Shown here in pieces: positions 1 to 64,000 of a stretch of 64,000 nt of DNA (position 1 is its first letter; each line of letters opens with the position of its first letter). This DNA is from Salisaeta longa DSM 21114. Lineage in GTDB: Bacteria; Bacteroidota; Rhodothermia; Rhodothermales; Salinibacteraceae. The notes under the pieces are model-generated. The model did not search any database, was not told the origin of the DNA, and saw only the letters and a program-made list of their open reading frames with translations. The DNA is taken from positions 1,758,005 to 1,822,004 of the forward strand of contig NZ_ATTH01000001.1 in assembly GCF_000419585.1 (NCBI RefSeq), read 5' to 3'. Position numbers and translations under genes: made by a program.

Positions 1-1487
1 ACGTATGCGTGGTTCTTGTAGACCTTCACGTCGCGCCACACATTTACCGTGGAGCCTTCGGTGCGGGGCAAGCTGCCCAGGTACACCGGGTTGCTCGGGT
101 CGGTCACATCTACGAACGAGGTGCCGTCAATGCGGCCCACGAGCGCGTACTCTCGCCCGGTCTCTGGATCGGTCCAGCCCCAGATGTCGTTCACCTGCAC
201 GCCTCGGCCGCCGCCAATCTTGTGCACCGGAAGGAACGAGACGAGGTCGACGTTCTGGCACTCAAACATCTTGGCGGTGCCATCGGTGCAGCGAACTTTG
301 TTGCCGGTGATGGAAGACATCACATCGGCCGGCGCGCTTGCTACCGTGGCTTCTTTCCAGCCGCTCTCGGTAGCCCACAGGATCGTTGCGGTGCCCGCGC
401 CATAGTCGGCACCTAGGCGGCCCGTCGCAACCACGTCGTCGCTCGCGGCGAGCGACGCCCCGGCCATCTGCCCCGTTTTGGTTGCTTCGAGGGCCACGTG
501 CTGCGCAGCCGTCCAGTTGCCGTCGCTCCAGGTATAGCGGTAGAGAGCGCCGGTCCGGTCGTCCGCGCCGGGCGCGCCAATCCATGCCTGATCGCCTGCA
601 AAGGCAAGCGAGGCGCCAAAGTAGTGCTCGCCGCCGGTGGCCAGTGGGTAGAGCGTGTGCTGGTGCTCCCATGTGCTGGCCGTATCGTTGAAGGCAAACG
701 TGAACACCCGGCCCGCAGCCTCGTCGGCGCGCGGCGCGCCAATGAAGGCCGTACCATCGTGCAGCGCGATCGTTGAGCCGAAGCGTGCAGCGGAGTTCAG
801 CTGACTGCGCATGAGCTGTCCCACCTCGTTCCACGCCTCGGCGTCCGCATCATAGCGGAAGGCATACACGACGCCCGTCTCCTGTCCGGCCGCGCCCGCC
901 AGCAAGTGGCCGTCCTGCAGCGCCACGGTGCCACCAAAGCGGTTGCCCTTCTGAGCGCTCGACCCCACAAGCGTGGCCGTCTGGGCCCAGCCCGCATCGG
1001 TGCGGCGGTACACAAACACGCGGCCAACGGATGCGCGCGACGACGCGCCCACCGCAAGCCAATCGCCGTCAAGCGCAATGCTGCTGCCAAACCCGCTGAT
1101 GCTATCCGGCACGGTCAGCTTGGCGGCTTGCGTCCAGTCCGACCCCGACTTATTGAAGATGTAGACCGCATCGCTGGAGGCGCTGGCCAGCGTGGTGCCA
1201 TCCACCGAAAGGGCACTTCCAAATCCATCCTGCACGGCGCCGTCTTGGGCTTCCAGCACGGCGGCCTCTTGCCAGGCCCCCTCCTGCTGCGTATACAGAT
1301 ACACGCGGCCGGGGGTGTGCACAGCCCGCGGCTCGCCAATGAACACGGTGCCCTCGTGCACCGCAAGCGCTTGCCCAAAGCCCATCATGGCGCTATTGCG
1401 CGCAAACGGCGCAGACTGCGCGTGCACGCTGAGCGGCCACACGAAAAGGAGTAACAGAAGAAGAACGCGTCGCGATTGTACCATCAT
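1..1487 (-). CDS. FG-GAP / choice-of-anchor B surface protein, C-terminus cut by window edge
   Basis: Exported protein, at least 495 residues, still open at the left edge. It starts with a signal peptide (two adjacent Met codons, then a Leu-rich core ending near SVHAQ at residue 24). Residues about 25-380 are a chain of roughly 50-residue repeats of the type 'FGSALSVDGTTLASASSD' and 'GRVFVYRR', typical of FG-GAP beta-propeller repeats. From about residue 405 it changes to a choice-of-anchor B-like segment (VQVNDIWGWTDPETGREYA, then FVDVTDPSNPVYLG). Proteins of this type are usually secreted or cell-surface anchored by a C-terminal sorting domain, which would lie beyond the edge. Function is not predictable beyond a surface or adhesive role. 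It is transcribed divergently from the S41 protease. Confidence 0.85.
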   Translation of the reverse strand, partial: MMVQSRRVLLLLLLFVWPLSVHAQSAPFARNSAMMGFGQALAVHEGTVFIGEPRAVHTPGRVYLYTQQEGAWQEAAVLEAQDGAVQDGFGSALSVDGTTLASASSDAVYIFNKSGSDWTQAAKLTVPDSISGFGSSIALDGDWLAVGASSRASVGRVFVYRRTDAGWAQTATLVGSSAQKGNRFGGTVALQDGHLLAGAAGQETGVVYAFRYDADAEAWNEVGQLMRSQLNSAARFGSTIALHDGTAFIGAPRADEAAGRVFTFAFNDTASTWEHQHTLYPLATGGEHYFGASLAFAGDQAWIGAPGADDRTGALYRYTWSDGNWTAAQHVALEATKTGQMAGASLAASDDVVATGRLGADYGAGTATILWATESGWKEATVASAPADVMSSITGNKVRCTDGTAKMFECQNVDLVSFLPVHKIGGGRGVQVNDIWGWTDPETGREYALVGRIDGTSFVDVTDPSNPVYLGSLPRTEGSTVNVWRDVKVYKNHAY

Positions 1488-1808
1488 TGCTCAGGTCTTG
1501 CTCGGAGGTCGATGAAGCTGGTGCGTTCTGCAGGAAAACCGGCAGACGTAACTTGGGGCGTTGCTTGGGAACTCTTGCCAACGTGTTGACCCATTGCTCT
1601 CTCAAACAGAGCACAGCCAACCGATCCTTCATAGCCTTTCCATGATCGGGTGTTCCTATGTGGAGCCCTTGTGCTGTTGACAGCACACGCACGTCATCAG
1701 TTGCACCTGGCGCGCCGGTGGCACCGCATCGGCAACGGATCTGTCGGGCCTATCCTTCGTACGGAAAGACAGCATGAGCTCTTCGAAAGGTCTTAACCAA
1801 AGCGGCGT
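1488..1808. other. divergent intergenic region
   Basis: 320 bp between two divergently transcribed genes, so it should hold both promoters. I see no convincing small gene. The only clear structure is the 18-bp palindrome listed separately. Confidence 0.6.
1670..1687. promoter_or_regulatory. 18-bp palindrome, possible operator
   Basis: TGTGCTGTTGACAGCACA: two perfect 8-bp arms (TGTGCTGT/ACAGCACA) around a 2-bp centre. It lies in the divergent spacer about 120 bp before the S41 protease start. The short centre makes an RNA hairpin unlikely and a dimeric repressor site more likely. No cognate regulator is visible in the window. Confidence 0.4.
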
Positions 1809-3404
1809 ATGCGCGGGACCGGCGTGCGATGGATGATTGGGGTGCTGTTGCTGACCCTCGGCGGCGTGGGCGGGGCGATGCTCGCGCGGCGGTCGGGTAC
1901 CGAGGCGCCGCCCGCGCCCACCGTAGCCCATGAGGCGCTGCAAATCCTAAAAGCCCGCCACGTAGCAGCCCCTACGGCCCGCCGGCTTGCGGCCGCCGGC
2001 ATTCGGGGCACCCTGGCGGCGCTCGACCCGCACTCCACCTACCTGCCGCCTGCGGCGCACGATGCGGCCCGCCGCGCGATGCGCGCGTCGTTTGAAGGTA
2101 TTGGCCTTTCGTACGAACGTATCGACGGGCCCGGTCCGGCCGACACCATCGGCGTGGTTACGGTCCTTCCCCAGGGCCCGAGCGCGGCAGCGGGCGTGCG
2201 GGCCGGCGACCGGATCGTGGCCATCGCCGGCACGACGGCGGTGGGCGTCACCGACGCGGCGATCCAGCGCGCGCTGCGCGGGCCCGCCGGCTCCACGGTG
2301 CAGGTTACGCTGCGCCGGCCGGGCCACGCACGCCTCCTGCAGCGCACCATCACGCGCGGCACCGTGCCCTTCCGCTCCATTCCGGCGGTGTACATGGTCG
2401 ATGCGCGCACAGGCTACATCAAGATCAGCCGGTTTGCCCAAACCACCGGCGCGGCGTTTCAGGACGCGCTGCGCACCCTGCACCGCCAGGGGATGCAGCG
2501 GCTGATCGTCGACCTGCGGAATAACGGCGGCGGCGTGTTGCAAGCGGCCCTCGACGTGTGCGATGAGCTGCTGGCCGGGGCGCAATCCATCGTGTCGGTG
2601 CGCGGCCGCTCCACAACCAACGAAACGTTCCGCACCGAACCGGGCGGCGCCTTCACCGATGGTCCCCTGATCGTGCTGGTCAACGGACAGTCGGCCTCAG
2701 CGAGCGAGATTGTGGCCGGGGCGCTGCAAGACCACGACCGGGCGCTGCTTGTGGGCCGGCGGACGTTTGGGAAGGGATTGGTGCAGCAGCAGTACCGCTT
2801 CGGCGATGGCAGCGCCATGCGACTGACCGTGGCCCGGTTCTACACGCCGTCTGGGCGGCTCATCCAGACGCCGTACGCGGGCAGCGCAGCGCGCGATTCG
2901 GTGCGCTACACCACCGATGCCGGCCGCACGGTCGAAAGCCGTGGGGGACTGCAGCCCGATCGCGTTGTGACGCGCACGCCGGCCGACCGCCGCGTGCAGC
3001 GCTGGCTGCAATCGGGCGCTTTGCACCGCTACATGCGCTACTGGATCGACGCACGCACCCGGGCCCTGCGCATGCAGTGGAACGAGCGCCCTGAGGCGTT
3101 TCGCCTTCAATTTCGGATGCCCGCCGCGGCCTACACGCACTTCGTAGCGGAGCACGCGGCCGACGTGTCGCCTGCACGTATTGCGGCGGCGCGCGCGCAA
3201 ACGATGCAGCATATGAAAAGCATGGTGGCACGCCGCCTCTTTGGCACCGAACTGTGGCACCGGGTGCGCAACCCCGCTACGCCCATCTTCCGCGCCGCTC
3301 AGCAAGCCTGGCCCGCGGCCGCGCTCCGTGCCCGGCGTTATCCCGTCGCCCCGCAGGCGTCGTCTCCCGTGCACGCCCACCGGACGCCCCTGCAAGCGCC
3401 GTGA
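1809..3404 (+). CDS. S41 family C-terminal processing peptidase (CtpA/Prc-like)
   Basis: Periplasmic or membrane-anchored serine protease of 531 residues. Residues 7-25 form an uncleaved-looking signal anchor. A PDZ domain spans about 95-180 (GIGLSYERI through SAAAGVRAGDRIVAIAG). The S41 core follows: VDLRNNGGGVLQAALD, GQSASASEIVAGALQD and TFGKGLVQQQ. By spacing with the CtpB family, the catalytic triad should be Ser297, Lys322 and Gln326, all present. The roughly 120-residue tail after the core (Arg- and Ala-rich, about 400-531) is not part of the catalytic fold. CTPs trim C-terminal tails of exported proteins; the substrate here is unknown. The ATG start is the first in frame and places the hydrophobic anchor correctly. 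Confidence 0.92.
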   Translation: MRGTGVRWMIGVLLLTLGGVGGAMLARRSGTEAPPAPTVAHEALQILKARHVAAPTARRLAAAGIRGTLAALDPHSTYLPPAAHDAARRAMRASFEGIGLSYERIDGPGPADTIGVVTVLPQGPSAAAGVRAGDRIVAIAGTTAVGVTDAAIQRALRGPAGSTVQVTLRRPGHARLLQRTITRGTVPFRSIPAVYMVDARTGYIKISRFAQTTGAAFQDALRTLHRQGMQRLIVDLRNNGGGVLQAALDVCDELLAGAQSIVSVRGRSTTNETFRTEPGGAFTDGPLIVLVNGQSASASEIVAGALQDHDRALLVGRRTFGKGLVQQQYRFGDGSAMRLTVARFYTPSGRLIQTPYAGSAARDSVRYTTDAGRTVESRGGLQPDRVVTRTPADRRVQRWLQSGALHRYMRYWIDARTRALRMQWNERPEAFRLQFRMPAAAYTHFVAEHAADVSPARIAAARAQTMQHMKSMVARRLFGTELWHRVRNPATPIFRAAQQAWPAAALRARRYPVAPQASSPVHAHRTPLQAP

Positions 3405-3482
3405 CCACGGATCTGTAGCGCAGCGCGGCCGTTCACGTTCACCGTTTCGTCATGCGTTTGAACGAAGCCCCCGCGTACAGCC

Positions 3483-4085
3483 ATGCCCGATGGGCGCCGC
3501 GTTCCTGCCGATTACTATGCTCGCCTGGGCGTGTCGCCTGATGCGAATCAGCACGCCATCAAAAAGGCGTTTCGGCGCAAGGCCAAGACCCATCACCCAG
3601 ACCGTGCCCCGGCACACCGGAAGGAGGAAGCCACGCGGCACTTTATGGCGCTGCGGGAGGCCTTCGATGTGCTGAGCGACCCCGAGGCGCGCGCCACGTA
3701 CGACGCTGCACGCACCGCCGAGGCGCCCCGCGCGCCACAGTCGGCCCCCACGGCAGCAAGCACACGTGCGCAGCGCCGCGAATCGTTTGCGCGCGCCTGG
3801 CACGAGGCCCGTCAATCGCGTGCGGTGTGGCGCCGCAGCGCTACGCGCTCCATCCAAAGCAGCCTGTACGAAGAGCACCGGCAGATCTACCGCCACCACG
3901 AGTCGGCGGTACGGTGGGGAAGCATAGTGGGCGCCGGGTTGTTCGTCGCCGAGCCGAACATCATCTACAGCACCGATTACTATCTGCTCAACATGCTGCT
4001 GTGCGCGGTGGCCGGCGGCGCCGTCGGCTTTGTGCTCAGCACGCTGTGGGGCGTCCTCTCGCTGATTGTGCGCCCCGGCACGTAA
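3483..4085 (+). CDS. J-domain membrane protein
   Basis: 200-residue protein with an N-terminal J domain (about residues 9-75). It contains the HPD tripeptide at 38-40, which stimulates the ATPase of DnaK-type chaperones, and the helix IV region FDVLSDPEARATYD. It lacks the G/F region, zinc fingers and substrate-binding domains of true DnaJ. Instead a basic Ala/Arg/Gln-rich linker leads to two hydrophobic segments (about 145-165 and 170-195), so it is probably a membrane-tethered co-chaperone recruiting DnaK to the inner membrane. It follows the S41 protease on the same strand with a 78-bp gap, which might point to a shared envelope protein quality role (inference). Confidence 0.85.
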   Translation: MPDGRRVPADYYARLGVSPDANQHAIKKAFRRKAKTHHPDRAPAHRKEEATRHFMALREAFDVLSDPEARATYDAARTAEAPRAPQSAPTAASTRAQRRESFARAWHEARQSRAVWRRSATRSIQSSLYEEHRQIYRHHESAVRWGSIVGAGLFVAEPNIIYSTDYYLLNMLLCAVAGGAVGFVLSTLWGVLSLIVRPGT

Positions 4086-4112
4086 CCCGCTGCTCGCTGC
4101 TTTCTGCCTCGC

Positions 4113-4901
4113 ATGTCTTACCACCTCGTCGATGGCACCGCGCTCTACGTGGAACAGCACGGCAGCGGCCCGCCACTGGTGTTTCTGCACGGCCTTGGAT
4201 CGAGCGGGCGCGACTGGGCGCCACAGGTGGCCGCCTTTGCCGCAGACTTCCGCGTGCTCACGATCGACTTGCGCGGCCACGGGCGCTCGGGCGTGCCGCC
4301 GGGGCCGTACACCATCCCGCAGATGGCGCGCGACGTAGCCGTTGTCTTGCGGAAGCTCGACGCGACGCCCGCTACTGTTGTGGGCCTGTCGATGGGGGGC
4401 ATGGTGGCGCTGCAACTCGCCGCCGACGCGCCGGACCTCGTGCAGCGCCTCTGCGTCGTCAACAGCATGGACGACATGCGCCTGCACACGTGGTACGACG
4501 TCTGGTTTTACCTCTCACGCCGCGTGGCGGTACGCGTTTTGGGAATGCGCCGCGTCGCCGAGCGCCTGGCCCGCGTGCTGTTCGTGCGCGATAGCCAGGC
4601 CCACCTCCGCGACGAGATGGTGCGCCGGTGGTCGGCCAACAATACGCGGGGCTACCTTGCCGCGATGGATGCCATCATGGGCTGGCACATCACCGATCGC
4701 CTGCCCGCCATCACCGCGCCGACCCTGCTGGTGGCTGCAACCCACGACTACACGCCCGTCGCCGCCAAACGACGCACGGCGGCGGCACTGCCCAACGCCC
4801 GCGTGGTCGTGATTCCCAACGCCCGGCACGCCCTTCCGGTGGAGCGCCCGGAGGCGTTTAATGCTACGCTCCGCACATTTTTGGATGCCGCCACACCATG
4901 A
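4113..4901 (+). CDS. alpha/beta hydrolase
   Basis: 262-residue cytoplasmic alpha/beta-fold hydrolase. The oxyanion-hole motif HGLGSSG is near residue 26, followed by DLRGHGRSG, the nucleophile elbow GLSMGG with Ser93, and a catalytic His at 239 (NARHALPVE). An acidic member is expected in THDYTPV (about 212). It resembles 3-oxoadipate enol-lactonase or esterase-type members, but the substrate cannot be named. It ends in a 4-bp ATGA overlap with pheA, so the two are translationally coupled. Confidence 0.88.
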   Translation: MSYHLVDGTALYVEQHGSGPPLVFLHGLGSSGRDWAPQVAAFAADFRVLTIDLRGHGRSGVPPGPYTIPQMARDVAVVLRKLDATPATVVGLSMGGMVALQLAADAPDLVQRLCVVNSMDDMRLHTWYDVWFYLSRRVAVRVLGMRRVAERLARVLFVRDSQAHLRDEMVRRWSANNTRGYLAAMDAIMGWHITDRLPAITAPTLLVAATHDYTPVAAKRRTAAALPNARVVVIPNARHALPVERPEAFNATLRTFLDAATP

Positions 4902-5749
4902 CCATCGCTTTCCAGGGCATTCCGGGCGCTTACAGCGCCGCAGCCGCCGCCCAGGTGTTTCCCGACGCCACGTTGCATCCGTGCGAGACGTTTCGTGAGG
5001 CCTTCGCCGCCGTCGCCGCGGGCCGCGCAGATCGTGCCGTGGTGCCCATCGAGAACACCTTGTTTGGCAGCATCCCGGAGAACTACGACCACCTGCACCA
5101 CCATCCGGTAACCCTTGTGGGCGACGTGTGGCAGCGCATCCGCCATGGCCTGCTGGGGTGCCCCGGCGCCACGCTGGCTGACCTCAAGACCGTGACCTCG
5201 CACCCGCAAGCGCTGGGGCAGTGCCGGCAGTACCTGCGGACCCATCTGCCGGAGGTGCGCACCGAAGCGACGTTTGATACCGCCGGAGCGGCACGGGCGG
5301 TGGCGCGGGCGGCGGACCCGACGCGCGCGGCCATCGCGAGCCGCGAAGCCGCCGAGCAGTACGACCTGGCCGTGCTAGACGCATCCATTGAGGACAATCC
5401 ACAGAATTATACTCGCTTCTGGATTGTAGCTCCCGAGGGCACCCCGCCGCGCGCCGCGCCCACAAAAACGACGCTCACGCTGCGCCTCAACGATGCCGGT
5501 CCTGGTGCGCTGGCCCCGTGCCTGCAGGCGTTCGCCCGCCGCGCCGTCAACCTCACCAAGCTGGAAAGCCGTCCGCTCGTGGGCGCGCCCGGCCGGTACC
5601 TGTTTTACATGGATGTGGAGGCCGCGGCCTCCGATGCCGCTTTCGTGGCGGCCCGTCGCGTCGTGGCGTCGGCGGCCCACAGCATAAACGTTTTGGGAAG
5701 TTATCCGGCCGCCCCAGTGCCCACCACCACCGACGCGGGCCCTGCATGA
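4898..5749 (+). CDS. pheA: prephenate dehydratase
   Basis: Converts prephenate to phenylpyruvate in phenylalanine synthesis. The 283-residue protein is a monofunctional PDT with no chorismate mutase domain. The N-terminal motif FQGIPGAYS, the catalytic Thr-Arg-Phe in NYTRFWIVAP (about residue 169) and a C-terminal ACT domain from about 188 with LTKLESRPL (the ESRP phenylalanine-binding motif) are all present, so feedback inhibition by Phe is expected. The start codon overlaps the stop of the hydrolase gene. Confidence 0.95.
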   Translation: MTIAFQGIPGAYSAAAAAQVFPDATLHPCETFREAFAAVAAGRADRAVVPIENTLFGSIPENYDHLHHHPVTLVGDVWQRIRHGLLGCPGATLADLKTVTSHPQALGQCRQYLRTHLPEVRTEATFDTAGAARAVARAADPTRAAIASREAAEQYDLAVLDASIEDNPQNYTRFWIVAPEGTPPRAAPTKTTLTLRLNDAGPGALAPCLQAFARRAVNLTKLESRPLVGAPGRYLFYMDVEAAASDAAFVAARRVVASAAHSINVLGSYPAAPVPTTTDAGPA

Positions 5750-5780
5750 GCATGCACCCCGCAGGGCCCACAACCGGCGA

Positions 5781-5807
5781 GGCGCTCCCGTTATGCACCG
5801 GAGCGCC
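5781..5807. terminator. convergent hairpin without T-run
   Basis: Perfect 8-bp stem GGCGCTCC/GGAGCGCC with an 11-nt loop, between the 3' ends of pheA and the E1 gene. There is no T-tract on either strand, so it is only a possible factor-dependent or bidirectional terminator. Confidence 0.4.
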
Positions 5808-5843
5808 CCGCACGTAATTTCCACCGATACAACTACACCGCAC

Positions 5844-7991
5844 CTAAAAAGCTAGCACATCGCGGGCAGCTTCTAGAATGCCATCGTCGCTCGGCAACAC
5901 GGCCTGCTCAAGCGAGCCGGCAAACGGGATGGACGTGAAGGCACCGGCTACCCGGCGCACGGGTGCATCGAGATAGGTGAAGGCCGCATCGGCAATCTGG
6001 GCGCACACCTCTGCACCAAAGCCAATGAACTCGTGGTCTTCGTACAGCACCAGCGCGCGATTCGTCTTGCGCACCGACTGCAGAACCGCCTCCCGGTCCA
6101 TGGGCGTGATGGTACGCAGGTCGATAATTTCGACGCTCGCCCCGTCCTCTTTGTCCAGCGTCTTCGCCACGTTGCGCGCCTTGGCCACCATCGCCCCGTA
6201 CGTTACAATCGTAAGGTCGTCGCCCGCCCGGTCGATGCGCGCCTTGCCCAGCGGCAGGGTGTAGCCTTCCGGCGGCGCGGGCGTGCGGGCCGAGGCGGCG
6301 CGGTACAGGGCCTTGTGCTCCAAGAACAGCACCGGATCTTCCGACCGGATGGCAGTAGCGAGCAGCCCCTTCGCGTCGGCCGCGTTGGACGGCAGCACCA
6401 CCTTCAATCCGGGCATGTGCCCAAAAATCGACTCCACGTTTTGGGAGTGGCACAACCCGCCGTGGATATATCCGCCGCAAGGCACGCGAATGACCATCGG
6501 GCAGCCCCACTCGCCGTTTGAGCGGTACCGAAACGGTGCCACCTGATTCCGGATTTGCTGCATGCCCGGCCAGATGTAGTCGGCAAACTGAATTTCTACG
6601 ACCGGCCGGTAGCCCGAAGCCGCAAGCCCTACCGCTGTGCCAATGATGGAGGCTTCCGCGAGCGGCGCATTGAAGCACCGATCTTCGCCGTACAGTTCGG
6701 TGAGGTCTTTTGTGGCGGTAAAGACGCCGCCCTTGGCCCCGGCTACGTCCTCGCCGTACACCAGCACCGACGTGTCGCGCGCCATTTCTTCTTTCATGGT
6801 GCGGTTCACGGCATCCACCATCACCATGGGGTCGGCGTCGGGGTCGAGGTCGTCCGCGGTGTTGTAGGTGAGGGGATCTTCGCCCTCAAAGTAGACGTGC
6901 TGGGTGGCCGTCTCGGGCGCGGGGTCGGCCTGCTGCTTGGCCCAGTCGGCCGCCTTGTCAACCTCCGAGCGGATGTCGGCGCGCAACGCGTCCACGGCAT
7001 CGGCCGTCATCACGTCGGCCTCGATGAGGCGCTGCTCGAACCGCTTGAGGGGGTCGATGGCCTTGTCGGCTTCGAGCTCTTCGGAGGGGCGGTACTTCTT
7101 ATGATCGTCGGAGGAGGAGTGCGCAAAGAGCCGCACGACATCGGCAACGAGGCACACGGGCCCGCGGCCCGCGCGCATGTGGTCGACCGCAGCCTTGGTG
7201 GCAGCAGCCATCGCGAAGAAGTCGGTGCCGTCAACATGCAGGCGCTCGAGCCCTTCGTAGCCCGCCGCGAGCTTGTACGCCGAGCCGCCCGCCGTTTGGT
7301 CTTCAACCGGCACGCTGATGGCGTACTTGTTGTCTTGCACAAAAAATAGCACGGGGGCGCTGCTGCGCGCGGCCCAGTTGAGCGCCTCGTGGAAGTCGCC
7401 CTGGCTCGTGGCGCCGTCGCCGCACGACGCGTACACGAAGTTGTCTTCGCCCCGCCGCTGGATGCCGAACGCAAAGCCGAGCGCCGGCAGAAATTGCGCA
7501 CCCACCGAGGAGGAGGTGGTCATGATGTTGGCGCGCTTCAGCCCAAAGTGCTCCGGCATCTGGCGGCCGCCGGAGTTGGGATCGTCGGCCTTGGCCAGGT
7601 GGGCAAGCAGCGCCTCGCGCGCCGTTTGGCCCAGCGAGAGCGACAGGCACAAATCGCGGTAGTACATGCAGAACCAGTCGTGGCCCGGCCCCTCACCGGC
7701 GCGCGTGTGGAGTCCAAGCGCCGCCTGCGCCGCCTCGTGCCCCGCGCAGCCAATGTGAAAGTGCCCCTGCCCCTGCTTCAGGAGCGTCATCATCTTTTCG
7801 TCGAGGCGGCGCGACAGCATCATCAGGCGCAGCCGGCCGCGCAACGTATCCGCATCAAAGTCGTGCGGCGTAAGCGGCTGCACATCCAGGCTGCCCGTGA
7901 CCGCGTGGTCGCCGTGCGAGGCGCCGTCGCCCTGCGGGGCACCGTCGGCCGTTGCCGGACGCATTTCGGGCGTGTTCTGTGAGGTCTCCAT
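5844..7991 (-). CDS. 2-oxoacid dehydrogenase E1, fused alpha and beta subunits
   Basis: Thiamine-diphosphate enzyme that decarboxylates a 2-oxoacid (pyruvate or branched-chain) and acylates the lipoyl group of E2. The 715-residue protein fuses E1-alpha (about 45-345) and E1-beta (about 380-715). In the alpha half the ThDP site reads GDGATSQGDFHEALNW with QDNKYAIS. The beta half has FNAPLAEASIIGTAVGLAASG, then QFADYIWPGMQQI and VRVPCGGYIHGG with the histidine-containing loop. The ATG at 7991 (METSQN) is preferred over a weaker upstream codon because family similarity begins well inside. No E2/E3 gene is nearby. A palindromic site lies about 75 bp upstream. Fused E1 occurs in Bacteroidota; substrate choice between pyruvate and branched-chain oxoacids is unresolved. 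Confidence 0.92.
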   Translation of the reverse strand: METSQNTPEMRPATADGAPQGDGASHGDHAVTGSLDVQPLTPHDFDADTLRGRLRLMMLSRRLDEKMMTLLKQGQGHFHIGCAGHEAAQAALGLHTRAGEGPGHDWFCMYYRDLCLSLSLGQTAREALLAHLAKADDPNSGGRQMPEHFGLKRANIMTTSSSVGAQFLPALGFAFGIQRRGEDNFVYASCGDGATSQGDFHEALNWAARSSAPVLFFVQDNKYAISVPVEDQTAGGSAYKLAAGYEGLERLHVDGTDFFAMAAATKAAVDHMRAGRGPVCLVADVVRLFAHSSSDDHKKYRPSEELEADKAIDPLKRFEQRLIEADVMTADAVDALRADIRSEVDKAADWAKQQADPAPETATQHVYFEGEDPLTYNTADDLDPDADPMVMVDAVNRTMKEEMARDTSVLVYGEDVAGAKGGVFTATKDLTELYGEDRCFNAPLAEASIIGTAVGLAASGYRPVVEIQFADYIWPGMQQIRNQVAPFRYRSNGEWGCPMVIRVPCGGYIHGGLCHSQNVESIFGHMPGLKVVLPSNAADAKGLLATAIRSEDPVLFLEHKALYRAASARTPAPPEGYTLPLGKARIDRAGDDLTIVTYGAMVAKARNVAKTLDKEDGASVEIIDLRTITPMDREAVLQSVRKTNRALVLYEDHEFIGFGAEVCAQIADAAFTYLDAPVRRVAGAFTSIPFAGSLEQAVLPSDDGILEAARDVLAF

Positions 7992-8064
7992 AACGTCAAA
8001 GAAGTTAGTCCAACCGATACAAACGAAGGGCCCCACGACGGGGCAACCGATGGCATGGCCCAGC

Positions 8065-8076
8065 GAAGCGCTTCCA
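8065..8076. promoter_or_regulatory. LacI/cre-like palindrome upstream of E1
   Basis: GAAGCGCTTCCA, with palindromic core GAAGCGCTTC. It lies about 75 bp upstream of the E1 start. The same 11-mer AAGCGCTTCCA occurs before ilvE and the aldehyde dehydrogenase gene. The AA-n-CG-n-TT pattern is characteristic of LacI/GalR-family operators. Confidence 0.5.
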
Positions 8077-8351
8077 CTCGATCAAAGGTGAGCCAGTCCC
8101 TACAGTTCCGTTGCTGCAGGAGCAAACGAATCATTGTAAGGTAGCAAACGGCCGCCTCAATCGAAAGGAAATGCGGCGTCCGATGTCGTTTTTGCACCGC
8201 CTTCGCGAAGGCCGCGCGACCGTCGGATCGTAAAGCTGCGTCACCCCCCATTGGGCTTGTTCGAACGGGCGAGCGGCCGTAACCATGCCGCGGGGCGTTG
8301 TCGCGCCAACCGATGCCTCCCAGTCGGGCGAGAATGGGAGCGGAGAAAAGA

Positions 8352-8379
8352 CGCCCGCCGTCCGACCATCGTGCGGACG
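8352..8379 (-). terminator. weak terminator after ABC transporter
   Basis: On the minus strand a 6-bp stem CGTCCG/CGGACG is followed, after 7 nt, by TCTTTTCT. The stem is short and the T-tract displaced, so this is tentative. Confidence 0.3.
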
Positions 8380-8391
8380 TATGGTTCGTCT

Positions 8392-9492
8392 TTAAGACGT
8401 GGCATACACGGCGGGCTCATCGGTGGCGCCGCTGGTTACCGGTTCCTTCGGATCTTTCTCCAACACGACGCCCGCTTCAAGCGGACGGATGCAGGCGCTG
8501 TCGCCGGGGCGGAAGGTCATGCGGTTGTGCGTATGCACCAGGTACTCGGCCCCGTCGTAGGCCACGCGGTATGTGATGTCGTGTCCCTTGAATGCGCGCC
8601 CAATGACGGTGCCCACCGGCCCCGAGTTTTCGGTTGATGGATCGAGGGTGAGGTGCTCCGGCCGCATCGACACCAAAATCGTTCCCTGGGCGGCACGGTT
8701 CAAGCGCACGCGCCCCAGCGGCGTGTCGGCCTGTTCGCCTGTTGCTTGCGAGAACAGCAAGTTGGTGCGCCCCAAGAACTGCGCGACGAAGAGGGTGCGG
8801 GGCTCGTAGTACACCGCCTCGGGCGTGCCCACCTGCTCGATGGTGCCGTTGTGCATGACGGCCACGCGGTCGGCAAACGACAGGGCCTCTTCTTGGTCGT
8901 GCGTAACAAGCACGGCGCTCATGCCTTTGGCCTTCAGCAGCACGCGCACCTCCTGGCGGGTGCCCTGTCGCAAGAGGGCGTCGAGGTTGGAGAAGGGTTC
9001 ATCGAGCAAGATGAGCGAGGGAGCGGGCGCAAGGGTGCGGGCGAGCGCCACGCGTTGCTGCTGGCCGCCGGAGAGGTGATGCGGCGCCCGCTCAGCAAAC
9101 GAGGCGAGGCCCACAAGCTCCAGCGTCTTCTCGGCTTGACGGGTGCGCGCCGGCTCGGGCACCGCGCGCAGTCCAAACTTCACGTTCTCCAGCACACTCA
9201 GGTGCGGAAACAGCGCAAAGTCCTGAAAGACCAGTCCGATGCCCCGTTGCTCCGGCGGCACGTGGGTGGTTGCGTCATCCAGCACGCGGCCCTCCATAGC
9301 CACCGTGCCCGCCGTGGGCCGCTCAAAACCCGCCACACAGCGCAGCGATGTCGTCTTGCCACACCCGCTAGGGCCCAAGATGGCCAAGATTTCGCCCGGC
9401 GCCACATCAAACGATACGTCGTCCACGACGAGCCCGCCCGCGGCCGTAAAGCGCTTGCAGAGTCCGCGAACCGTAAGGAGAGGATCAGACAT
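8392..9492 (-). CDS. Fe3+-type ABC transporter ATP-binding protein (FbpC-like)
   Basis: 366-residue ATPase of an importer. Walker A GPSGCGKTT (about 38), the Q-loop in VFQDFALFPHLS, signature LSGGQQQRVALAR, Walker B LILLDEPFSNLD and the switch His in VLVTHDQEEA are all intact. The 120-residue C-terminal extension fits a TOBE regulatory domain, as in FbpC/PotA/CysA-type ATPases. The partner permease is a fused FbpB-like protein 39 bp upstream, which favours ferric iron or a related ion; thiamine or polyamine cannot be excluded. The ATG at 9492 (MSDPLL) is chosen over an upstream GTG because it starts four residues before the conserved beta strand. Confidence 0.9.
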   Translation of the reverse strand: MSDPLLTVRGLCKRFTAAGGLVVDDVSFDVAPGEILAILGPSGCGKTTSLRCVAGFERPTAGTVAMEGRVLDDATTHVPPEQRGIGLVFQDFALFPHLSVLENVKFGLRAVPEPARTRQAEKTLELVGLASFAERAPHHLSGGQQQRVALARTLAPAPSLILLDEPFSNLDALLRQGTRQEVRVLLKAKGMSAVLVTHDQEEALSFADRVAVMHNGTIEQVGTPEAVYYEPRTLFVAQFLGRTNLLFSQATGEQADTPLGRVRLNRAAQGTILVSMRPEHLTLDPSTENSGPVGTVIGRAFKGHDITYRVAYDGAEYLVHTHNRMTFRPGDSACIRPLEAGVVLEKDPKEPVTSGATDEPAVYATS

Positions 9493-9531
9493 ACACACAA
9501 CCACGGTAACTGAAACAGATGGCCGAGCACC

Positions 9532-11136
9532 TTACGCCGCCGCCTCGGATTTCGTTTGCTCGCGGGGTTGCTGTTCACGCAACAACAACAATCCCACAAA
9601 CAGTCCCGATACCGCGATGATGGCCAGGGCATACGGCGCAGCCTCGCCAAACATCGCCTCGTTGGCATAGCTCCACGCATTGAGGGCCAGCGTTTGAAAG
9701 CCAACAGGCGCCAGCAAAAACGTAAGGGGCAGCTCTTTCATGGCCGACAAAAAGACGAACGCCATGCTTACCAGCAGCCCGCGCTGCAACAGGGGCAGCG
9801 TCACCGCGCGAAACGCACCCAGCGCCGAGCGGCCCAACGACCGCGCAGCATCTTCCAGGTGCGGGGGTGCTTGGTACAACGAGGAGCGGATGGGCCCGAT
9901 CGCCTCGGCCATAAAGTGCAGGGCGTACGCCATTACAAGGAGCGCCAGCGTCTGGTAGCCCCAGGGCACCGCCTGCAGCGTAAAGACGATAAGCGCCAGC
10001 GCAAACGCGAGCGGCGGGGTGGCGTAGCCCAGATAGGCGATGCGCTCCAGGCCGCGAGTGACCGGGCCCTCATGCCGCACGCCCACATACGCCACGGGCA
10101 GCGCCAGCGCAGTGGCCACCAGCGCCGCCGGTGCCGAGCCGCGCACCGACGCCCACGCCGCCCGCCCAAGATCGGCCCAGGGCAGCCCCTGACCGGCCGC
10201 TTCCGCAAACCAGTGCGCCACCGTCCATACCGGTAGCACCACCGAGAGGCCCGCCACCACCAGGCCAAACGCGTACGCCGCCCCGGCGCCCGCGCCCAAC
10301 GACGCGCGCTGCGATTGCCGGGCCGGGCCGCCCCCGCCCGCCCGATGATACAACAAGCCGCGCAGCAAGCGCGCTTCGAGCACGAGGATCGCGCCCGTGA
10401 GCAGCAGCAGCATAAGCGCCAGGCAGGCCGCATAGACGCGGTCGTACGAGGACGTGTACTGCAGGTACAGCGCATAGCTGAACGTCTTGTACCGCATCAG
10501 CGAAACGACGCCAAAATCGCCCAGCACATGCAGCGACACAAGCAATCCGCCGGATAAAAACGCGGGCCGGAGCTGCGGCAGCACCACCGTCCAAAACACA
10601 CGCAGGCGCGAAGCCCCCAGCGCACGCGCAGACTCCTCGATCGACGGATCCAGGCCAAGCAGCGCCGTCCGCAGGTTTAAGAACAGATAGGGAAAAGTGC
10701 CCAGCGTGAGCGCCAAGAGCGCACCTTCAAAGCCGCTCAGCCGCGAAATGACGATATCCATCGTGCGCGCCAGCGTCCCACGCGTCCCCGTGGTGGCGAG
10801 CAGCACGTAGGCCATCACGTACCCCGGGATGGCCAGCGGCAACACGCCCAAGAGCGTAAACACCTGCCGCCCGGGCAACGTGGTACGGGTGGTAATCCAG
10901 GCCAGCGGAAAGGCGAGGGCCGTGGTGCACGCCAGCACGCCGCCCGTAAGGAGCACCGTATTCCAAAGCAGTTGTGCGTTGCGCCACCGCACCACCAGAT
11001 TCCAGAGAACCGTTGTGTCGGCCTGCGCAGCCCGCAGCAGCAAGTACCCCAACGGCACGAGCACGCCGCCCACCACCACAAGCAGCGGAATCGCCAAGAA
11101 CCAGCGCTCGCGCCAAGCCTGAGGGGAGAAGGACAT
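9532..11136 (-). CDS. Fe3+-type ABC transporter permease, fused double unit (FbpB-like)
   Basis: About 534 residues with roughly 12 membrane segments, built of two permease halves. Each half carries an EAA coupling loop, the first in ESARALGASRLRVFWTVVLP and the second in DAARSLGRSALGAFRAVTLP, which is the arrangement of FbpB/SfuB iron permeases. It forms an operon with the downstream ATPase. No periplasmic substrate-binding protein gene (FbpA type) is adjacent on either side, so it must lie elsewhere or the transporter must use an unlinked one. The start at 11136 is supported by a GGAGG Shine-Dalgarno sequence 9 nt upstream; a start 21 bp earlier would place that sequence inside the gene. 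Confidence 0.9.
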   Translation of the reverse strand: MSFSPQAWRERWFLAIPLLVVVGGVLVPLGYLLLRAAQADTTVLWNLVVRWRNAQLLWNTVLLTGGVLACTTALAFPLAWITTRTTLPGRQVFTLLGVLPLAIPGYVMAYVLLATTGTRGTLARTMDIVISRLSGFEGALLALTLGTFPYLFLNLRTALLGLDPSIEESARALGASRLRVFWTVVLPQLRPAFLSGGLLVSLHVLGDFGVVSLMRYKTFSYALYLQYTSSYDRVYAACLALMLLLLTGAILVLEARLLRGLLYHRAGGGGPARQSQRASLGAGAGAAYAFGLVVAGLSVVLPVWTVAHWFAEAAGQGLPWADLGRAAWASVRGSAPAALVATALALPVAYVGVRHEGPVTRGLERIAYLGYATPPLAFALALIVFTLQAVPWGYQTLALLVMAYALHFMAEAIGPIRSSLYQAPPHLEDAARSLGRSALGAFRAVTLPLLQRGLLVSMAFVFLSAMKELPLTFLLAPVGFQTLALNAWSYANEAMFGEAAPYALAIIAVSGLFVGLLLLREQQPREQTKSEAAA

Positions 11137-11323
11137 GCGTGCGACCTCCAAAACCAAACAGAAAAACCGTTACATCTACCGCCCGCACGACGCGCTGATT
11201 CTGCTCTGCGCCCTTTTCATGCAGTCCCATGCGGGCAGTGTAACGCGCCCCGGCGGTGTGCATCAAAGCTTTGGGGGATTCGTAGAGAAGACGCATTGTT
11301 TTATCGCTCAACCCCATGCGCTT

Positions 11324-12037
11324 GTGGACATCCTCGTGATCATTCCGGCCTTCAACGAAGCCCGCGCCATTGGGCAGGTGATTGCCGACATTCCGAGCGG
11401 CCTCGTACAGGAGGTTGTGGTTGTGAACAACGCCTCCACCGATGCCACCGAAGCGAACGCCCGCACAGCCGGCGCCACCGTTCTCACCGAAGCGCGCCGC
11501 GGGTACGGATGGGCCTGCCTGCGCGGCATCGCCTACGCACGCTCCCGCAAGCCCGATGTCGTCGTCTTCCTGGACGGCGACTACAGCGACCACCCCGAGG
11601 AGATGACGCGCCTCGTGCAGCCCATCGCAGACGGCACGGCCGACTTCGTCGTCGGATCGCGCATTCGCGGCACCGCCGAGCCCGGCGCCATGCTCCCGCA
11701 AGCCCAAATGGGCAACCGCCTCGCCTGCACCTTGATGCGCTGGATTTGGGGCGCCCCGTACACCGACCTGGGGCCGTTCCGCGCCATCCGCTTGGCCGAC
11801 CTGCTCGCCCTCAACATGCAAGACAAAACGTTTGGGTGGACCATCGAGATGCAAATTAAGGCCATCCAGCACGGCCTGCGCGTTCAGGAAGTCCCCGTTT
11901 CGTACCGGCGGCGGGTGGGCGTGTCGAAAATCACCGGAACGATCAGCGGCACCCTTAAGGCATCGGCCAAAATCTTGTGGACCATTGCCCGGTACGCACT
12001 GCGCGCGCCACGCGCCAAGGCTTCGGCTGCAACCTAA
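11324..12037 (+). CDS. family 2 glycosyltransferase
   Basis: GT-A fold nucleotide-sugar transferase resembling dolichyl-phosphate mannose/glucose synthases. It opens with DILVIIPAFNEARAIGQVI, has the nucleotide-binding VNNASTDAT and the metal-binding LDGDYSDHPEE (DxD-type) motif, then RIRGTAEPGAML and a catalytic-loop region GWTIEMQIKAIQHGLRVQEVPV. No membrane segments follow, so it is probably a soluble transferase making a polyprenyl-phosphate sugar or glycolipid. The frame stays open upstream to 11135, but similarity starts at DILVI; a GTG at 11324 gives 237 residues and leaves a 187-bp divergent promoter region to the ABC permease. The exact start is uncertain (ATG 11219 is the alternative). 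Confidence 0.85.
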   Translation: MDILVIIPAFNEARAIGQVIADIPSGLVQEVVVVNNASTDATEANARTAGATVLTEARRGYGWACLRGIAYARSRKPDVVVFLDGDYSDHPEEMTRLVQPIADGTADFVVGSRIRGTAEPGAMLPQAQMGNRLACTLMRWIWGAPYTDLGPFRAIRLADLLALNMQDKTFGWTIEMQIKAIQHGLRVQEVPVSYRRRVGVSKITGTISGTLKASAKILWTIARYALRAPRAKASAAT

Positions 12038-12079
12038 GCGTACACCTGAGGCCTACACACAACTGTTATAAATTCAGGA

Positions 12080-12090
12080 AAGCGCTTCCA
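12080..12090. promoter_or_regulatory. LacI/cre-like palindrome upstream of ilvE
   Basis: AAGCGCTTCCA, palindromic core AAGCGCTT, 87 bp before the ilvE start. Identical in 11 of 11 bases to the sites before the E1 and aldehyde dehydrogenase genes. Confidence 0.5.
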
Positions 12091-12176
12091 ATCTTTCCCG
12101 CAAAACCGAACTTCTGCGCACACGCAGGGTAGGCTTTACGGTTTGTCCTTCCGCACAATGCAAGGTTTTTGTTGCC

Positions 12177-13118
12177 ATGACGCCCGACATTTGGTACAAC
12201 GGCGAGTTCATTCCGCACGAGGACGCACAAGTCCACGTCCTCTCCCACGTGGTGCACTATGGCTCCTCGGTCTTTGAGGGCATTCGCTGCTACAACACCG
12301 ACCAGGGCTCGGCCATCTTTCGGCTCGAACCCCACATGCGCCGCCTGGTCGACTCCGCCAAAATTCACCGCATGAACGCCGACTTTACGCAGGCACAGCT
12401 GGAGCAAGCGGTGATGGATACGGTGGAACGCAGCGGCTTGGCCGAATGCTACATCCGTCCGGTCATCTTCCGGGGGATGGGGCCTATGGGCGTAAATCCC
12501 CTGGAGAACGACGTGGATGTGTTTGTTGCCGTGTGGGAGTGGGGCAAGTACCTGGGCGAGGAGGCCTTGCAACAGGGTGTGGATGTGGAAGTGGCAAGCT
12601 GGAACCGCCTCGCCCCCAACACGCTGCCCTCGATGGCCAAGGCCGGTGGCAACTACCTGAACGCCTCGCTTGTGAAGATGAATGCCGTTAAAAATGGCAT
12701 GACCGAAGGCATCATGCTGAATACCAACGGCTACCTTGCGGAAGGCAGCGGCGAAAACCTCTTTGTGGTGCGCGACGAGACGCTGTACACGGCACCGGTG
12801 GGCCTCTCCATTCTGCCCGGCATTACCCGCGACGCCGTCATTACCCTGGCGCAGGAGATGGGCTACACCGTTGAAGAGAAGTCGCTCCCCCGCGAGGCCC
12901 TCTACATTGCCGACGAGGTCTTCTTTACAGGCACCGCCGCCGAAATCACGCCGATCCGTTCGGTGGATCACTACACCGTGGGCGAGGGCCGGCGCGGACC
13001 GGTCACGAAAGCCCTGCAGGATGCGTTCTTCGATATCGTAGAGGGCGGCAACGACCCGTACGACTGGCTCACCTTCGTCGACATTCCCACGGAAGCCGCC
13101 GAGCCGGCAACGCCCTAA
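12177..13118 (+). CDS. ilvE: branched-chain amino acid aminotransferase
   Basis: PLP enzyme (fold type IV) interconverting Leu/Ile/Val and their 2-oxoacids with glutamate. The 313 residues include SVFEGIRCY near the N-terminus, YIRPVIFRG, and the PLP-lysine segment [18 protein letters not shown] (Lys159 equivalent in E. coli IlvE), followed by [14 protein letters not shown] and [12 protein letters not shown]. Length and motif order match IlvE closely. It is monocistronic or heads a short unit with the next gene, 30 bp away. The palindrome upstream is shared with the E1 gene, whose product may act on the same oxoacids. Confidence 0.94.
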
Positions 13119-13148
13119 CGCGCACCGTGTGCATCGCCCTTTGGGCTC

Positions 13149-14219
13149 ATGGCTGCTTCGGCCGACGACACCATTCCGGTACGCCCCGACGAGGCCCTCG
13201 ACGTGGAGGCGCTCCATGCGTTTCTGGTGGCGGAGGGCCTGGATGGGGTCGCGGAAGCCCCGCCCACCGTTCGGCAGTTTGGCGGCGGCCATGCCAACCT
13301 CACGTACGAGCTGACCTACGACGACGCCGTCTTCGTGCTGCGGCGGCCGCCCCTCGGGCCTGTGCCTGAAGGAGCGCACGACATGGCGCGCGAGTTTACG
13401 GTGCTTCGTAAGCTGCACCCCTCGTTCGCGCTGGCGCCACAGGCGTTTCTCTACTGCGACGACCCGTCCGTCATTGGCGCGCCCTTCTTCCTGATGGAGC
13501 GCCGCTACGGTACCGTCATCCGCACGACGTGGCCCGACGCGCTTGGCACAGCGGATGCACAGGCCCCCGCCGCGGCGCACACCCTGGTCGATACCCTGGC
13601 GCGCTTCCACGCGGTCAACTATGAAGCCATCGGCCTTGGCAACCTCGGGCGTCCGGACGGCTTTATCGAACGACAGATAGCGGGCTGGTGGGACCGGTGG
13701 ACCGCGGCGCGCCCGGAGCGCCTGTCGGCCATGGCAGCCACCCACGCGTGGCTCAAGGCGCACGTGCCCACGGCTCCGGCCCACACGCTGGTGCACAACG
13801 ACTACAAGCTGGACAACCTCATGCTCGCTGCCGGCGATGCGCACACGCCAGTGGCTGTGCTCGACTGGGATATGTGCACGCTCGGCGATCCGCTGAGCGA
13901 CCTCGGCGCGCTGCTTGCCTACTGGGTGACGCCCGACGACCCGGATGCCATGCAGCAGTTTGCTACGATGCCCGTGCACCCGGCCTTTCCGACGCGGCCC
14001 CAGCTGGTGGAGCGCTATGCCGCGGCCGCCGAACACGACGTCTCCGATGTTCGCTTCTACCACGCGCTCGGGCTGTTCCGCCTAACCGTTATCGTCGCAC
14101 AGATCTACGCGCGGTACGCCCGCGGCCAAACGCAGGACGAGCGGTTTGCGGCCCTGCGCCCAATGATCGGCACCGTGGCCGAACGTGCGCACGACGTGGC
14201 CACCGGGCACTGGGAATAG
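13149..14219 (+). CDS. APH-like phosphotransferase family protein
   Basis: 356-residue kinase-like protein of the aminoglycoside phosphotransferase superfamily, closest in pattern to the N-terminal domain of ACAD10/ACAD11. An N-lobe opens with FGGGHANLTYEL. The catalytic loop HNDYKLDNLML (about residue 217) and the metal-binding VLDWDMCTLGDPLSDLG (about 238) are intact, so it is probably an active small-molecule kinase. ACAD10/11-type kinases phosphorylate 4-hydroxy acids before beta-oxidation, but no acyl-CoA dehydrogenase lies next to it, so the substrate is open. It follows ilvE closely on the same strand. Confidence 0.85.
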   Translation: MAASADDTIPVRPDEALDVEALHAFLVAEGLDGVAEAPPTVRQFGGGHANLTYELTYDDAVFVLRRPPLGPVPEGAHDMAREFTVLRKLHPSFALAPQAFLYCDDPSVIGAPFFLMERRYGTVIRTTWPDALGTADAQAPAAAHTLVDTLARFHAVNYEAIGLGNLGRPDGFIERQIAGWWDRWTAARPERLSAMAATHAWLKAHVPTAPAHTLVHNDYKLDNLMLAAGDAHTPVAVLDWDMCTLGDPLSDLGALLAYWVTPDDPDAMQQFATMPVHPAFPTRPQLVERYAAAAEHDVSDVRFYHALGLFRLTVIVAQIYARYARGQTQDERFAALRPMIGTVAERAHDVATGHWE

Positions 14220-14249
14220 GCCACGCGACGCATCCGGCCAGGGCCCGGC

Positions 14250-14915
14250 CTACATATTCGGGGGCACATCGCTTTTGGGCATCACCGCGACGCGCACGCG
14301 CCGGTTTTTGCTGCGGCCCTCGGCGGTGTCGTTTGAGGCCACTGGGTGAAATTGTCCGTACCCCACCACTTCCATGCGTACCGGATCGATGTTGTGCGTC
14401 CACCGAAAGTGCCGCACGACGGCCGCCGCGCGGGCCGCGGATAGCTCCCAGTTGCTGGGGTAGATGCTCTTCAGGCGGTCGCCGATGGGCTTATTATCGG
14501 TGAACCCCTCCACCCGGATGACGCGCTGCGGGTACTGCTGCTTGATCGTCGCCGCCACTTCTGCAAGCTTGTCGACCCCCGTAGGCGTGAGGTCGGCACT
14601 GCCGCTTTTGAAGTACACATCGGTCGACAAGATGCGCACGGTTTCGCCGCGGCGGGCCACGTTTGAAGTCAGCTTGCGCTGCAACTCGTTAATGCGCTGT
14701 TGCAGGTTGCCAATTTGCTGCTGTAGCTCGGCATTGCGGCGCTCCAGCTCCATGTTTGTTTGCTGTAGGCGCTCAAGCCGTGCTGTTATTTCGGGCGACG
14801 GCCCGGCGGCCTGCTTCGAACCGCTACAGCCGGTACTGAGTAGGAGGAGACAACACAGCGAGAGGCAAGACGTAACGACGCGAGTCGGCGCGAGTCTGCT
14901 TAAAGCAAAGGCCAT
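14250..14915 (-). CDS. OmpA-family lipoprotein with coiled coil
   Basis: 221-residue outer-membrane lipoprotein. A signal peptide ends in a lipobox LLSTGC with the lipidated Cys at about residue 30. Residues about 40-85 form a heptad-rich coiled coil (LERLQQTNMELERRNAELQQ). The C-terminal OmpA/MotB domain (about 95-210) contains YFKSGSADLTPTGVDKL and the peptidoglycan-binding core ELSAARAAAVVRHF with NRRVRVAV. It should bind peptidoglycan non-covalently and tether the outer membrane or span the periplasm. It is convergent with the upstream kinase gene (30-bp gap). Confidence 0.9.
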   Translation of the reverse strand: MAFALSRLAPTRVVTSCLSLCCLLLLSTGCSGSKQAAGPSPEITARLERLQQTNMELERRNAELQQQIGNLQQRINELQRKLTSNVARRGETVRILSTDVYFKSGSADLTPTGVDKLAEVAATIKQQYPQRVIRVEGFTDNKPIGDRLKSIYPSNWELSAARAAAVVRHFRWTHNIDPVRMEVVGYGQFHPVASNDTAEGRSKNRRVRVAVMPKSDVPPNM

Positions 14916-15009
14916 AAACTAACGGCTGGAGTGAAAATAGACGGAACGCTTCGTTGTCCTTTATGCCCCAACCACTGGTGGAGATCCGTCGGTTAACCTG
15001 GCGAAACGC

Positions 15010-15321
15010 ATGGCGCCCTTACGTCCCGAGGAGTTTTTTGAGGAGTACCTGCTACAGATTTTGGCGTCGTGCAGCTACATCGCCGTGTTCATCGTATCGA
15101 TGCCCGCGTTTTACAGCGCCACGCCCTCGCCCCTGTTGCGCGAGCTGTGGCTGATGTGTTTGCTCATCTTGTGCCACGTGGCCAACTGGCCGCTGCTGCA
15201 GCTGCGGTGGTACCTGTGGTTTCGGGGCGGGCTTACGCCCTACGCCGGCTTTATGGTGACCATGCTCCTCTTTGGCTCGTTCGGGCTGCCGTTCATGCTA
15301 CTGATTGACATGCTGCATTGA
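15010..15321 (+). CDS. small integral membrane protein, unknown
   Basis: 103 residues with about three hydrophobic segments (about 13-35, 45-60 and 78-98), acidic at the N-terminus (RPEEFFEEYLLQ). I recognise no family. The short length, typical high-GC third codon positions and the spacing to the next gene support a real gene. It lies divergently from the OmpA lipoprotein. Confidence 0.6.
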   Translation: MAPLRPEEFFEEYLLQILASCSYIAVFIVSMPAFYSATPSPLLRELWLMCLLILCHVANWPLLQLRWYLWFRGGLTPYAGFMVTMLLFGSFGLPFMLLIDMLH

Positions 15322-15463
15322 TCGCTCCGTGCGGCAGCCTCTTACGGCCGGCATCACAGCGTCTGCTGGCCCCGGCCAGGAACTTTCGCGGCGGGCCGGC
15401 TCGTTGATTGCTGTGTGTCGTTGCAGCGCGCCTCATACCCTTTGTCCCGACCCTGCCTTGCCC

Positions 15464-16096
15464 ATGACTCGTCGTCTTCTTGTTGCCTGCCTGATGCTTG
15501 CCTTCAGCGTATCGATCGCTCGCGGGCAGGCCTGCACCTACGATACCACGCGGGCGCCGGTGGAAAATCCCTCGTCGCTCGTCAACTTCCAAGACGCCAT
15601 CTTTGGGGATACCAATGCGGCAGTCACGGTCATCGAGTACTTCGACCCGAACTGCCCGCACTGCAAGACCATGCATGCGGTGATGAAGCCGGTGATGAAA
15701 AACCAGAAGGACGAGGTCCGCTTCGTCTTTAAGCCCTTTCCGTTGCGCCGCTCGTCGCTGCCCGAAATTGAAGCGCTGTATGCCGCCGCGCAGCAAGACA
15801 AGTTCATTCCGATGCTCGAAGCCCTGTATGCCCGGCAGAGCCCGAGTGGTCTCGGCACGCGCGACATCCGCGCGGCCGCGGAAGCGGTAGGCATTGCGCC
15901 CGATGCCCTGATGAGCCGCGTGCAGGACGGCAGCTTCCGGCCTATGGTGCTAGAGGCTCGCAAGAAGGCCATTCAGATCGGCGTAAACAGCACGCCCACC
16001 GTTCTCATCAATGGAAAATTTGTCGCCGGATCTGCCCGCACCAGGGCGTGCATGAACACCCTCATCAACCAGGCGCAGGCCCAGGCCTCAAAGTGA
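15464..16096 (+). CDS. DsbA-family periplasmic thiol protein
   Basis: 210-residue exported thioredoxin-fold protein. A signal peptide (MTRRLLVACLMLAFSVSIAR) precedes the mature domain. The active site is YFDPNCPHCKTM, i.e. CPHC, identical to the DsbA dipeptide, with a matching cis-proline loop STPTVLING near residue 180 and an inserted helical domain between. It likely oxidises or isomerises cysteines of envelope proteins, DsbA/DsbG/BdbD-like. Another Cys (ARTRACMN) near the end is unusual. The frame stays open upstream to 15305, but the signal peptide fixes the ATG at 15464. It is followed 22 bp later by lptE. Confidence 0.9.
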   Translation: MTRRLLVACLMLAFSVSIARGQACTYDTTRAPVENPSSLVNFQDAIFGDTNAAVTVIEYFDPNCPHCKTMHAVMKPVMKNQKDEVRFVFKPFPLRRSSLPEIEALYAAAQQDKFIPMLEALYARQSPSGLGTRDIRAAAEAVGIAPDALMSRVQDGSFRPMVLEARKKAIQIGVNSTPTVLINGKFVAGSARTRACMNTLINQAQAQASK

Positions 16097-16118
16097 CGCC
16101 GTTGCGCCGCATTCCCCA

Positions 16119-16661
16119 ATGATTCGGTTGATTGCAATGCCCATGCACTTGCCCACGCGACGCGCGCTGCTTTCGGTGGTAGGGCTCGCGCTCCTGCTCA
16201 GCGGCTGTGCGTTCTACAGCTTCAGCGGAGCGGCCATTCCCTCGCATTTGCAAACGATTGCCATTCCGCTCACCATCGACAACACCACAAACCCCGTAGG
16301 CGGGTTGGGCACGCGCCTGTCGGACCTGCTGGTGGATCGCTTTGTGAACCAAACGCGCCTTGCACTCACGGCCAACGAGAACCAGGCCGACGTGGTGCTG
16401 AACACCCGCATCACGCAATACAACAATCAGCCCGCTACCGTCTCGGGCGACGCGCAGGCCGCGGTAAACCGCGTGCGCATCACGGTAGAGGCACGCTATT
16501 ACGATCAGGTGCAGGACACCGCCCGCGTGGCACAGGACTTTAGCGCCTTTGCCGACTATGACCCCACCACGGCCGGCCTCGATGGCGAACGCCAAGCCGC
16601 GGTTCAGGCGCTTGAGCAGGTGGCCGACAACATTTTTAGCACGGCAACATCCAACTGGTAG
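16119..16661 (+). CDS. lptE: LPS-assembly lipoprotein LptE
   Basis: 180-residue outer-membrane lipoprotein that plugs the LptD barrel in lipopolysaccharide export. The signal peptide ends at the lipobox LLLSGC (about residue 30), followed by FYSFSGAAIPSHLQTIAIPL, the standard opening of the Bacteroidota LptE family, and a body rich in beta/alpha alternation (FVNQTRLALTANENQADVVL). The start could be the ATG 18 or 24 bp downstream. The organism is therefore expected to have LPS. It is in a run with the DsbA-like gene, whose thiol chemistry could serve LptD disulfides (inference). Confidence 0.88.
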   Translation: MIRLIAMPMHLPTRRALLSVVGLALLLSGCAFYSFSGAAIPSHLQTIAIPLTIDNTTNPVGGLGTRLSDLLVDRFVNQTRLALTANENQADVVLNTRITQYNNQPATVSGDAQAAVNRVRITVEARYYDQVQDTARVAQDFSAFADYDPTTAGLDGERQAAVQALEQVADNIFSTATSNW

Positions 16662-16781
16662 CCGCCCCTGCTCGCCCCGCGCGCTGCCGGAAGCGTAACG
16701 CCATTTCCACGCCGTCGTGTGGACCCCTCTGACGGATTGCGCCGTAGGAGGAATCGCACTGCACGCATTATCTTTCTGTTT

Positions 16782-18002
16782 ATGGATACGCACGCTTTCG
16801 ATAGCATCGAGGCGGCCATTGCCGCCATTCGTGACGGACGGCTCGTCATTGTTGTGGATGACGAGGACCGCGAAAATGAGGGCGACTTCATTGGTGCCGC
16901 CGAGCACATGACGCCCGAGCGCGTCAACTTTATGGCGCAGCACGGCCGCGGGCTCATCTGTACCGCCCTCACGGCCGAGCGCGCCGACGCGCTGGATCTG
17001 GATCTGATGGTAGAAGCCTCGGGGGCCGCGCCCTACCAAACGGCCTTCACGGTGTCGGTCGATTACAAGGAAGGCACCACCACGGGCATCTCGGCGGCCG
17101 ACCGCTCCAAGACGATTCGGGCCCTGGCCGACCCCGACGCCTCGCCGTTCGACTTTGCGCGGCCGGGGCACGTCTTTCCCCTCAAGGCCCGCTCGGGGGG
17201 CGTGCTGCGCCGCGCCGGTCATACCGAAGCGGCCGTTGACCTCGCGCGCCTCGCGGGGTGCGCACCGGCGGGCGCCCTGGTCGAAATCATGAACGACGAC
17301 GGCTCCATGGCGCGCGTCCCGGACCTGCTCCCGATGGCTGAGGCGCTGGATATGCCCATCGTGACGATTCAGGACCTCATCGCGTACCGGATGCAAAATG
17401 AGCGGCTGGTGCACACGGCCTACGAGGCGTCGCTCAACACGGCGTACGGTGCCTTCCGCGTGGTCGCCTTCGAAGAGCAACTGACCGGCGAGGTGCACCT
17501 GGCGTTTACCAAGGGCGAATGGACCGAAGACACGCCGGTGCTCGTGCGCGTGCATGCGCAGGACGTCCTGTCGGATGTTTTTGCGGTGTCGGATGTGGAC
17601 CGCCGTGAGCAGCTCGCCGAGGCCCTACTCATGGTGGCCGATGCAGGGCAGGGCGTTGTGCTCTACATGATGCAAAGCGGGCGCGGCGCCACCCTCGATG
17701 CGCTCCGAACGTACGAAGCCCGGCAGCACAGCGACACGAACAGCCAAGCACCGCCGGCCATGGATCCGCGGGACTACGGCATCGGGTGTCAGATCTTGCG
17801 CAGCCTGGGCCTTCGCAAGCTGCGGCTGCTTACCAACAACCCACAGAAGCGTGTGGGCCTCGCGGGCTACGGGCTCGAAATTGTCGAACGTGTGCCCCTA
17901 ACGGTGCCCGAGGCCGTTGCCGAACACCTGGGCGGCGACGGTGCACGTGCGCTTATGCCCTTTCGCCTCGCTCCCCATTCACCATCTGATACTTCGTCAT
18001 GA
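16782..18002 (+). CDS. ribBA: RibBA: DHBP synthase fused to a degenerate GTP cyclohydrolase II
   Basis: 406-residue riboflavin-pathway fusion. The N-terminal half (about 1-205) is an intact DHBP synthase making 3,4-dihydroxy-2-butanone 4-phosphate from ribulose 5-phosphate: [11 protein letters not shown] at 26-36, the conserved [17 protein letters not shown] and [22 protein letters not shown]. The C-terminal half keeps the GTP cyclohydrolase II fold ([38 protein letters not shown]), but the zinc site is gone: the usual C-x10-C-x-C reads D-x10-V-x-R (around 17550-17605). Without zinc, the first committed step (GTP ring opening) should not occur, so this half may be structural or regulatory, like RibBX proteins, and another GCH II gene should exist. 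The start is the ATG nearest the conserved N-terminus. Confidence 0.9.
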
Positions 18003-18178
18003 ACAGCCGCTCGCGTGTTCGTCTTTTTACTGCCGTATACGTCGTTGTAGGAGGCCTGGCCACCGTAATTGCCCTGTACCGCGTGCAGCATGGAGCCTAC
18101 GCGGGGGCCGCACTGATGGCAGCCATTGCGCTCTTTTCGGCGTATCGGGTGTATACGCTGGACCCCGAGGACGCGTGA
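17999..18178 (+). CDS. 59-residue membrane protein coupled to ribBA
   Basis: Begins in an ATGA overlap with the ribBA stop and encodes a 59-residue protein with two hydrophobic segments (about 9-26 and 32-49) ending in an acidic tail (LDPEDA). Basic N-terminus (MNSRSRVR) puts it in the cytoplasm. Translational coupling and the clean stop support a real gene, of unknown function. Confidence 0.6.
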   Translation: MNSRSRVRLFTAVYVVVGGLATVIALYRVQHGAYAGAALMAAIALFSAYRVYTLDPEDA

Positions 18179-18209
18179 GCGTCGCTCCGAAAAACGAACA
18201 AAAGAAACG

Positions 18210-18242
18210 AAAAAAGCCACGTTCCATCGCGGGAACGTGGCT
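18210..18242 (-). terminator. Rho-independent terminator after ftsZ
   Basis: On the minus strand, a perfect 11-bp stem (AGCCACGTTCC/GGAACGTGGCT) with a 6-nt loop is followed by TTTTTTCGTTTC. It ends the division operon about 130 nt past the ftsZ stop. It may also slow plus-strand readthrough from ribBA, though that side lacks a T-run. Confidence 0.85.
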
Positions 18243-18369
18243 GGTGGGATACGGATGGTTCCGTATCGCCGAAAACCACAGAGAGCGTTGCTCAAACGCC
18301 CGGGCACGCTCACATGAGGAGGCACCCCTGTGGTGGGGCTGGAGGGCCCACTTTAGAGAGTTACGGCCG

Positions 18370-19872
18370 TCAGTCCATCATCTTCCGCCGGAAGGCCGGC
18401 GTGTCAAGATCGTCTTTGCGGATGCGCTCCGTGCGCTCCTTCGCGTCGTCCGACCCCGGACGCAGCCGCTGAATGCGCGTGCTCGACGACGAGCCGTTGC
18501 TGGATGATTGCGCCGGCGTGTCGGGCGTTGTGTTGCGGGGCTGGCTCTCGCCGTCCGAGGGCGCACGACCCGATGACTCTTCATCGGTGGCGTCTGGCGT
18601 CCGCAACTTGCTCCGGCGCATATACGCCGGCTCGTCGAGGTTGCGCAGGTTGTCTTCGCCTTTGTACTGGTACTGCTGCTGCCCCCCATCCAACGGAACG
18701 GTGCGGCGCACGCGATCACCCGATGACTGTTGCCGGGGTTGCTGGGGTTGCTGCTGACGGCCCGGCTCAGGATTCTGCCCTGTAGGGGCTGATGGACCCG
18801 TAGCCGACTGCTGCGACGCAGGCTGTTGCGCTGCCTGCTGACGCGCGGGCTGCTGACGCGAGGGCTGCTGCCCATCCATCTCGTCGTGCTCTCCGCTGTC
18901 AAACCCGGTGGCGATAACCGTCACGCGCAGCTTGTCCTCTAGCGACTCGTCAATCACCGTACCAAAGATGACCTCAACGTCATCCCCGGCCTCTTCTTGA
19001 ATGATGGTCGTGGCGCGGGTGGCTTCGAGCATGCCCACCGACGGCCCACTCGTAACGTTGACGAGCACGTTCGTCGCTCCGTTGATCGAGAGGCCATCGA
19101 GCAGCGGGCTGCTGATTGCCTCAATCGCGGCTTTCTCGGCGCGGTCGTCGCCCGAAGCCGTCGACGATCCCATGAGGGCCGTTCCACCGTCCTTCATGGT
19201 GGTGCGTACATCCGCAAAGTCGAGGTTGATGAGCCCGTGCACCGTAATCAGGTCACTGATGCCGCGGGTGGCGTTGTACAGCACCTCGTCGGCCTTCTTA
19301 AAGGCCTCAATCATGCTTGTCTTCTCGTCAGAGATGTCGAGGAGCCGCTCGTTTGGAATGACGATGAGCGTGTCAACATTCTGCCGCAGCTTGGCGATGC
19401 CATCCATGGCCGTTCGCATGCGCCGACGCCCCTCGCACTGAAAGGGCTTGGTTACGATGGCCACCGTTAGGATGTCCATGCTACGCGCAATGGAAGCCAC
19501 GACCGGCGCGCCGCCGGTTCCGGTGCCACCGCCCATTCCAGCGGTGATGAACACCATGTCGAAGCCTTCGAGGGCTTGCTGGATCTCTTTCTTGTTTTCC
19601 TCGACGGCCTCCGCCCCTACGTTCGGACGAGCGCCGGCGCCGAGGCCCTTGGTCAGGTTTTTTCCCGCCTGCACCTTGTGCGGCGCACGGTTTTCCGCTA
19701 GCGCTTGCCCATCGGTGTTGATTGAGATGAACTCTACGCCGCCGCGAATGCCCTTGTCAACCATGTTGTTGATGGCGTTACCGCCGCCGCCCCCAACACC
19801 GATCACGCAGATTTTCGCTTCTTCGTTCGCATTGTCATCAAACGAGATGCGTGAACTATATTCATTTTCCAT
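18370..19872 (-). CDS. ftsZ: cell division protein FtsZ
   Basis: Tubulin-like GTPase forming the Z ring. The 500-residue protein has a short N-terminal tail, VIGVGGGGGNAINNM, the tubulin signature GGGTGTGG (about 114-121) and the T7 loop NLDFADVRTTM that completes the GTPase site of the next subunit. The globular core ends near 325 and is followed by an unusually long 160-residue linker rich in Gln, Ser, Pro and Arg. The C-terminal peptide DLDTPAFRRKMMD should bind FtsA and other membrane tethers. GGAGGG lies 8 nt before the ATG. Last gene of the minus-strand cluster, separated from ftsA by 358 bp, so it may have its own promoter. Confidence 0.97.
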   Translation of the reverse strand: MENEYSSRISFDDNANEEAKICVIGVGGGGGNAINNMVDKGIRGGVEFISINTDGQALAENRAPHKVQAGKNLTKGLGAGARPNVGAEAVEENKKEIQQALEGFDMVFITAGMGGGTGTGGAPVVASIARSMDILTVAIVTKPFQCEGRRRMRTAMDGIAKLRQNVDTLIVIPNERLLDISDEKTSMIEAFKKADEVLYNATRGISDLITVHGLINLDFADVRTTMKDGGTALMGSSTASGDDRAEKAAIEAISSPLLDGLSINGATNVLVNVTSGPSVGMLEATRATTIIQEEAGDDVEVIFGTVIDESLEDKLRVTVIATGFDSGEHDEMDGQQPSRQQPARQQAAQQPASQQSATGPSAPTGQNPEPGRQQQPQQPRQQSSGDRVRRTVPLDGGQQQYQYKGEDNLRNLDEPAYMRRSKLRTPDATDEESSGRAPSDGESQPRNTTPDTPAQSSSNGSSSSTRIQRLRPGSDDAKERTERIRKDDLDTPAFRRKMMD

Positions 19873-20230
19873 AAAGGTCCCTCCAGTCGTCTGTCATTCA
19901 AGGCGCACGCGCCACAGCAGGCGATGGTGAGCAGCCATCGGCTGGTTCTACGCAGCACGGCGCACATCAGATAGTGAGCAGGTTGGCGGTTGTCTGTGAT
20001 GCGTATGCGAGCACCAAGAAGGGGGAAGGGTTCGCTGGTACAACCGCTCCCTCTCGCGTAGAGCCTCGCACGGGGTACTGCTCGAACAACATACCAACTG
20101 CATGACACAAAGTATAACACCGAGCGGATGATGTAAAGACCTACAAGGCGGATTACATCCTTACCGCTTTTGGCTTATGCCACACGCGGCAGCCTCGGAG
20201 ATTATCCGTTGTTTTGCAACGTTCCTGTAT
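19873..20230. other. ftsA-ftsZ intergenic region
   Basis: 358 bp with no recognisable gene, AT-richer toward the ftsA side. The size argues for a dedicated ftsZ promoter; I cannot define its -10/-35 elements with confidence. Confidence 0.5.
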
Positions 20231-21493
20231 TCATAATTCATCAAACCACGCCTTCATACGACTCGCGATGCGGCTTACCACCGTCTCGCCGGGCGTCTCA
20301 AGGCCGCGCGCGTTCGACTCCACGTCTTCCGTGATGGTCGAGCTTCCAATAACTTCGGGCTGCATGCCGTACAACACAAGGCCCACCCCCGTGGCAAACT
20401 TCGGATTGCTTACTTCTTCTACAAGTCCGCCGCCAAGCCCCATGGGCATGCCAATGCGCGCATCCATCTCTAGCACCTCGGCCGCCAGTTCGGCCGTGCC
20501 CGGAATAAGTGCGCCGCCGCCCGTAACAACAGTTCCTACGCCCAGGTGCCGACCATAGCCGCTTCGCTTGATTTCGATCGCGGCAATTTCCAGAATTTCC
20601 TCCATGCGCGGCTGGATGACCTGCGCCAGGGTGTCGCGGCCGATGGTTTTCTCGGGGCGCCCGCCAATGCCTGGGATCTCAATTTGCTCGCCAGGATCGG
20701 CAAAGTCAACCAGGGCTGTTCCAAACTGCCGCTTGAGGCGCTCGGCCTGATCGCGCATCACGCCCAGGCCCTTCCGGATGTCGTCGGTGACTTTGTTGCC
20801 TGCTACGGCAATGACGGCGGTATGACGGATGGTGTTGTCCTCAAAAACGGCAATGTCGGTAGTGCCCCCGCCGATGTCGATGAGGGCCACGCCCACTTCT
20901 TTTTCGTCGTCGTGCAGCACGCTAAAGGATGAAGCCAGCGGCTCTAGCACGATGTCGGCCACCTCGAAGCCCGCTTTTTCGATGCAGCGATAAATGTTCT
21001 TCGCCGCCGACACGAGGCCCGTGATGATGTGCACGTTGGCCTCCAGGCGCACGCCGCTCATGCCAATGGGGTCGGCCACGCCGTCTTGCCCATCCACGAT
21101 AAACTCCTGCGGAATCACATGCAGGATCTCGCGGTCGGCCGGCATGGCCACGTGCATGGTATCTTCCAGCAGGCGCTGCACGTCGCTCTCCGTAATTTCG
21201 CCATTGCTAATCGTCACCACACCGCGGCTTTGAAAGCTCTGCACGTGATCGCCCGCAATGCCGACAATGACGCTGTGCACCTCAACCCCCGCGGCCCGCT
21301 CGGCCTCCTCGATGGCGGCGCGCACGGCGCGCACGGTACGGTCGATGTTTACCACAACGCCTCGGTTGAGGCCGTCGGACGGGGCCACGCCGACCCCAAG
21401 GATATTTACGCGCCCCAAGTCGTCTTTGCCGGCCACGACCGCGCATACCTTGGTCGTGCCAATGTCGACGCCTACAACAATCTGCTCACTCAT
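20231..21493 (-). CDS. ftsA: cell division protein FtsA
   Basis: Actin-like ATPase that anchors FtsZ filaments to the membrane. The 420 residues start VVGVDIGTTKVCAVV (phosphate-1), include the 1C-type insertion region typical of FtsA, the phosphate-2 segment IDIGGGTTDIAVF, and the adenosine motif VVTGGGALIPGTAELAAEVL. The C-terminus ends in an amphipathic helix (RIASRMKAWFDEL), the expected membrane-targeting sequence. The ATG at 21493 (MSEQIV) matches the family N-terminus. It follows ftsQ by 45 bp. Confidence 0.95.
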   Translation of the reverse strand: MSEQIVVGVDIGTTKVCAVVAGKDDLGRVNILGVGVAPSDGLNRGVVVNIDRTVRAVRAAIEEAERAAGVEVHSVIVGIAGDHVQSFQSRGVVTISNGEITESDVQRLLEDTMHVAMPADREILHVIPQEFIVDGQDGVADPIGMSGVRLEANVHIITGLVSAAKNIYRCIEKAGFEVADIVLEPLASSFSVLHDDEKEVGVALIDIGGGTTDIAVFEDNTIRHTAVIAVAGNKVTDDIRKGLGVMRDQAERLKRQFGTALVDFADPGEQIEIPGIGGRPEKTIGRDTLAQVIQPRMEEILEIAAIEIKRSGYGRHLGVGTVVTGGGALIPGTAELAAEVLEMDARIGMPMGLGGGLVEEVSNPKFATGVGLVLYGMQPEVIGSSTITEDVESNARGLETPGETVVSRIASRMKAWFDEL

Positions 21494-21538
21494 GAAGGTG
21501 TGTCGGGTTGTGGAGGTCCAGCGCCAGGCAGGCAACCC

Positions 21539-22335
21539 CTACCGCGGCGGCCGCGCCTGCGTGATGACTTGTCCGTTGAAGCGAAGGTCTACATACCCAA
21601 TGGTAGGGGACGCGGGCGGCGCTTGCAAGACCTGCGTCCAGAAGGAATACAAGCGCTTCATTTTTTGCCGGTACGGCGGGTCTCCTACCTGAATGGGGAT
21701 ACTGCCGTATGCCGCCACGGGTTGCGTGTACCCCCACAATCCCTCGTCGCGCACCACCAGCTCGGCCATCAGGGCCAGCGTGCCGGTGTCTGCCAGGGCA
21801 CGCAGCGCGCGCTGTACCGGCGCGGGCACCGCGGGGGGCGTGCCGTCGGTCGGTACGCCCCGAAGCAGCGGCACGTTGGGAACGGGGGCGGGCCGCAGCG
21901 GCAACGCCACACCGGAGGTATCGACGTAGAAGGCGGGTGTTCGGTCGGGGCCTAAGACCAACGCCACGGGCCGACGCTCCCGCACCACCAGCTCCAGCGC
22001 TTGGTCCGTAGGCTGCTTGTACACGGTTGCATCGCGCACCCACGGGTGCTGCTCGACGTAGCGCGCCGCCTGCGCCACATTCACGTCATGCAGCGGGGTG
22101 CGATGCGGCAGCCGCATCATCTGGCGCAGCGTGTCGGGGTGCGCGTAGCGCGCGCCCACCACCTCTATGCGCGTCACCACAAGGCTCGTTTGCCACCACC
22201 ACAGCCCGATGCTTAGCACAGCAACCGCTGCTATGGCAATGAGCCCTTGGCGGGTGCCAAACAGCAGGCGCGCACCCGCTTGCACGAGCTTCTTGAGAAG
22301 CGCCAGGACCTTCGCAAGCATGCGGAGCACATCCT

Positions 22336-22339
<4 letters not shown>
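21539..22339 (-). CDS. ftsQ: cell division protein FtsQ
   Basis: 266-residue bitopic divisome protein. A cytoplasmic basic N-terminus is followed by a membrane helix (about 33-48), then a POTRA domain (about 52-122: VVTRIEVVGARYAHPDTLRQ, ending with LELVVRERRPVALV) and the beta domain with YVDTSGVALPL. The last part SFWTQVLQAPPASPTIGYVDLRFNGQVI is the usual FtsQ end. The ATGA overlap with murC indicates coupled translation. Confidence 0.88.
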
Positions 22340-23762
<1,423 letters not shown>

Positions 23763-23766
<4 letters not shown>

Positions 23767-24887
23767 GCGTGGGGCGTGGGTGAGGAAGAATGAGCACGAG
23801 CGATGGAGCAGATGTCGCGGGCGATGACCGCTGCGGCCTCCGGACGGGCCAACTGCTGGGCGGCGCGCGTCATGGCGGCACGGGCCGAGGCATCGTCGAG
23901 CAGGGCGGTTACGGCCGCCACCAGCTCAGACGAGAGGCGGGGTTCGGGCAGCACGCGGGCGGCGCCTGCAGCGGCCATGCTCTCCGCATTTTTGGTCTGA
24001 TGATCGGCAACCACGTTGGGCGAGGGCACGAGCACGGCCGGCGTGCCCGTCACCAAAAGCTCGCTGCACGTGAGCGCCCCGGCCCGACAGAGCGCCACGT
24101 CGGTAGCGGCGTATGCGGCGTCCATCCGGTCGAGGTACGGCGCCATGCGCAGCCGCGGATGCGACGGGATGCGCGCGTGCAACGCTTCGTAGTAGCGGGT
24201 TCCGGTTTGCCACAGGATGTAGGTGTTGGGGCGGTCCAGCAATGCACCGAGCGACGCCTCAAGGGCATCGTTGAGGGCCGCGCTTCCGAGCGAGCCGCCG
24301 AGTACGGTGAGCAGCGTCGCGTCCTCGGGCATGCCAATGTGCGCCCGGCCCTCGGCCCGCGTGGTCTGCTGCAACTGCTGCCGCGTGGGGTTGCCCGTTA
24401 CGCGCACATCGGCTGTTGGAAAATACGCTTCTGCTTCCGGAAAAGCCACATGCACCCGCGTGCTCAGGTACCCAAGCAGCCGGTTGGTGACGCCGGGATA
24501 GGCATTTTGCTCTTGTACCACAATCGGACATCCCTGCAAGCGAGCCGCAAGTAGCACCGGGCCGGCCACGTAGCCGCCCGTTCCCACCACAACCGCCGGC
24601 TCCAGCGCGCGCACCAGCTTCCAACTGTCCCACAGCCCCTCCAGCAGACGCAGCGGAAACCGCAGGTTCTCGAGCGTCCACGCCCGTTGAAAGCCGCTCA
24701 CCGTAATGGGATGAAAGGCGTAGCCCGCCTTCGGAACGGCCGTCGCCTCCAGGCGATCGCGCGTCCCGGCAAATGCGACGTGCACGTGGGGTGCAGCCTG
24801 CGTGAGCGCATCGGCAATGGCGAGCGCCGGGTAGACGTGCCCCCCGGTGCCGCCGCCGGCCATAAGAATGCGAAGCGAAGGGTTCAT
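23763..24887 (-). CDS. murG: UDP-GlcNAc transferase MurG
   Basis: Transfers GlcNAc from UDP-GlcNAc to lipid I to give lipid II at the inner face of the membrane. The 374 residues contain the GGTGGHVYPALAIADAL N-terminal loop, QEQNAYPGVTNRLLG and the UDP-GlcNAc-binding C-terminal segment ALCRAGALTCSELLVTGTPA followed by DHQTKNAESM. GT-B fold, full length. Overlaps murC by 4 bp and follows ftsW by 3 bp. Confidence 0.97.
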
Positions 24888-24890
24888 AAG

Positions 24891-26129
24891 CTATATCATG
24901 CGGATGCGTCCACGGGAGCGGGAGGGGGCCGCTGATGATTTGTCGGGAGCGGCCGTGTTGGGGCGCGGCGATGTTTGCTGTGACGACTTGTGCCGTGAGA
25001 TGTTGAGCAGCACGCCCACCATAACCCCGTTCACCACCATCGACGTGCCGCCGTACGACACGAATGGCAGCGGCAAGCCGGTAACGGGCAGAAATCCGGT
25101 GGAGACGCCCGCATGCACAAAGCCGTACACCGCAATCATGGTGGTGAGGCCTACGGCCATGAAGACGCCGAGCGGATCGGGGGCGTCGCGTGCGATGCGC
25201 AGGTAGCCCCGGAACAGCAGAACACCAAAGCAAAACAGCAGGCCCAGCGCGCCCAGCGCGCCGTATTCTTCCGCAATGATCGCGAAGATGAAGTCGTTGT
25301 AGGGGGCCGGCAAGAAGTCACGTTGCACGCTCTTTCCCGGCCCCACGCCGGTGAGTCCGCCCATGGCAATGGCAATGCGCGCCTGATACGCCTGATAGCC
25401 CTCTCCGCGCAGGCTCATGGTCGCCGTAGAGTCGGTAGAGGCAAACAGGTCGGTCCCCAGGAACGATTCGACGCGCGCGGCCCGCGAGGGGGACGTATAC
25501 ACCATGCCGGCCGCAAGCCCAAGGCCCAGTAGGACCAAAATGCTTAGCTGCAGAATGCTCACGCGGCCCACGAAGCACATCACCAGCACAGAAAACAGCA
25601 CCACCGCCGATGTGGACAGGTCATCCAGGCCAATCAGCCCAATGGTAATACCGGCCCAAAACAGCAGCGGGAGAAAGGCACGACTGAAGTCTTTGATGTA
25701 CTCTTGCTTTTGCGCCAGCAGGCTTGCAAGGTAGATCACGAGCGTAATGCGAGCCAAATCGGACGGCTGAAACCCGAACCCTGCAATGTTGAGCCAGCGG
25801 TCGGGGCCGTCGGTGAACGCGCCGGTGATCTTCACAATGAGCAGCAGCCCAATGGAGAGGAGCAGGCCGTGCCGGCTGTAGCGGGCGACGGTGTGGTAAT
25901 CGATCCGGCTTACGATGCCCATGACGGCCAGGGCGATGCCCACACGCACCACGTGGCGTAACAAAAACGTTTCGGTGGGCATATTGAAGCGCGCCTCGGC
26001 AAAAAACGCCACCGCACTGTACACCGCCACCACGCCCACGACCGAAAGCCCAAGCACGACCCAGGGGACGTACTTGTCGGCCGGCGCCCGGGCCGAAAGC
26101 ATCGATTTGAGCGTAGATAACAGCTTCAT
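24891..26129 (-). CDS. ftsW: SEDS peptidoglycan polymerase FtsW
   Basis: Membrane glycosyltransferase polymerising lipid II at the septum. The 412 residues show about ten membrane helices. Conserved blocks include DGPDRWLNIAGFGFQPSDLARI, GEGYQAYQARIAIAMGGLTGVG and the C-terminal LPFVSYGGTSMVVNGVMVGV, all SEDS signatures. Location between murG and murD supports FtsW rather than RodA. The tail is basic and Ser-rich. Confidence 0.95.
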   Translation of the reverse strand: MKLLSTLKSMLSARAPADKYVPWVVLGLSVVGVVAVYSAVAFFAEARFNMPTETFLLRHVVRVGIALAVMGIVSRIDYHTVARYSRHGLLLSIGLLLIVKITGAFTDGPDRWLNIAGFGFQPSDLARITLVIYLASLLAQKQEYIKDFSRAFLPLLFWAGITIGLIGLDDLSTSAVVLFSVLVMCFVGRVSILQLSILVLLGLGLAAGMVYTSPSRAARVESFLGTDLFASTDSTATMSLRGEGYQAYQARIAIAMGGLTGVGPGKSVQRDFLPAPYNDFIFAIIAEEYGALGALGLLFCFGVLLFRGYLRIARDAPDPLGVFMAVGLTTMIAVYGFVHAGVSTGFLPVTGLPLPFVSYGGTSMVVNGVMVGVLLNISRHKSSQQTSPRPNTAAPDKSSAAPSRSRGRIRMI

Positions 26130-26141
26130 AGCGATTACAAC

Positions 26142-27521
26142 TTACAGCGCCCGGACGGACGCACGAAAATGCTGTCCGCGATCTTCGTAGTTTTCAAACA
26201 TATCGAACGAGGAGCAGGCCGGGCTGAGGAGTACCACGTCGCCGGGCTGGGCCAACGCCCGGCTGCGCCGCACGGCATCGTCCATCGAGGTGGCGTGCGC
26301 GCAGGCGTCGGCGTGCGCGCCGAGCTCCTCCTGAACCGTTGCCGCGCTCTCGCCCATCGCCACCACAGCCCGCACCCGATCGCGCACAAGCGGTTGCAAA
26401 CGTTCGTAAGCGTTCCCCTTGTCGCGGCCGCCGGCAATGAGCACGATGGGGCGCTCAAAGCTCTGCAGCGCATACCACACCGCTTCTACGTTGGTTGCCT
26501 TGGAATCGTTGACGTACTGCACGTCGCCCAGCGTGCGCACGAGCTCCAGGCGATGGCGGACGCCCTCAAACGTGGTGAGGCCCGCTCGCAGCGCCGCGGG
26601 CGACAGCCCCAGCGCGTAGCCCGCCAATCCCGCAGCCTGCGCATTGTACAGGTTGTGCGCGCCGCGCAGCGACACCTCGTCGGTTGGAAGCAGAGGCGTT
26701 TCCTGTCCCTCGTCGCGCACAATCAGCTGTCCGTCGGCGACAAACATGCCGGCGCCTCGGCGCTGCTCCTGACTAAACGCGAGTCGGCGTACGCCGTGGG
26801 CGTCGGCATGTGCCACGGCGGCAGGTCGAATGCGCGCATCGTCGTGATTGTACACGATGACGTCGCCCGCCGACTGCCGCGCAAAGAGGCGGAGCTTGGC
26901 CGCGGCATACGCATCGACGGAGCCATCGTAGCGATCGAGGTGGTCGGGGGTGATGTTAAGCAAAACGCTCACCGCCGGACGAAACGTGTCGACGTGATCC
27001 AGCTGGAAGCTTGACACCTCCAGAATCACGACGTCGCGTGCCCGCGCCGCCCGCGCATGGTCCGAGAACGGCGTGCCCACGTTGCCCGCCACGATGACCC
27101 GGCGGTCCGTGTTAGCAAACGCGGTGGCACACAAGTGGCCGGCGAGGTGGGTGGTGGTCGTCTTGCCGTTGGTGCCGGTGATGGCCACGATGGGTGCTTC
27201 GCAGAACCACGAGGCGACCTCAATCTCGGAATAGAGCGGAAGCCCGTGCGCCAGCACGGACTGCAGGAGCGGCGATTGCGTAGGCACGCCCGGGCTTGTG
27301 ACGACGAAATCGGCCTGGAGGGCGCGCTCGGTGTGGCCGTTGAACTCGTACGCGATGCCCGCGCCTGCGAGGCGCTGCGGCAGATCAGCGGCAGGAGCAC
27401 CGTGGTCGGTCAGAAATACGCGGGCCCCGGCGGCGGCAAGTAGCTCAGCCGCGGCCCGTCCGCTGCGCGCGCCCCCCACAACGGTTACAGCAGCATCGGT
27501 CACAGACGATGGGGCAGGCAT
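26142..27521 (-). CDS. murD: UDP-MurNAc-L-alanine--D-glutamate ligase
   Basis: Adds D-Glu to UDP-MurNAc-L-Ala. The 459 residues have a Rossmann N-terminal domain (VVGGARSGRAAAELL), the P-loop ITGTNGKTTTTHLAG (about 112), NITPDHLDRYDGSVDAYAAAK and the C-terminal VNDSKATNVEA and LIAGGRDKGNAYE, all diagnostic for MurD. This is the first gene of the visible cluster; upstream lies the repeat array instead of mraY or murF. Confidence 0.97.
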   Translation of the reverse strand: MPAPSSVTDAAVTVVGGARSGRAAAELLAAAGARVFLTDHGAPAADLPQRLAGAGIAYEFNGHTERALQADFVVTSPGVPTQSPLLQSVLAHGLPLYSEIEVASWFCEAPIVAITGTNGKTTTTHLAGHLCATAFANTDRRVIVAGNVGTPFSDHARAARARDVVILEVSSFQLDHVDTFRPAVSVLLNITPDHLDRYDGSVDAYAAAKLRLFARQSAGDVIVYNHDDARIRPAAVAHADAHGVRRLAFSQEQRRGAGMFVADGQLIVRDEGQETPLLPTDEVSLRGAHNLYNAQAAGLAGYALGLSPAALRAGLTTFEGVRHRLELVRTLGDVQYVNDSKATNVEAVWYALQSFERPIVLIAGGRDKGNAYERLQPLVRDRVRAVVAMGESAATVQEELGAHADACAHATSMDDAVRRSRALAQPGDVVLLSPACSSFDMFENYEDRGQHFRASVRAL

Positions 27522-28651
27522 ACACGAGCAGGGTAACGAGGGAGCAAATCAGTAGCAGTTGCAAGCGCGGCCCGCCGGTGCGTTCCTTGGCTGCGATCTC
27601 CCTGGACGGAGGAGGTCGCCCCATTGCGGAGTTTGCCCCTCCGGGATGACCTAAAGGCCTCACCACAGGCATGACCTAAAGGCTCCCACGCTCCCACTGG
27701 TCGCTCGCAATGACAACACGGGTTGATGGCAATAGTGCAGTGTCGATGGTTCAATCGGCTGTTCGGGCCGCTTTGCGCAACTGCACGCTCAACGTACGAC
27801 AAAGCGATCCTCTCCTTGTCATCGCGAGGACTGAGCGGAGTGAAGGACGTGGCGATCTCCATGTACGAACAAGAACGCTCGGTTGCGGAGATTGCCTTTT
27901 CGGGACGACCTGAAGGCCCTAATTTTTATTCGTTACGCTATTGCCAAACTGCGGAGATTGCCGCGCTCACTGCGTTCGCTCGCAATGACAACGTTGGTTG
28001 ATGGCAAGAACGATTCGTTAATGGTTCAGATGATCGTTCGGGCCCGGGTTGCTCTACTGCACGCTCAACGAACGACAAAGCAATCCGCTCCTTGTCATCG
28101 CGAGGAATGAGCGCAAGCGAATGACGTGGCGATCTCCATGTACGAACAAGAACGCTCGGTTGCGGAGATTGCCTTTTCGGGACGACCTGAAGGCCCCAAT
28201 TTTTACTCGTTACGCTATTGCCAAACTGCGGAGATTGCACCACAGGCATGACCTAAAGGCCCCCGCGCTCACTGCGTTCGCTCGCAATGACAACGTTGGT
28301 TGATGGCAAGAACGATTCGTTAATGGTTCAGATGATCGTTCGGGCCCGGGTTGCTCTACTGCACGCTCAACGAACGACAAAGCAATCCGCTCCTTGTCAT
28401 CGCGAGGACTGAACGAAGTGAAGGACGTGGCGATCTCCATGTACGGGCAGAAACGCCCTGTTGCGGAGATTGCCACACAAGACAACGCAATCCCCCGACC
28501 GGGTCAGTGTGAATGAGCGGGCTGGTCGGCGTCACGCGTCGGTGGCGTGTAGGCGGTGGCCATCTGGGTACTCGAAAAGGATTTCGCCGGTCGGGCCGAC
28601 GATGCATCCCCCTGTTCGCCTCGCGCTCCGCGGGGGTGTACCGAATAAGAC
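27522..28651. other. repeat-rich intergenic region upstream of murD
   Basis: 1.1 kb without a supportable gene. It contains the tandem repeat array described separately and, at both ends, short variants of the same sequence family (ATGACCTAAAGGCC at 27646-27683). A short minus-strand stretch (about 28532-28606) reads GPTGEILFEYPDGHRLHATD with codon-like bias before a stop; it may be a gene remnant but is too short to claim. Confidence 0.7.
27704..28475. repeat. tandem array of 275-302-bp REP-like units
   Basis: Three direct copies beginning with CTCGCAATGACAAC at 27704, 27979 and 28281 (spacing 275 and 302; the third is partial). 27961-28106 is identical to 28263-28408 (146 bp). 27846-27961 matches 28123-28238 with two mismatches. 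The 302-bp unit differs by an inserted segment, ACCACAGGCATGACCTAAAGGC, also present at 27662-27683. Each unit alternates TTGTCATCGCGAGG...GTGGCGATCTCC with its imperfect reverse complement GGAGATTGCC...CGCTCGCAATGACAA, so neighbouring arms (e.g. 27816-27860 and 27953-27991) can pair over about 40 bp. This sequence type resembles dispersed intergenic REP/MITE repeats known from several phyla (recognition by eye). Confidence 0.9.
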
Positions 28652-29296
28652 TCACCGGGTCGGCCCCATGCCGACGAAAAAGGCATCCGGCTCGGTGAGC
28701 GATCGGAAAAGAGCCTCTGCGATCGTGCGTCCGCCTTGGGCGTTCGGCTCAATCTGCAAGGTGAAGTCCGAGGGCTCGGTGCACACGCGCCGCAGGTCGA
28801 TAACGGGGCACTTATAATCGATCGCGGCCTGGATGGTGCGGTCGTTCCAAAGCCGAAGCGCCGTAGACACAATCGCCTGGCGTGGGCCCCTGCCCCCCGC
28901 CGCCTCGGGAAAATTCCCGTTGTACACGGCGCACACCGTCACCGGCAGGCCCGTGGCCACTACCTTCTGAAGAGCCGATCGGTAGGCTGCGTCAAACCGC
29001 TCCGTTGCCTCGTGCAGCACAGACAGCGCCTCCCCAACCGTGCGTGCCGACTGACTGAGAAGACCGATGTCCGTTACCGCATCATTGCCGCCAACACTGA
29101 GAACGATGTGGGTCGCTTCCGGGGGGCAGGTGTCCAGTTGATACGGGATGTCGCGGACCTTTGCACCGTCCACAGCCACGAGCGACGCCCGATGGGCTTC
29201 CGGAAGCAGATCATTCAGATGATCGGTGACGGACGGCGCACCGCTGGTGTATGCCTTGTTGTCGAGGGTGGAATCGCCGAGAAGTGCAATATGCAT
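28652..29296 (-). CDS. SGNH/GDSL-type hydrolase
   Basis: 214-residue predicted esterase-like protein without a signal peptide. Block I IALLGDSTLDN carries the nucleophile Ser near residue 9. Block III SVGGNDAVTD (oxyanion Asn) is present, as is the Gly region DGAKVRDI. The last block, usually D-x-x-H, reads SDFTLQIEPNAQGG here: the Asp is present, but the catalytic His is replaced by Glu or shifted. The protein may use another base or be a divergent subgroup. The start at 29296 puts GDS close to the N-terminus as usual. Its substrate is unknown. Confidence 0.78.
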   Translation of the reverse strand: MHIALLGDSTLDNKAYTSGAPSVTDHLNDLLPEAHRASLVAVDGAKVRDIPYQLDTCPPEATHIVLSVGGNDAVTDIGLLSQSARTVGEALSVLHEATERFDAAYRSALQKVVATGLPVTVCAVYNGNFPEAAGGRGPRQAIVSTALRLWNDRTIQAAIDYKCPVIDLRRVCTEPSDFTLQIEPNAQGGRTIAEALFRSLTEPDAFFVGMGPTR

Positions 29297-29366
29297 GGAT
29301 TGCGGGTGTTTGTGAGGATGACGGATGAATCGCGGCACTCACGATGAGGACAACGAGGTGCTCTCG

Positions 29367-29615
29367 TCACGATCTGTTCCCGAATCGGAGGGTCTTCCTG
29401 AGCCACCGATCCAGCGGATTGGGATCTGTGCAGGCCGCATGCCACGCGCCGAACGTCATCGCGCGTCCTTCGTGGAGGTCGAGGTCTCCGTTGGGCATGC
29501 GGACGAAACGGCGCTTCTGGGCTTCCTTCTTGACACGGTTCATGGCCGCAGGAGAACTGTAGGAAAAATCGTATCGCGATGTATATGTACGAACGGCGCC
29601 AGATGCATCGGACAT
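29367..29615 (-). CDS. small hypothetical protein
   Basis: 82 residues, soluble and basic, with sequence TYTSRYDFSYSSPAAMNRVK at 10-29 and MPNGDLDLHEGRAMTFGAW in the middle. Composition looks protein-like and a plain ATG starts it, but I recognise no family and no strong ribosome-binding site. It sits in a gene-poor stretch between the SGNH hydrolase and the T9SS protein on the same strand. Confidence 0.45.
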   Translation of the reverse strand: MSDASGAVRTYTSRYDFSYSSPAAMNRVKKEAQKRRFVRMPNGDLDLHEGRAMTFGAWHAACTDPNPLDRWLRKTLRFGNRS

Positions 29616-29845
29616 GAGATGTCTGATGCGTGGGGCGTCCTGTAGCAGCGCCCCTTACGGTGCCACGCCCACGTGGCCAAACGTATCCGTCTCCGCGAAC
29701 CACAACCCCGACCGGCCACTCGGGCCCGCCGGGGGATGGGTGCTTCGGTGCAGTGTGCAGGCGTGCAACGTTGCCGCTAGGACGCTGCTGCGCCGCACGG
29801 TTGTGCTTGGGCGGCGGCTACAGCCTCCTGAGCTACTGAAACAAG

Positions 29846-31630
29846 TTACTGCACCACCGTCAGGCGCTGCGTGGTGGCCACGCCGTTGCCTGTCATCCGC
29901 AGCAGGTACAGCCCGCTGGCTAGCCCGCCAGTTTCCACCTGCACGCGCTGCGTCTGCTCCGCGGGCGGCGTGCCGCGGTACACCGTGCGTACCTTCTGCC
30001 CGAGCGTGTTGTAGAGCGTCACGGTCACCTCGCCCTTCTGCTTCACCGCAAACTCCACGGTGGCCTGTCGGCGCACCGGGTTCGGGTAGGCCGTGAGCGT
30101 AAACGCCCCGCGCAGCCCAATCTGCACCGTCACCGGGTCGGAGAACGACGCCGTGCCGTCGGTGTCCACCTGCCGGAGGCGGAAGGTGTGCGTGCCGGCG
30201 GTGAGCGCCTCGGTGCGGAAGCGGTAGGTCTGCGGCGCTGTGGTCGTGCCGGCGCCCTCTACGAAGGCCACCTGCTCGAAGGTGCCGCTCGGCGTCTTGC
30301 GCTGCACGGCAAAGCCGGCGTTGTTCGTCTCGCTGGCCGTCTGCCACGACAGCACCGCCTCCTGACCGTCTGCTTCGGCCGTGAAGCTGCTCAGCTCTAC
30401 CGGAAGGGTGTTGTATTGTGTGCTCGATCCGATGGCAAACTGCGAGAAGCTGCTCACCGATGCGCACAAATCAGATCCATCGACGGTGGTGTTGAGCGGT
30501 TGCCACGACTCGCTCGCAAACGTCCGGGTAAGCAGCACTAGTTTCTGAATGTCAGCAACGCCCGGCACGCCGCTCGCGTCGAAACAAACCGCGGCCTGAA
30601 AACCCGACAGCTGGTCGCCAACGTTGAGAATCGTGTAGTACTGATCGTCCCACAGCACATCCGGCTGAATGGACGTCCCATCGCCTGAGGTGGCCGTTTG
30701 CGTAGCGAACGTGCGGTTGTACGGCGGCTGGTTGTACGTAGCAATGGCCAGCGTGCCGCCCGCGCTACTTCCGGCGGTAAAGGTAACCGAGACCCGGTTG
30801 TCGCTGGCCATAGGCCCGGTAGCCCCCGCCGCCACCGGCGCTTCAAAGAAATCGTCCGACGCGGCCACAAACGACACAACATAGGTGCCGTCGCCCTGCC
30901 CCTCAAGCGTCGCCACGGTAAACCCAAGCGAGGGACTGATAAACTCGTAATCAGTGGTCGGAAACACCGTACCATTTACGCGGCGGACGCGCATCACCTC
31001 GTACGTGCCGGCGGGCGTACGGATCGTCCCATAGCCTTCCACTTCTCCAGAGATCGCCACTGCCCCTCCATTGGTTTCATCGCTCCAGGTCGTTGGCGAG
31101 GGGCTGTACCGAAGCGGCGTCTTGTACTGCAAGAGCGGCGGATCGAAGGGATTGGAAAACTGTCCGCTGGATGTCACGAATACACCGCCGTAGCTGTTGT
31201 CGCCAGCGTCTGGCCCCGACGTCTTGATGTCGTGGTACGAATACACCGTGCCGGAGGCTTGCCCGCTCGGATCCTCCAGGATGAGAGCAAACGCGTGCGG
31301 GGCCTGCGAGAAATAGGAGTCGTTGGCGCCCAGCCATCCAAGCGCCTGCGCCTCGGCGATCGTTCGGTAACGAATGATACCTTGTCCCTGCAAGTCGTAC
31401 AGGAGCGCGCGCAAATCGTACGTTGCATTGGCTCCGGTAGCATCAAGGGCGGCCTGCAAATCGGGGGTCGTCGTGGGATCAAGCGCCGACGTCACAAACA
31501 CCTGCGCCGCATCGTTTGTCCCAATCAAATTCAGCAGGTCCTGGGACGTAATTTCAGTAACTTGCCCTTGCGCGGGCTGCATAAGCAGCGTTAAAGCGGC
31601 AAAGCATCCAAGGAGTATTCGTTGAAGCAT
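29846..31630 (-). CDS. secreted protein with T9SS type A sorting domain
   Basis: 594-residue exported protein. The signal peptide MLQRILLGCFAALTLLMQPA is followed by an unrecognised N-terminal region (about 25-430). A fibronectin-III-like segment follows (LPVELSSFTAEADGQEAVLS, about 435-520; NNAGFAVQRK is the usual motif). A Por secretion C-terminal domain (about 525-594) starts FTLTAYPNPVRRQATVEF and contains VTLYNTLGQKVRTVY and LASGLYLLRM. T9SS moves such proteins across the outer membrane and usually anchors or releases them. The ATG at 31630 is fixed by the signal peptide. Divergent from the siderophore receptor. Confidence 0.9.
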   Translation of the reverse strand: MLQRILLGCFAALTLLMQPAQGQVTEITSQDLLNLIGTNDAAQVFVTSALDPTTTPDLQAALDATGANATYDLRALLYDLQGQGIIRYRTIAEAQALGWLGANDSYFSQAPHAFALILEDPSGQASGTVYSYHDIKTSGPDAGDNSYGGVFVTSSGQFSNPFDPPLLQYKTPLRYSPSPTTWSDETNGGAVAISGEVEGYGTIRTPAGTYEVMRVRRVNGTVFPTTDYEFISPSLGFTVATLEGQGDGTYVVSFVAASDDFFEAPVAAGATGPMASDNRVSVTFTAGSSAGGTLAIATYNQPPYNRTFATQTATSGDGTSIQPDVLWDDQYYTILNVGDQLSGFQAAVCFDASGVPGVADIQKLVLLTRTFASESWQPLNTTVDGSDLCASVSSFSQFAIGSSTQYNTLPVELSSFTAEADGQEAVLSWQTASETNNAGFAVQRKTPSGTFEQVAFVEGAGTTTAPQTYRFRTEALTAGTHTFRLRQVDTDGTASFSDPVTVQIGLRGAFTLTAYPNPVRRQATVEFAVKQKGEVTVTLYNTLGQKVRTVYRGTPPAEQTQRVQVETGGLASGLYLLRMTGNGVATTQRLTVVQ

Positions 31631-32026
31631 GGTTTTGTCCGGTTTTGTGGCGTGCGTTCGCAGATGGCAAAACATCCGATAAGATGACAAGGCGGCTGAT
31701 ACTTAAAGTAGCGCCACTTCCCCGTTACACCGGTCATCTTGGGCTTATCTTTTTGTCTCCAGCGCTTGCCCGCCTCCCGCAACGCCCGCACAAGATCCGG
31801 GCATTCATGCAACATTGACGCGCAAACGCCGGACGCGCCCTTGCAACTCCTTGCCCTGGCGCTTAGCGTTACATTGCTATCTGTAAGCAGTCTAAATAAG
31901 GGAAAAGTTGTGGCGCAGCAGCGCACCGTGCGCGGCCCCGCCCCGCACGTAAAGCGTGTGTACGAATGCCCTCGGCTGCTCGCAGCACGCCGTACTCACT
32001 TTGACGCAACACGGACCAACGACTTG
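31631..32026. other. divergent promoter region before siderophore receptor
   Basis: 396 bp between a T9SS protein gene and a TonB receptor gene. It carries the motif at 31889-31900 that recurs before the second receptor. The receptor frame stays open upstream to 31739, but that extension lacks a signal peptide. Confidence 0.55.
31889..31900 (+). promoter_or_regulatory. motif shared by the two iron/heme operons
   Basis: AGTCTAAATAAG, 127 bp before the receptor ATG. The same 12-mer recurs at 36925-36936 before the second TonB receptor, and each copy is preceded by GCTATCT. It could be a -10 region or an iron-regulator site; it is AT-rich in GC-rich surroundings. Confidence 0.4.
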
Positions 32027-34450
32027 ATGATGATGCCGTCTTTTAGTACTCGCTGGTACCGCGCACTGGGCGCTTTGCTCATGGTGTGCATCGTGGCCGC
32101 CCCCACCACCGGTTTTGCGCAATCGCAAGAGGCCGTTGTTAAGGGAACGGTACAAACCGCCAATGGCGACCCGGCGCCGGGCGTGAACGTCCGGCTGAAG
32201 GGCACCCGGCTGGGGAGCACCTCCGACCGCCAGGGCCGCTACCGCATCGACGACGTGCCGGCAGGGACCTACACGCTGGTGGTTTCTTACGTGGGCCTCG
32301 AAACGCAACGCCGCACGATTCGCGCGGCCGCCGGTGCAACCGTTACCGTACCTTCCATCACCCTGGAGGAGACCACCCGGCAGCTTGAGGAGCTGGTGGT
32401 GCGGGGCATGCAGCGCAACATCTTCAGCGTAGACCAGAGCGTGCACGTCGCCAAGCTGCCCTTGCAGCGCATCGACAACCCGCAAGTGTACAACGCGATC
32501 TCCAACGAGCTGCTAGACAGCCAGGTCGTCACCACCCTCGAGGGCGCCCTCACAAACGCACCCGGCGTGTTTAAGCTGTGGGAATCGACGGGCCGCCAAG
32601 ATGGCTCGGGCTACTACTCCATTCGCGGCTTTTCCACCCAACCCACCATGCAAAATGGACTGCCGGCCCTCACCAACGGCTCGCCCGACCCGGTGAATGT
32701 AGAACGCATCGAAATCATCAAAGGCCCCTCGGCCACGCTGTACGGCAGCAGTCAAATCTCGTACGGCGGACTCATCAACGTCGTCACCGAGAAGCCCTAT
32801 GAGGACTTTGGCGGCGAGGTTGGATACACAACCGGTAGCTTTGGACTGCAGCGCGTAACGGCCGATGTAAACACGCCGCTTGGCAATGAAGACTTGCTGC
32901 TCCGCGTAAATGGCGCCTTTGACAGCCGCGAGAGTTTTCAGGATGCCGGCTTCTCGCGCTCGGTCTTTCTTGCACCGTCGCTCAGCTACGACGCCACCGA
33001 CCGGCTCTCCTTCCGGCTCGACGCGTCGTACTACACGAGCGAGCACACCAACCCCACAATGCTGTTCATGAATCGCTCGGTGCCGCTTGAGGCCAACACC
33101 GTTGAGGAGCTGGGCTACAATCCCAACAACTCACTGACGGACAACGACCTTACGATTAGCACCCCTACGATTAGCATGCAGGGGCAGGCTCGCTACGAAA
33201 TCTCCGAACAGTGGACCTCGCAAACAGCCCTGTCGCGCAGCGTGAGCACGTCCGACGGCTATTACTCGTATCTGTGGGACATGGCCTCGAATACCGATAC
33301 GTTCACGCGGTACATCAGCGATCAGAACGCAACCACCACGGCCACCGACATCCAGCAAAACTTCAATGGACAGTTTGAGGTGCTGGGCACGCAGCACAAG
33401 ATGGTGGTGGGGCTCGATTATTTTCAGGAACGCCTTGTAAGCAACAGCTCGGGGTACGTGGGCTTCGATACCGTCACGCTGGGCACGCCCGCCGCCGGGC
33501 TCTCCAGCCAGGCCGTAGATGAAGCCCTTGCGCAGGCCGCTAGCACCAACAGCGTAAGCGCGCAAGAAACGTACAGCGCCTATGCCTCGGATGTGATTCA
33601 ATTTATCCCGCAGGTGTCGTTTATGGCCAGCCTGCGCGTGGACTACTTCGACCAGCAAGGCGTGCAATCCTCGCCCGATGACAACTTTACGCAGACGGCG
33701 CTTTCCCCTAAGTTTGGCCTGGTGATCCAGCCCCTCGTTGATCGGCTGTCGCTGTTTGCAAACTACATGAACGGCTTTAGCAACGTGGCCCCGCGCACCC
33801 AAGGCGATGGCAGCATCCGTGCGTTTGCGCCGGAGCAGGCCAACCAGTGGGAAACCGGCATTAAGGCCGACCTGTGGTCCGACCGGCTGACGGCCACCGT
33901 GAGCTACTACGACATCACGGTGTCGAACGTGGTGCGGCAAGACCCCACCCGCCCGAACTTCTTCGTGCAGGATGGAAAAATCACGAGCCGCGGGATTGAG
34001 ACGAGCCTCAGCGCTTCGCCGCTGCCCGGCCTGGAACTCATTGCCGGATACAGCTACAACCAGAGCGAAACGGTAAACACGGCGCCCGACTTCGAGGGCG
34101 ATCGTCCGGTGGATGAATTTGTGGGCCTACGCCCCGAAGAAGCCGGCCCGAAGCACCTGGCCAACGTGTGGGCACGCTATCGCGTCCGCGACGGACTGCT
34201 GAAGGGCGTTGGGATTGGCCTGGGCGGCAACTACGCGAGCGAAAACGTGGTGCTGAATCGGCAAAGCACCGGCCGCTTCGTGCTCGACTCGTTCACCGTG
34301 CTGAATGCCGCGCTGTCGTACACCACCGCCCGCTACCGTCTTAGCCTGAAGGTGGATAACCTGACGGACGAAACGTACTACCGCGGCTGGACCACGATCA
34401 ATCCGCAGGCGCCGCGAAGCATTCGCGCTGCGTTTACCTACAAGTTCTAA
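32027..34450 (+). CDS. TonB-dependent siderophore receptor
   Basis: Outer-membrane gated channel of about 807 residues. After the signal peptide (RALGALLMVCIVAAPTTGFA) comes a carboxypeptidase-regulatory-like domain (about 38-115: VVKGTVQTANGDPAPGVNVR, GRYRIDDVPAGTYTLVV), frequent in Bacteroidota receptors. The plug domain includes SIRGFSTQPTMQNGL and VERIEIIKGPSATLYGSSQI. The barrel ends NPQAPRSIRAAFTYKF, with a terminal Phe. The pattern fits the ferric-siderophore class (FhuA/FoxA type). It heads an operon with DUF3325/DUF3649/PepSY genes that usually accompany such receptors. The start is the first of three adjacent ATG codons. Confidence 0.92.
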   Translation: MMMPSFSTRWYRALGALLMVCIVAAPTTGFAQSQEAVVKGTVQTANGDPAPGVNVRLKGTRLGSTSDRQGRYRIDDVPAGTYTLVVSYVGLETQRRTIRAAAGATVTVPSITLEETTRQLEELVVRGMQRNIFSVDQSVHVAKLPLQRIDNPQVYNAISNELLDSQVVTTLEGALTNAPGVFKLWESTGRQDGSGYYSIRGFSTQPTMQNGLPALTNGSPDPVNVERIEIIKGPSATLYGSSQISYGGLINVVTEKPYEDFGGEVGYTTGSFGLQRVTADVNTPLGNEDLLLRVNGAFDSRESFQDAGFSRSVFLAPSLSYDATDRLSFRLDASYYTSEHTNPTMLFMNRSVPLEANTVEELGYNPNNSLTDNDLTISTPTISMQGQARYEISEQWTSQTALSRSVSTSDGYYSYLWDMASNTDTFTRYISDQNATTTATDIQQNFNGQFEVLGTQHKMVVGLDYFQERLVSNSSGYVGFDTVTLGTPAAGLSSQAVDEALAQAASTNSVSAQETYSAYASDVIQFIPQVSFMASLRVDYFDQQGVQSSPDDNFTQTALSPKFGLVIQPLVDRLSLFANYMNGFSNVAPRTQGDGSIRAFAPEQANQWETGIKADLWSDRLTATVSYYDITVSNVVRQDPTRPNFFVQDGKITSRGIETSLSASPLPGLELIAGYSYNQSETVNTAPDFEGDRPVDEFVGLRPEEAGPKHLANVWARYRVRDGLLKGVGIGLGGNYASENVVLNRQSTGRFVLDSFTVLNAALSYTTARYRLSLKVDNLTDETYYRGWTTINPQAPRSIRAAFTYKF

Positions 34451-34480
34451 AGACACACACCACCTCAAGTGGACCGGTGA

Positions 34481-34520
34481 CGCGGCGGAGGGCGGTCGGT
34501 TAAGCCGCTGCTCCGTCGCG
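34481..34520 (+). terminator. hairpin after siderophore receptor, possible attenuator
   Basis: 10-bp stem CGCGGCGGAG/CTCCGTCGCG with one G-T pair and a 20-nt loop, followed by CTTTG only. It may partly terminate transcription between the receptor and the small downstream genes, lowering their expression. Confidence 0.35.
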
Positions 34521-34575
34521 CTTTGTGCCGTGTCCACAGGTGGCGAACCCGTTGATTCTTGCCTTCCCTTCGTCC

Positions 34576-34902
34576 ATGATTTTTGCCGTGGCTCTCATCT
34601 ACGTTGGCACGGCGCTGTGGTATGCGGCGTCCCCCGCGACGCCCGCGCAGCTACAACCGGCGCGCCTCCACCCGTCGCCTGCGCTGTTGCGCAGCGGCGG
34701 CAGCCTCGCCCTGGCGCTGGGGGTGGGAAGCGCCGTAGCCACCGCGCCCTACGGAACGGCCGTGCTCGTCTGCGCCGCCGGCTTCATGGCCGCCGCCTCG
34801 CTGTTGGTCATCGCCGCGCCGCTGCTTCGCCGCTTCCTTCCACTGTCCAGCGGACTTGCGGCTGCGGTCGCGGTGGCCGCCTTCGTGGCACGCTGGCTCT
34901 AA
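34576..34902 (+). CDS. small membrane protein, DUF3325-like (iron uptake locus)
   Basis: 108 residues with three or four hydrophobic segments and a conserved-looking RSGGSLALALGVGSAV. By length, topology and position between a siderophore receptor and a PepSY protein it matches the DUF3325-type small protein of such loci. Assignment rests mainly on context. Function is unknown; a role in reductive iron release complexes has been proposed for such loci in general. Confidence 0.6.
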   Translation: MIFAVALIYVGTALWYAASPATPAQLQPARLHPSPALLRSGGSLALALGVGSAVATAPYGTAVLVCAAGFMAAASLLVIAAPLLRRFLPLSSGLAAAVAVAAFVARWL

Positions 34903-34918
34903 CCTGCTACCTGTGCTT

Positions 34919-35200
34919 ATGAAGTACGACTGGACGCCGCATGAGGCCTGGAGCACCACGGGCGCCGTGGTGCTTGGCAGCACCGCCGTGTTTGTTGCCT
35001 TCACCCTGTTTTGCACGCTTGCCCTGCCGGTGGCCCGCGCAACCGCCCTCGCCGTTGGTATTTTGGGCGGGCTGCCGCTGTGGGTGGCCGCCATGGCCTA
35101 CGCCCTCTTGTCCGATGGCCCGCTTCGCACCTGGGGCGGGCTCTTGGGCGCCTGCGCGGTGCTGCTCGGCCTTTCTGCCTGCGCTCATTTTCTGCTATAA
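34919..35200 (+). CDS. small membrane protein, DUF3649-like (iron uptake locus)
   Basis: 93 residues with three hydrophobic segments (about 15-35, 42-58 and 68-90). The first carries a pattern typical of small iron-transport-associated proteins (LALPVARATALAVGILGGLP). It lies 16 bp after the previous gene and 6 bp before the PepSY gene, so all three are co-transcribed. Family assignment is by context and pattern. Confidence 0.55.
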   Translation: MKYDWTPHEAWSTTGAVVLGSTAVFVAFTLFCTLALPVARATALAVGILGGLPLWVAAMAYALLSDGPLRTWGGLLGACAVLLGLSACAHFLL

Positions 35201-35206
35201 CCCCCT

Positions 35207-36805
35207 ATGAACATCGGCCGCCGCACCTACACCTTGATGTGGGATGCCCATTCCGTAACGGGCCTCGTCATCGGACTCGCGCTGTTCGTCCTCTTTTTTA
35301 CGGGCGCGCTCGTCCTTTTCCGTGGCGAGATCCGGCAATGGGAAGAGCCTGCGCTGCGCACGGTGCAGGGCCCGCGCCAGCCGCTCGATGCGCTCGTCAC
35401 GCCGGTGCTTGACAGCCTGGGCAAGGGCCAGCAGCCGCCGTCGTACGTGCTCATGGAGATGCCGACGGAGCATGCCGGCACCCTGTATCTTTACGCTGCG
35501 GGCAACACGCACAAGCCCTCGCACACCGCCTGGGTAAATCCGGTAACCGGCGCCTGGGTGAGTCCGCCCACGGGGGCCGATGCGACGCAAACGCTGTACT
35601 ACCTGCACTTCTTCTACCAGTTGGGGCGCTGGGGCCTGTACCTGACGGGGTTTGTGGGCCTCTTTATGCTCCTCGCCATCCTGACGGGCACCGTGGTGCA
35701 CTGGAAGCGACTGGTGAAGGATTTCTTCCGGTTTCGCCCTTCCAAGAAGCTGCGCGTGGCCTGGGCCGACGCCCACAAGGTGCTCGGCACCCTGGGCCTT
35801 CCCTTCCAAGCGCTGTTCGCCTTCACCGGGGCCTACATGGGCCTGCTGGGCTTACTCGCGCTGCCCTACGCCGCGCTCCTGTACGACGGCCAGCCCACGC
35901 AGATGTACCGCGACGCCGGCTACTACGGCCCCGCCGTAACCGTCGACTCGGCGGCCATAGCCCCCGCGGGCCTGCCGCGCCTCCAAGCGTTTGTCGCACG
36001 CACCGAGCGGCAGTGGACCGACTTTGAAGTGACGAGCGTCATCGCGAGCGGACTGGGCACGCCTACGGCCCGCGTTGAGGTGATTGGTGAACGGCGCGGG
36101 GCCGCGGTTGGAGGCACCGGCGCCCTCGTCTTTCATCGCACCACCGGCCGTATCCTCGCGCGCCGCGCCCCCACGGCCGTCGGTCCGCTGAACAGTGCTG
36201 TCCAAACCATGGAGCGCTTGCACTTTGCGGCCGTCGGCGGGCGGGCGCTCGACCTGCTCTTCTTGCTGCTGGCCCTCGCCTCGTGCGTTGTCATCCTTAC
36301 CGGCAACTTCACCTGGCTGGAGGCCCGAAAGCGGCAAGACCGGTGGACCCACGCGCTGATGGCACGGGCCACCGCGGGCGTCGCTACGGGGCTGCTGCCG
36401 GCCACGGCGCTGCTCTTCCTTGCCATGCGCTTCCTTCCAACCGATGCTGCCCCCGCGCTTACAGCCGGCCCCGTATTTTTTGGCGGCTGGGCGCTGGCGC
36501 TGCTGTACGCGCTGGCACAACCCAACGTGGCGCGCACGCATCGGCAGTTGCTCATCGCAGGCGGCGGGCTGGCCCTTCTGCTTCCGCTGGTGAACGGATG
36601 GATGACCGGCGATTGGCTATGGACCGTGGGGCGCACGCAGCGGTGGAGCACGTGGGGCGTCGACGTTGGGGCGGTGTGCGCCGGCCACGCGGCCCTCGCG
36701 GGCGCCGCGTGGATCGACACCGATCCGGCCGATGAAGCCCCTGCGCCTCCTTCGCAGCGCAACGGGCGACGTCCGCACGAGGTGACGCTGCAGACTGCGC
36801 CCTAG
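35207..36805 (+). CDS. PepSY-associated membrane protein (siderophore-iron reductase-like)
   Basis: 532 residues with about seven membrane helices. It opens with the family motif LMWDAHSVTGLVIGLALFVL, followed by a periplasmic region (about 45-140) with HTAWVNPVTGAWVSPP, then LHFFYQLGRWGLYLTGFVGL and WADAHKVLGTLGLPFQALFA. Membrane histidines (DAHSVTG, LHFF, DAHKVLG, LHFAAVGG) sit where heme ligands are expected. Related proteins next to siderophore receptors (PiuB/FhuF-like systems) are thought to reduce ferric siderophores in the periplasm to release iron. It closes the first operon. Confidence 0.85.
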   Translation: MNIGRRTYTLMWDAHSVTGLVIGLALFVLFFTGALVLFRGEIRQWEEPALRTVQGPRQPLDALVTPVLDSLGKGQQPPSYVLMEMPTEHAGTLYLYAAGNTHKPSHTAWVNPVTGAWVSPPTGADATQTLYYLHFFYQLGRWGLYLTGFVGLFMLLAILTGTVVHWKRLVKDFFRFRPSKKLRVAWADAHKVLGTLGLPFQALFAFTGAYMGLLGLLALPYAALLYDGQPTQMYRDAGYYGPAVTVDSAAIAPAGLPRLQAFVARTERQWTDFEVTSVIASGLGTPTARVEVIGERRGAAVGGTGALVFHRTTGRILARRAPTAVGPLNSAVQTMERLHFAAVGGRALDLLFLLLALASCVVILTGNFTWLEARKRQDRWTHALMARATAGVATGLLPATALLFLAMRFLPTDAAPALTAGPVFFGGWALALLYALAQPNVARTHRQLLIAGGGLALLLPLVNGWMTGDWLWTVGRTQRWSTWGVDVGAVCAGHAALAGAAWIDTDPADEAPAPPSQRNGRRPHEVTLQTAP

Positions 36806-36924
36806 CGCCTGCGTGCTCGAATTAGCACCTGTCTGCTGCTGATTAGTTTGTTTAAACCTTAACAGCTCTGCGGCTTGCATTCGTCGCTACGGCGTGCTAC
36901 GCTATCTATACGTTGTTTATAACA

Positions 36925-36936
36925 AGTCTAAATAAG
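36925..36936 (+). promoter_or_regulatory. motif shared by the two iron/heme operons, second copy
   Basis: AGTCTAAATAAG, ending 6 bp before the second receptor's ATG. That position overlaps any ribosome-binding site, so if the motif is a -10 region the mRNA would be nearly leaderless; if an operator, it would block initiation. GCTATCT lies 24 bp upstream (13 bp in the first copy, a difference of about one helical turn). Confidence 0.4.
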
Positions 36937-36942
36937 AACGGC

Positions 36943-39066
36943 ATGCGAGGCTTTCTTGCACTCCTGCTGGTCATGAGCTGCTCCGGCACGCTTGCTGCCG
37001 CGCAGCGCGCGCCGGTCGACACGGTGTATGCCGATACCACGCGGGGCGCGGTTCGTATCGCACCCACCAGCCAGTTCGACGCGCCCCTGGCCCTCGATGA
37101 AATCGTCGTCACGGCCACGCGCAGCCAAACCACGCTGGCCAACGTGCCGGTGCCCACACAAATCATCGGGCGGAAAGACATTCAGTCCAGCGGCGCCATT
37201 CGGCTCGCCGACCTCCTGGCCGAGCAGCCGGGCTTGCAGCTGAGCTACGACCACGGCGCGGGCCTGCAGGTGCAGGGGCTTGCCTCCGACTACACGCGCA
37301 TCCTCATCGACGGCGAACCCGTCATTGGCCGCACCGCCGGCACCCTCAACCTCAACCGCATCACCGTGGCCGACGTGCAGCGCGTGGAAATTGTGCGCGG
37401 CCCGTCGTCTTCGCTGTACGGGAGCGACGCCCTCGCGGGCGTGGTCAACATCATCACGCGCGATGCAAGCGGTCCCCCCGAGGCCAGCTTTCATGCCCGC
37501 TATGGCTCGCACGGCATGACCGACGTGGGCGTGCGTGCGTCCGCTACCCCGGGGCCCTTGCGTGCGAAAGTGTTTCTGAGCCACTATGCCTCCAACGGCT
37601 ACGATCTAACGCCCGCCTCGGTGGCGCCCACCATGCCTTCGTTTGCCGACTACATCGGCCGCACCACGCTCCGGTACGCCCTTGGCGCACGCACCACGCT
37701 GTCGGTGCAGGGGCGGTGGGCCCACCAGACGCAAACCAGCCGCGTATCCGTCACCAACGAAACGCAGCTATTCACAAATGATGGGGAGCGCACCGACTGG
37801 CTGCTCACCCCGACGCTCACACACACCCGGAGCGGCGTCTCGCTCGAAGCCCAGGTGGTCGCCTCGGGCTACCGCACGCGTACCGCCCTAACCGGCGTAG
37901 ACGACGGCGCCTCGCTAAGCCGCGCACGCTTCAATCAGCAGTACCGCAAGGCCGAGCTCCAGCTGCAAGCTCCGCTCGGATCACGCCACGTGCTCACCAC
38001 CGGCGGCGGCTACATTCGTGAAACGGTGGATGCGGATCGGGTGACCGGCGCACGCACCGGCGGATTTTTCTTCGTGCAAGACGAGTGGGCGCCGGTTGCG
38101 TGGCTTGACGTGGTGCCCAGCGCGCGCCTCGATGCGCACAGCGACTACGCCACGCGCGTGAGTCCGAAGCTCGCGCTGATGGCACGCCCGATGGATGGCC
38201 TCCGCCTGCGGGCCTCGGTGGGCAGCGGGTACAAAGCCCCGGCCTTCCGGCAACTCTATCTCAACTTTACCAACCCGCAGGTGGGCTACACCGTGCTGGG
38301 GGCGCAGGAAGTGGTGCAGGGGCTGGCGCGCCTCCGGGCGCAAGGCCACATTGCGGCCTTGCTGGCCGACCCCGCTACGCTTGGCGGCCCCATCGAAGCC
38401 GAGCGCTCGGTAGCGGTCAACGTGGGCGGTGGGGTCGACCTCCCGTATCGCGCAACGCTGCGCGTCAATCTGTTCCACAACGAAGTGCGCGACCTCATCG
38501 ACACGCAGCCCATCGCGCGCCGAACCAATGGGCAGCAAGTGTTCACGTACTTCAACCGGGGCCGCGTCTTCACACAGGGTATCGAGGCGGAACTGGGGTG
38601 GAACGCGGGGCGCGGGCTCGACGCCGCCTTCAGCTACACCTACCTCAACGCCAAAGACCGCGACGTACTGGCCGACCTGCAGGCCGGCCGCATCTACCGC
38701 CGCACCGAGAGCGGACGCGACGTGCCGGTATCGCCCGACGATTATGCTGGCCTGCGCGGCCGCTCGCACCACCGTTTTACTGCGCAACTCACCTACCGCC
38801 TCCCCGATGCCGGCTTTACCGCATCGGTACGCGGGCGCTACCGCGGGCGCTACGGCTTTGCCGACCGCAACGGCAACGGCATTGTAGACGTGGCCCGCGA
38901 GTACGCCCCCGGCTACGGCATGCTCGACATCACCCTTACCCAATCCTTTGCGGACCATTTTGAGGCCCAAGTGGGCGTCGAAAATGCGACGGACCGCGTC
39001 AGCCTCCAATACACGCCGCAGCTCTCGGGCCGCACCTGGTTCGTGGGGCTGCGCGCGCACCTGTAA
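36943..39066 (+). CDS. TonB-dependent receptor, heme/BtuB-like
   Basis: About 707 residues. After a signal peptide (MRGFLALLLVMSCSGTLAAA), the TonB box-like segment LDEIVVTATRSQTTLANVPV leads to a plug with RLADLLAEQPGLQLSYDHGA, VEIVRGPSSSLYGSDALAGV and VNIITRDASG. The barrel carries the FRAP/NPNL-region equivalent (VSPKLALMARPMDGLRLRAS, then APAFRQLYLNFTNPQVGY) and ends GRTWFVGLRAHL. No carboxypeptidase-like domain is present, unlike the first receptor. HmuY follows 33 bp downstream, so heme or another tetrapyrrole is the probable ligand. The ATG at 36943 gives a proper signal peptide; an upstream GTG/ATG adds 10 residues. Confidence 0.9.
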   Translation: MRGFLALLLVMSCSGTLAAAQRAPVDTVYADTTRGAVRIAPTSQFDAPLALDEIVVTATRSQTTLANVPVPTQIIGRKDIQSSGAIRLADLLAEQPGLQLSYDHGAGLQVQGLASDYTRILIDGEPVIGRTAGTLNLNRITVADVQRVEIVRGPSSSLYGSDALAGVVNIITRDASGPPEASFHARYGSHGMTDVGVRASATPGPLRAKVFLSHYASNGYDLTPASVAPTMPSFADYIGRTTLRYALGARTTLSVQGRWAHQTQTSRVSVTNETQLFTNDGERTDWLLTPTLTHTRSGVSLEAQVVASGYRTRTALTGVDDGASLSRARFNQQYRKAELQLQAPLGSRHVLTTGGGYIRETVDADRVTGARTGGFFFVQDEWAPVAWLDVVPSARLDAHSDYATRVSPKLALMARPMDGLRLRASVGSGYKAPAFRQLYLNFTNPQVGYTVLGAQEVVQGLARLRAQGHIAALLADPATLGGPIEAERSVAVNVGGGVDLPYRATLRVNLFHNEVRDLIDTQPIARRTNGQQVFTYFNRGRVFTQGIEAELGWNAGRGLDAAFSYTYLNAKDRDVLADLQAGRIYRRTESGRDVPVSPDDYAGLRGRSHHRFTAQLTYRLPDAGFTASVRGRYRGRYGFADRNGNGIVDVAREYAPGYGMLDITLTQSFADHFEAQVGVENATDRVSLQYTPQLSGRTWFVGLRAHL

Positions 39067-39099
39067 CTCGTTGTTCATCCATACAAAACACCCGTTCCC

Positions 39100-39768
39100 A
39101 TGCTTTCATCCACCACCCGCCTGCCGGTTGGCCTTGCCCTCGCGCTACTGCTTCTGGTAAGCGCGTGCGACAGCAGCTCCCCCGTTTCATCGGAGGAGGA
39201 CGTCAACCTGTCGGTGCAGACCGTGCAAGACCTGCCCGCCGACCCGGCCACACAAATTGGCCCCAACGGCCGCCCGCGCGGCCTCAATCAGTACACGTTC
39301 TACAGCCTGCGCGAGGGGGATCTTGTGCTTGCACATGATGCCGAAAACCGGGCCGACTCGGCCTCCACGCAGTGGGACATCGCGCTGCAAGCCACCACCA
39401 TTCGCATCAATGGCGGCAGCAGCGGGCCAGGCAACGGCGCGGCCTACGTCGCCGAAGCGGCCTTTCAGGAAGTCAGCTCGGTTGATGTCAGCCGGCTGGC
39501 GGCCGACACCGACGCGCAGCTCGCCATCCCCACCGGCTCCGGCAACGGCTGGTACAACTACAACGCCAACGGGCAGAACTACATTCGCCCCATTCCCGGC
39601 CGCACCATCGTTGTGCGCACCGCCGACGGCGAGGGCTATGCCAAGATTCGCATTCTGAGCTACTACAAGGGCAACCCCGAGCTGCCCACCGACCGCGAGG
39701 CGCATCCGTCGCGCTACTACACGTTCGATTACGTTGTGCGCACCGACGGCGAGCCGTCGTTTGAGTGA
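39100..39768 (+). CDS. HmuY-family lipoprotein
   Basis: 222-residue surface or periplasmic lipoprotein. The lipobox LLLVSAC places the lipidated Cys at about residue 23. The body matches the HmuY family: TFYSLREGDLVLAHDAENR, STQWDIALQATTIRINGG, a Gly-rich turn SSGPGNGAAYV and the C-terminal YFTFDYVVRTDG-like strand YYTFDYVVRTDG. HmuY of Porphyromonas gingivalis binds heme and passes it to the HmuR receptor; this one sits directly after its putative receptor. Heme-ligand residues cannot be assigned by eye. It shares an operon with the chelatase-like gene. Confidence 0.85.
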   Translation: MLSSTTRLPVGLALALLLLVSACDSSSPVSSEEDVNLSVQTVQDLPADPATQIGPNGRPRGLNQYTFYSLREGDLVLAHDAENRADSASTQWDIALQATTIRINGGSSGPGNGAAYVAEAAFQEVSSVDVSRLAADTDAQLAIPTGSGNGWYNYNANGQNYIRPIPGRTIVVRTADGEGYAKIRILSYYKGNPELPTDREAHPSRYYTFDYVVRTDGEPSFE

Positions 39769-39814
39769 CGCCACCGCTCCGCTCGTTTCTCTTTTGCATT
39801 AGGTCTTCCAGCCC

Positions 39815-41470
39815 ATGACTTCTTTGGTTTCCTGGAGCAGACTGTTCGGACTGCTGCTACTTCCGCTGCTGTTTTTTAGCGCGCCCCGCCCGGCGGCCGC
39901 GCAATCACCGAGCTACCTCGTGCTTGCCCCCGACCGTGGCTTTCTTGGCAACGAGGAGATGCGCGACGCCTTCGCTGCCTTTCAGACGCACGAACCCGGC
40001 AGCGCGCTCGCCTTCGTAACGCATGAGCAGACCGCCGCCAACATCGACGCGGCCCTCCGCCGGCTGCCGACGGACACGCAAACTGTCGTGTTGCCGTTCT
40101 TTCTTTCGCCGCACCACGCGCTCTACCAAAAAGCGCGCGCGGCCCTCGCCGATCGTTCGGTGCAGTGGGCCGATCCGTTTGGGACGAGCTACTTGGCCGA
40201 GGAGGTGCTGTTTGATCGCGTAGCGGCGCTCGCGCCGCCCTCAGGCCCCCATGCCCTCGTGGTGGTGGGCTATGGCGCGGCCACCGCGGACGATGCGCGC
40301 GGCATCCAAGCCGATCTGCAGCCGCTCGTGCAGCGCGCCGGGCAAAAGTATGGATTGGATACGACGCGCGTTGTGGTTACCTACGCCCGCTCGGCTCCGG
40401 CCCAGCAAGCCGCCGAGGCTCGCGCTGCGGTGGCGGCGCAGGTGCAGGCACTTGCGCAGACGCACGACCGCGTGGTGGTCGTGCCGTTTCACCTGGGTAT
40501 GCGCTACACCACCATGATGGCTAGCTGGGCGTGGACGAAGCGCGGGCTGCGGGGCATTGAGGGGCTGGCCATCGACGGCGCCGGCGTGCTACCTCATCCC
40601 AACGCCACGCGCTGGCTGCGTCGCACGGCTACCTCGTATCAGACGCTCACGGCCGACGAGGTGGGCGTCATCCTCGTGCCGCACGGCTCCGATTACAACT
40701 GGAACGAGCGCATGCGCCAAAGCCTGGCCCCGCTCGCCCAGGACTACACCGTCGCGCATGCCTTCAGCATGGTCGATCCCTATGTGGTGGAGCGCGCCGT
40801 GCGTGACCTGGAAGCCAAAGGCGTGAAGGCCGCCGTGATGCTACGCATCTTTTCCCTCGAATCCAGTTTCGAAGGCACCGCCCGGTACATCCTGGGCCTT
40901 ACGCCCACCTATCGCGGCGGCATGCACGGTCGGTTTCCGTCGCGCATTGAAACGCACCTGGCCCTTAGCACCGTGGGCGGGCTCGAAGACAGTCCGTTGT
41001 TTGCGCGCGCCCTGCTCGATCGTGCCCAAGCGATCAGCACGAACCCGGCGCAAGAGACGGTGATCTTGCTTGCGCACGGCACCGGCGACGACGCAGCAAA
41101 CGCCCACTGGATGCAGAACCTGCGCACCCTCGCCGACACCATGCGCGCCCGCGGCGGCGATGCGTTCCGCGCCATCAAGGTGCACACGTGGCGCGAGGAC
41201 TGGCCGTCGAAACGCAAACAGACCATCCCTGACATTCGCCAGATGGTGAAAGAGGCATCCGCGGGCGACGGCACCGCGCTCATCATCCCGGCGCGCACCA
41301 CCGGTCAAGGCCGTGGCGAGCAGTACCTAGAGGGCCTCGAGTACCGGTACGGCACCGGGTTTGCGCCCCATCCGCTCTTCATAGCGTGGCTGCGCGCGCA
41401 GGTGCAAGCGGGCATCGAGCGGCTCAACACCACCCCCTCGCCGCCTGCCACCCAACAAGCGGCCCGCTAA
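39815..41470 (+). CDS. exported four-module CbiX/sirohydrochlorin chelatase-like protein
   Basis: 551-residue protein with a signal peptide (residues 1-29, LLLLPLLFFSAPRPAAA). The rest divides into four repeated chelatase half-modules starting near residues 31, 146, 284 and 414, each beginning with a beta strand and loop (LVLAPDRG, VVVGYGAA, ILVPHGSD, ILLAHGTG). Modules 3 and 4 keep the class II chelatase His (290 and 421); modules 1 and 2 have lost it. Cytoplasmic CbiX/SirB enzymes insert Co or Fe into sirohydrochlorin; an exported form beside HmuY and a TonB receptor suggests metal removal from, or insertion into, imported tetrapyrroles. CbiK-P of Desulfovibrio is a known periplasmic relative in fold. 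Activity and direction are inference. Closed by a strong terminator. Confidence 0.82.
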   Translation: MTSLVSWSRLFGLLLLPLLFFSAPRPAAAQSPSYLVLAPDRGFLGNEEMRDAFAAFQTHEPGSALAFVTHEQTAANIDAALRRLPTDTQTVVLPFFLSPHHALYQKARAALADRSVQWADPFGTSYLAEEVLFDRVAALAPPSGPHALVVVGYGAATADDARGIQADLQPLVQRAGQKYGLDTTRVVVTYARSAPAQQAAEARAAVAAQVQALAQTHDRVVVVPFHLGMRYTTMMASWAWTKRGLRGIEGLAIDGAGVLPHPNATRWLRRTATSYQTLTADEVGVILVPHGSDYNWNERMRQSLAPLAQDYTVAHAFSMVDPYVVERAVRDLEAKGVKAAVMLRIFSLESSFEGTARYILGLTPTYRGGMHGRFPSRIETHLALSTVGGLEDSPLFARALLDRAQAISTNPAQETVILLAHGTGDDAANAHWMQNLRTLADTMRARGGDAFRAIKVHTWREDWPSKRKQTIPDIRQMVKEASAGDGTALIIPARTTGQGRGEQYLEGLEYRYGTGFAPHPLFIAWLRAQVQAGIERLNTTPSPPATQQAAR

Positions 41471-41500
41471 CGGCATCCGCCAGATGGCCGCATCCGGCGA

Positions 41501-41540
41501 AGCGGCGTGACGCACCGCTGCGGGCGTCACGCCGCTTTTT
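41501..41540 (+). terminator. strong Rho-independent terminator of the heme operon
   Basis: Perfect 13-bp stem AGCGGCGTGACGC/GCGTCACGCCGCT with a 10-nt loop, followed by TTTTTAT. It lies 31 bp after the chelatase-like gene. Confidence 0.92.
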
Positions 41541-41564
41541 ATCTGCGGTGCTACAAGACCTCCC

Positions 41565-42284
41565 TTACGAGATCTCCTTGTAGAAGCGGAAGCGCCGCTG
41601 ATCGATGCTGTAGTTCCATCCCAGCGCCACCCGCTGGTTTTGGTCGGCCCAGTACGGGAACCGCTCGTTCGGCATCGACCGCTCGCTGAAGAAGTGACGC
41701 GTTTGCTTCGGGAACGGTCGATACGCCGCATCGGCATGGCGCACGTAGTAGGCCGTGCGCAACGCCTGCCTCCACCCCGGAATGGACATCTGGGGCGTCA
41801 GGTTCATGTAGAACGACCGCGTGGCGGTTCCGCGGTTAAACGCGCTAAACTGATACGGATCGAGCACCACCTCGCGGTAGGTGTCGGCGCCGCGGTAGTT
41901 GGTCTCTACGCGGTTGCGCACCACCCATGCCACCAGTTCTTGCTCGTGGGGCTTTTTGGTCTCGGAGAAGATGCAACGCGCCAACCACAGGGTCGAATCA
42001 TCAATCGCTGGCAGTGCCAACAGCGGCTCGGGCGTGAATGTGGGCGCCGGGCTGTAAATGCTCTTGAGGAGCTGGTACGTCTTCGCTGTTCGAGCAGAAG
42101 ACGAACGGCCCTCCAGCCCACGCGTTGAGAGACGCGTGGCCGTGGTCGTCACCGTTGGCTGTGACGCCTGCGCGGTCGTTGCAGATTGTGCAGTGGCCTG
42201 TTGAAATGCCGGTGCCTGAGACACACCAGCAGCCGAAACGGCCAAAAAGAGCGATGCACCAGCAATTGTAGCACGCTTATTCAT
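41565..42284 (-). CDS. SleB/CwlJ-type cell wall hydrolase
   Basis: 239-residue exported protein. The signal peptide is MNKRATIAGASLFLAVSAAG; a Thr/Ser/Ala-rich linker follows (about 25-75). The catalytic domain (about 100-235) begins LWLARCIFSETKKPHEQELV, with the conserved Glu of 'SE' and NRVETNYRGADTYREVVLDP then YQFSAFN, all SleB-family features. Such enzymes are peptidoglycan lytic transglycosylases or amidases; outside spore formers they act in wall turnover. The ATG at 42284 gives the signal peptide directly. Confidence 0.8.
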   Translation of the reverse strand: MNKRATIAGASLFLAVSAAGVSQAPAFQQATAQSATTAQASQPTVTTTATRLSTRGLEGRSSSARTAKTYQLLKSIYSPAPTFTPEPLLALPAIDDSTLWLARCIFSETKKPHEQELVAWVVRNRVETNYRGADTYREVVLDPYQFSAFNRGTATRSFYMNLTPQMSIPGWRQALRTAYYVRHADAAYRPFPKQTRHFFSERSMPNERFPYWADQNQRVALGWNYSIDQRRFRFYKEIS

Positions 42285-42605
42285 ATAGGGGGATACGCTG
42301 TTCGTAGGACGGCGAAACAAGCTGCTGTTCGCATGAAAAATAGTGCTAAGTCCTTCGTAAACAACAACTTGATGTTCGACGGTCGTTTCCGTCGTGCACC
42401 GGTCAACGAGGCCTCTACTTGCAAGTTTCCAGACCGGTATTCCTGTAACCGCTTACGTAACAATTACTTCGTTCAATTAATCGCACCTTCTATTTCTGAT
42501 TTTTACACTCTTCATCCTGTGTTGGCGCTTGCTTCATCTCTGTAATGCGATGGTATGTGCCCGCATACACCTGTAATTTTTTCTTATAGATACGAGCACA
42601 CACGC
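42285..42605. other. divergent intergenic region, AT-rich
   Basis: 321 bp between the cell wall hydrolase and pdxB. Distinctly AT-richer than surroundings (e.g. CAATTAATCGCACC, TTTTTTCTTATAG near 42580). It should hold two promoters. I see no gene, riboswitch or long palindrome. Confidence 0.5.
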
Positions 42606-43808
42606 ATGGCAAAAAACGACCTTCGGATTGTTGCCGATGAAAATATTCCAGCCGTTACCGATGCTTTTTCGGCGCTTGGTTCTGTCATCACCCGCCCGGG
42701 GCGCGCGATTCAACGGGCCGATGTCGCCGATGCAGACGTCCTGCTTGTGCGCAGTGTTACACGCGTAACCCGCCCCCTCCTTGCGGACACGCCCGTTCGG
42801 TTTGTGGGGTCGGCCACCATTGGCACCGACCACATCGATCGTGATTTCCTGGAGGCGGCCGGCGTGGCCTTTGCCCATGCCCCCGGCTCCAATGCCGACT
42901 CCGTTGCCGACTACGTGCTCGCGGCGCTCCTCACGCTGGCAACGCGGCGCGGCGTCGATCTCCGCACGCGCACCGTGGGCGTGGTGGGCTACGGAAATAT
43001 CGGGCGGCGCGTCACACAGCGCCTCGAAGCGCTGGGCCTACGCGTGCTCGTAAACGACCCGCCGCTACGGGCCAATCAGGCGACCGACCGCCCGCTCCAT
43101 CCGCTTACGCACCTGCTGGAAACGGCCGATGTGCTCACGCTGCACGTGCCGCTGACACGCGAGGGGCCGCATCCTACGCAGCACCTCATCGACGCGGCGG
43201 CGCTGCGACGCATGTGCGACGAGGCGTGGCTCCTGAATACGTCGCGCGGGGCGGTCGTCGACAACGCGGCGCTCGGCCATGCCCTGGCCCACAACGCGGT
43301 GCGCGCCGCGGTCTTGGATGTGTGGGAGGACGAGCCAACCCCCGATCCGGCGCTCGTGGAGGCCGTCGACCTGGCCACGCCGCATATTGCCGGCTACGCC
43401 CTCGATGGGAAATTACGCGGGACGCAGATGCTGTACGACGCGGTGTGTCGCCACTTGGACCGAACGCCTGACTGGTCGATGGACGAGGCGTTGCCGCCGG
43501 CACCGGATCCGCTCGTACCGCCCGACCCGCACCTGCCGCCTACCGAGGCGCTGCACGCGCTCGCCCAGCAGGCGTACAGCGTTACGGCCGACGATCAGCG
43601 GTTGCGGCCGCTCGTGAACCAATCGCCCACCAAACGCGGGGCGTTCTTTAGCGGGCTGCGGCGGGAATATCCCGTACGACGAGAAATGCAATGCTACCGC
43701 GTCGATCAGCGGCTCCTCCATCCTGCGCTGCAAGCAGCCGTGACGAACGGACTGCTCACGGGCGGGCTCACGGATCGGGATCGATCTTCAGACGCTCAAT
43801 CTCGATGA
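42606..43808 (+). CDS. pdxB: erythronate-4-phosphate dehydrogenase
   Basis: NAD-dependent enzyme of the DXP-independent branch of pyridoxal 5'-phosphate synthesis (PdxB-SerC-PdxA route). The 400 residues have RIVADENIPAVTDAFSALG at the start, the Rossmann motif VGYGNIGRRV (about 121), the catalytic Arg/Glu/His segments NTSRGAVVDN, VWEDEPTPD and TPHIAGYALDGKLRGTQMLY, the last diagnostic for PdxB. The C-terminal dimerisation region ends REYPVRREMQCYRV. Its 3' end overlaps the convergent lipoprotein gene by 41 bp. Start at 42606 is supported by the family N-terminus. Confidence 0.93.
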   Translation: MAKNDLRIVADENIPAVTDAFSALGSVITRPGRAIQRADVADADVLLVRSVTRVTRPLLADTPVRFVGSATIGTDHIDRDFLEAAGVAFAHAPGSNADSVADYVLAALLTLATRRGVDLRTRTVGVVGYGNIGRRVTQRLEALGLRVLVNDPPLRANQATDRPLHPLTHLLETADVLTLHVPLTREGPHPTQHLIDAAALRRMCDEAWLLNTSRGAVVDNAALGHALAHNAVRAAVLDVWEDEPTPDPALVEAVDLATPHIAGYALDGKLRGTQMLYDAVCRHLDRTPDWSMDEALPPAPDPLVPPDPHLPPTEALHALAQQAYSVTADDQRLRPLVNQSPTKRGAFFSGLRREYPVRREMQCYRVDQRLLHPALQAAVTNGLLTGGLTDRDRSSDAQSR

Positions 43809-44160
43809 TTTCGATTGGCGTGCCCCACATCTGGGCCGTCATGACGTTGCGAGGCACCGCCCGAAAGCGCACCGTAAGTCCATCCTGCCGGAACGCTTCA
43901 TCCAGGGCCACCGGCTGGTAGCGCACGCTGTCTTGCGTCACCAAACCGTAGAAGCCGCCCTCCAGGTCGATGTAGCGCACCGTAGCGGTTGCGCTGATGG
44001 CATCTTCGGGAGCGGGCAGGGTGTCGTTGGCACCGTCGTTGGCCACAGGCACGTTGGAGTCGTCAACAGAAGATCCTACGGTATCATCCACGGGTTCCCG
44101 TGCAGCGCCGCACGCGGCGATCAGGCAGGCAACACAACTCAAGACAACGAGGCGACGCAT
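43768..44160 (-). CDS. conserved lipoprotein, unknown
   Basis: 130 residues. Signal peptide and lipobox CLIAAC put the lipidated Cys at about residue 17; an acidic, disordered stretch (about 20-55) leads to a small beta-rich domain: ATVRYIDLEGGFYGLVTQDS and VRFRAVPRNVMTAQMWGTPI. The GGFYGL pattern occurs in small envelope lipoproteins with no named activity. Its start is 27 bp past the mnmA stop, and its 3' end runs into pdxB on the other strand. Confidence 0.7.
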   Translation of the reverse strand: MRRLVVLSCVACLIAACGAAREPVDDTVGSSVDDSNVPVANDGANDTLPAPEDAISATATVRYIDLEGGFYGLVTQDSVRYQPVALDEAFRQDGLTVRFRAVPRNVMTAQMWGTPIEIIEIERLKIDPDP

Positions 44161-44186
44161 GGGCACGTGGGGCGTTGGGGGATGGA

Positions 44187-45338
<1,152 letters not shown>

Positions 45339-45559
45339 GACGTTCCTATATTCTGCGTTGTCTTGTTGATAGGATCATACGTATGCCACAAGCCGTCAGG
45401 CGTTGCACCCGCCGCGCGCGCTTCGTACAGAATCCGTTCACGAGGCCGCAGGGCGTCATTTTATTGCCCGGCACGCCGGGGCCCGCGGCTGTTTGGAACG
45501 ACCATGCCCGGCTAGAGGTGCCTGCTATCGTTCGGTTGTCACACAGGCTCACGTGTATC

Positions 45560-45979
45560 GTGTACACCCACACCTATCGTCACCGCGTACGGTACCGCGA
45601 ATGCGACCCCATGGGCGTCGTGTACCACACGCACTACCTCGATTATTTTGAGATGGCCCGCACCGAGGCCCTCCGCGCCGCCGGGGTGGCGTACCGCACG
45701 CTCGAAGAAAACGGCATCATCATGCCGGTGGTTGAGGCATCCGTCGACTACAAACAGCCTGCGCAGTACGACGACCTGCTGGCGGTGGAGGCGATCTTCG
45801 AAGCGCTGCCCACCGTGCGCGTGCCGATTCGGTATCGCGTGCGCCGCGCCGAGGCACCGGAGGTGCTGGTTACCGGCCGCACCACGCTGTGCTTTATGGA
45901 TGCCGCGCGCCGTCGCCCCGTGCGCATCCCTCCGATGGTGCACGCGGCGTTTGCCCCGCACTTTGAATCCACGTCCTGA
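45560..45979 (+). CDS. YbgC-type acyl-CoA thioesterase
   Basis: Hot-dog fold thioesterase. The 139 residues open YTHTYRHRVRYRECDPMGVV with the catalytic Asp of the 4-hydroxybenzoyl-CoA thioesterase family (RECDPMGVVYHTHYLDYFEM), followed by VVEASVDYKQPAQYDDLLAV. The frame is open upstream to 45383 but that part has no similarity; a GTG at 45560 gives the standard length of this family. Short acyl-CoA or acyl-ACP hydrolysis is likely; YbgC of proteobacteria sits with tol-pal, which is not seen here. nadC follows after 26 bp. Confidence 0.85.
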   Translation: MYTHTYRHRVRYRECDPMGVVYHTHYLDYFEMARTEALRAAGVAYRTLEENGIIMPVVEASVDYKQPAQYDDLLAVEAIFEALPTVRVPIRYRVRRAEAPEVLVTGRTTLCFMDAARRRPVRIPPMVHAAFAPHFESTS

Positions 45980-46005
45980 CACGCATCCCTTCCCCTCGCT
46001 GCCTC

Positions 46006-46884
46006 ATGCTTCCTCCGTACCTTACCGACGCCTCCATCGATGCCCTCGTCAGCCGTGCCCTCGAAGAAGATGTGGGCCCCGGCGACGTCACCACGCAGGC
46101 GACCGTGCCCCAAGGGCGCACCGCGGCCGCTACCCTTACCGCAAAAGAAGCGGGCTGCGTGGCCGGACTCCACGTCGCCGCCCGCGTGTTTTCAACCGTT
46201 GACCCCGCGGCCCGCTTCACGCCACAGGTTGCCGACGGCGCCCGCGTGGCGGCGGGCACCGTTGTGGCCGGGGTGCACGGGCCGGCGCGGGCGCTGCTTA
46301 CCGCCGAGCGGCTCGCGCTGAACATCCTGCAGCGTATGAGCGGCATTGCCACGGCTACGCACCGCATGGTGGAGGCTGTGGGCGCGCATGACGTTGACAT
46401 CCTCGACACCCGCAAAACGGCCCCCGGCCTGCGCACGCTCGATAAGTGGGCGGTGCGCCTGGGCGGCGGCACCAACCACCGCCTGGGCCTCCACGACCTG
46501 ATCTTGATCAAAGATAACCACATCGCGGCGGCGGGTGGCATTGCCGAAGCGCTCGATGCGGCAACGCGTGCCGCCAATGGGCGGGCGATCGAGATTGAGG
46601 TGCGAACCCTCGACGAGCTCGATGCCGTGTGCACGCATGGCGGCGCCCAAATCGTGCTTCTCGATAACATGGCCGTGCGCACCGCGGATGGCTCCGTGGA
46701 CACCACACGCCTGCAAGCGGCGGTAGAGCGCGTGGGGGGCCGAATGCGCACCGAAGCCTCCGGCAACGTGCGGCTCGATACCGTGCGTGCCATTGCCGCC
46801 ACCGGCGTCGATGCCATCTCTTCCGGAGCCCTCACCCACTCCGTACGCGCGCTCGACCTGTCCATGCACATGGATCTGACGTAA
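46006..46884 (+). CDS. nadC: quinolinate phosphoribosyltransferase
   Basis: Makes nicotinate mononucleotide from quinolinate and PRPP in de novo NAD synthesis. The 292 residues include EDVGPGDVTTQATVP at the N-terminus, NILQRMSGIATATHRMVEAV, the diagnostic DTRKTAPGLRTLDKWAVRLG, NHRLGLHDLILIKDNHIAAA and EVRTLDELDAV, with the C-terminal TGVDAISSGALTHSV. Full length. Twenty-one base pairs separate it from the MFS gene, so they are likely co-transcribed. Confidence 0.96.
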   Translation: MLPPYLTDASIDALVSRALEEDVGPGDVTTQATVPQGRTAAATLTAKEAGCVAGLHVAARVFSTVDPAARFTPQVADGARVAAGTVVAGVHGPARALLTAERLALNILQRMSGIATATHRMVEAVGAHDVDILDTRKTAPGLRTLDKWAVRLGGGTNHRLGLHDLILIKDNHIAAAGGIAEALDAATRAANGRAIEIEVRTLDELDAVCTHGGAQIVLLDNMAVRTADGSVDTTRLQAAVERVGGRMRTEASGNVRLDTVRAIAATGVDAISSGALTHSVRALDLSMHMDLT

Positions 46885-46905
46885 CCATCATCTGCTGCTG
46901 TGCCC

Positions 46906-48147
46906 ATGAATGCAAACGACCGTGCCATCACGGCTCTGGTGGCGCTGGCCCACGGGCTGGTGCATACCTACGAGCTGTCTATCCCCATTTTTATGACGAT
47001 CTGGCTGACCACGTTCGACGTGTCAACCGGCACGCTTGGACTGGCCGTTAGCACCGGGTACGCCCTTTTTGGCCTGGGGGCGTTGCCCGGCGGCATCTGG
47101 ACCGACCGGGTGGGCGCGCGCCCTCTGATTGTTGGGTGTGCGGCGGGCATGGGCGGTGCGTTTTTGCTTCTTAGCGTGGCGCAGTCGCTGTGGACGATCA
47201 GCGGGGCGCTTATGCTGTGGGGCGCAGCGGCTAGCGTTTACCATCCGGCTGGGCTGTCGCTTGTCAGTACGGGAGCGCAGCAACGCGGCCATGTGCTTGC
47301 GCTGCACGGCATGGCCGGAAATGCGGGCATCGCGCTGGGCCCCCTTGCGGCCACCGTACTCCTCCTTTTTATGGACTGGCGCTGGGTGGCGGTGGCATTG
47401 GCGCTCCCTGCATTTGCGGCCGCCTTCTATGCCTGGAATGCCTCGTTCGATGCGCATGCGGCCGAGACGCGCGTGCCGTCGCGTGCAGCCAGCACAAAAG
47501 GATCGTCGTGGGCCGCGTTGTGGCAGTCGTCGCGTACGCTACTGGCCACGTCGTTTGCTGCGGTATTCGCCATCGTCATGTGCTCCGGGCTTTTTTACCG
47601 CGGCGCCCTTACATTTCTTCCGGATATGCTGGAGCAACTTGTCACCTTCCGGTTGCCGCTGAACCTGGAAGCCGGCCGCTACATCTACGCTGGGCTGCTC
47701 ATTGTGGGCATGGCCGGACAGTATGCGGGCGGGCGTCTGACCGATCGCTTTCGCACCGAGCCGGCGATTGCCGTGGCCCTGGGGCTCCTTGCCGTCGTTG
47801 GCGCGGTGTTCTACCCCGTGGCGCAGTTGAGCACCGTGGCGCTGATTGGCATGAGCGCCCTGCTGGGCTTTTTGCTCTTTCTGGTGCAGCCGTTGTATCA
47901 GGCCACCGTTGCCGAGCACACGCCCACACCGCTGCGCGGGCTGTCGTATGGCTTCACGTACCTTGGCGTCTTTGGCGTGGGCGCGCTGGGCGCAGCGCTC
48001 ACCGGCTGGCTCCTGGCACGCTACACCCCGGTCGTAATGTTTGGCGTCTTGGCACTCATTGCCCTGATCGGCAGTGCCATCGCAGCCGGCCTCGCCCTCT
48101 TCCCCAAAGAAAAAGCTGCCGCGCCCTCAACGGACCCGGCAGCTTGA
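46906..48147 (+). CDS. MFS transporter, FSR-like
   Basis: 413 residues with about 12 membrane helices. The loop between helices 2 and 3 reads GGIWTDRVGARPLIVG, the usual MFS motif A. The patterns AASVYHPAGLSLVS and LALHGMAGNAGIALGPLAAT resemble the fosmidomycin-resistance (FSR) subgroup of drug exporters. Substrate unknown. The start at 46906 (MNANDR) is chosen over a GTG six bases upstream. Its last codons contain the terminator of the opposite gene. Confidence 0.85.
   Translation: MNANDRAITALVALAHGLVHTYELSIPIFMTIWLTTFDVSTGTLGLAVSTGYALFGLGALPGGIWTDRVGARPLIVGCAAGMGGAFLLLSVAQSLWTISGALMLWGAAASVYHPAGLSLVSTGAQQRGHVLALHGMAGNAGIALGPLAATVLLLFMDWRWVAVALALPAFAAAFYAWNASFDAHAAETRVPSRAASTKGSSWAALWQSSRTLLATSFAAVFAIVMCSGLFYRGALTFLPDMLEQLVTFRLPLNLEAGRYIYAGLLIVGMAGQYAGGRLTDRFRTEPAIAVALGLLAVVGAVFYPVAQLSTVALIGMSALLGFLLFLVQPLYQATVAEHTPTPLRGLSYGFTYLGVFGVGALGAALTGWLLARYTPVVMFGVLALIALIGSAIAAGLALFPKEKAAAPSTDPAA
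48107..48145 (-). terminator. minus-strand terminator embedded in the MFS gene 3' end
   Basis: On the minus strand, a 9-bp stem AAGCTGCCG/CGGCAGCTT with a 15-nt loop is followed by TTTCTTTGG. It lies inside the last 12 codons of the MFS gene and ends the convergent gene at 48170. Confidence 0.7.
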
Positions 48148-48169
48148 TGCGAGAACCACTTGTCACCTG

Positions 48170-48709
48170 CTACTGATCGGTGCTGGCCGTCTGCGGCGGG
48201 CCGCTGGGCGGCACCTTGCCCAAAATGATTCGCATGTCTTTGCGATCATAATGCGGCAACTCCAAAACGGCCGGACCAATTTCTGCAATCACCGACTCTG
48301 CTGTTGCAATCTGCTCGTAGATGGAGCGTGAAAAGTAGGCCGTCACTACTTCCAAAACGGTGTCTCCCACGTTGCGCACCTTCGTCTTGATGCGCAGCGG
48401 CTGAAGCGTCCGTCCATTGACCTTCAATGTCATGTTGCCAACGTTCGCCATGCCCGTTTCCTTATCGGCAAAGCCATAAAACGCCGTACCCCAGGTGTGC
48501 AGTCCGTCTTTCGGGTTGTATGTGTAGATCGCCTGGAAACCGGCGTCGTTGCCCGGGTACGTGTCGATGGTTATATCGCGCATCGCCGTACTTTCGATCG
48601 TCTGAACGCCCGTGATGGCACTCGTGCTCGACTCAACCTTCTGAGCCCGCACCGGCGTAAAAGCGGTTCCAAGGAGCAAGAATAGAGTTGCTACTGTCGC
48701 TATGCGCAT
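48170..48709 (-). CDS. exported protein, unknown
   Basis: 179 residues. The signal peptide MRIATVATLFLLLGTAFTPV is cleaved near VRAQ. The mature part is beta-rich: TYPGNDAGFQAIYTYNPKDG, GLHTWGTAFYGFADKETGMA and a C-terminal alpha stretch ISESV-like RSIYEQIATAESVIAEIG. I recognise no family. A well-placed terminator on the same strand follows, so it is expressed monocistronically. Confidence 0.6.
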   Translation of the reverse strand: MRIATVATLFLLLGTAFTPVRAQKVESSTSAITGVQTIESTAMRDITIDTYPGNDAGFQAIYTYNPKDGLHTWGTAFYGFADKETGMANVGNMTLKVNGRTLQPLRIKTKVRNVGDTVLEVVTAYFSRSIYEQIATAESVIAEIGPAVLELPHYDRKDMRIILGKVPPSGPPQTASTDQ

Positions 48710-49019
48710 GGTCCAATGGAAGTTTTGTGGCGAAGCCGCTACGTATCGTCTTTCACACTACAAAGTACGTGCCTAAAACTTGACGAGACCTCTATACGGC
48801 GAACCCTTGTGTGGTCTCGTCGCGGACGCTTGTCGTGCACGGTTTACTTTGTGAAAAACAATTCAATGTGTTAACGATGATTACGGCGCTTTGATCCGAA
48901 GGCGCATATCACAAGCCAGAAAGAAGCGCAACGATGCTGTTCTGCACCGAACGCGCCCTGTCTTCTATGATTCAACAGTTTGAATTAGCGCTTTTTGTAC
49001 GCATCGTTTCGCCCGTGTC
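48710..49019. other. intergenic region between divergent small genes
   Basis: 310 bp. AT-rich around 48845-48880 (TTTGTGAAAAACAATTCAATGTG) and 48970-49000 (TTTGAATTAGCGCTTTTTG), suitable for promoters of both neighbours. No RNA gene recognised. Confidence 0.5.
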
Positions 49020-49352
49020 ATGACAATTCATCCTGCCGTCCAGAACTTCTTCGACGAGGCGGCCCTCAGTCGCGAAGCGGTCGCCTGCTTCGCGAAAGCA
49101 GCAGCCCAGCAAATCATTGACGAGAGCCAATCGACGGCGCAACCGCTGAGAGGGTTGGTGTACGATGTATCGACCGGCTTTTACGACGACGGCACCCCGC
49201 AATGCTCCATACGCCCCGATGCCTCGGATCCTACGGCGCTGGTCTTTGAGGGGCAGTTTCGGGTAAACGATAGCGAAGACGTGGTGGCGCGTCGCAAAGT
49301 ATTCTCTGAAGCCAAAGCGCTCGACATGGCCCAGCCGTCGTTGGATGCGTAG
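49020..49352 (+). CDS. hypothetical cytoplasmic protein
   Basis: 110 residues, acidic, without membrane segments or signal. Sequence such as FFDEAALSREAVACFAKAAA and GLVYDVSTGFYDDGTPQCSI looks like a folded small protein; no family recognised. It ends 4 bp before the convergent methyltransferase stop, and follows a 310-bp promoter-like region. Confidence 0.55.
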   Translation: MTIHPAVQNFFDEAALSREAVACFAKAAAQQIIDESQSTAQPLRGLVYDVSTGFYDDGTPQCSIRPDASDPTALVFEGQFRVNDSEDVVARRKVFSEAKALDMAQPSLDA

Positions 49353-49356
49353 CCGC

Positions 49357-50181
49357 TCAGTTTTTGGGCTTCTGCGCGATTACGATTACGCCTGTGCCTG
49401 TCTCGTTTTCGTGCGCCACGTCGCGGGCGTTGAGCCACAGCCCTATCGGCAGGGCCACGATGTAGTAGAGCGGCAACACAACGAGCGACGCCCATGTGGC
49501 CCCAAGCCACTGCATGGGCCGTTTAATCAGCCAGCGCCAGGCCGTTGCGCCGTACGGGCCGTACGTGTACCGGCTCACCACCGGCGCTAACCCTGCGGCG
49601 CGGAGCTTATCTTCGAGCGCTTCGAGGTTGTACCCGTCGCGCACATGCTCCCCGATAAAGCTCTCGTCATTTTCCGATTGCACATCGGAGCCGCCCTGAT
49701 CGGAGGGCGTGTTGATGATGACGTGCCCGCCGGGCCGTAGCACGCGCGCAAAGTGACCAAACACGGCGCGGTCATCGGCGATGTGCTCCATCACATCCAC
49801 CGACATAATCAGGTCGTACGGCCCTTCTGCCTGCAGATCGGTCAGGTCATCGTGCCGAAAGTCAATCTGCGGCCCCACCGGGGTTTTCTCGACAAAGGCC
49901 CGGGCGCGCTGCAGGTAGATGTCTTTGACGTCCACCGCATCAACGTGCGCATTGGGGAAGTTTTTCGCCACGAAGTAGGCATACTGTCCGAAGCCCGTGC
50001 CTGCATCCAGCACGCGCACAGGTTCGGTTACCGGATAGCGCTGCAACAGGCGACGCACATCGCGGCGCACGTACCACGCACGCAGGAAAAGCATGTTGAG
50101 CACCCCGTAGAAGAGGCGTTGCAACAGCGGGTGCCGCGCCACAAAGCGCCCCATGCGATCTTTAATCGGATCGTAATCCAT
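49357..50181 (-). CDS. class I SAM-dependent methyltransferase
   Basis: 274 residues. Motif I VRVLDAGTGFGQYAYFVAKN (about 52), acidic motif II end VDAVDVKDIY, motif IV DLIMSVDVMEHIADDRA and post-motif LRPGGHVIINTPSDQGG show an intact SAM pocket. A C-terminal hydrophobic segment (ASLVVLPLYYIVALPIGLWL) is consistent with membrane association and a lipid or quinone-like substrate. The frame extends N-terminally into the MFS gene; the ATG at 50181 is chosen because the SAM fold begins shortly after and it avoids a 330-bp overlap. Confidence 0.85.
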   Translation of the reverse strand: MDYDPIKDRMGRFVARHPLLQRLFYGVLNMLFLRAWYVRRDVRRLLQRYPVTEPVRVLDAGTGFGQYAYFVAKNFPNAHVDAVDVKDIYLQRARAFVEKTPVGPQIDFRHDDLTDLQAEGPYDLIMSVDVMEHIADDRAVFGHFARVLRPGGHVIINTPSDQGGSDVQSENDESFIGEHVRDGYNLEALEDKLRAAGLAPVVSRYTYGPYGATAWRWLIKRPMQWLGATWASLVVLPLYYIVALPIGLWLNARDVAHENETGTGVIVIAQKPKN

Positions 50182-50243
50182 ACCGGCAAAACTGTTGAGG
50201 GAAACCGCGCGCTGCCTCCACGCAGACCGTTGGGCAATGGTCC

Positions 50244-51410
50244 CTACGACACGATGAGAAATTGAACGAGGCCCGCGAGGAGCCCCGCCCCGAGGGCCGC
50301 CGCCCCAAACACGGCCGGGGCCCCGCCCCACTGCAGCAGTCCGCCCATCAGCAGCGGCCCAATCGTTTCGCCGATGCGGAGCGCGGTGCTGTTGAGGGCC
50401 AGCGTAACCGCCCGCGACTCGGCGGGCGCCGCGTCTACGAGCAGGTTTTGCAGTGCGGGCTGGTTGATGCCCTGCCCTACCCCAAACAACACCGCACCGC
50501 TCACCACGCCCGCCCACCCAGCGGCGGTGGCCAGTAGCGCAAACGCCAGCGCGTTGCAGCCAAGCGCCGCCACAAGCCAACGCGCCAGCGCACCGTGCGC
50601 TTGCAAGCGGCCAAGCTGCGTGGCCATCGCCGCACTGGCCACCGACGTGAGCGCGAGCACGCCCCCGCTAAGGACCGATGAGGCCGCCAGGTGCCGGCTC
50701 ATCAACACCGGCAGGTATGTGAGGTACGCCCCAAACAGCAGCGTAAACACGCCTGCGCTCACAATCAGCACGTGGAGCACGCGCGGCCGGGCGAGGCCCT
50801 CGCGCACCACGCGCCCGTAAGTTTGCAACGTTTTGTGCTGCGTGGGCGGGTGCGGATCGAGTCCCCACGCGACGCCCGCTGCCACGGGCAGGGCCAGCAC
50901 GGGAAGCGCAAACGGCAGGTACCACGCGAGCGCCGCGAGTGCACCGCCCAGGGCCGGGTACGCCGCCGTAGAGATGCTAAGGGCCGTTGCGTTGTAGCCA
51001 ATGGCCGTCGTGCGACGCGCGCCGTCGTACCGATCGCCAATGATGGTAATGCTCAGCGCAACGAGCGGTGCCGCCGCCGCTCCTTGAACCGCCCGGAGCG
51101 CCACCAGCAGCGGAAAGGAGCGGGCAACGGCGCACGCCGATCCGGCCACCGCAAACACCACCAACGCCGCCACCAGCGCCCGCTTGCGCCCCCACCGGTC
51201 GGCCCACACGCCCACCAGCGGTGCCGAGGCAATGCCCGGCAGTGCGTAGGCCGTCACCAGCCAGCCCGCCACCACTTCGCTGATGCCAAGCGCTTGCATC
51301 ATCGCCGGAAACGCCGGCGTGATGCTCGACACGTTGCCCACCGCCACCGTTGTTACGGCAAACAGCAGCAGCAACCGGCGGTCGCGCAACAACGCAGCAG
51401 CGGATTTCAT
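50244..51410 (-). CDS. MFS transporter, DHA1-like
   Basis: 388 residues, about 12 membrane helices. Motif A-like loop APLVGVWADRWGRKRALVAA lies between helices 2 and 3, typical of drug:H+ antiporters and arabinose-efflux permeases. No substrate can be named. It is followed on the same strand after 62 bp by the methyltransferase, with which it may form an operon. Confidence 0.85.
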   Translation of the reverse strand: MKSAAALLRDRRLLLLFAVTTVAVGNVSSITPAFPAMMQALGISEVVAGWLVTAYALPGIASAPLVGVWADRWGRKRALVAALVVFAVAGSACAVARSFPLLVALRAVQGAAAAPLVALSITIIGDRYDGARRTTAIGYNATALSISTAAYPALGGALAALAWYLPFALPVLALPVAAGVAWGLDPHPPTQHKTLQTYGRVVREGLARPRVLHVLIVSAGVFTLLFGAYLTYLPVLMSRHLAASSVLSGGVLALTSVASAAMATQLGRLQAHGALARWLVAALGCNALAFALLATAAGWAGVVSGAVLFGVGQGINQPALQNLLVDAAPAESRAVTLALNSTALRIGETIGPLLMGGLLQWGGAPAVFGAAALGAGLLAGLVQFLIVS

Positions 51411-51567
51411 CGGACGGCGGAACGCATGAACGGCTTACGCACGTCGGCTCCAAACCAACAGGCACATCCAGCGGTCCGGTGCCGGCCGCAACAATGCTGC
51501 GACGCCTTCAGGAGCTGATGCGATGCCCCACGCTCCTCGCCTGCCCACGAGCATTTCTGCCGCCCGA

Positions 51568-51951
51568 TCAGGTATGCACCGCCTCCACCGGCTCCAGCCG
51601 ATCCACCTCCTCGTCCGTAAACAGCCGCGAGCGGATCACAAATCGTACGCCCATCGGAATTTCCAGCGAGAAGCTTGCGCCACGGCCTTCTTTCACATCC
51701 AGCGTGAGCTGCATGTGCTTCCAATAGGCAAACTGATCGCGCGCCATGTAAAACGGACACCCGTACACCTCGCCCAGCTTTACGTCGCTGTCGCCCAGCC
51801 GAAAGTCGCCCTGCTCAAAGCACATGGGCGACGAGCCGTCGCAACAGCCGCCGCTTTGGTGAAACATCAGGGGGCCGTGGCGCTCGCGCACTTGATCGAT
51901 GACGGCCTTTGCGTCGTCGGTTACAATAACTCGGGGCACGGGAGTCTCCAT
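51568..51951 (-). CDS. DUF779 protein
   Basis: 127 residues. Cys-rich motif QSGGCCDGSSPMCF (about 30-43), GCPFYMARDQFAYWKHMQLT and LDVKEGRGASFSLEIPMGVR are hallmarks of the DUF779 family. In many bacteria DUF779 accompanies acetaldehyde or aldehyde dehydrogenases, and here it lies 61 bp after adhP and near ald. The Cys cluster could bind metal or carry redox chemistry, but no function is established. The ATG at 51951 begins the conserved part; a longer frame exists. Confidence 0.85.
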   Translation of the reverse strand: METPVPRVIVTDDAKAVIDQVRERHGPLMFHQSGGCCDGSSPMCFEQGDFRLGDSDVKLGEVYGCPFYMARDQFAYWKHMQLTLDVKEGRGASFSLEIPMGVRFVIRSRLFTDEEVDRLEPVEAVHT

Positions 51952-52012
51952 GGTGGCGTCGGTCGGTTTGGTTGAGAAAGCGAATGTCAAGCGGTGAGCG
52001 GCTGGGGAGATG

Positions 52013-53053
52013 CTACGCTGCACCGTTTGTCATGTCGAGCACGACGCGTCCCGTGATGTCGCCGTGGCGCATGCGGTCAAACACATCGTTGATATCATCC
52101 AGTGGAGCGGTGGATTCGACATGGGCCTGCACGAGGCCGTCGGCCGCGAAGTTAATGGACTCCTGCAAGTCGTTGCGCGTGCCCACGATGGATCCGCGGA
52201 TCGTGACGCCGTTCAAAACGGTGTCGAAGATCGGAAGCGGGAAGTCGCCCGGCGGGAGGCCGTTGAGAACGAGCGTGGCCCCTCGACGCAGCGTGTCGAG
52301 CGCCTGCCGGAATGCGGGCGTCGAGACGGCTGTTACGAGAGCGCCGTGGACACCGCCAATCTCATCCTGCACGACGGTGCCCGGATCTTGGGTTTTCGCA
52401 TTGATCGTGAGGTCGGCGCCCAGTTCCTCCGCAAGCTTCAGCTTCTCGTCCGCAATATCCACAGCGACGACGCGCATGCCCATTGCCCGGGCGTACTGCA
52501 CGGCAAGATGGCCGAGCCCGCCGATACCAGAAATGAGCACCCAGTGACCGGGCTGCACCTCAGTCACCTTCAGGCCCTTGTATGTGGTGACCCCAGCACA
52601 CAAAATCGGCGCGAGTGAGACAAAGTCAGGATCGTCGGGCAGAACGCCAACGTACTCGGGATCGGCCACGACATAGTCTGCGTAGCCGCCATCTACGCTG
52701 TAGCCAGCGTTTTCTTGTTGGTGGCACAGTGTTTCCCAGCCACCGCGGCAGTGCTCGCACACGCCGCATGCGGTGTACAACCAAGGGACGCCTACGGCAT
52801 CGCCTTCTTTAACGACTGTCACGTTGCGGCCCACACCGGCTACGTAGCCCACGCCCTCGTGGCCAGGGATTAACGGCAGTTTTGGCTTCACGGGCCAGTC
52901 GCCATCTGCAGCATGTAGATCTGTGTGGCAAACGCCACTAGCCTGCACGTTTACGAGGATCTCATCGGGGCCGGGTTCGGGAGTGGGGTGGTCTTCAATC
53001 GAAAGCGGTTTGCCGAATTCATGAACAACCGCAGCTTTCATCTTCTTTGACAT
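52013..53053 (-). CDS. adhP: zinc-dependent alcohol dehydrogenase
   Basis: NAD-dependent oxidation of primary alcohols to aldehydes. The 346 residues show catalytic-zinc ligands Cys in [15 protein letters not shown], His-Glu in [10 protein letters not shown] and Cys in [15 protein letters not shown]. The structural zinc set [17 protein letters not shown] and the NAD-binding [17 protein letters not shown] are present. It is of the AdhP/bacterial ethanol class by the ILCAG and GDWP motifs. Together with the ald gene it gives alcohol to acid conversion. Confidence 0.93.
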
Positions 53054-53111
53054 TGGAACAAGGTCAATCGGGGAAAGAGGTTGTGAAGCAATGAATTATA
53101 GAAACGGCCTC

Positions 53112-53139
53112 GGCACCAGCACGAGGTCGCACTGGTGCC
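53112..53139. other. hairpin in the ald-adhP spacer
   Basis: Perfect 8-bp stem GGCACCAG/CTGGTGCC, 12-nt loop, without T-run. Lies between ald and adhP; possibly an mRNA stabiliser or an operator. Confidence 0.45.
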
Positions 53140-53169
53140 AGGTATGCCGTATCTATCTTCTATCGATGG

Positions 53170-53198
53170 GAAGACCGATCCGCGAAAGATCCGTCTTC
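53170..53198. other. second hairpin in the ald-adhP spacer
   Basis: 11-bp stem GAAGACCGATC/GATCCGTCTTC with one internal mismatch and a 7-nt loop. No T-tract of length follows on either strand. Confidence 0.45.
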
Positions 53199-53210
53199 AA
53201 CATTGGCCTA

Positions 53211-53289
53211 TCATCCTGAGCGCGGCGCGAAATCTCCGCTGAAGCAATAGGCTGGAAGGCGCAAGACCGCCGTACCGAGCTCAGGATGA
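53211..53289. repeat. REP-like inverted repeat
   Basis: Eleven-base arms TCATCCTGAGC (53211-53221) and GCTCAGGATGA (53279-53289) flank 57 bp containing AAATCTCC. It resembles a dispersed intergenic repeat family (CATCCTGAG type) seen in many bacteria. Same style of element as the larger array at 27.7 kb but a different sequence. Confidence 0.6.
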
Positions 53290-53310
53290 ACCGCCATAAC
53301 GCTTTGAGGT

Positions 53311-54846
53311 CTAGAAGAAGCCCATTGCGTTCTTATCGTAGCTGATGAGCATGTTTTTGGTCTGGCGGTAGTGGTTGAGCATCATCTTGTGGTTCTCGCG
53401 CCCAAATCCGCTCTTCTTGTAGCCGCCAAAGGCTGCATGGGCCGGATACAAGTGGTAGCAGTTCACCCACACGCGGCCCGCTTTAATCGCACGCGGCACC
53501 TGGTACAGCTGGTGCGCATCGCGCGTCCACACGCCGGCGCCAAGGCCGTAGAGGGTTTCGTTGGAAATCTCGATGGCCTCCGCCTCGTCTTTGAACGTCG
53601 TCAGGCTCGTCACCGGCCCAAAGATCTCTTCCTGAAACACGCGCATCTGGTTGTGCCCCTTAAAGATCGTGGGTTCGATGTAGTAGCCCTTATTGACGGG
53701 CTCGCCATCGCCGCCTGCGGCCACAGCCAAGCCCTTCGCCTTGGCCACCTTGCCGCCTACAAGCACTTCAGCGCCCTCCTGGCGCCCCACCTCAAAGTAG
53801 TTTTTGATCTTCTCGTACTGGTCGTTTGACGCCTGCGCGCCCACCTGCGTTTCGGTGTCTAGCGGGTTGCCCACCCGGATGTTCTTCACCCGGTCGACCA
53901 CCGCCTCCACAAAGTCATCGGCAATGGACTCTTGCACCAGGATGCGGCTCGGGCAGGTGCACACCTCGCCCTGATTCAGCGCAAACATGGCGGCGCCTTC
54001 CAGGCACTTGTCCCAGAACGCATCGTCGGCGTCCATCACGCTCTCAAAGAACACGTTGGGGCTCTTGCCGCCCAGCTCCATCGTCACCGGAATCAAGTTC
54101 TCCGACGCGTACTGCATGACGAGGCGGCCGGTGGTGGTTTCGCCGGTGAACGCCACTTTGGCAATGCGCTCGCTCTTGGCCAGCGGCTTGCCCACCTCGG
54201 GCCCAAAGCCCTGCACAATGTTGAGCACGCCCGGCGGCAGCAGATCCGCCTCGTCAACCAGCTTTATCCACTCCATGATGGAGACCGGCGTTTGCTCGGC
54301 CGGCTTCACCACGGTGCAGTTTCCCGCGGCCAGGGCCGGCGCAATCTTCCAGGCGGCCATCAGGAGGGGGAAGTTCCACGGAATGATTTGCCCCACCACG
54401 CCCAGCGGCTCGGGCACGTGCATGGCTACCGTATCGCTGTCGAGCTCTGCGACGGAGCCCTCTTCAGCGCGAATCACGCCCGCAAAGTACCGGAAGTGAT
54501 CCACCACCAGCGGCAGGTCGGCGTTGAGCGTTTCGCGGATCGGCTTGCCGTTGTCTACCGTGTCGCAGCGCGCGAGAAACTCCAGGTTCTCTTCGGTAAG
54601 ATCGGCAATCTTGTTCAGGATGTTGGCGCGTTCGGTGGCCGAGGTGCTGCCCCATGCCTCGCGGGCGTCGTGCGCCGCATCCAGGGCCCGCGCTACATCG
54701 CTCGCATTCGAGCGCGCCACGCGGCAGTAGTTTTCACCGTCGATGGGCGAGGGGTTGTCGAAGTACTCGCCATCCACCGGGTCCACAAACGCACCACCGA
54801 TGTAGTTGCCATAGGTGTCTTGGAAATTGGGACGATCGTAAATCAT
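53311..54846 (-). CDS. aldehyde dehydrogenase (ExaC/AldB type)
   Basis: NAD(P)-dependent oxidation of acetaldehyde and related aldehydes. The 511 residues carry the cofactor motif [35 protein letters not shown] (Rossmann), the general-base Glu in [13 protein letters not shown] and the nucleophile Cys in [15 protein letters not shown], plus the C-terminal [20 protein letters not shown]. High similarity in pattern to acetaldehyde dehydrogenase AldB/ExaC. ATG at 54846 follows the conserved N-terminus. Transcribed divergently from an AraC regulator; a LacI/cre-like palindrome lies in the shared promoter region. Confidence 0.95.
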
Positions 54847-54989
54847 GGGTCGCTCGCTGTCAACAAAAGAAGTACGTGAAGGGACCGAAAGGCTGTGCCG
54901 CGTAGTGGTGGCGGGGCCAACGCCCGGGCCGGCATGGGCCAAGCCCCGCACGTAGGCACACAGCTCTCACGGATCATGATTAGTATAGG

Positions 54990-55000
54990 AAGCGCTTCCA
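54990..55000. promoter_or_regulatory. LacI/cre-like palindrome in the ald-araC region
   Basis: AAGCGCTTCCA, extended palindrome GGAAGCGCTTCC (54988-54999). About 145 bp upstream of the ald start. Identical core to the sites before E1 and ilvE. Confidence 0.55.
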
Positions 55001-55110
55001 TCAATAAACCTTCATATTCTCCCAAAAAGTTGCGCTATTCTCTCAATGCCTAGCGGGCAGCGCGCGGCGCTCTTGTCGCGGGCCCCGGGTTGGGAATCAT
55101 TTGACGGGCG

Positions 55111-55118
55111 AAGCGCTT
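55111..55118. promoter_or_regulatory. second LacI/cre-like site in the ald-araC region
   Basis: GCGAAGCGCTTTCAG, core AAGCGCTT, 50 bp before the araC start. The TTTCA flank is close to the Gram-positive cre consensus. Two sites in one divergent region suggest looping or double control. Confidence 0.45.
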
Positions 55119-55167
55119 TCAGTACTGCACTCCGTGAATTTTTCTTCACCGCCTTCCTCGTGCTCTC

Positions 55168-56103
55168 ATGGAGGCTCTTGCATCCGCTGCGCCCGCCCCC
55201 GGCTCGCTTCAAACACTCGTTGAAAACCGCACGTCGTTCGGCGGCCGCGACATTCAGTTCTCGGTGTACGACACCTACGCCGCGGCGCAGCGGGTGGCCT
55301 TGCGGGCGGCCCATCCGTTGTATTGCGGCATGGTCACCGGAAAAAAGGTGGTGCATCTGCCCGATGCCGATGCGGCCCCGTTCGATTTTTTGCCCGGCGA
55401 GTCGCTCGTTGTGCCGCCCATGGAGACCATCTACATCGACTTTCCGGAAGCGGACGAAACGCCTACCAAGTGCCTTACGCTAGAGATTGACACCGACAAG
55501 GTGCGGCGGCTGGTGGACCGGATGAACGAACAGATGCCCCGCCCTCCCGAGGCCCGTGACTGGTCGGCCGATGAACTGAGCTACTGCCACTTCCAAAACT
55601 CGAACGGCATCGAGCGGGTGCTGCTGTCGCTCCTTTCCCTCTTTACCGATGACGAGGCGGGCCCTCACCGCGACACACTCATCGACCTGAACGCCGCCGA
55701 GTTGGTCATTCGCATGCTGCAGACGAAGTCGCGCGCCCTGCTGTTGTGCAATCCGTCGGAGCACGCCCCACGCCACGGCCTCGCGGCGGCCATTCAGTAC
55801 GCCCGCGACCATCTGGATGCGTCGCTCACGGTCGACGAACTGGCAGCCAAGGCGTGCATGAGCACATCGAGCTTCTACCGTTACTTTCGCAATGAACTGG
55901 GCATGACGCCCGTGCAGTTCCTCACGCGCGAGCGCATGCGGCGCGCCCGAGAGCTCCTGCGCACCACCGACCGCTCGGTAACGGACATCAGCGACGCGGT
56001 GGGCTTTAGCAGCCTCAGCCACTTCATTAGCACGTTCAAGGAGCACGTGGGCACCACGCCAAAGCAGTTTCAACTGCAAAGCACGTCTACACCAACCGCC
56101 TGA
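55168..56103 (+). CDS. AraC-family transcriptional regulator
   Basis: 311 residues. N-terminal AraC-type sensor domain (about 20-190: LPGESLVVPPMETIYIDFPE), then two helix-turn-helix motifs (about 205-305): LTVDELAAKACMSTSSFYRY and VTDISDAVGFSSLSHFISTF, followed by the conserved GTTPKQFQ. Divergent from ald and 321 bp from it, so the probable target is the ald-adhP-DUF779 unit, with an alcohol or aldehyde-derived inducer (inference). Confidence 0.92.
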   Translation: MEALASAAPAPGSLQTLVENRTSFGGRDIQFSVYDTYAAAQRVALRAAHPLYCGMVTGKKVVHLPDADAAPFDFLPGESLVVPPMETIYIDFPEADETPTKCLTLEIDTDKVRRLVDRMNEQMPRPPEARDWSADELSYCHFQNSNGIERVLLSLLSLFTDDEAGPHRDTLIDLNAAELVIRMLQTKSRALLLCNPSEHAPRHGLAAAIQYARDHLDASLTVDELAAKACMSTSSFYRYFRNELGMTPVQFLTRERMRRARELLRTTDRSVTDISDAVGFSSLSHFISTFKEHVGTTPKQFQLQSTSTPTA

Positions 56104-56197
56104 GCATTAGGTCGAAAGCGTTCGGCGGCCGCGCCCTACCGAAGCGCCCTGCGCTGCATTGGAACCCGGCGCCGCTACGGCTCATTGAGCCCATGCT

Positions 56198-56485
56198 ATG
56201 AAACCAACGACCATCTTACAGGAACTCAAGCAGGCCGCCGAGCAGCTGGGCATGGAGGTACGCACCGAGAAAGGCAACTTTCGCGGCGGACGCTGCACCG
56301 TGGCGGGCACACCCGTCATCATGCTCAACAAGCGGCACATGCCAGAAGTGCGGCTGCGTATTTTGGCCGACGCGCTGCGCGATGCGCCGCTCGACACCAT
56401 CTACCTCAAGCCGTCTGTTCGTGATGCACTAGAGGAGGCGTGGGAGCAGCTTGAGACGCCGCCGGAGGCCACGCATGCCCGGTAG
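56198..56485 (+). CDS. small conserved hypothetical protein
   Basis: 95 residues with a helical N-terminus (LQELKQAAEQLGMEVR), GGRCTVAGTPVIMLNKRHMP and helical end. It overlaps the MBL hydrolase start by 11 bp, so the two are translationally coupled. No family name known to me. Confidence 0.6.
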   Translation: MKPTTILQELKQAAEQLGMEVRTEKGNFRGGRCTVAGTPVIMLNKRHMPEVRLRILADALRDAPLDTIYLKPSVRDALEEAWEQLETPPEATHAR

Positions 56486-57275
56486 TCCCACGCTTGACGT
56501 AACCCTCCTGGGCACGGGCACCTCCACCGGCGTGCCCGTGCTGGGGTGCGACTGCCCGGTGTGCACCTCGCCCGACCCAAAAGACACGCGCCTGCGCTGC
56601 GCGGCCTACGTGCGGGCCGGTAGCCTGGGGCTCTTGATCGACACCGGCCCCGATTTTCGTCAACAGGCCCTTACCTACGGCGTGCATCGCCTCGATGCGG
56701 TGTGCTACACGCATCACCACTTCGATCATATCGCGGGCCTCGACGACCTGCGGCCCTATTTCTTTCAAAACCGCACGCCCATGCCGTGCTACGGGCCGCC
56801 GCAAACGGTGGAGATCCTGCGCGAGAAGTACGACTACGTGTTTGGCAGCGCGCCCTACCCCGGGGCGGCCCGTGTGTATCTGGAGGCGGTTGCGGATGCG
56901 TTCTGTGTGGACAGCCGCCACGAAGATGGCGCCGCGGTGCAAGTAACGCCGGTGCCGCTACTGCACGGATCGCTGCCGGTGTACGGCTACCGCGTGGGGC
57001 GGTTTGCCTACCTTACCGACGTGAGCACGATTCCCGAAGACAGCTTTGCGCTGCTGGAAGGCCTGGACGTGCTGGTGCTCGATGCCCTGCGGCCCAAGGC
57101 GCACCCCACGCACCTCTCGTTCGACGAAGCCGTTGCCACGGCCGAGCGCATCGGCGCCACGCAGACGTTTTTCGTGCACATGACGCACAACGTGCGCCAC
57201 GCCGAGCAGAACGCGCGGCTCCCCGCGGGCATCGCGTTGGGCTACGACGGCCTCACCTTCACCATCGACGCGTAA
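56475..57275 (+). CDS. MBL-fold metallohydrolase (PhnP/Rnase Z-like)
   Basis: 266 residues. Metal-binding motif THHHFDHIAGLDDL (HxHxDH, about 75-88), N-terminal VTLLGTGTSTGVPVLGC typical of PhnP/YcbL-like phosphodiesterases, a CxxC pair (GCDCPVC), and later LLHGSLPVYGY and VHMTHNV histidines complete the two-metal site. It probably cleaves a cyclic phosphodiester or nucleotide. aroQ follows 2 bp later. Confidence 0.85.
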   Translation: MPGSPTLDVTLLGTGTSTGVPVLGCDCPVCTSPDPKDTRLRCAAYVRAGSLGLLIDTGPDFRQQALTYGVHRLDAVCYTHHHFDHIAGLDDLRPYFFQNRTPMPCYGPPQTVEILREKYDYVFGSAPYPGAARVYLEAVADAFCVDSRHEDGAAVQVTPVPLLHGSLPVYGYRVGRFAYLTDVSTIPEDSFALLEGLDVLVLDALRPKAHPTHLSFDEAVATAERIGATQTFFVHMTHNVRHAEQNARLPAGIALGYDGLTFTIDA

Positions 57276-57277
57276 CC

Positions 57278-57721
57278 ATGGCCCTTTCCCTGCTTATCCT
57301 CAACGGTCCCAACCTAAACCTGCTGGGCACCCGCGAACCCGACACGTACGGCACCACCACGCTCGGCGACCTGCAGGCGATGCTGGAGGCGGCCTTTCCG
57401 GACGTGCGCTTCCGCTTCGTCCAGTCGAACCACGAGGGCGCCCTTATCGACGCGCTCCACGCCGCCCACCAAGAAGACTATACGGGCGTCGTCTTCAATC
57501 CGGGCGGCTACACGCATACCTCCGTGGCCTTGCGCGACGCCATCGCCGCCATCCAGCCGCCGGTCATCGAGGTGCACCTGTCCAACATCCACGCCCGCGA
57601 GCCTTTCCGGCAGACCTCGCGCACGGCCGGGGCGTGCCGGGGGCAAATTAGCGGATTGGGCGTGGCGGGCTACCGGCTGGCCGTGGACGCGCTCCGGCGC
57701 ATAACCGATGCCGCACGCTGA
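57278..57721 (+). CDS. aroQ: type II 3-dehydroquinate dehydratase
   Basis: Third step of the shikimate pathway. The 147 residues show the nucleophile Tyr in LNLLGTREPDTYGTTTL, the Asn/His loop QSNHEGALIDALHA, NPGGYTHTSVALRDAIAA and the EVHLSNIHAREPFRQTS active-site lid. Canonical dodecamer enzyme length. Preceded immediately by the MBL gene and followed by a GC-rich hairpin. Confidence 0.96.
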   Translation: MALSLLILNGPNLNLLGTREPDTYGTTTLGDLQAMLEAAFPDVRFRFVQSNHEGALIDALHAAHQEDYTGVVFNPGGYTHTSVALRDAIAAIQPPVIEVHLSNIHAREPFRQTSRTAGACRGQISGLGVAGYRLAVDALRRITDAAR

Positions 57722-57722
57722 C

Positions 57723-57740
57723 GCGCCGCCTTCGCGGCGC
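57723..57740 (+). terminator. GC hairpin after aroQ
   Basis: 7-bp perfect stem GCGCCGC/GCGGCGC with tetraloop CTTC, starting at the aroQ stop. Only TGTTTG follows, so termination is likely weak or factor-assisted. Confidence 0.5.
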
Positions 57741-57741
57741 T

Positions 57742-57903
57742 AGGGGCTGTTTGATGAATGGATATTCAGCCGAGACACAGCGGGCGACGTGCAGGAACGG
57801 AGCCCAAACAAGCCCTGTAGCGGCGCTACCGGGCGCGTGCCGCATCCGTTCTGCACAAGATCCGCGAAGAAGCCACAGGCCATGGACATTCTGCCAAACA
57901 GCT
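57742..57903. repeat. possible MITE/IS-end remnant
   Basis: About 160 bp between GCTGTTTG (57746-57753) and CAAACAGC (57895-57902), with a further weak inverted match (GAATGG near the left, CATTC near the right). The interior has no ORF of its own. No copy elsewhere in the window. It lies between the aroQ and xseA 3' ends. Confidence 0.35.
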
Positions 57904-57905
57904 TC

Positions 57906-59102
57906 TTACGCCTGGACCTCGACAACGCGCGTACCATCGGCAAAGCGTAGCGTAAGGCGTGTGCCCGGTTCGGCCGCCGCAGCCGTAGGCACCACCGTGC
58001 CGTCTCGTTGCACCAGCGCGTAGCCGCGCCGCAGCGGCGCCTCGGGATCGAGGCTGCGCAGCTGTTGCTGCAATGTGGCCACCCGCTGCCGGCGCTCGCG
58101 CACCATCGCACGGCCGGCCCGCTGCAAGCGATCCACCAGATGATCGAGGCGCTGCTGCGCGTTGTGCAGCCGCGTGACGGGGCTGTGGAACGCGCGCGAT
58201 TGCACCAGGCGCTCCACCGCGCCGCGGGCCGTGCGCACCCGGTCGTGCACGTTGGCGCGCATCCGTTGGTGCAAGCCCCGCACCTGCTCACGGAGCTCCT
58301 GCTGATCGGGCACCGCAATCTCGGCCGCCATCGAGGGCGTTGCCGCGCGCGCATCGGCCACAAAGTCGGCAATGGAGACGTCCGTTTCGTGCCCCACCGC
58401 GCTGATGATGGGCACCGTCGCCTCGGCAATGGCGCGCGCCACCCCCTCTTCGTTGAACGCCCACAGGTCTTCCGTCGAGCCGCCGCCGCGGCCCACAAGG
58501 AGAACGTCTGGCCGCCGGGCATCGCTAGCGGGGAGGGCGTCGAACCGCCGGATGGCGCGGGCGATGGCCGTGGGCGCCTCGGTTCCTTGGACGGGCACCG
58601 GGCAGAGCACCACCTGCGCCAGCGGATAGCGCCGCTGTAGCACCGTGCGCATGTCGTGGAAGGCCGCGCCGCTTCCGGAGGTGACAATACCCACGGTATG
58701 CGGGAACGACGGCAACGACTGCTTCCGCTCCGCCGCAAACAATCCTTCGGCCTTTAGCGTCGCCTTGAGCTGCTCAAACGCAGCTTGCTGTGCGCCGCGT
58801 CCGGCGGGCTTCATCACCTGCACCATCAGCTGCAGTTGCCCGCGCTTCTCGTAGATGCCTGCCGCGGCGCGCACCTGCACCCGGTCGCCATCGGACGGCT
58901 CAAACGGCAGATGCCGCACCCGGTAGCGCCACATCACGCATTGGATTTGGGCCGCGTCGTCTTTCAGCGTGAAGTAGCAATGCCCCGAAGCGGCGCGGTT
59001 AACATTCGAAAGCTCGCCAGCCACCCACACGTCGCCGTAGTGCGCTTCAACGAGCCCATGCAGCTTGCTTGTTAGGGCCTGCACCGACCATACGTCACCC
59101 AT
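57906..59102 (-). CDS. xseA: exodeoxyribonuclease VII large subunit
   Basis: Catalytic subunit of a single-strand exonuclease that degrades ssDNA in both directions. 398 residues: OB-fold N-terminal domain (WVAGELSNVNRAASGHCYFT), catalytic domain with GIVTSGSGAAFHDM, LVGRGGGSTEDLWAFNEE, SAVGHETDVSIADFVADARA (all diagnostic) and a long coiled-coil C-terminus ending RRGYALVQRDG. The upstream in-frame codon at 59138 is TTG, so the ATG at 59102 is preferred. xseB is not adjacent. Confidence 0.94.
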   Translation of the reverse strand: MGDVWSVQALTSKLHGLVEAHYGDVWVAGELSNVNRAASGHCYFTLKDDAAQIQCVMWRYRVRHLPFEPSDGDRVQVRAAAGIYEKRGQLQLMVQVMKPAGRGAQQAAFEQLKATLKAEGLFAAERKQSLPSFPHTVGIVTSGSGAAFHDMRTVLQRRYPLAQVVLCPVPVQGTEAPTAIARAIRRFDALPASDARRPDVLLVGRGGGSTEDLWAFNEEGVARAIAEATVPIISAVGHETDVSIADFVADARAATPSMAAEIAVPDQQELREQVRGLHQRMRANVHDRVRTARGAVERLVQSRAFHSPVTRLHNAQQRLDHLVDRLQRAGRAMVRERRQRVATLQQQLRSLDPEAPLRRGYALVQRDGTVVPTAAAAEPGTRLTLRFADGTRVVEVQA

Positions 59103-59200
59103 GCGCTCGCCTGCAACTATCGATTGGGGAAGGGACAATGCGCTGTCTGAACATCCTTCGGGGCGCCCGGCCGGGCAGCCGCAAACGCCTCAGACAACGC

Positions 59201-59602
59201 CTAGCGCACTGCGACGCACGAGATTTCTACGCGGGCGCCGCGCGGCAGCGAGGCCACCTCTACCGCCACACGCGCCGGCGGCGTCTCGTTGAAGTAGCGG
59301 GCGTACACCTCATTCACCTGCGCGTAATCGTTAATGTCGGTGAGGTAAACGGTGCAGCGGACCGCGTTTTCGTAGGTCATGCTTGCCGCGTTAAGCACGG
59401 CGCCCACATTGTCAAGCACGCGCTTGGTTTCTTCTTCCACCGAGCCCTCGATCATGCTATCCGTTTCGGGATCGATGGCAATTTGCCCGGACACAAACAG
59501 CGTGTGGTCAACCAGAACGCCCTGGCTGTAGGGCCCAATGGCTGCGGGCGCGAGCGGCGTCTTGACGGTGGTGCGCGTTGCGGAAGTAGAAGGCTCAGTC
59601 AT
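59201..59602 (-). CDS. ridA: RidA-family enamine/imine deaminase
   Basis: Trimeric YjgF/RidA protein that hydrolyses reactive 2-aminoacrylate-type imines released by PLP enzymes. The 133 residues contain GPYSQGVLVDHTLFVSGQIA, AASMTYENAVRCTVYLTDIN and the substrate-binding Arg in PPARVAVEVASLPRGARVEI. The N-terminus is slightly longer than usual. Confidence 0.93.
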   Translation of the reverse strand: MTEPSTSATRTTVKTPLAPAAIGPYSQGVLVDHTLFVSGQIAIDPETDSMIEGSVEEETKRVLDNVGAVLNAASMTYENAVRCTVYLTDINDYAQVNEVYARYFNETPPARVAVEVASLPRGARVEISCVAVR

Positions 59603-59726
59603 GGGCGCACGGGAAGGCCAAAAAAAGACGGATGGTTACCCATAACATCTTGGATCCTACGCCCGGGCACAAGCGAATTCTATCTAAAGAGCATGCCGCG
59701 GTGCAGCCTGGGCGCGGCCCGTGCCG

Positions 59727-60848
59727 TCAGGGCAGAAACACGGTGGTACGCAGGCCCACCTCGCCGCCCGTTACGTCGCCAATGGAAACGCCCACATGCG
59801 GGGCAAGGCCCCACCGATCACTGACGCGCCACGTCCACCGCAGCTGCGCATGGCCGTAGGTCTGTGCAGGCAACACAATCGACGCATCGTAGTGGGCGCC
59901 GCGCAGCAAGACGCGCCCATACATGCCGTACTGAAAGCGGTGGCGATACGCCACATGCACCTGCCCGTGCGAGGGCAACACCCGCTCGGGCGCAAGAGCC
60001 GACACGCCCGATCCATCCTGGCGCTGCAGCTCGCCTTGGGCGCGGTACCGGTAAAAGCCCACCACCGCCAGCCGGTCGAAGGCAAACGTGTGCTCGTACC
60101 GGAGCGCAAGCGTCCACTGGTTGCCCGGCGAAAAATACGGCTGCTCGTTGGCCGTGTCGGTGGCGTACGTCGAAAAGCTCCCATCCACTGACAGGACATC
60201 CGACCGCGAGAGCTGTAGGTCGCCGCCTAGGGTTGCGGTAAACACGTCGCCGGGGTCGTACGTCCCCGCCATTTGTCGGAAGGGGGTGTAGGGCCCAAGG
60301 TAGCGGTACGAAGCGCCGAGCCCAAGCACGAAGCGCGCGCCCAGCGGAACGGCCCACGCCACACGAGGCGTAAGGCCCCACCCTTGCCCAAACGCTGTCA
60401 CCCGGAAGCCATACGGCCCCTGGCTGAGACGCCCGAGGGCCTGTAGCTCTGCCAAATCCCACTGCTTGGTGCCCACCGGCACGTCGACCGCTACTGTAGA
60501 AAGCACGCTGCCCGGGACGTCTTCATACACGTAGGTGGCCCCGAGTTGCACGTTGGAAAAGCCTTGCACGTTGGCCGGCGCTCCGGTCACGGCAGCCCCT
60601 GCCAGCCGTGCACGCACCTGCCACTGCGGCGTGAGCGGCGCCACCGCCTCCAGCTCTGTACTCCACTGCGTAAACGACTGCCCGGCAACCTCGTACTGTT
60701 GCAGCACCGGGCGCACATGCACGCGATACCGTTGCACCCGGCTGCCCAATTGCTCGGCCTGGCCCATGGCCACGAGCGGGGCCACAAGGAGCAGGAGTGC
60801 GGCCCACGTTGCGACGCACCATATCCGGAACGGCGTGTTTCCATTCAT
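59727..60848 (-). CDS. outer-membrane beta-barrel-like protein, unknown
   Basis: 373 residues. Signal peptide (about residues 9-29, ATWAALLLLVAPLVAMG). The mature part consists of alternating aromatic/polar strands (LGATYVYEDVPGSVLST, FVLGLGASYRYLGPYTPF and HAQLRWTWRVSDRWGLAPHV) and ends GLRTTVFLP with a terminal hydrophobic residue, consistent with a small outer-membrane barrel. No named family. It sits 53 bp from the giant surface-protein gene on the same strand. Confidence 0.65.
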   Translation of the reverse strand: MNGNTPFRIWCVATWAALLLLVAPLVAMGQAEQLGSRVQRYRVHVRPVLQQYEVAGQSFTQWSTELEAVAPLTPQWQVRARLAGAAVTGAPANVQGFSNVQLGATYVYEDVPGSVLSTVAVDVPVGTKQWDLAELQALGRLSQGPYGFRVTAFGQGWGLTPRVAWAVPLGARFVLGLGASYRYLGPYTPFRQMAGTYDPGDVFTATLGGDLQLSRSDVLSVDGSFSTYATDTANEQPYFSPGNQWTLALRYEHTFAFDRLAVVGFYRYRAQGELQRQDGSGVSALAPERVLPSHGQVHVAYRHRFQYGMYGRVLLRGAHYDASIVLPAQTYGHAQLRWTWRVSDRWGLAPHVGVSIGDVTGGEVGLRTTVFLP

Positions 60849-60901
60849 GGGGTAAGCGCGAGAGAATGCGCGACCTATGTGTGCAGCGTGCATCATGCGT
60901 C

Positions 60902-63900
60902 TTAGCGTACCAGGGTCATCTTGCGCGTGGCCACGAAGTCACCGGCCGTAATGCGGTAGAAGTACACCCCGCTTCCCACCAGCTGCCCGTGCTGGTTCCG
61001 GCCGTCCCACCGCACCACGTGGCGTCCGGCTGCTTTTTCTCCGAGCGTCATCCACCGGACGCGCTGCCCCAGGATGTTGTAGATGGCCACGCGTACGGAG
61101 CGTTTTTCTTTGAGCGTAAAGGGAAGCGCCGTGCCCTCCTCAAACGGATTCGGGTAGTTGGGCTTGAGGCGGTTTTTGAAGGCGCGCAGCGGTATGCCTT
61201 CGCTTTTTTGCTGTGCAAAGGCCTTGGTGCCCACAATCACGCGCAGGCGGCGGGTGGTCTGCCGCGGCGTGAGCGTAATTTCGATGGATCCATTGTCGAC
61301 GGGGATAAAGGCGCGCTTGTCGAGATCCAACACGTAGCGTTTAAATCCGTCGGGGCGGTTGCCTTGCGGCGTAAGCTGCAAGCGAACGGTGTTGGTTGTA
61401 GGGAGCCGCGTCGCGCTATGGGTCGACACGCGCAGGTCCCACACGCGCCCGGCGGGGCTGGGCGGCTGATAGCTGGCTGCGAGCGCGTGGTCGCCACTCA
61501 CGATTGACGTACGAACATGCGGCGTGCCAATGCTCGGGGCCTTGGCACGATCGTAGGCATCGTAGCTTTGGGCGGCCCCCTCCATAAGGCCCAGCTGCAC
61601 CGGCTGATCGGACACGCCGCGCGCGGGCCACTGCGTGGTGACCTGCAACGCATACGCGGCCTGCTCTTTCTTCGCGCGGGCATTGGCCGGTGCAGGTGCC
61701 CCGGGCGAGGCCGCTTTCGCCGGCAGGGTAATGCGCACCGGGCGCTGGGTGGGGTTGTACACAAAGTAGCCATTCCAGGGCTGCAGCACCGCACGGTCGT
61801 AGCGATACTGGCCGTCGGCGTATCCCACCGGTGCGCCAAGGGCTTCCGCACCGGCAACGTCGGCCCAGGCAACAGGGAACGGGTACGGCACGGCAATCTG
61901 GCTCCACCCCGGCGGCAGCACGCGCGTTACGCGGCTCGTGTCGCCCGCGGTGGACCGGCCGGCATCTACATCGAACGAGCGCCCATCTTTTGTAATGAGC
62001 CATACGGCCCGCCCCGGCGGTAATGCTTCAATGGACCGATAGGCCCGGTACGATTCTGCTTCTGGATCCCATGCCAGCACGCGCCACGTCTCGGGGTCGG
62101 CCGTGCCGTAGTCGTCTTCAAATATGCCTTGAATGCTTGAGTCGCGCGGGGCGACGGGCACCGAGACCATCGCGTACGTCTCCGGACGGAACGGACCGGG
62201 GGCTTGCAACGGGGCTTCGAACTGCGTGGGCAGCACGGCCGGATTGTCCCGCGATGCGGCAACGCCCCCACGAGGCCAGGCGAGCGTATCCTGGGCCGTG
62301 CGGAGCACCACGTATGCCTCCACGCCGCGTATGGTCACCGCGCTATCCGGCAACGGTGCGGTCCAGCGCCCTTCCCCCGCTCCCGTGAGCGGCTGGCGCG
62401 TGAAGGCCGACGCGCCCACGGGCCGATACAACAGTGCCTGTTCGCTTGGCACGAATCCACCGGCAACGGTCACCGCCAAAGTCCCGCCCTGCCCCGCCAC
62501 CAAAGGAGTGGTGGGCGCCACGTCGATGCCGGCCACCTGAGCCGTAAGCGGTACCTGCGCCGTATCGATCGGTGTAGCGATTGTAAGCAGCTCGCTGTAC
62601 GTGCCAGGCGCTGATGCTTCGAACGCCAGACGAACGTCGCGCGTCGCGTTGGCCGACAGGGTTTGCTCGCCCGTGTCCTCCACGATCGCAAACGCGCTCC
62701 CCGTAAGTTGCACGTCGTCGATGGAAAGCGTGCCGGTCCCGCTGTTAGCAATGGTGATAGTTGACACCGGGGCCTGTGCGTCGACGATGAAGGCCCCCAA
62801 CCCGACCGAGTCGGGCGAAACCGCAAGTATCGGATTGGGCGTCGTAAAGGCGGTTGGGGCACTCGACACGGAGCCCGCCGCATTATCGGCCCGGACACGC
62901 ACCTCGTACGCTACGCCCGGCACTAAATTCGCAGCCGTAGCGCTGACATCCACCGGCGCAGTGCCCGAAATGGGACTCTGATCCGCCGGTATCTCGGTGG
63001 TCGTTCCACCGCCGTCTACCACGAACGTTATCGTCGTGGTCTCCTCGTTCGGATTGACCGAGGCGCTGAACTGCGCGCCCGTGCGCTCCACGTTCGAGAC
63101 CACCGGCGGATCGGTGATCGTTGCTGCATCCGGTACGCTCGTTACCTCCAGCTGCATCGTAGACGAGGCCGTCTTGCTGCCGTCGCTCACCTCAACCGTA
63201 ATCTGCGTGGACCCAAACTCATCAGGAGCCGGGGTGACGGTGATCGTGCGGTCGGTTCCACTGCCCCCAAAGGTGATGCTGCTGGGCGGGGCGAGATTCG
63301 TGTCTTCACTGGTAGCCGTCACCGTCAGGTCGCCCGCGGGCGTCTCCGCGTCGCCAATGGTAAACGCAATGGGTCCCGTTGTCCCGTCTTCCGGAATTGT
63401 CTTATCGGGAATCGCAGAAATCGTCGGCGCGTCATTCGTGCCCGTTACCGTCACGGTCACGGTTGCTTCGCCAGACACCGCTCCGCTTTTGTCTGCGACC
63501 GTGTACGTGAAGGTATCGGTACCGCTGAATTCGGAAGCCGGGGTGTACGTGACCGTTCCGGTCTGGCTATCAACAGTGGTTGTGCCATTCGACGGCCCGC
63601 TCTGTACCGCCACCGTAGATGTATCAATAATGCCGGCAAGGCCGCTCCCCGCTTCGCTGTCGTTCGCCAGCACGTCGATGGCGATCGGCGTCTCTTCTGG
63701 CGTCGTTGCGTTATCGTCAGCTACAGTGGGCGGAATGTTAGGGGTATCGAACGTTAAAGCAGTACTTGTCGTCGCCCGCGCACCGTCGTCTGCCGTTAGG
63801 GTGACCTCGTAGGTGGTGCTTGGCGTGAGGCCCGTAACATCAGCGCTTACCGCCACCGAATCGGTACCGGCGAGCGGCGATTGGGCGGCCGTGACGGTCT

Positions 63901-64000
63901 GGGTGCTTCCGCCCGTCGCAGGCCCATAAGCAAACGTAGCCGACACATTACTGGCGTACGGCACCACCGCGCCGTTAAGGGTCGCGCCCGTGCCCGTCAC
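60902..64000 (-). CDS. giant secreted surface protein with T9SS/FlgD-type C-terminus, N-terminus cut by window edge
   Basis: At least 1032 residues, open at the right edge. From the N-terminal side of the visible part: a fibronectin/Ig-like segment; a cadherin-like tandem-95 domain (about 90-190: DNATTPEETPIAIDVLANDS, then FSGTDTFTYTVADKSG); a second related domain; another Fn3-like domain; a choice-of-anchor D segment (about 395-480: ILAVSPDSVGLGAFIVDAQA, IVNSGTGTLSI-like ITIANSGTGTLSIDDV); a large unassigned region; and a FlgD-like C-terminal domain (about 960-1032: LKPNYPNPFEEGTALPFTL, VAIYNILGQRVR, GSGVYFYRITAGDF). It should be secreted by T9SS and act at the surface, e.g. adhesion. The start codon is outside the window. 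Confidence 0.88.
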   Translation of the reverse strand: MTGTGATLNGAVVPYASNVSATFAYGPATGGSTQTVTAAQSPLAGTDSVAVSADVTGLTPSTTYEVTLTADDGARATTSTALTFDTPNIPPTVADDNATTPEETPIAIDVLANDSEAGSGLAGIIDTSTVAVQSGPSNGTTTVDSQTGTVTYTPASEFSGTDTFTYTVADKSGAVSGEATVTVTVTGTNDAPTISAIPDKTIPEDGTTGPIAFTIGDAETPAGDLTVTATSEDTNLAPPSSITFGGSGTDRTITVTPAPDEFGSTQITVEVSDGSKTASSTMQLEVTSVPDAATITDPPVVSNVERTGAQFSASVNPNEETTTITFVVDGGGTTTEIPADQSPISGTAPVDVSATAANLVPGVAYEVRVRADNAAGSVSSAPTAFTTPNPILAVSPDSVGLGAFIVDAQAPVSTITIANSGTGTLSIDDVQLTGSAFAIVEDTGEQTLSANATRDVRLAFEASAPGTYSELLTIATPIDTAQVPLTAQVAGIDVAPTTPLVAGQGGTLAVTVAGGFVPSEQALLYRPVGASAFTRQPLTGAGEGRWTAPLPDSAVTIRGVEAYVVLRTAQDTLAWPRGGVAASRDNPAVLPTQFEAPLQAPGPFRPETYAMVSVPVAPRDSSIQGIFEDDYGTADPETWRVLAWDPEAESYRAYRSIEALPPGRAVWLITKDGRSFDVDAGRSTAGDTSRVTRVLPPGWSQIAVPYPFPVAWADVAGAEALGAPVGYADGQYRYDRAVLQPWNGYFVYNPTQRPVRITLPAKAASPGAPAPANARAKKEQAAYALQVTTQWPARGVSDQPVQLGLMEGAAQSYDAYDRAKAPSIGTPHVRTSIVSGDHALAASYQPPSPAGRVWDLRVSTHSATRLPTTNTVRLQLTPQGNRPDGFKRYVLDLDKRAFIPVDNGSIEITLTPRQTTRRLRVIVGTKAFAQQKSEGIPLRAFKNRLKPNYPNPFEEGTALPFTLKEKRSVRVAIYNILGQRVRWMTLGEKAAGRHVVRWDGRNQHGQLVGSGVYFYRITAGDFVATRKMTLVR

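Follow-up and report, generated by a model that had tools for sequence, protein, structure and literature searches.

Sections of a study of the Neisseriaceae (PMC9395523) describe a dcw cluster that is split into sub-clusters with their internal order kept, and in one group with mraZ missing; rod-shaped and multicellular species both carry a split dcw there, and cell shape is seemingly unaffected by the fragmentation. For Cyanobacteria and other phyla, parts of a second study (PMC8871954) report that genes of an ancient dcw cluster were lost or relocated, with synteny persisting within sub-clusters. A fragmented dcw with loss of mraZ is already described elsewhere, and the genome of Salisaeta longa DSM 21114 adds a new case, with cut points of its own. 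It shares ordered sub-clusters and a missing mraZ with the Neisseriaceae as those sections present them (PMC9395523), but it belongs to a different phylum, its cuts lie at ftsI/murE and mraY/murD, and a repeat array stands at one of the ends. Whereas the dispersal treated in those parts of PMC8871954 marks whole phyla, here it concerns one genome in a family whose cluster is otherwise whole where fetched. A literature search returned no paper on the dcw cluster in this group (Salinibacter relatives). For the array, the closest described elements are REPs and REPINs, characterized in parts of three reports (PMC3116915, PMC2817692, PMC3733652) by many copies, palindromic mini-hairpins with compensatory changes, inverted pairs around a spacer and alternating arrays; the CGTC-tagged REPs described in part of PMC3733652 carry a CGTC or TGTC tag and then a hairpin, its stem of 8-9 bp beginning with AT and its loop 4-5 nt long.

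The window, that is the whole 64,000-nt stretch analysed (C1:1758005-1822004, on contig C1 of a 3.4-Mb genome in 3 contigs), contains seven genes on the minus strand, from position 27521 to 18370, in the conserved dcw order murD-ftsW-murG-murC-ftsQ-ftsA-ftsZ as recognised by NCBIfam models. These genes and what now lies upstream of them are listed below by window position.

28652..29338, minus strand: GDSL/SGNH-type hydrolase, now upstream of murD (PF13472, 38.2 bits, cut-off 32.9)
27522..28651, no strand: gap of 1.13 kb from murD to the next upstream gene, the derived junction
26142..27521 (C1:1784146-1785525), minus strand: murD, which opens the third dcw block (TIGR01087, 410.8 bits, cut-off 211.95)
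24891..26129, minus strand: ftsW (best match TIGR02614, 299.2 bits, below the cut-off of 337.5; the gene at the same place in relatives matches)
23763..24887, minus strand: murG (TIGR01133, 283.2 bits, cut-off 250.25)
22336..23766, minus strand: murC (TIGR01082, 520.5 bits, cut-off 335.1)
21539..22339, minus strand: ftsQ (by weak FtsQ matches, 27.4 bits with a cut-off of 353, by position, and by 30-41% identity to the relatives' gene)
20231..21535, minus strand: ftsA (TIGR01174, 434.1 bits, cut-off 175.85)
18370..19872, minus strand: ftsZ, last gene of the block (TIGR00065, 409.6 bits, cut-off 295.2)

The gap is bounded by the start codon of murD (27521, minus strand) and by the neighbouring gene, also on the minus strand, whose stop is at 28652. 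Homologues of the hydrolase occur in 5 of the 26 family relatives; its label 'SGNH', like 'FAD oxidoreductase' below, was assigned by eye or custom and goes beyond the Pfam names. Further upstream, the protein encoded at window 29846-31690 carries a sorting domain for type IX secretion (TIGR04183).

The dcw genes on C1 form three distant blocks, mraW-ftsL-ftsI, murE-mraY and murD-ftsZ.

C1:67883-69370, plus strand: murE, directly before mraY
C1:69386-70543, plus strand: mraY, directly after murE
C1:723262-726775 (about 723-727 kb), minus strand: mraW-ftsL-ftsI block
C1 1776-1785.5 kb, minus strand: murD-ftsZ block

The continuous run of a complete dcw cluster, mraZ-mraW-ftsL-ftsI-murE-mraY leading into murD-ftsZ, was not found. 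The gene called ftsL is the one in the ftsL position, which gave no Pfam match and has a counterpart in 18 loci of relatives. One Pfam search gave no PF02381 match for mraZ anywhere in the genome, the same profile scoring 105 bits on the MraZ of a relative, and a MraZ query against part of the genome yielded at best a chance-level match (E = 0.1). mraZ is present in 15 of the 17 relatives whose contig extends that far; two loci (L042 and L043, from G005 and G023) have no mraZ before mraW in clusters that are otherwise intact. Six Mur-ligase matches were obtained in the genome, namely murC, murD, murE and candidates for murF, mpl and folC, the best murF candidate lying at about C1:328.4-330.0 kb (TIGR01143, 254.6 bits, below the cut-off of 288.6).

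Cluster DNA was taken from 18 of the 26 relatives in the family set. In all 18, mraY stands directly before murD (spacing 40-222 nt by alignment ends) and ftsI ahead of murE, the evidence for both adjacencies coming from two contigs each in G001 and G025. The order murD-ftsW-murG-murC is likewise found in 18 of 18 and continues through ftsZ in 16, the other two ending at contig ends. According to PF08245 matches, murE and murD share a contig, about 2.6-3.3 kb apart, in 21 of the 26 relatives; the remaining five are G001 and G025, interrupted by contig ends, and G009, G018 and G020 (56-83% complete), which gave no murE-murD pair. A wider set comprised 80 loci, 74 of them with at least 900 nt before murD, and in 72 of these 74 the mraY match ends less than 2.5 kb before murD, mostly within 150 nt (exceptions, L147 and L153). 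Since mraY precedes murD throughout the 18 family relatives and in nearly all of these wider loci, comparison of gene order indicates that the dcw split is derived, and both cuts are limited to this genome within the family set, where no other genome carries its genus label.

Much of what an earlier note had read from the window alone is upheld by these comparisons: the gap it delimited is exactly the interval from the murD start to the hydrolase stop, the order and identities it gave for the seven genes agree with NCBIfam (ftsW and ftsQ below cut-off), and the break in the ancestral cluster that it placed at murD is common to none of the 18 relatives, so that the synteny comparison it called for finds the break unique to this genome in the family set. 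The upstream half that it reported as absent was located elsewhere on C1, in two pieces instead of one and with mraZ not found. It had also counted murF among the missing genes; murF does not belong to the break, because murE is followed by mraY in the relatives (18 of 18) and the murF candidate sits apart.

The new neighbours of the displaced blocks were then compared with those in relatives. A convergent M1-peptidase gene lies 47 bp beyond the end of mraY, and the interval contains no repeat; murE begins about 100 bp past its neighbour gene, and ftsI ends 77 bp from a DUF1684 gene. The M1 peptidase has the same 5' neighbour in 11 of the 13 M1 loci compared (the contig ends there in L067), and its 3' neighbour in L056, L057 and L062 is another gene, not mraY; the kept 5' and differing 3' neighbour indicate that mraY/M1 is a new joint. 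A single reciprocal inversion would place this relatives'-type 3' neighbour, an FAD oxidoreductase by eye, near the upstream genes of the window; searching for it returned two weak matches in the genome, neither near the window and the better one at 28% identity with a stop. When the M1 and SGNH neighbourhoods of the relatives were compared with the window, no synteny was found beyond those genes, with one weak 34% match, and the only sequence common to the joints consisted of 14-nt matches (E = 0.06). An IS605-type TnpB gene (L034:11242-12426, C1:61241-62425) lies 5.5 kb before murE, near the joint and not at it.

The repeats that had been noticed behind murD are real: TRF reports 27701-28474 with a period of 302 bp x 2.7 and a score of 1053, the top of five arrays in the window, and they belong to a dispersed family, with the core GTCATYGCGAG present in 189 exact copies in the genome versus 3 for the reversed control. 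The array is composed as follows (window positions).

about 27593..28480, no strand: array of three REPIN-like elements in near-identical adjacent stretches (TRF; repeat families D1-D5)
27704..27828: first element copy, a spacer between the inverted cores CTCGCAATGAC (27704) and GTCATCGCGAG (27818)
27979..28104: second element copy, with its minus core at 27979 and its plus core at 28094
28281..28406: third element copy, with its minus core at 28281 and its plus core at 28396

Inside the array, two pairs of stretches reach 97% identity over 123 nt and 99% over 153 nt, and copies of at least 200 nt elsewhere in the genome show 68-82% identity to it (40 of 75 candidate regions scored), which indicates that the array grew in place. 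The duplication is not brand new, since an alignment of the whole adjacent units 27817-28093 and 28094-28395 matches in no more than 270 of its 303 columns, gaps counted. No Rfam match was obtained for the array at E <= 1. As DNA, its stretches gave z values of 0.8, -1.3 and -2.3 versus shuffles, no clear folding excess, and the 241-nt unit folded as RNA gave a z of -2.8.

In each element a spacer of about 103 nt separates two arms in inverted orientation, and each arm has a mini-hairpin that covaries. The arrangement of arm, spacer and inverted arm recurs in 46 non-identical copies with 101-105 nt between cores, the spacing of a REPIN, most of the stretches behind this count having been picked by likeness to the array. 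Among 103 parsed arms the 2-bp mini-stem is kept in 83, versus a mean of 29 and a maximum of 42 for shuffled pairing (1000 shuffles), the pairs being AC/GT (38), CC/GG (24), GC/GC (16) and others (5); these are the compensatory changes of a REP/REPIN hairpin, in copies that are related and counts that are therefore not independent. The other 22 of the 125 cores were left unparsed; many of these belong to a shorter kind of arm, and two or more are probably there by chance. Many element arms (L004, L005, L007, L009, L013, L016, L018 and L026) also contain, nested or inserted, another short motif (GGCCTTTAGGTCAT, GGGGCCGAAGGTCAT or GGGCCTTGGTCATGCCACTGGTG), which resembles a smaller repeat riding on the element.

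In copy number, covarying mini-hairpins, inverted pairs and alternating array copies the element is like the REPs and REPINs of the cited portions (PMC3116915, PMC2817692, PMC3733652), and it has their character of a high-copy dispersed palindrome, with extragenic placing checked for the window array alone. It differs in its conserved spacer of about 103 nt and in that no RAYT was found. Its arms are about 45 nt long, compared with 20-40 bp for REPs as given in part of PMC3733652, and they start with TTGTCAT and carry the covarying stem further in, the CGTC-tagged REPs being compared here by their description (PMC3733652, in part). The only Y1-transposase match in the genome is weak (PF01797, 24 bits, cut-off 23), and no core lies within its 3.2-kb locus, so the arrangement of a RAYT flanked by REPs was not found; a diverged RAYT could escape the PF01797 profile search. 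The element is built like a REPIN and is only a putative member of a RAYT-mobilised family. A text search of the literature for the sequence of the repeat found no paper.

Within the family set, expansion of the element was seen only in this genome. The core occurs 0-14 times in each of the 26 relatives and the reversed controls 0-7 times; since a control reaches 7 (in G010), relatives with few cores are at chance level, whereas seven relatives with 9-14 cores exceed their own controls, which indicates that the core motif is older than this genome. G002 and G007 carry core pairs that run the other way, plus before minus and mostly at 88-92 nt, where those of this genome are minus then plus and 113-115 nt apart; the G002 and G007 pairs are perhaps an ancestral palindrome of simpler form. 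A contig titled Schekmanbacteria (L137:13036-13113) has two 11-base cores 67 nt apart, a pair that hints at a spread of the arm motif across phyla.

We consider it likely that ordinary large chromosomal rearrangements were the agent that cut an ancestral run mraZ-mraW-ftsL-ftsI-murE-mraY-murD-...-ftsZ at ftsI/murE and mraY/murD, that mraZ was lost or has changed beyond recognition, and that the REPIN-like array is a later build-up and not the crossover site. The array before murD would be a local duplication of the genome-wide palindromic element, which most likely entered this intergenic space once the break had exposed it, and each block would now need its own promoter. The number of events was explored with an exhaustive inversion model using the blocks murE-mraY (+), mraW-ftsL-ftsI (-) and murD-ftsZ (-), with cuts allowed in the spaces between blocks. 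Healed states numbered 0 of 105 after one inversion, 0 of 6826 after two and 72 of 369565 after three, two being insufficient because of the block orientations; in this simple model the split needs at least three inversions, or fewer together with a presumed transposition of murE-mraY. Inversions symmetric about the origin or terminus are common. Sampled GC skew is positive to about 0.8 Mb and, after a mixed stretch at 0.82-0.96 Mb, is negative as far as 2.40 Mb; at 2.42-2.9 Mb it is mixed or weak. The midpoint between the mraY and murD ends is at 0.928 Mb, in the stretch where the skew changes sign, so that one end lies on each side of it, and both lie on the leading strand suggested by the skew; this is the placing expected of an origin/terminus-symmetric inversion and is only suggestive. 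The mraW-ftsL-ftsI block lies on the strand opposite to the skew-suggested leading one.

A different question is why the array persists, and it is unlikely that selection has kept it as a promoter or insulator of the murD block. murD no longer has an upstream operon and is preceded by a 1.1-kb stretch alone, which favours such a role; against it, a sigma-70-type scan of 27300-28800 gave no sigma-70-like site, terminator-like sites in the same interval numbered two versus a shuffle mean of 1.4, and the roughly 70 nt between the murD start and the array could hold a promoter by themselves.

The earlier note had suggested that the cluster was split by recombination between dispersed repeats. Homologous recombination between copies of the element, one of them at mraY/murD, could draw on the array at the murD end and on dozens of possible partner sites (the 189 cores, forming at least 51 clusters among the listed positions), and both the expansion of the element and the break are restricted to this genome in the family set. 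The broken ends argue against it. An element copy is present at one of the five ends, that of murD, whose start is 183 nt from a core; no copy was found within 1.5 kb outward of murE-5', mraY-3', ftsI-3' or mraW-5' by exact core or short-word BLAST, which gave one match of 13-17 nt at each of three of these ends. The nearest listed exact cores are 8.0 kb from mraY, 10.5 kb from murE, 29.9 kb from ftsI and 33.4 kb from mraW, the C1 stretches 50-90 kb and 705-745 kb having been scanned in full. The missing genes thus lie far away with no repeat copy in their flanks, the outcome that the note itself had named as speaking against its proposal, and the inverted copies at both joints that a repeat-mediated inversion would leave were not seen, the murD joint alone having a copy. 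With ends placed uniformly, a listed core cluster would lie within 100 to 300 nt of one of the five in about 4% to 7% of cases, a chance that is higher if breaks are confined to intergenic DNA, so that the co-location of array and murD is mildly unusual. The array's near-identical stretches suggest growth in place, and copies elsewhere are just 68-82% alike to it; sequences this diverged are poor RecA recombination substrates. Moreover, the top-scoring other array among the regions scored (C1:2133717-2134569, 73% over 909 nt) has the same orientation, and a crossover between it and the murD array would delete or duplicate rather than invert. With an element at only one of five ends, the repeats probably did not cause the split, and recombination between them is a rather improbable explanation.

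Repeats at the partner ends may have vanished after the event, and the confinement of both element expansion and break to this genome makes a loose causal link between them possible. In its strongest form, a burst of the element would have made the chromosome prone to rearrangement, so that a near-immovable dcw was cut at least twice, with the murD element as surviving scar and operon control region and with the loss of mraZ removing a common regulator; we regard this as quite doubtful. An assembly artefact, with contigs misjoined via repeats, is very improbable: short-read assembly can fail on arrays of about 0.9 kb, and one of the joints is inside such an array, but the other joints (mraY/M1, murE-5', ftsI-3') carry no element, an error in the murD link would not restore murD behind mraY, and the assembly, in 3 contigs, is 98.51% complete with 0.4% contamination. 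Horizontal gain of the murE-mraY pair with loss of the original is scarcely credible, for although the two genes form an island flanked on either side by new neighbours, MraY shares 80% identity with the protein of G003, a member of the family, MurE is 54-63% identical to its relatives, close to the 50-61% of MurD, which was not moved alone, and no second MurE is among the six Mur-ligase matches.

Taking ordinary rearrangement followed by array growth as the preferred reading, an abundant REPIN-like element without a recognisable RAYT stands as a separate lead. For the dcw cluster, the three-way split, in a family whose other fetched members have it whole, shows which sub-blocks survive, namely mraW-ftsL-ftsI, murE-mraY and murD to ftsZ, and the genome offers a natural test of the need to co-transcribe the full dcw set.
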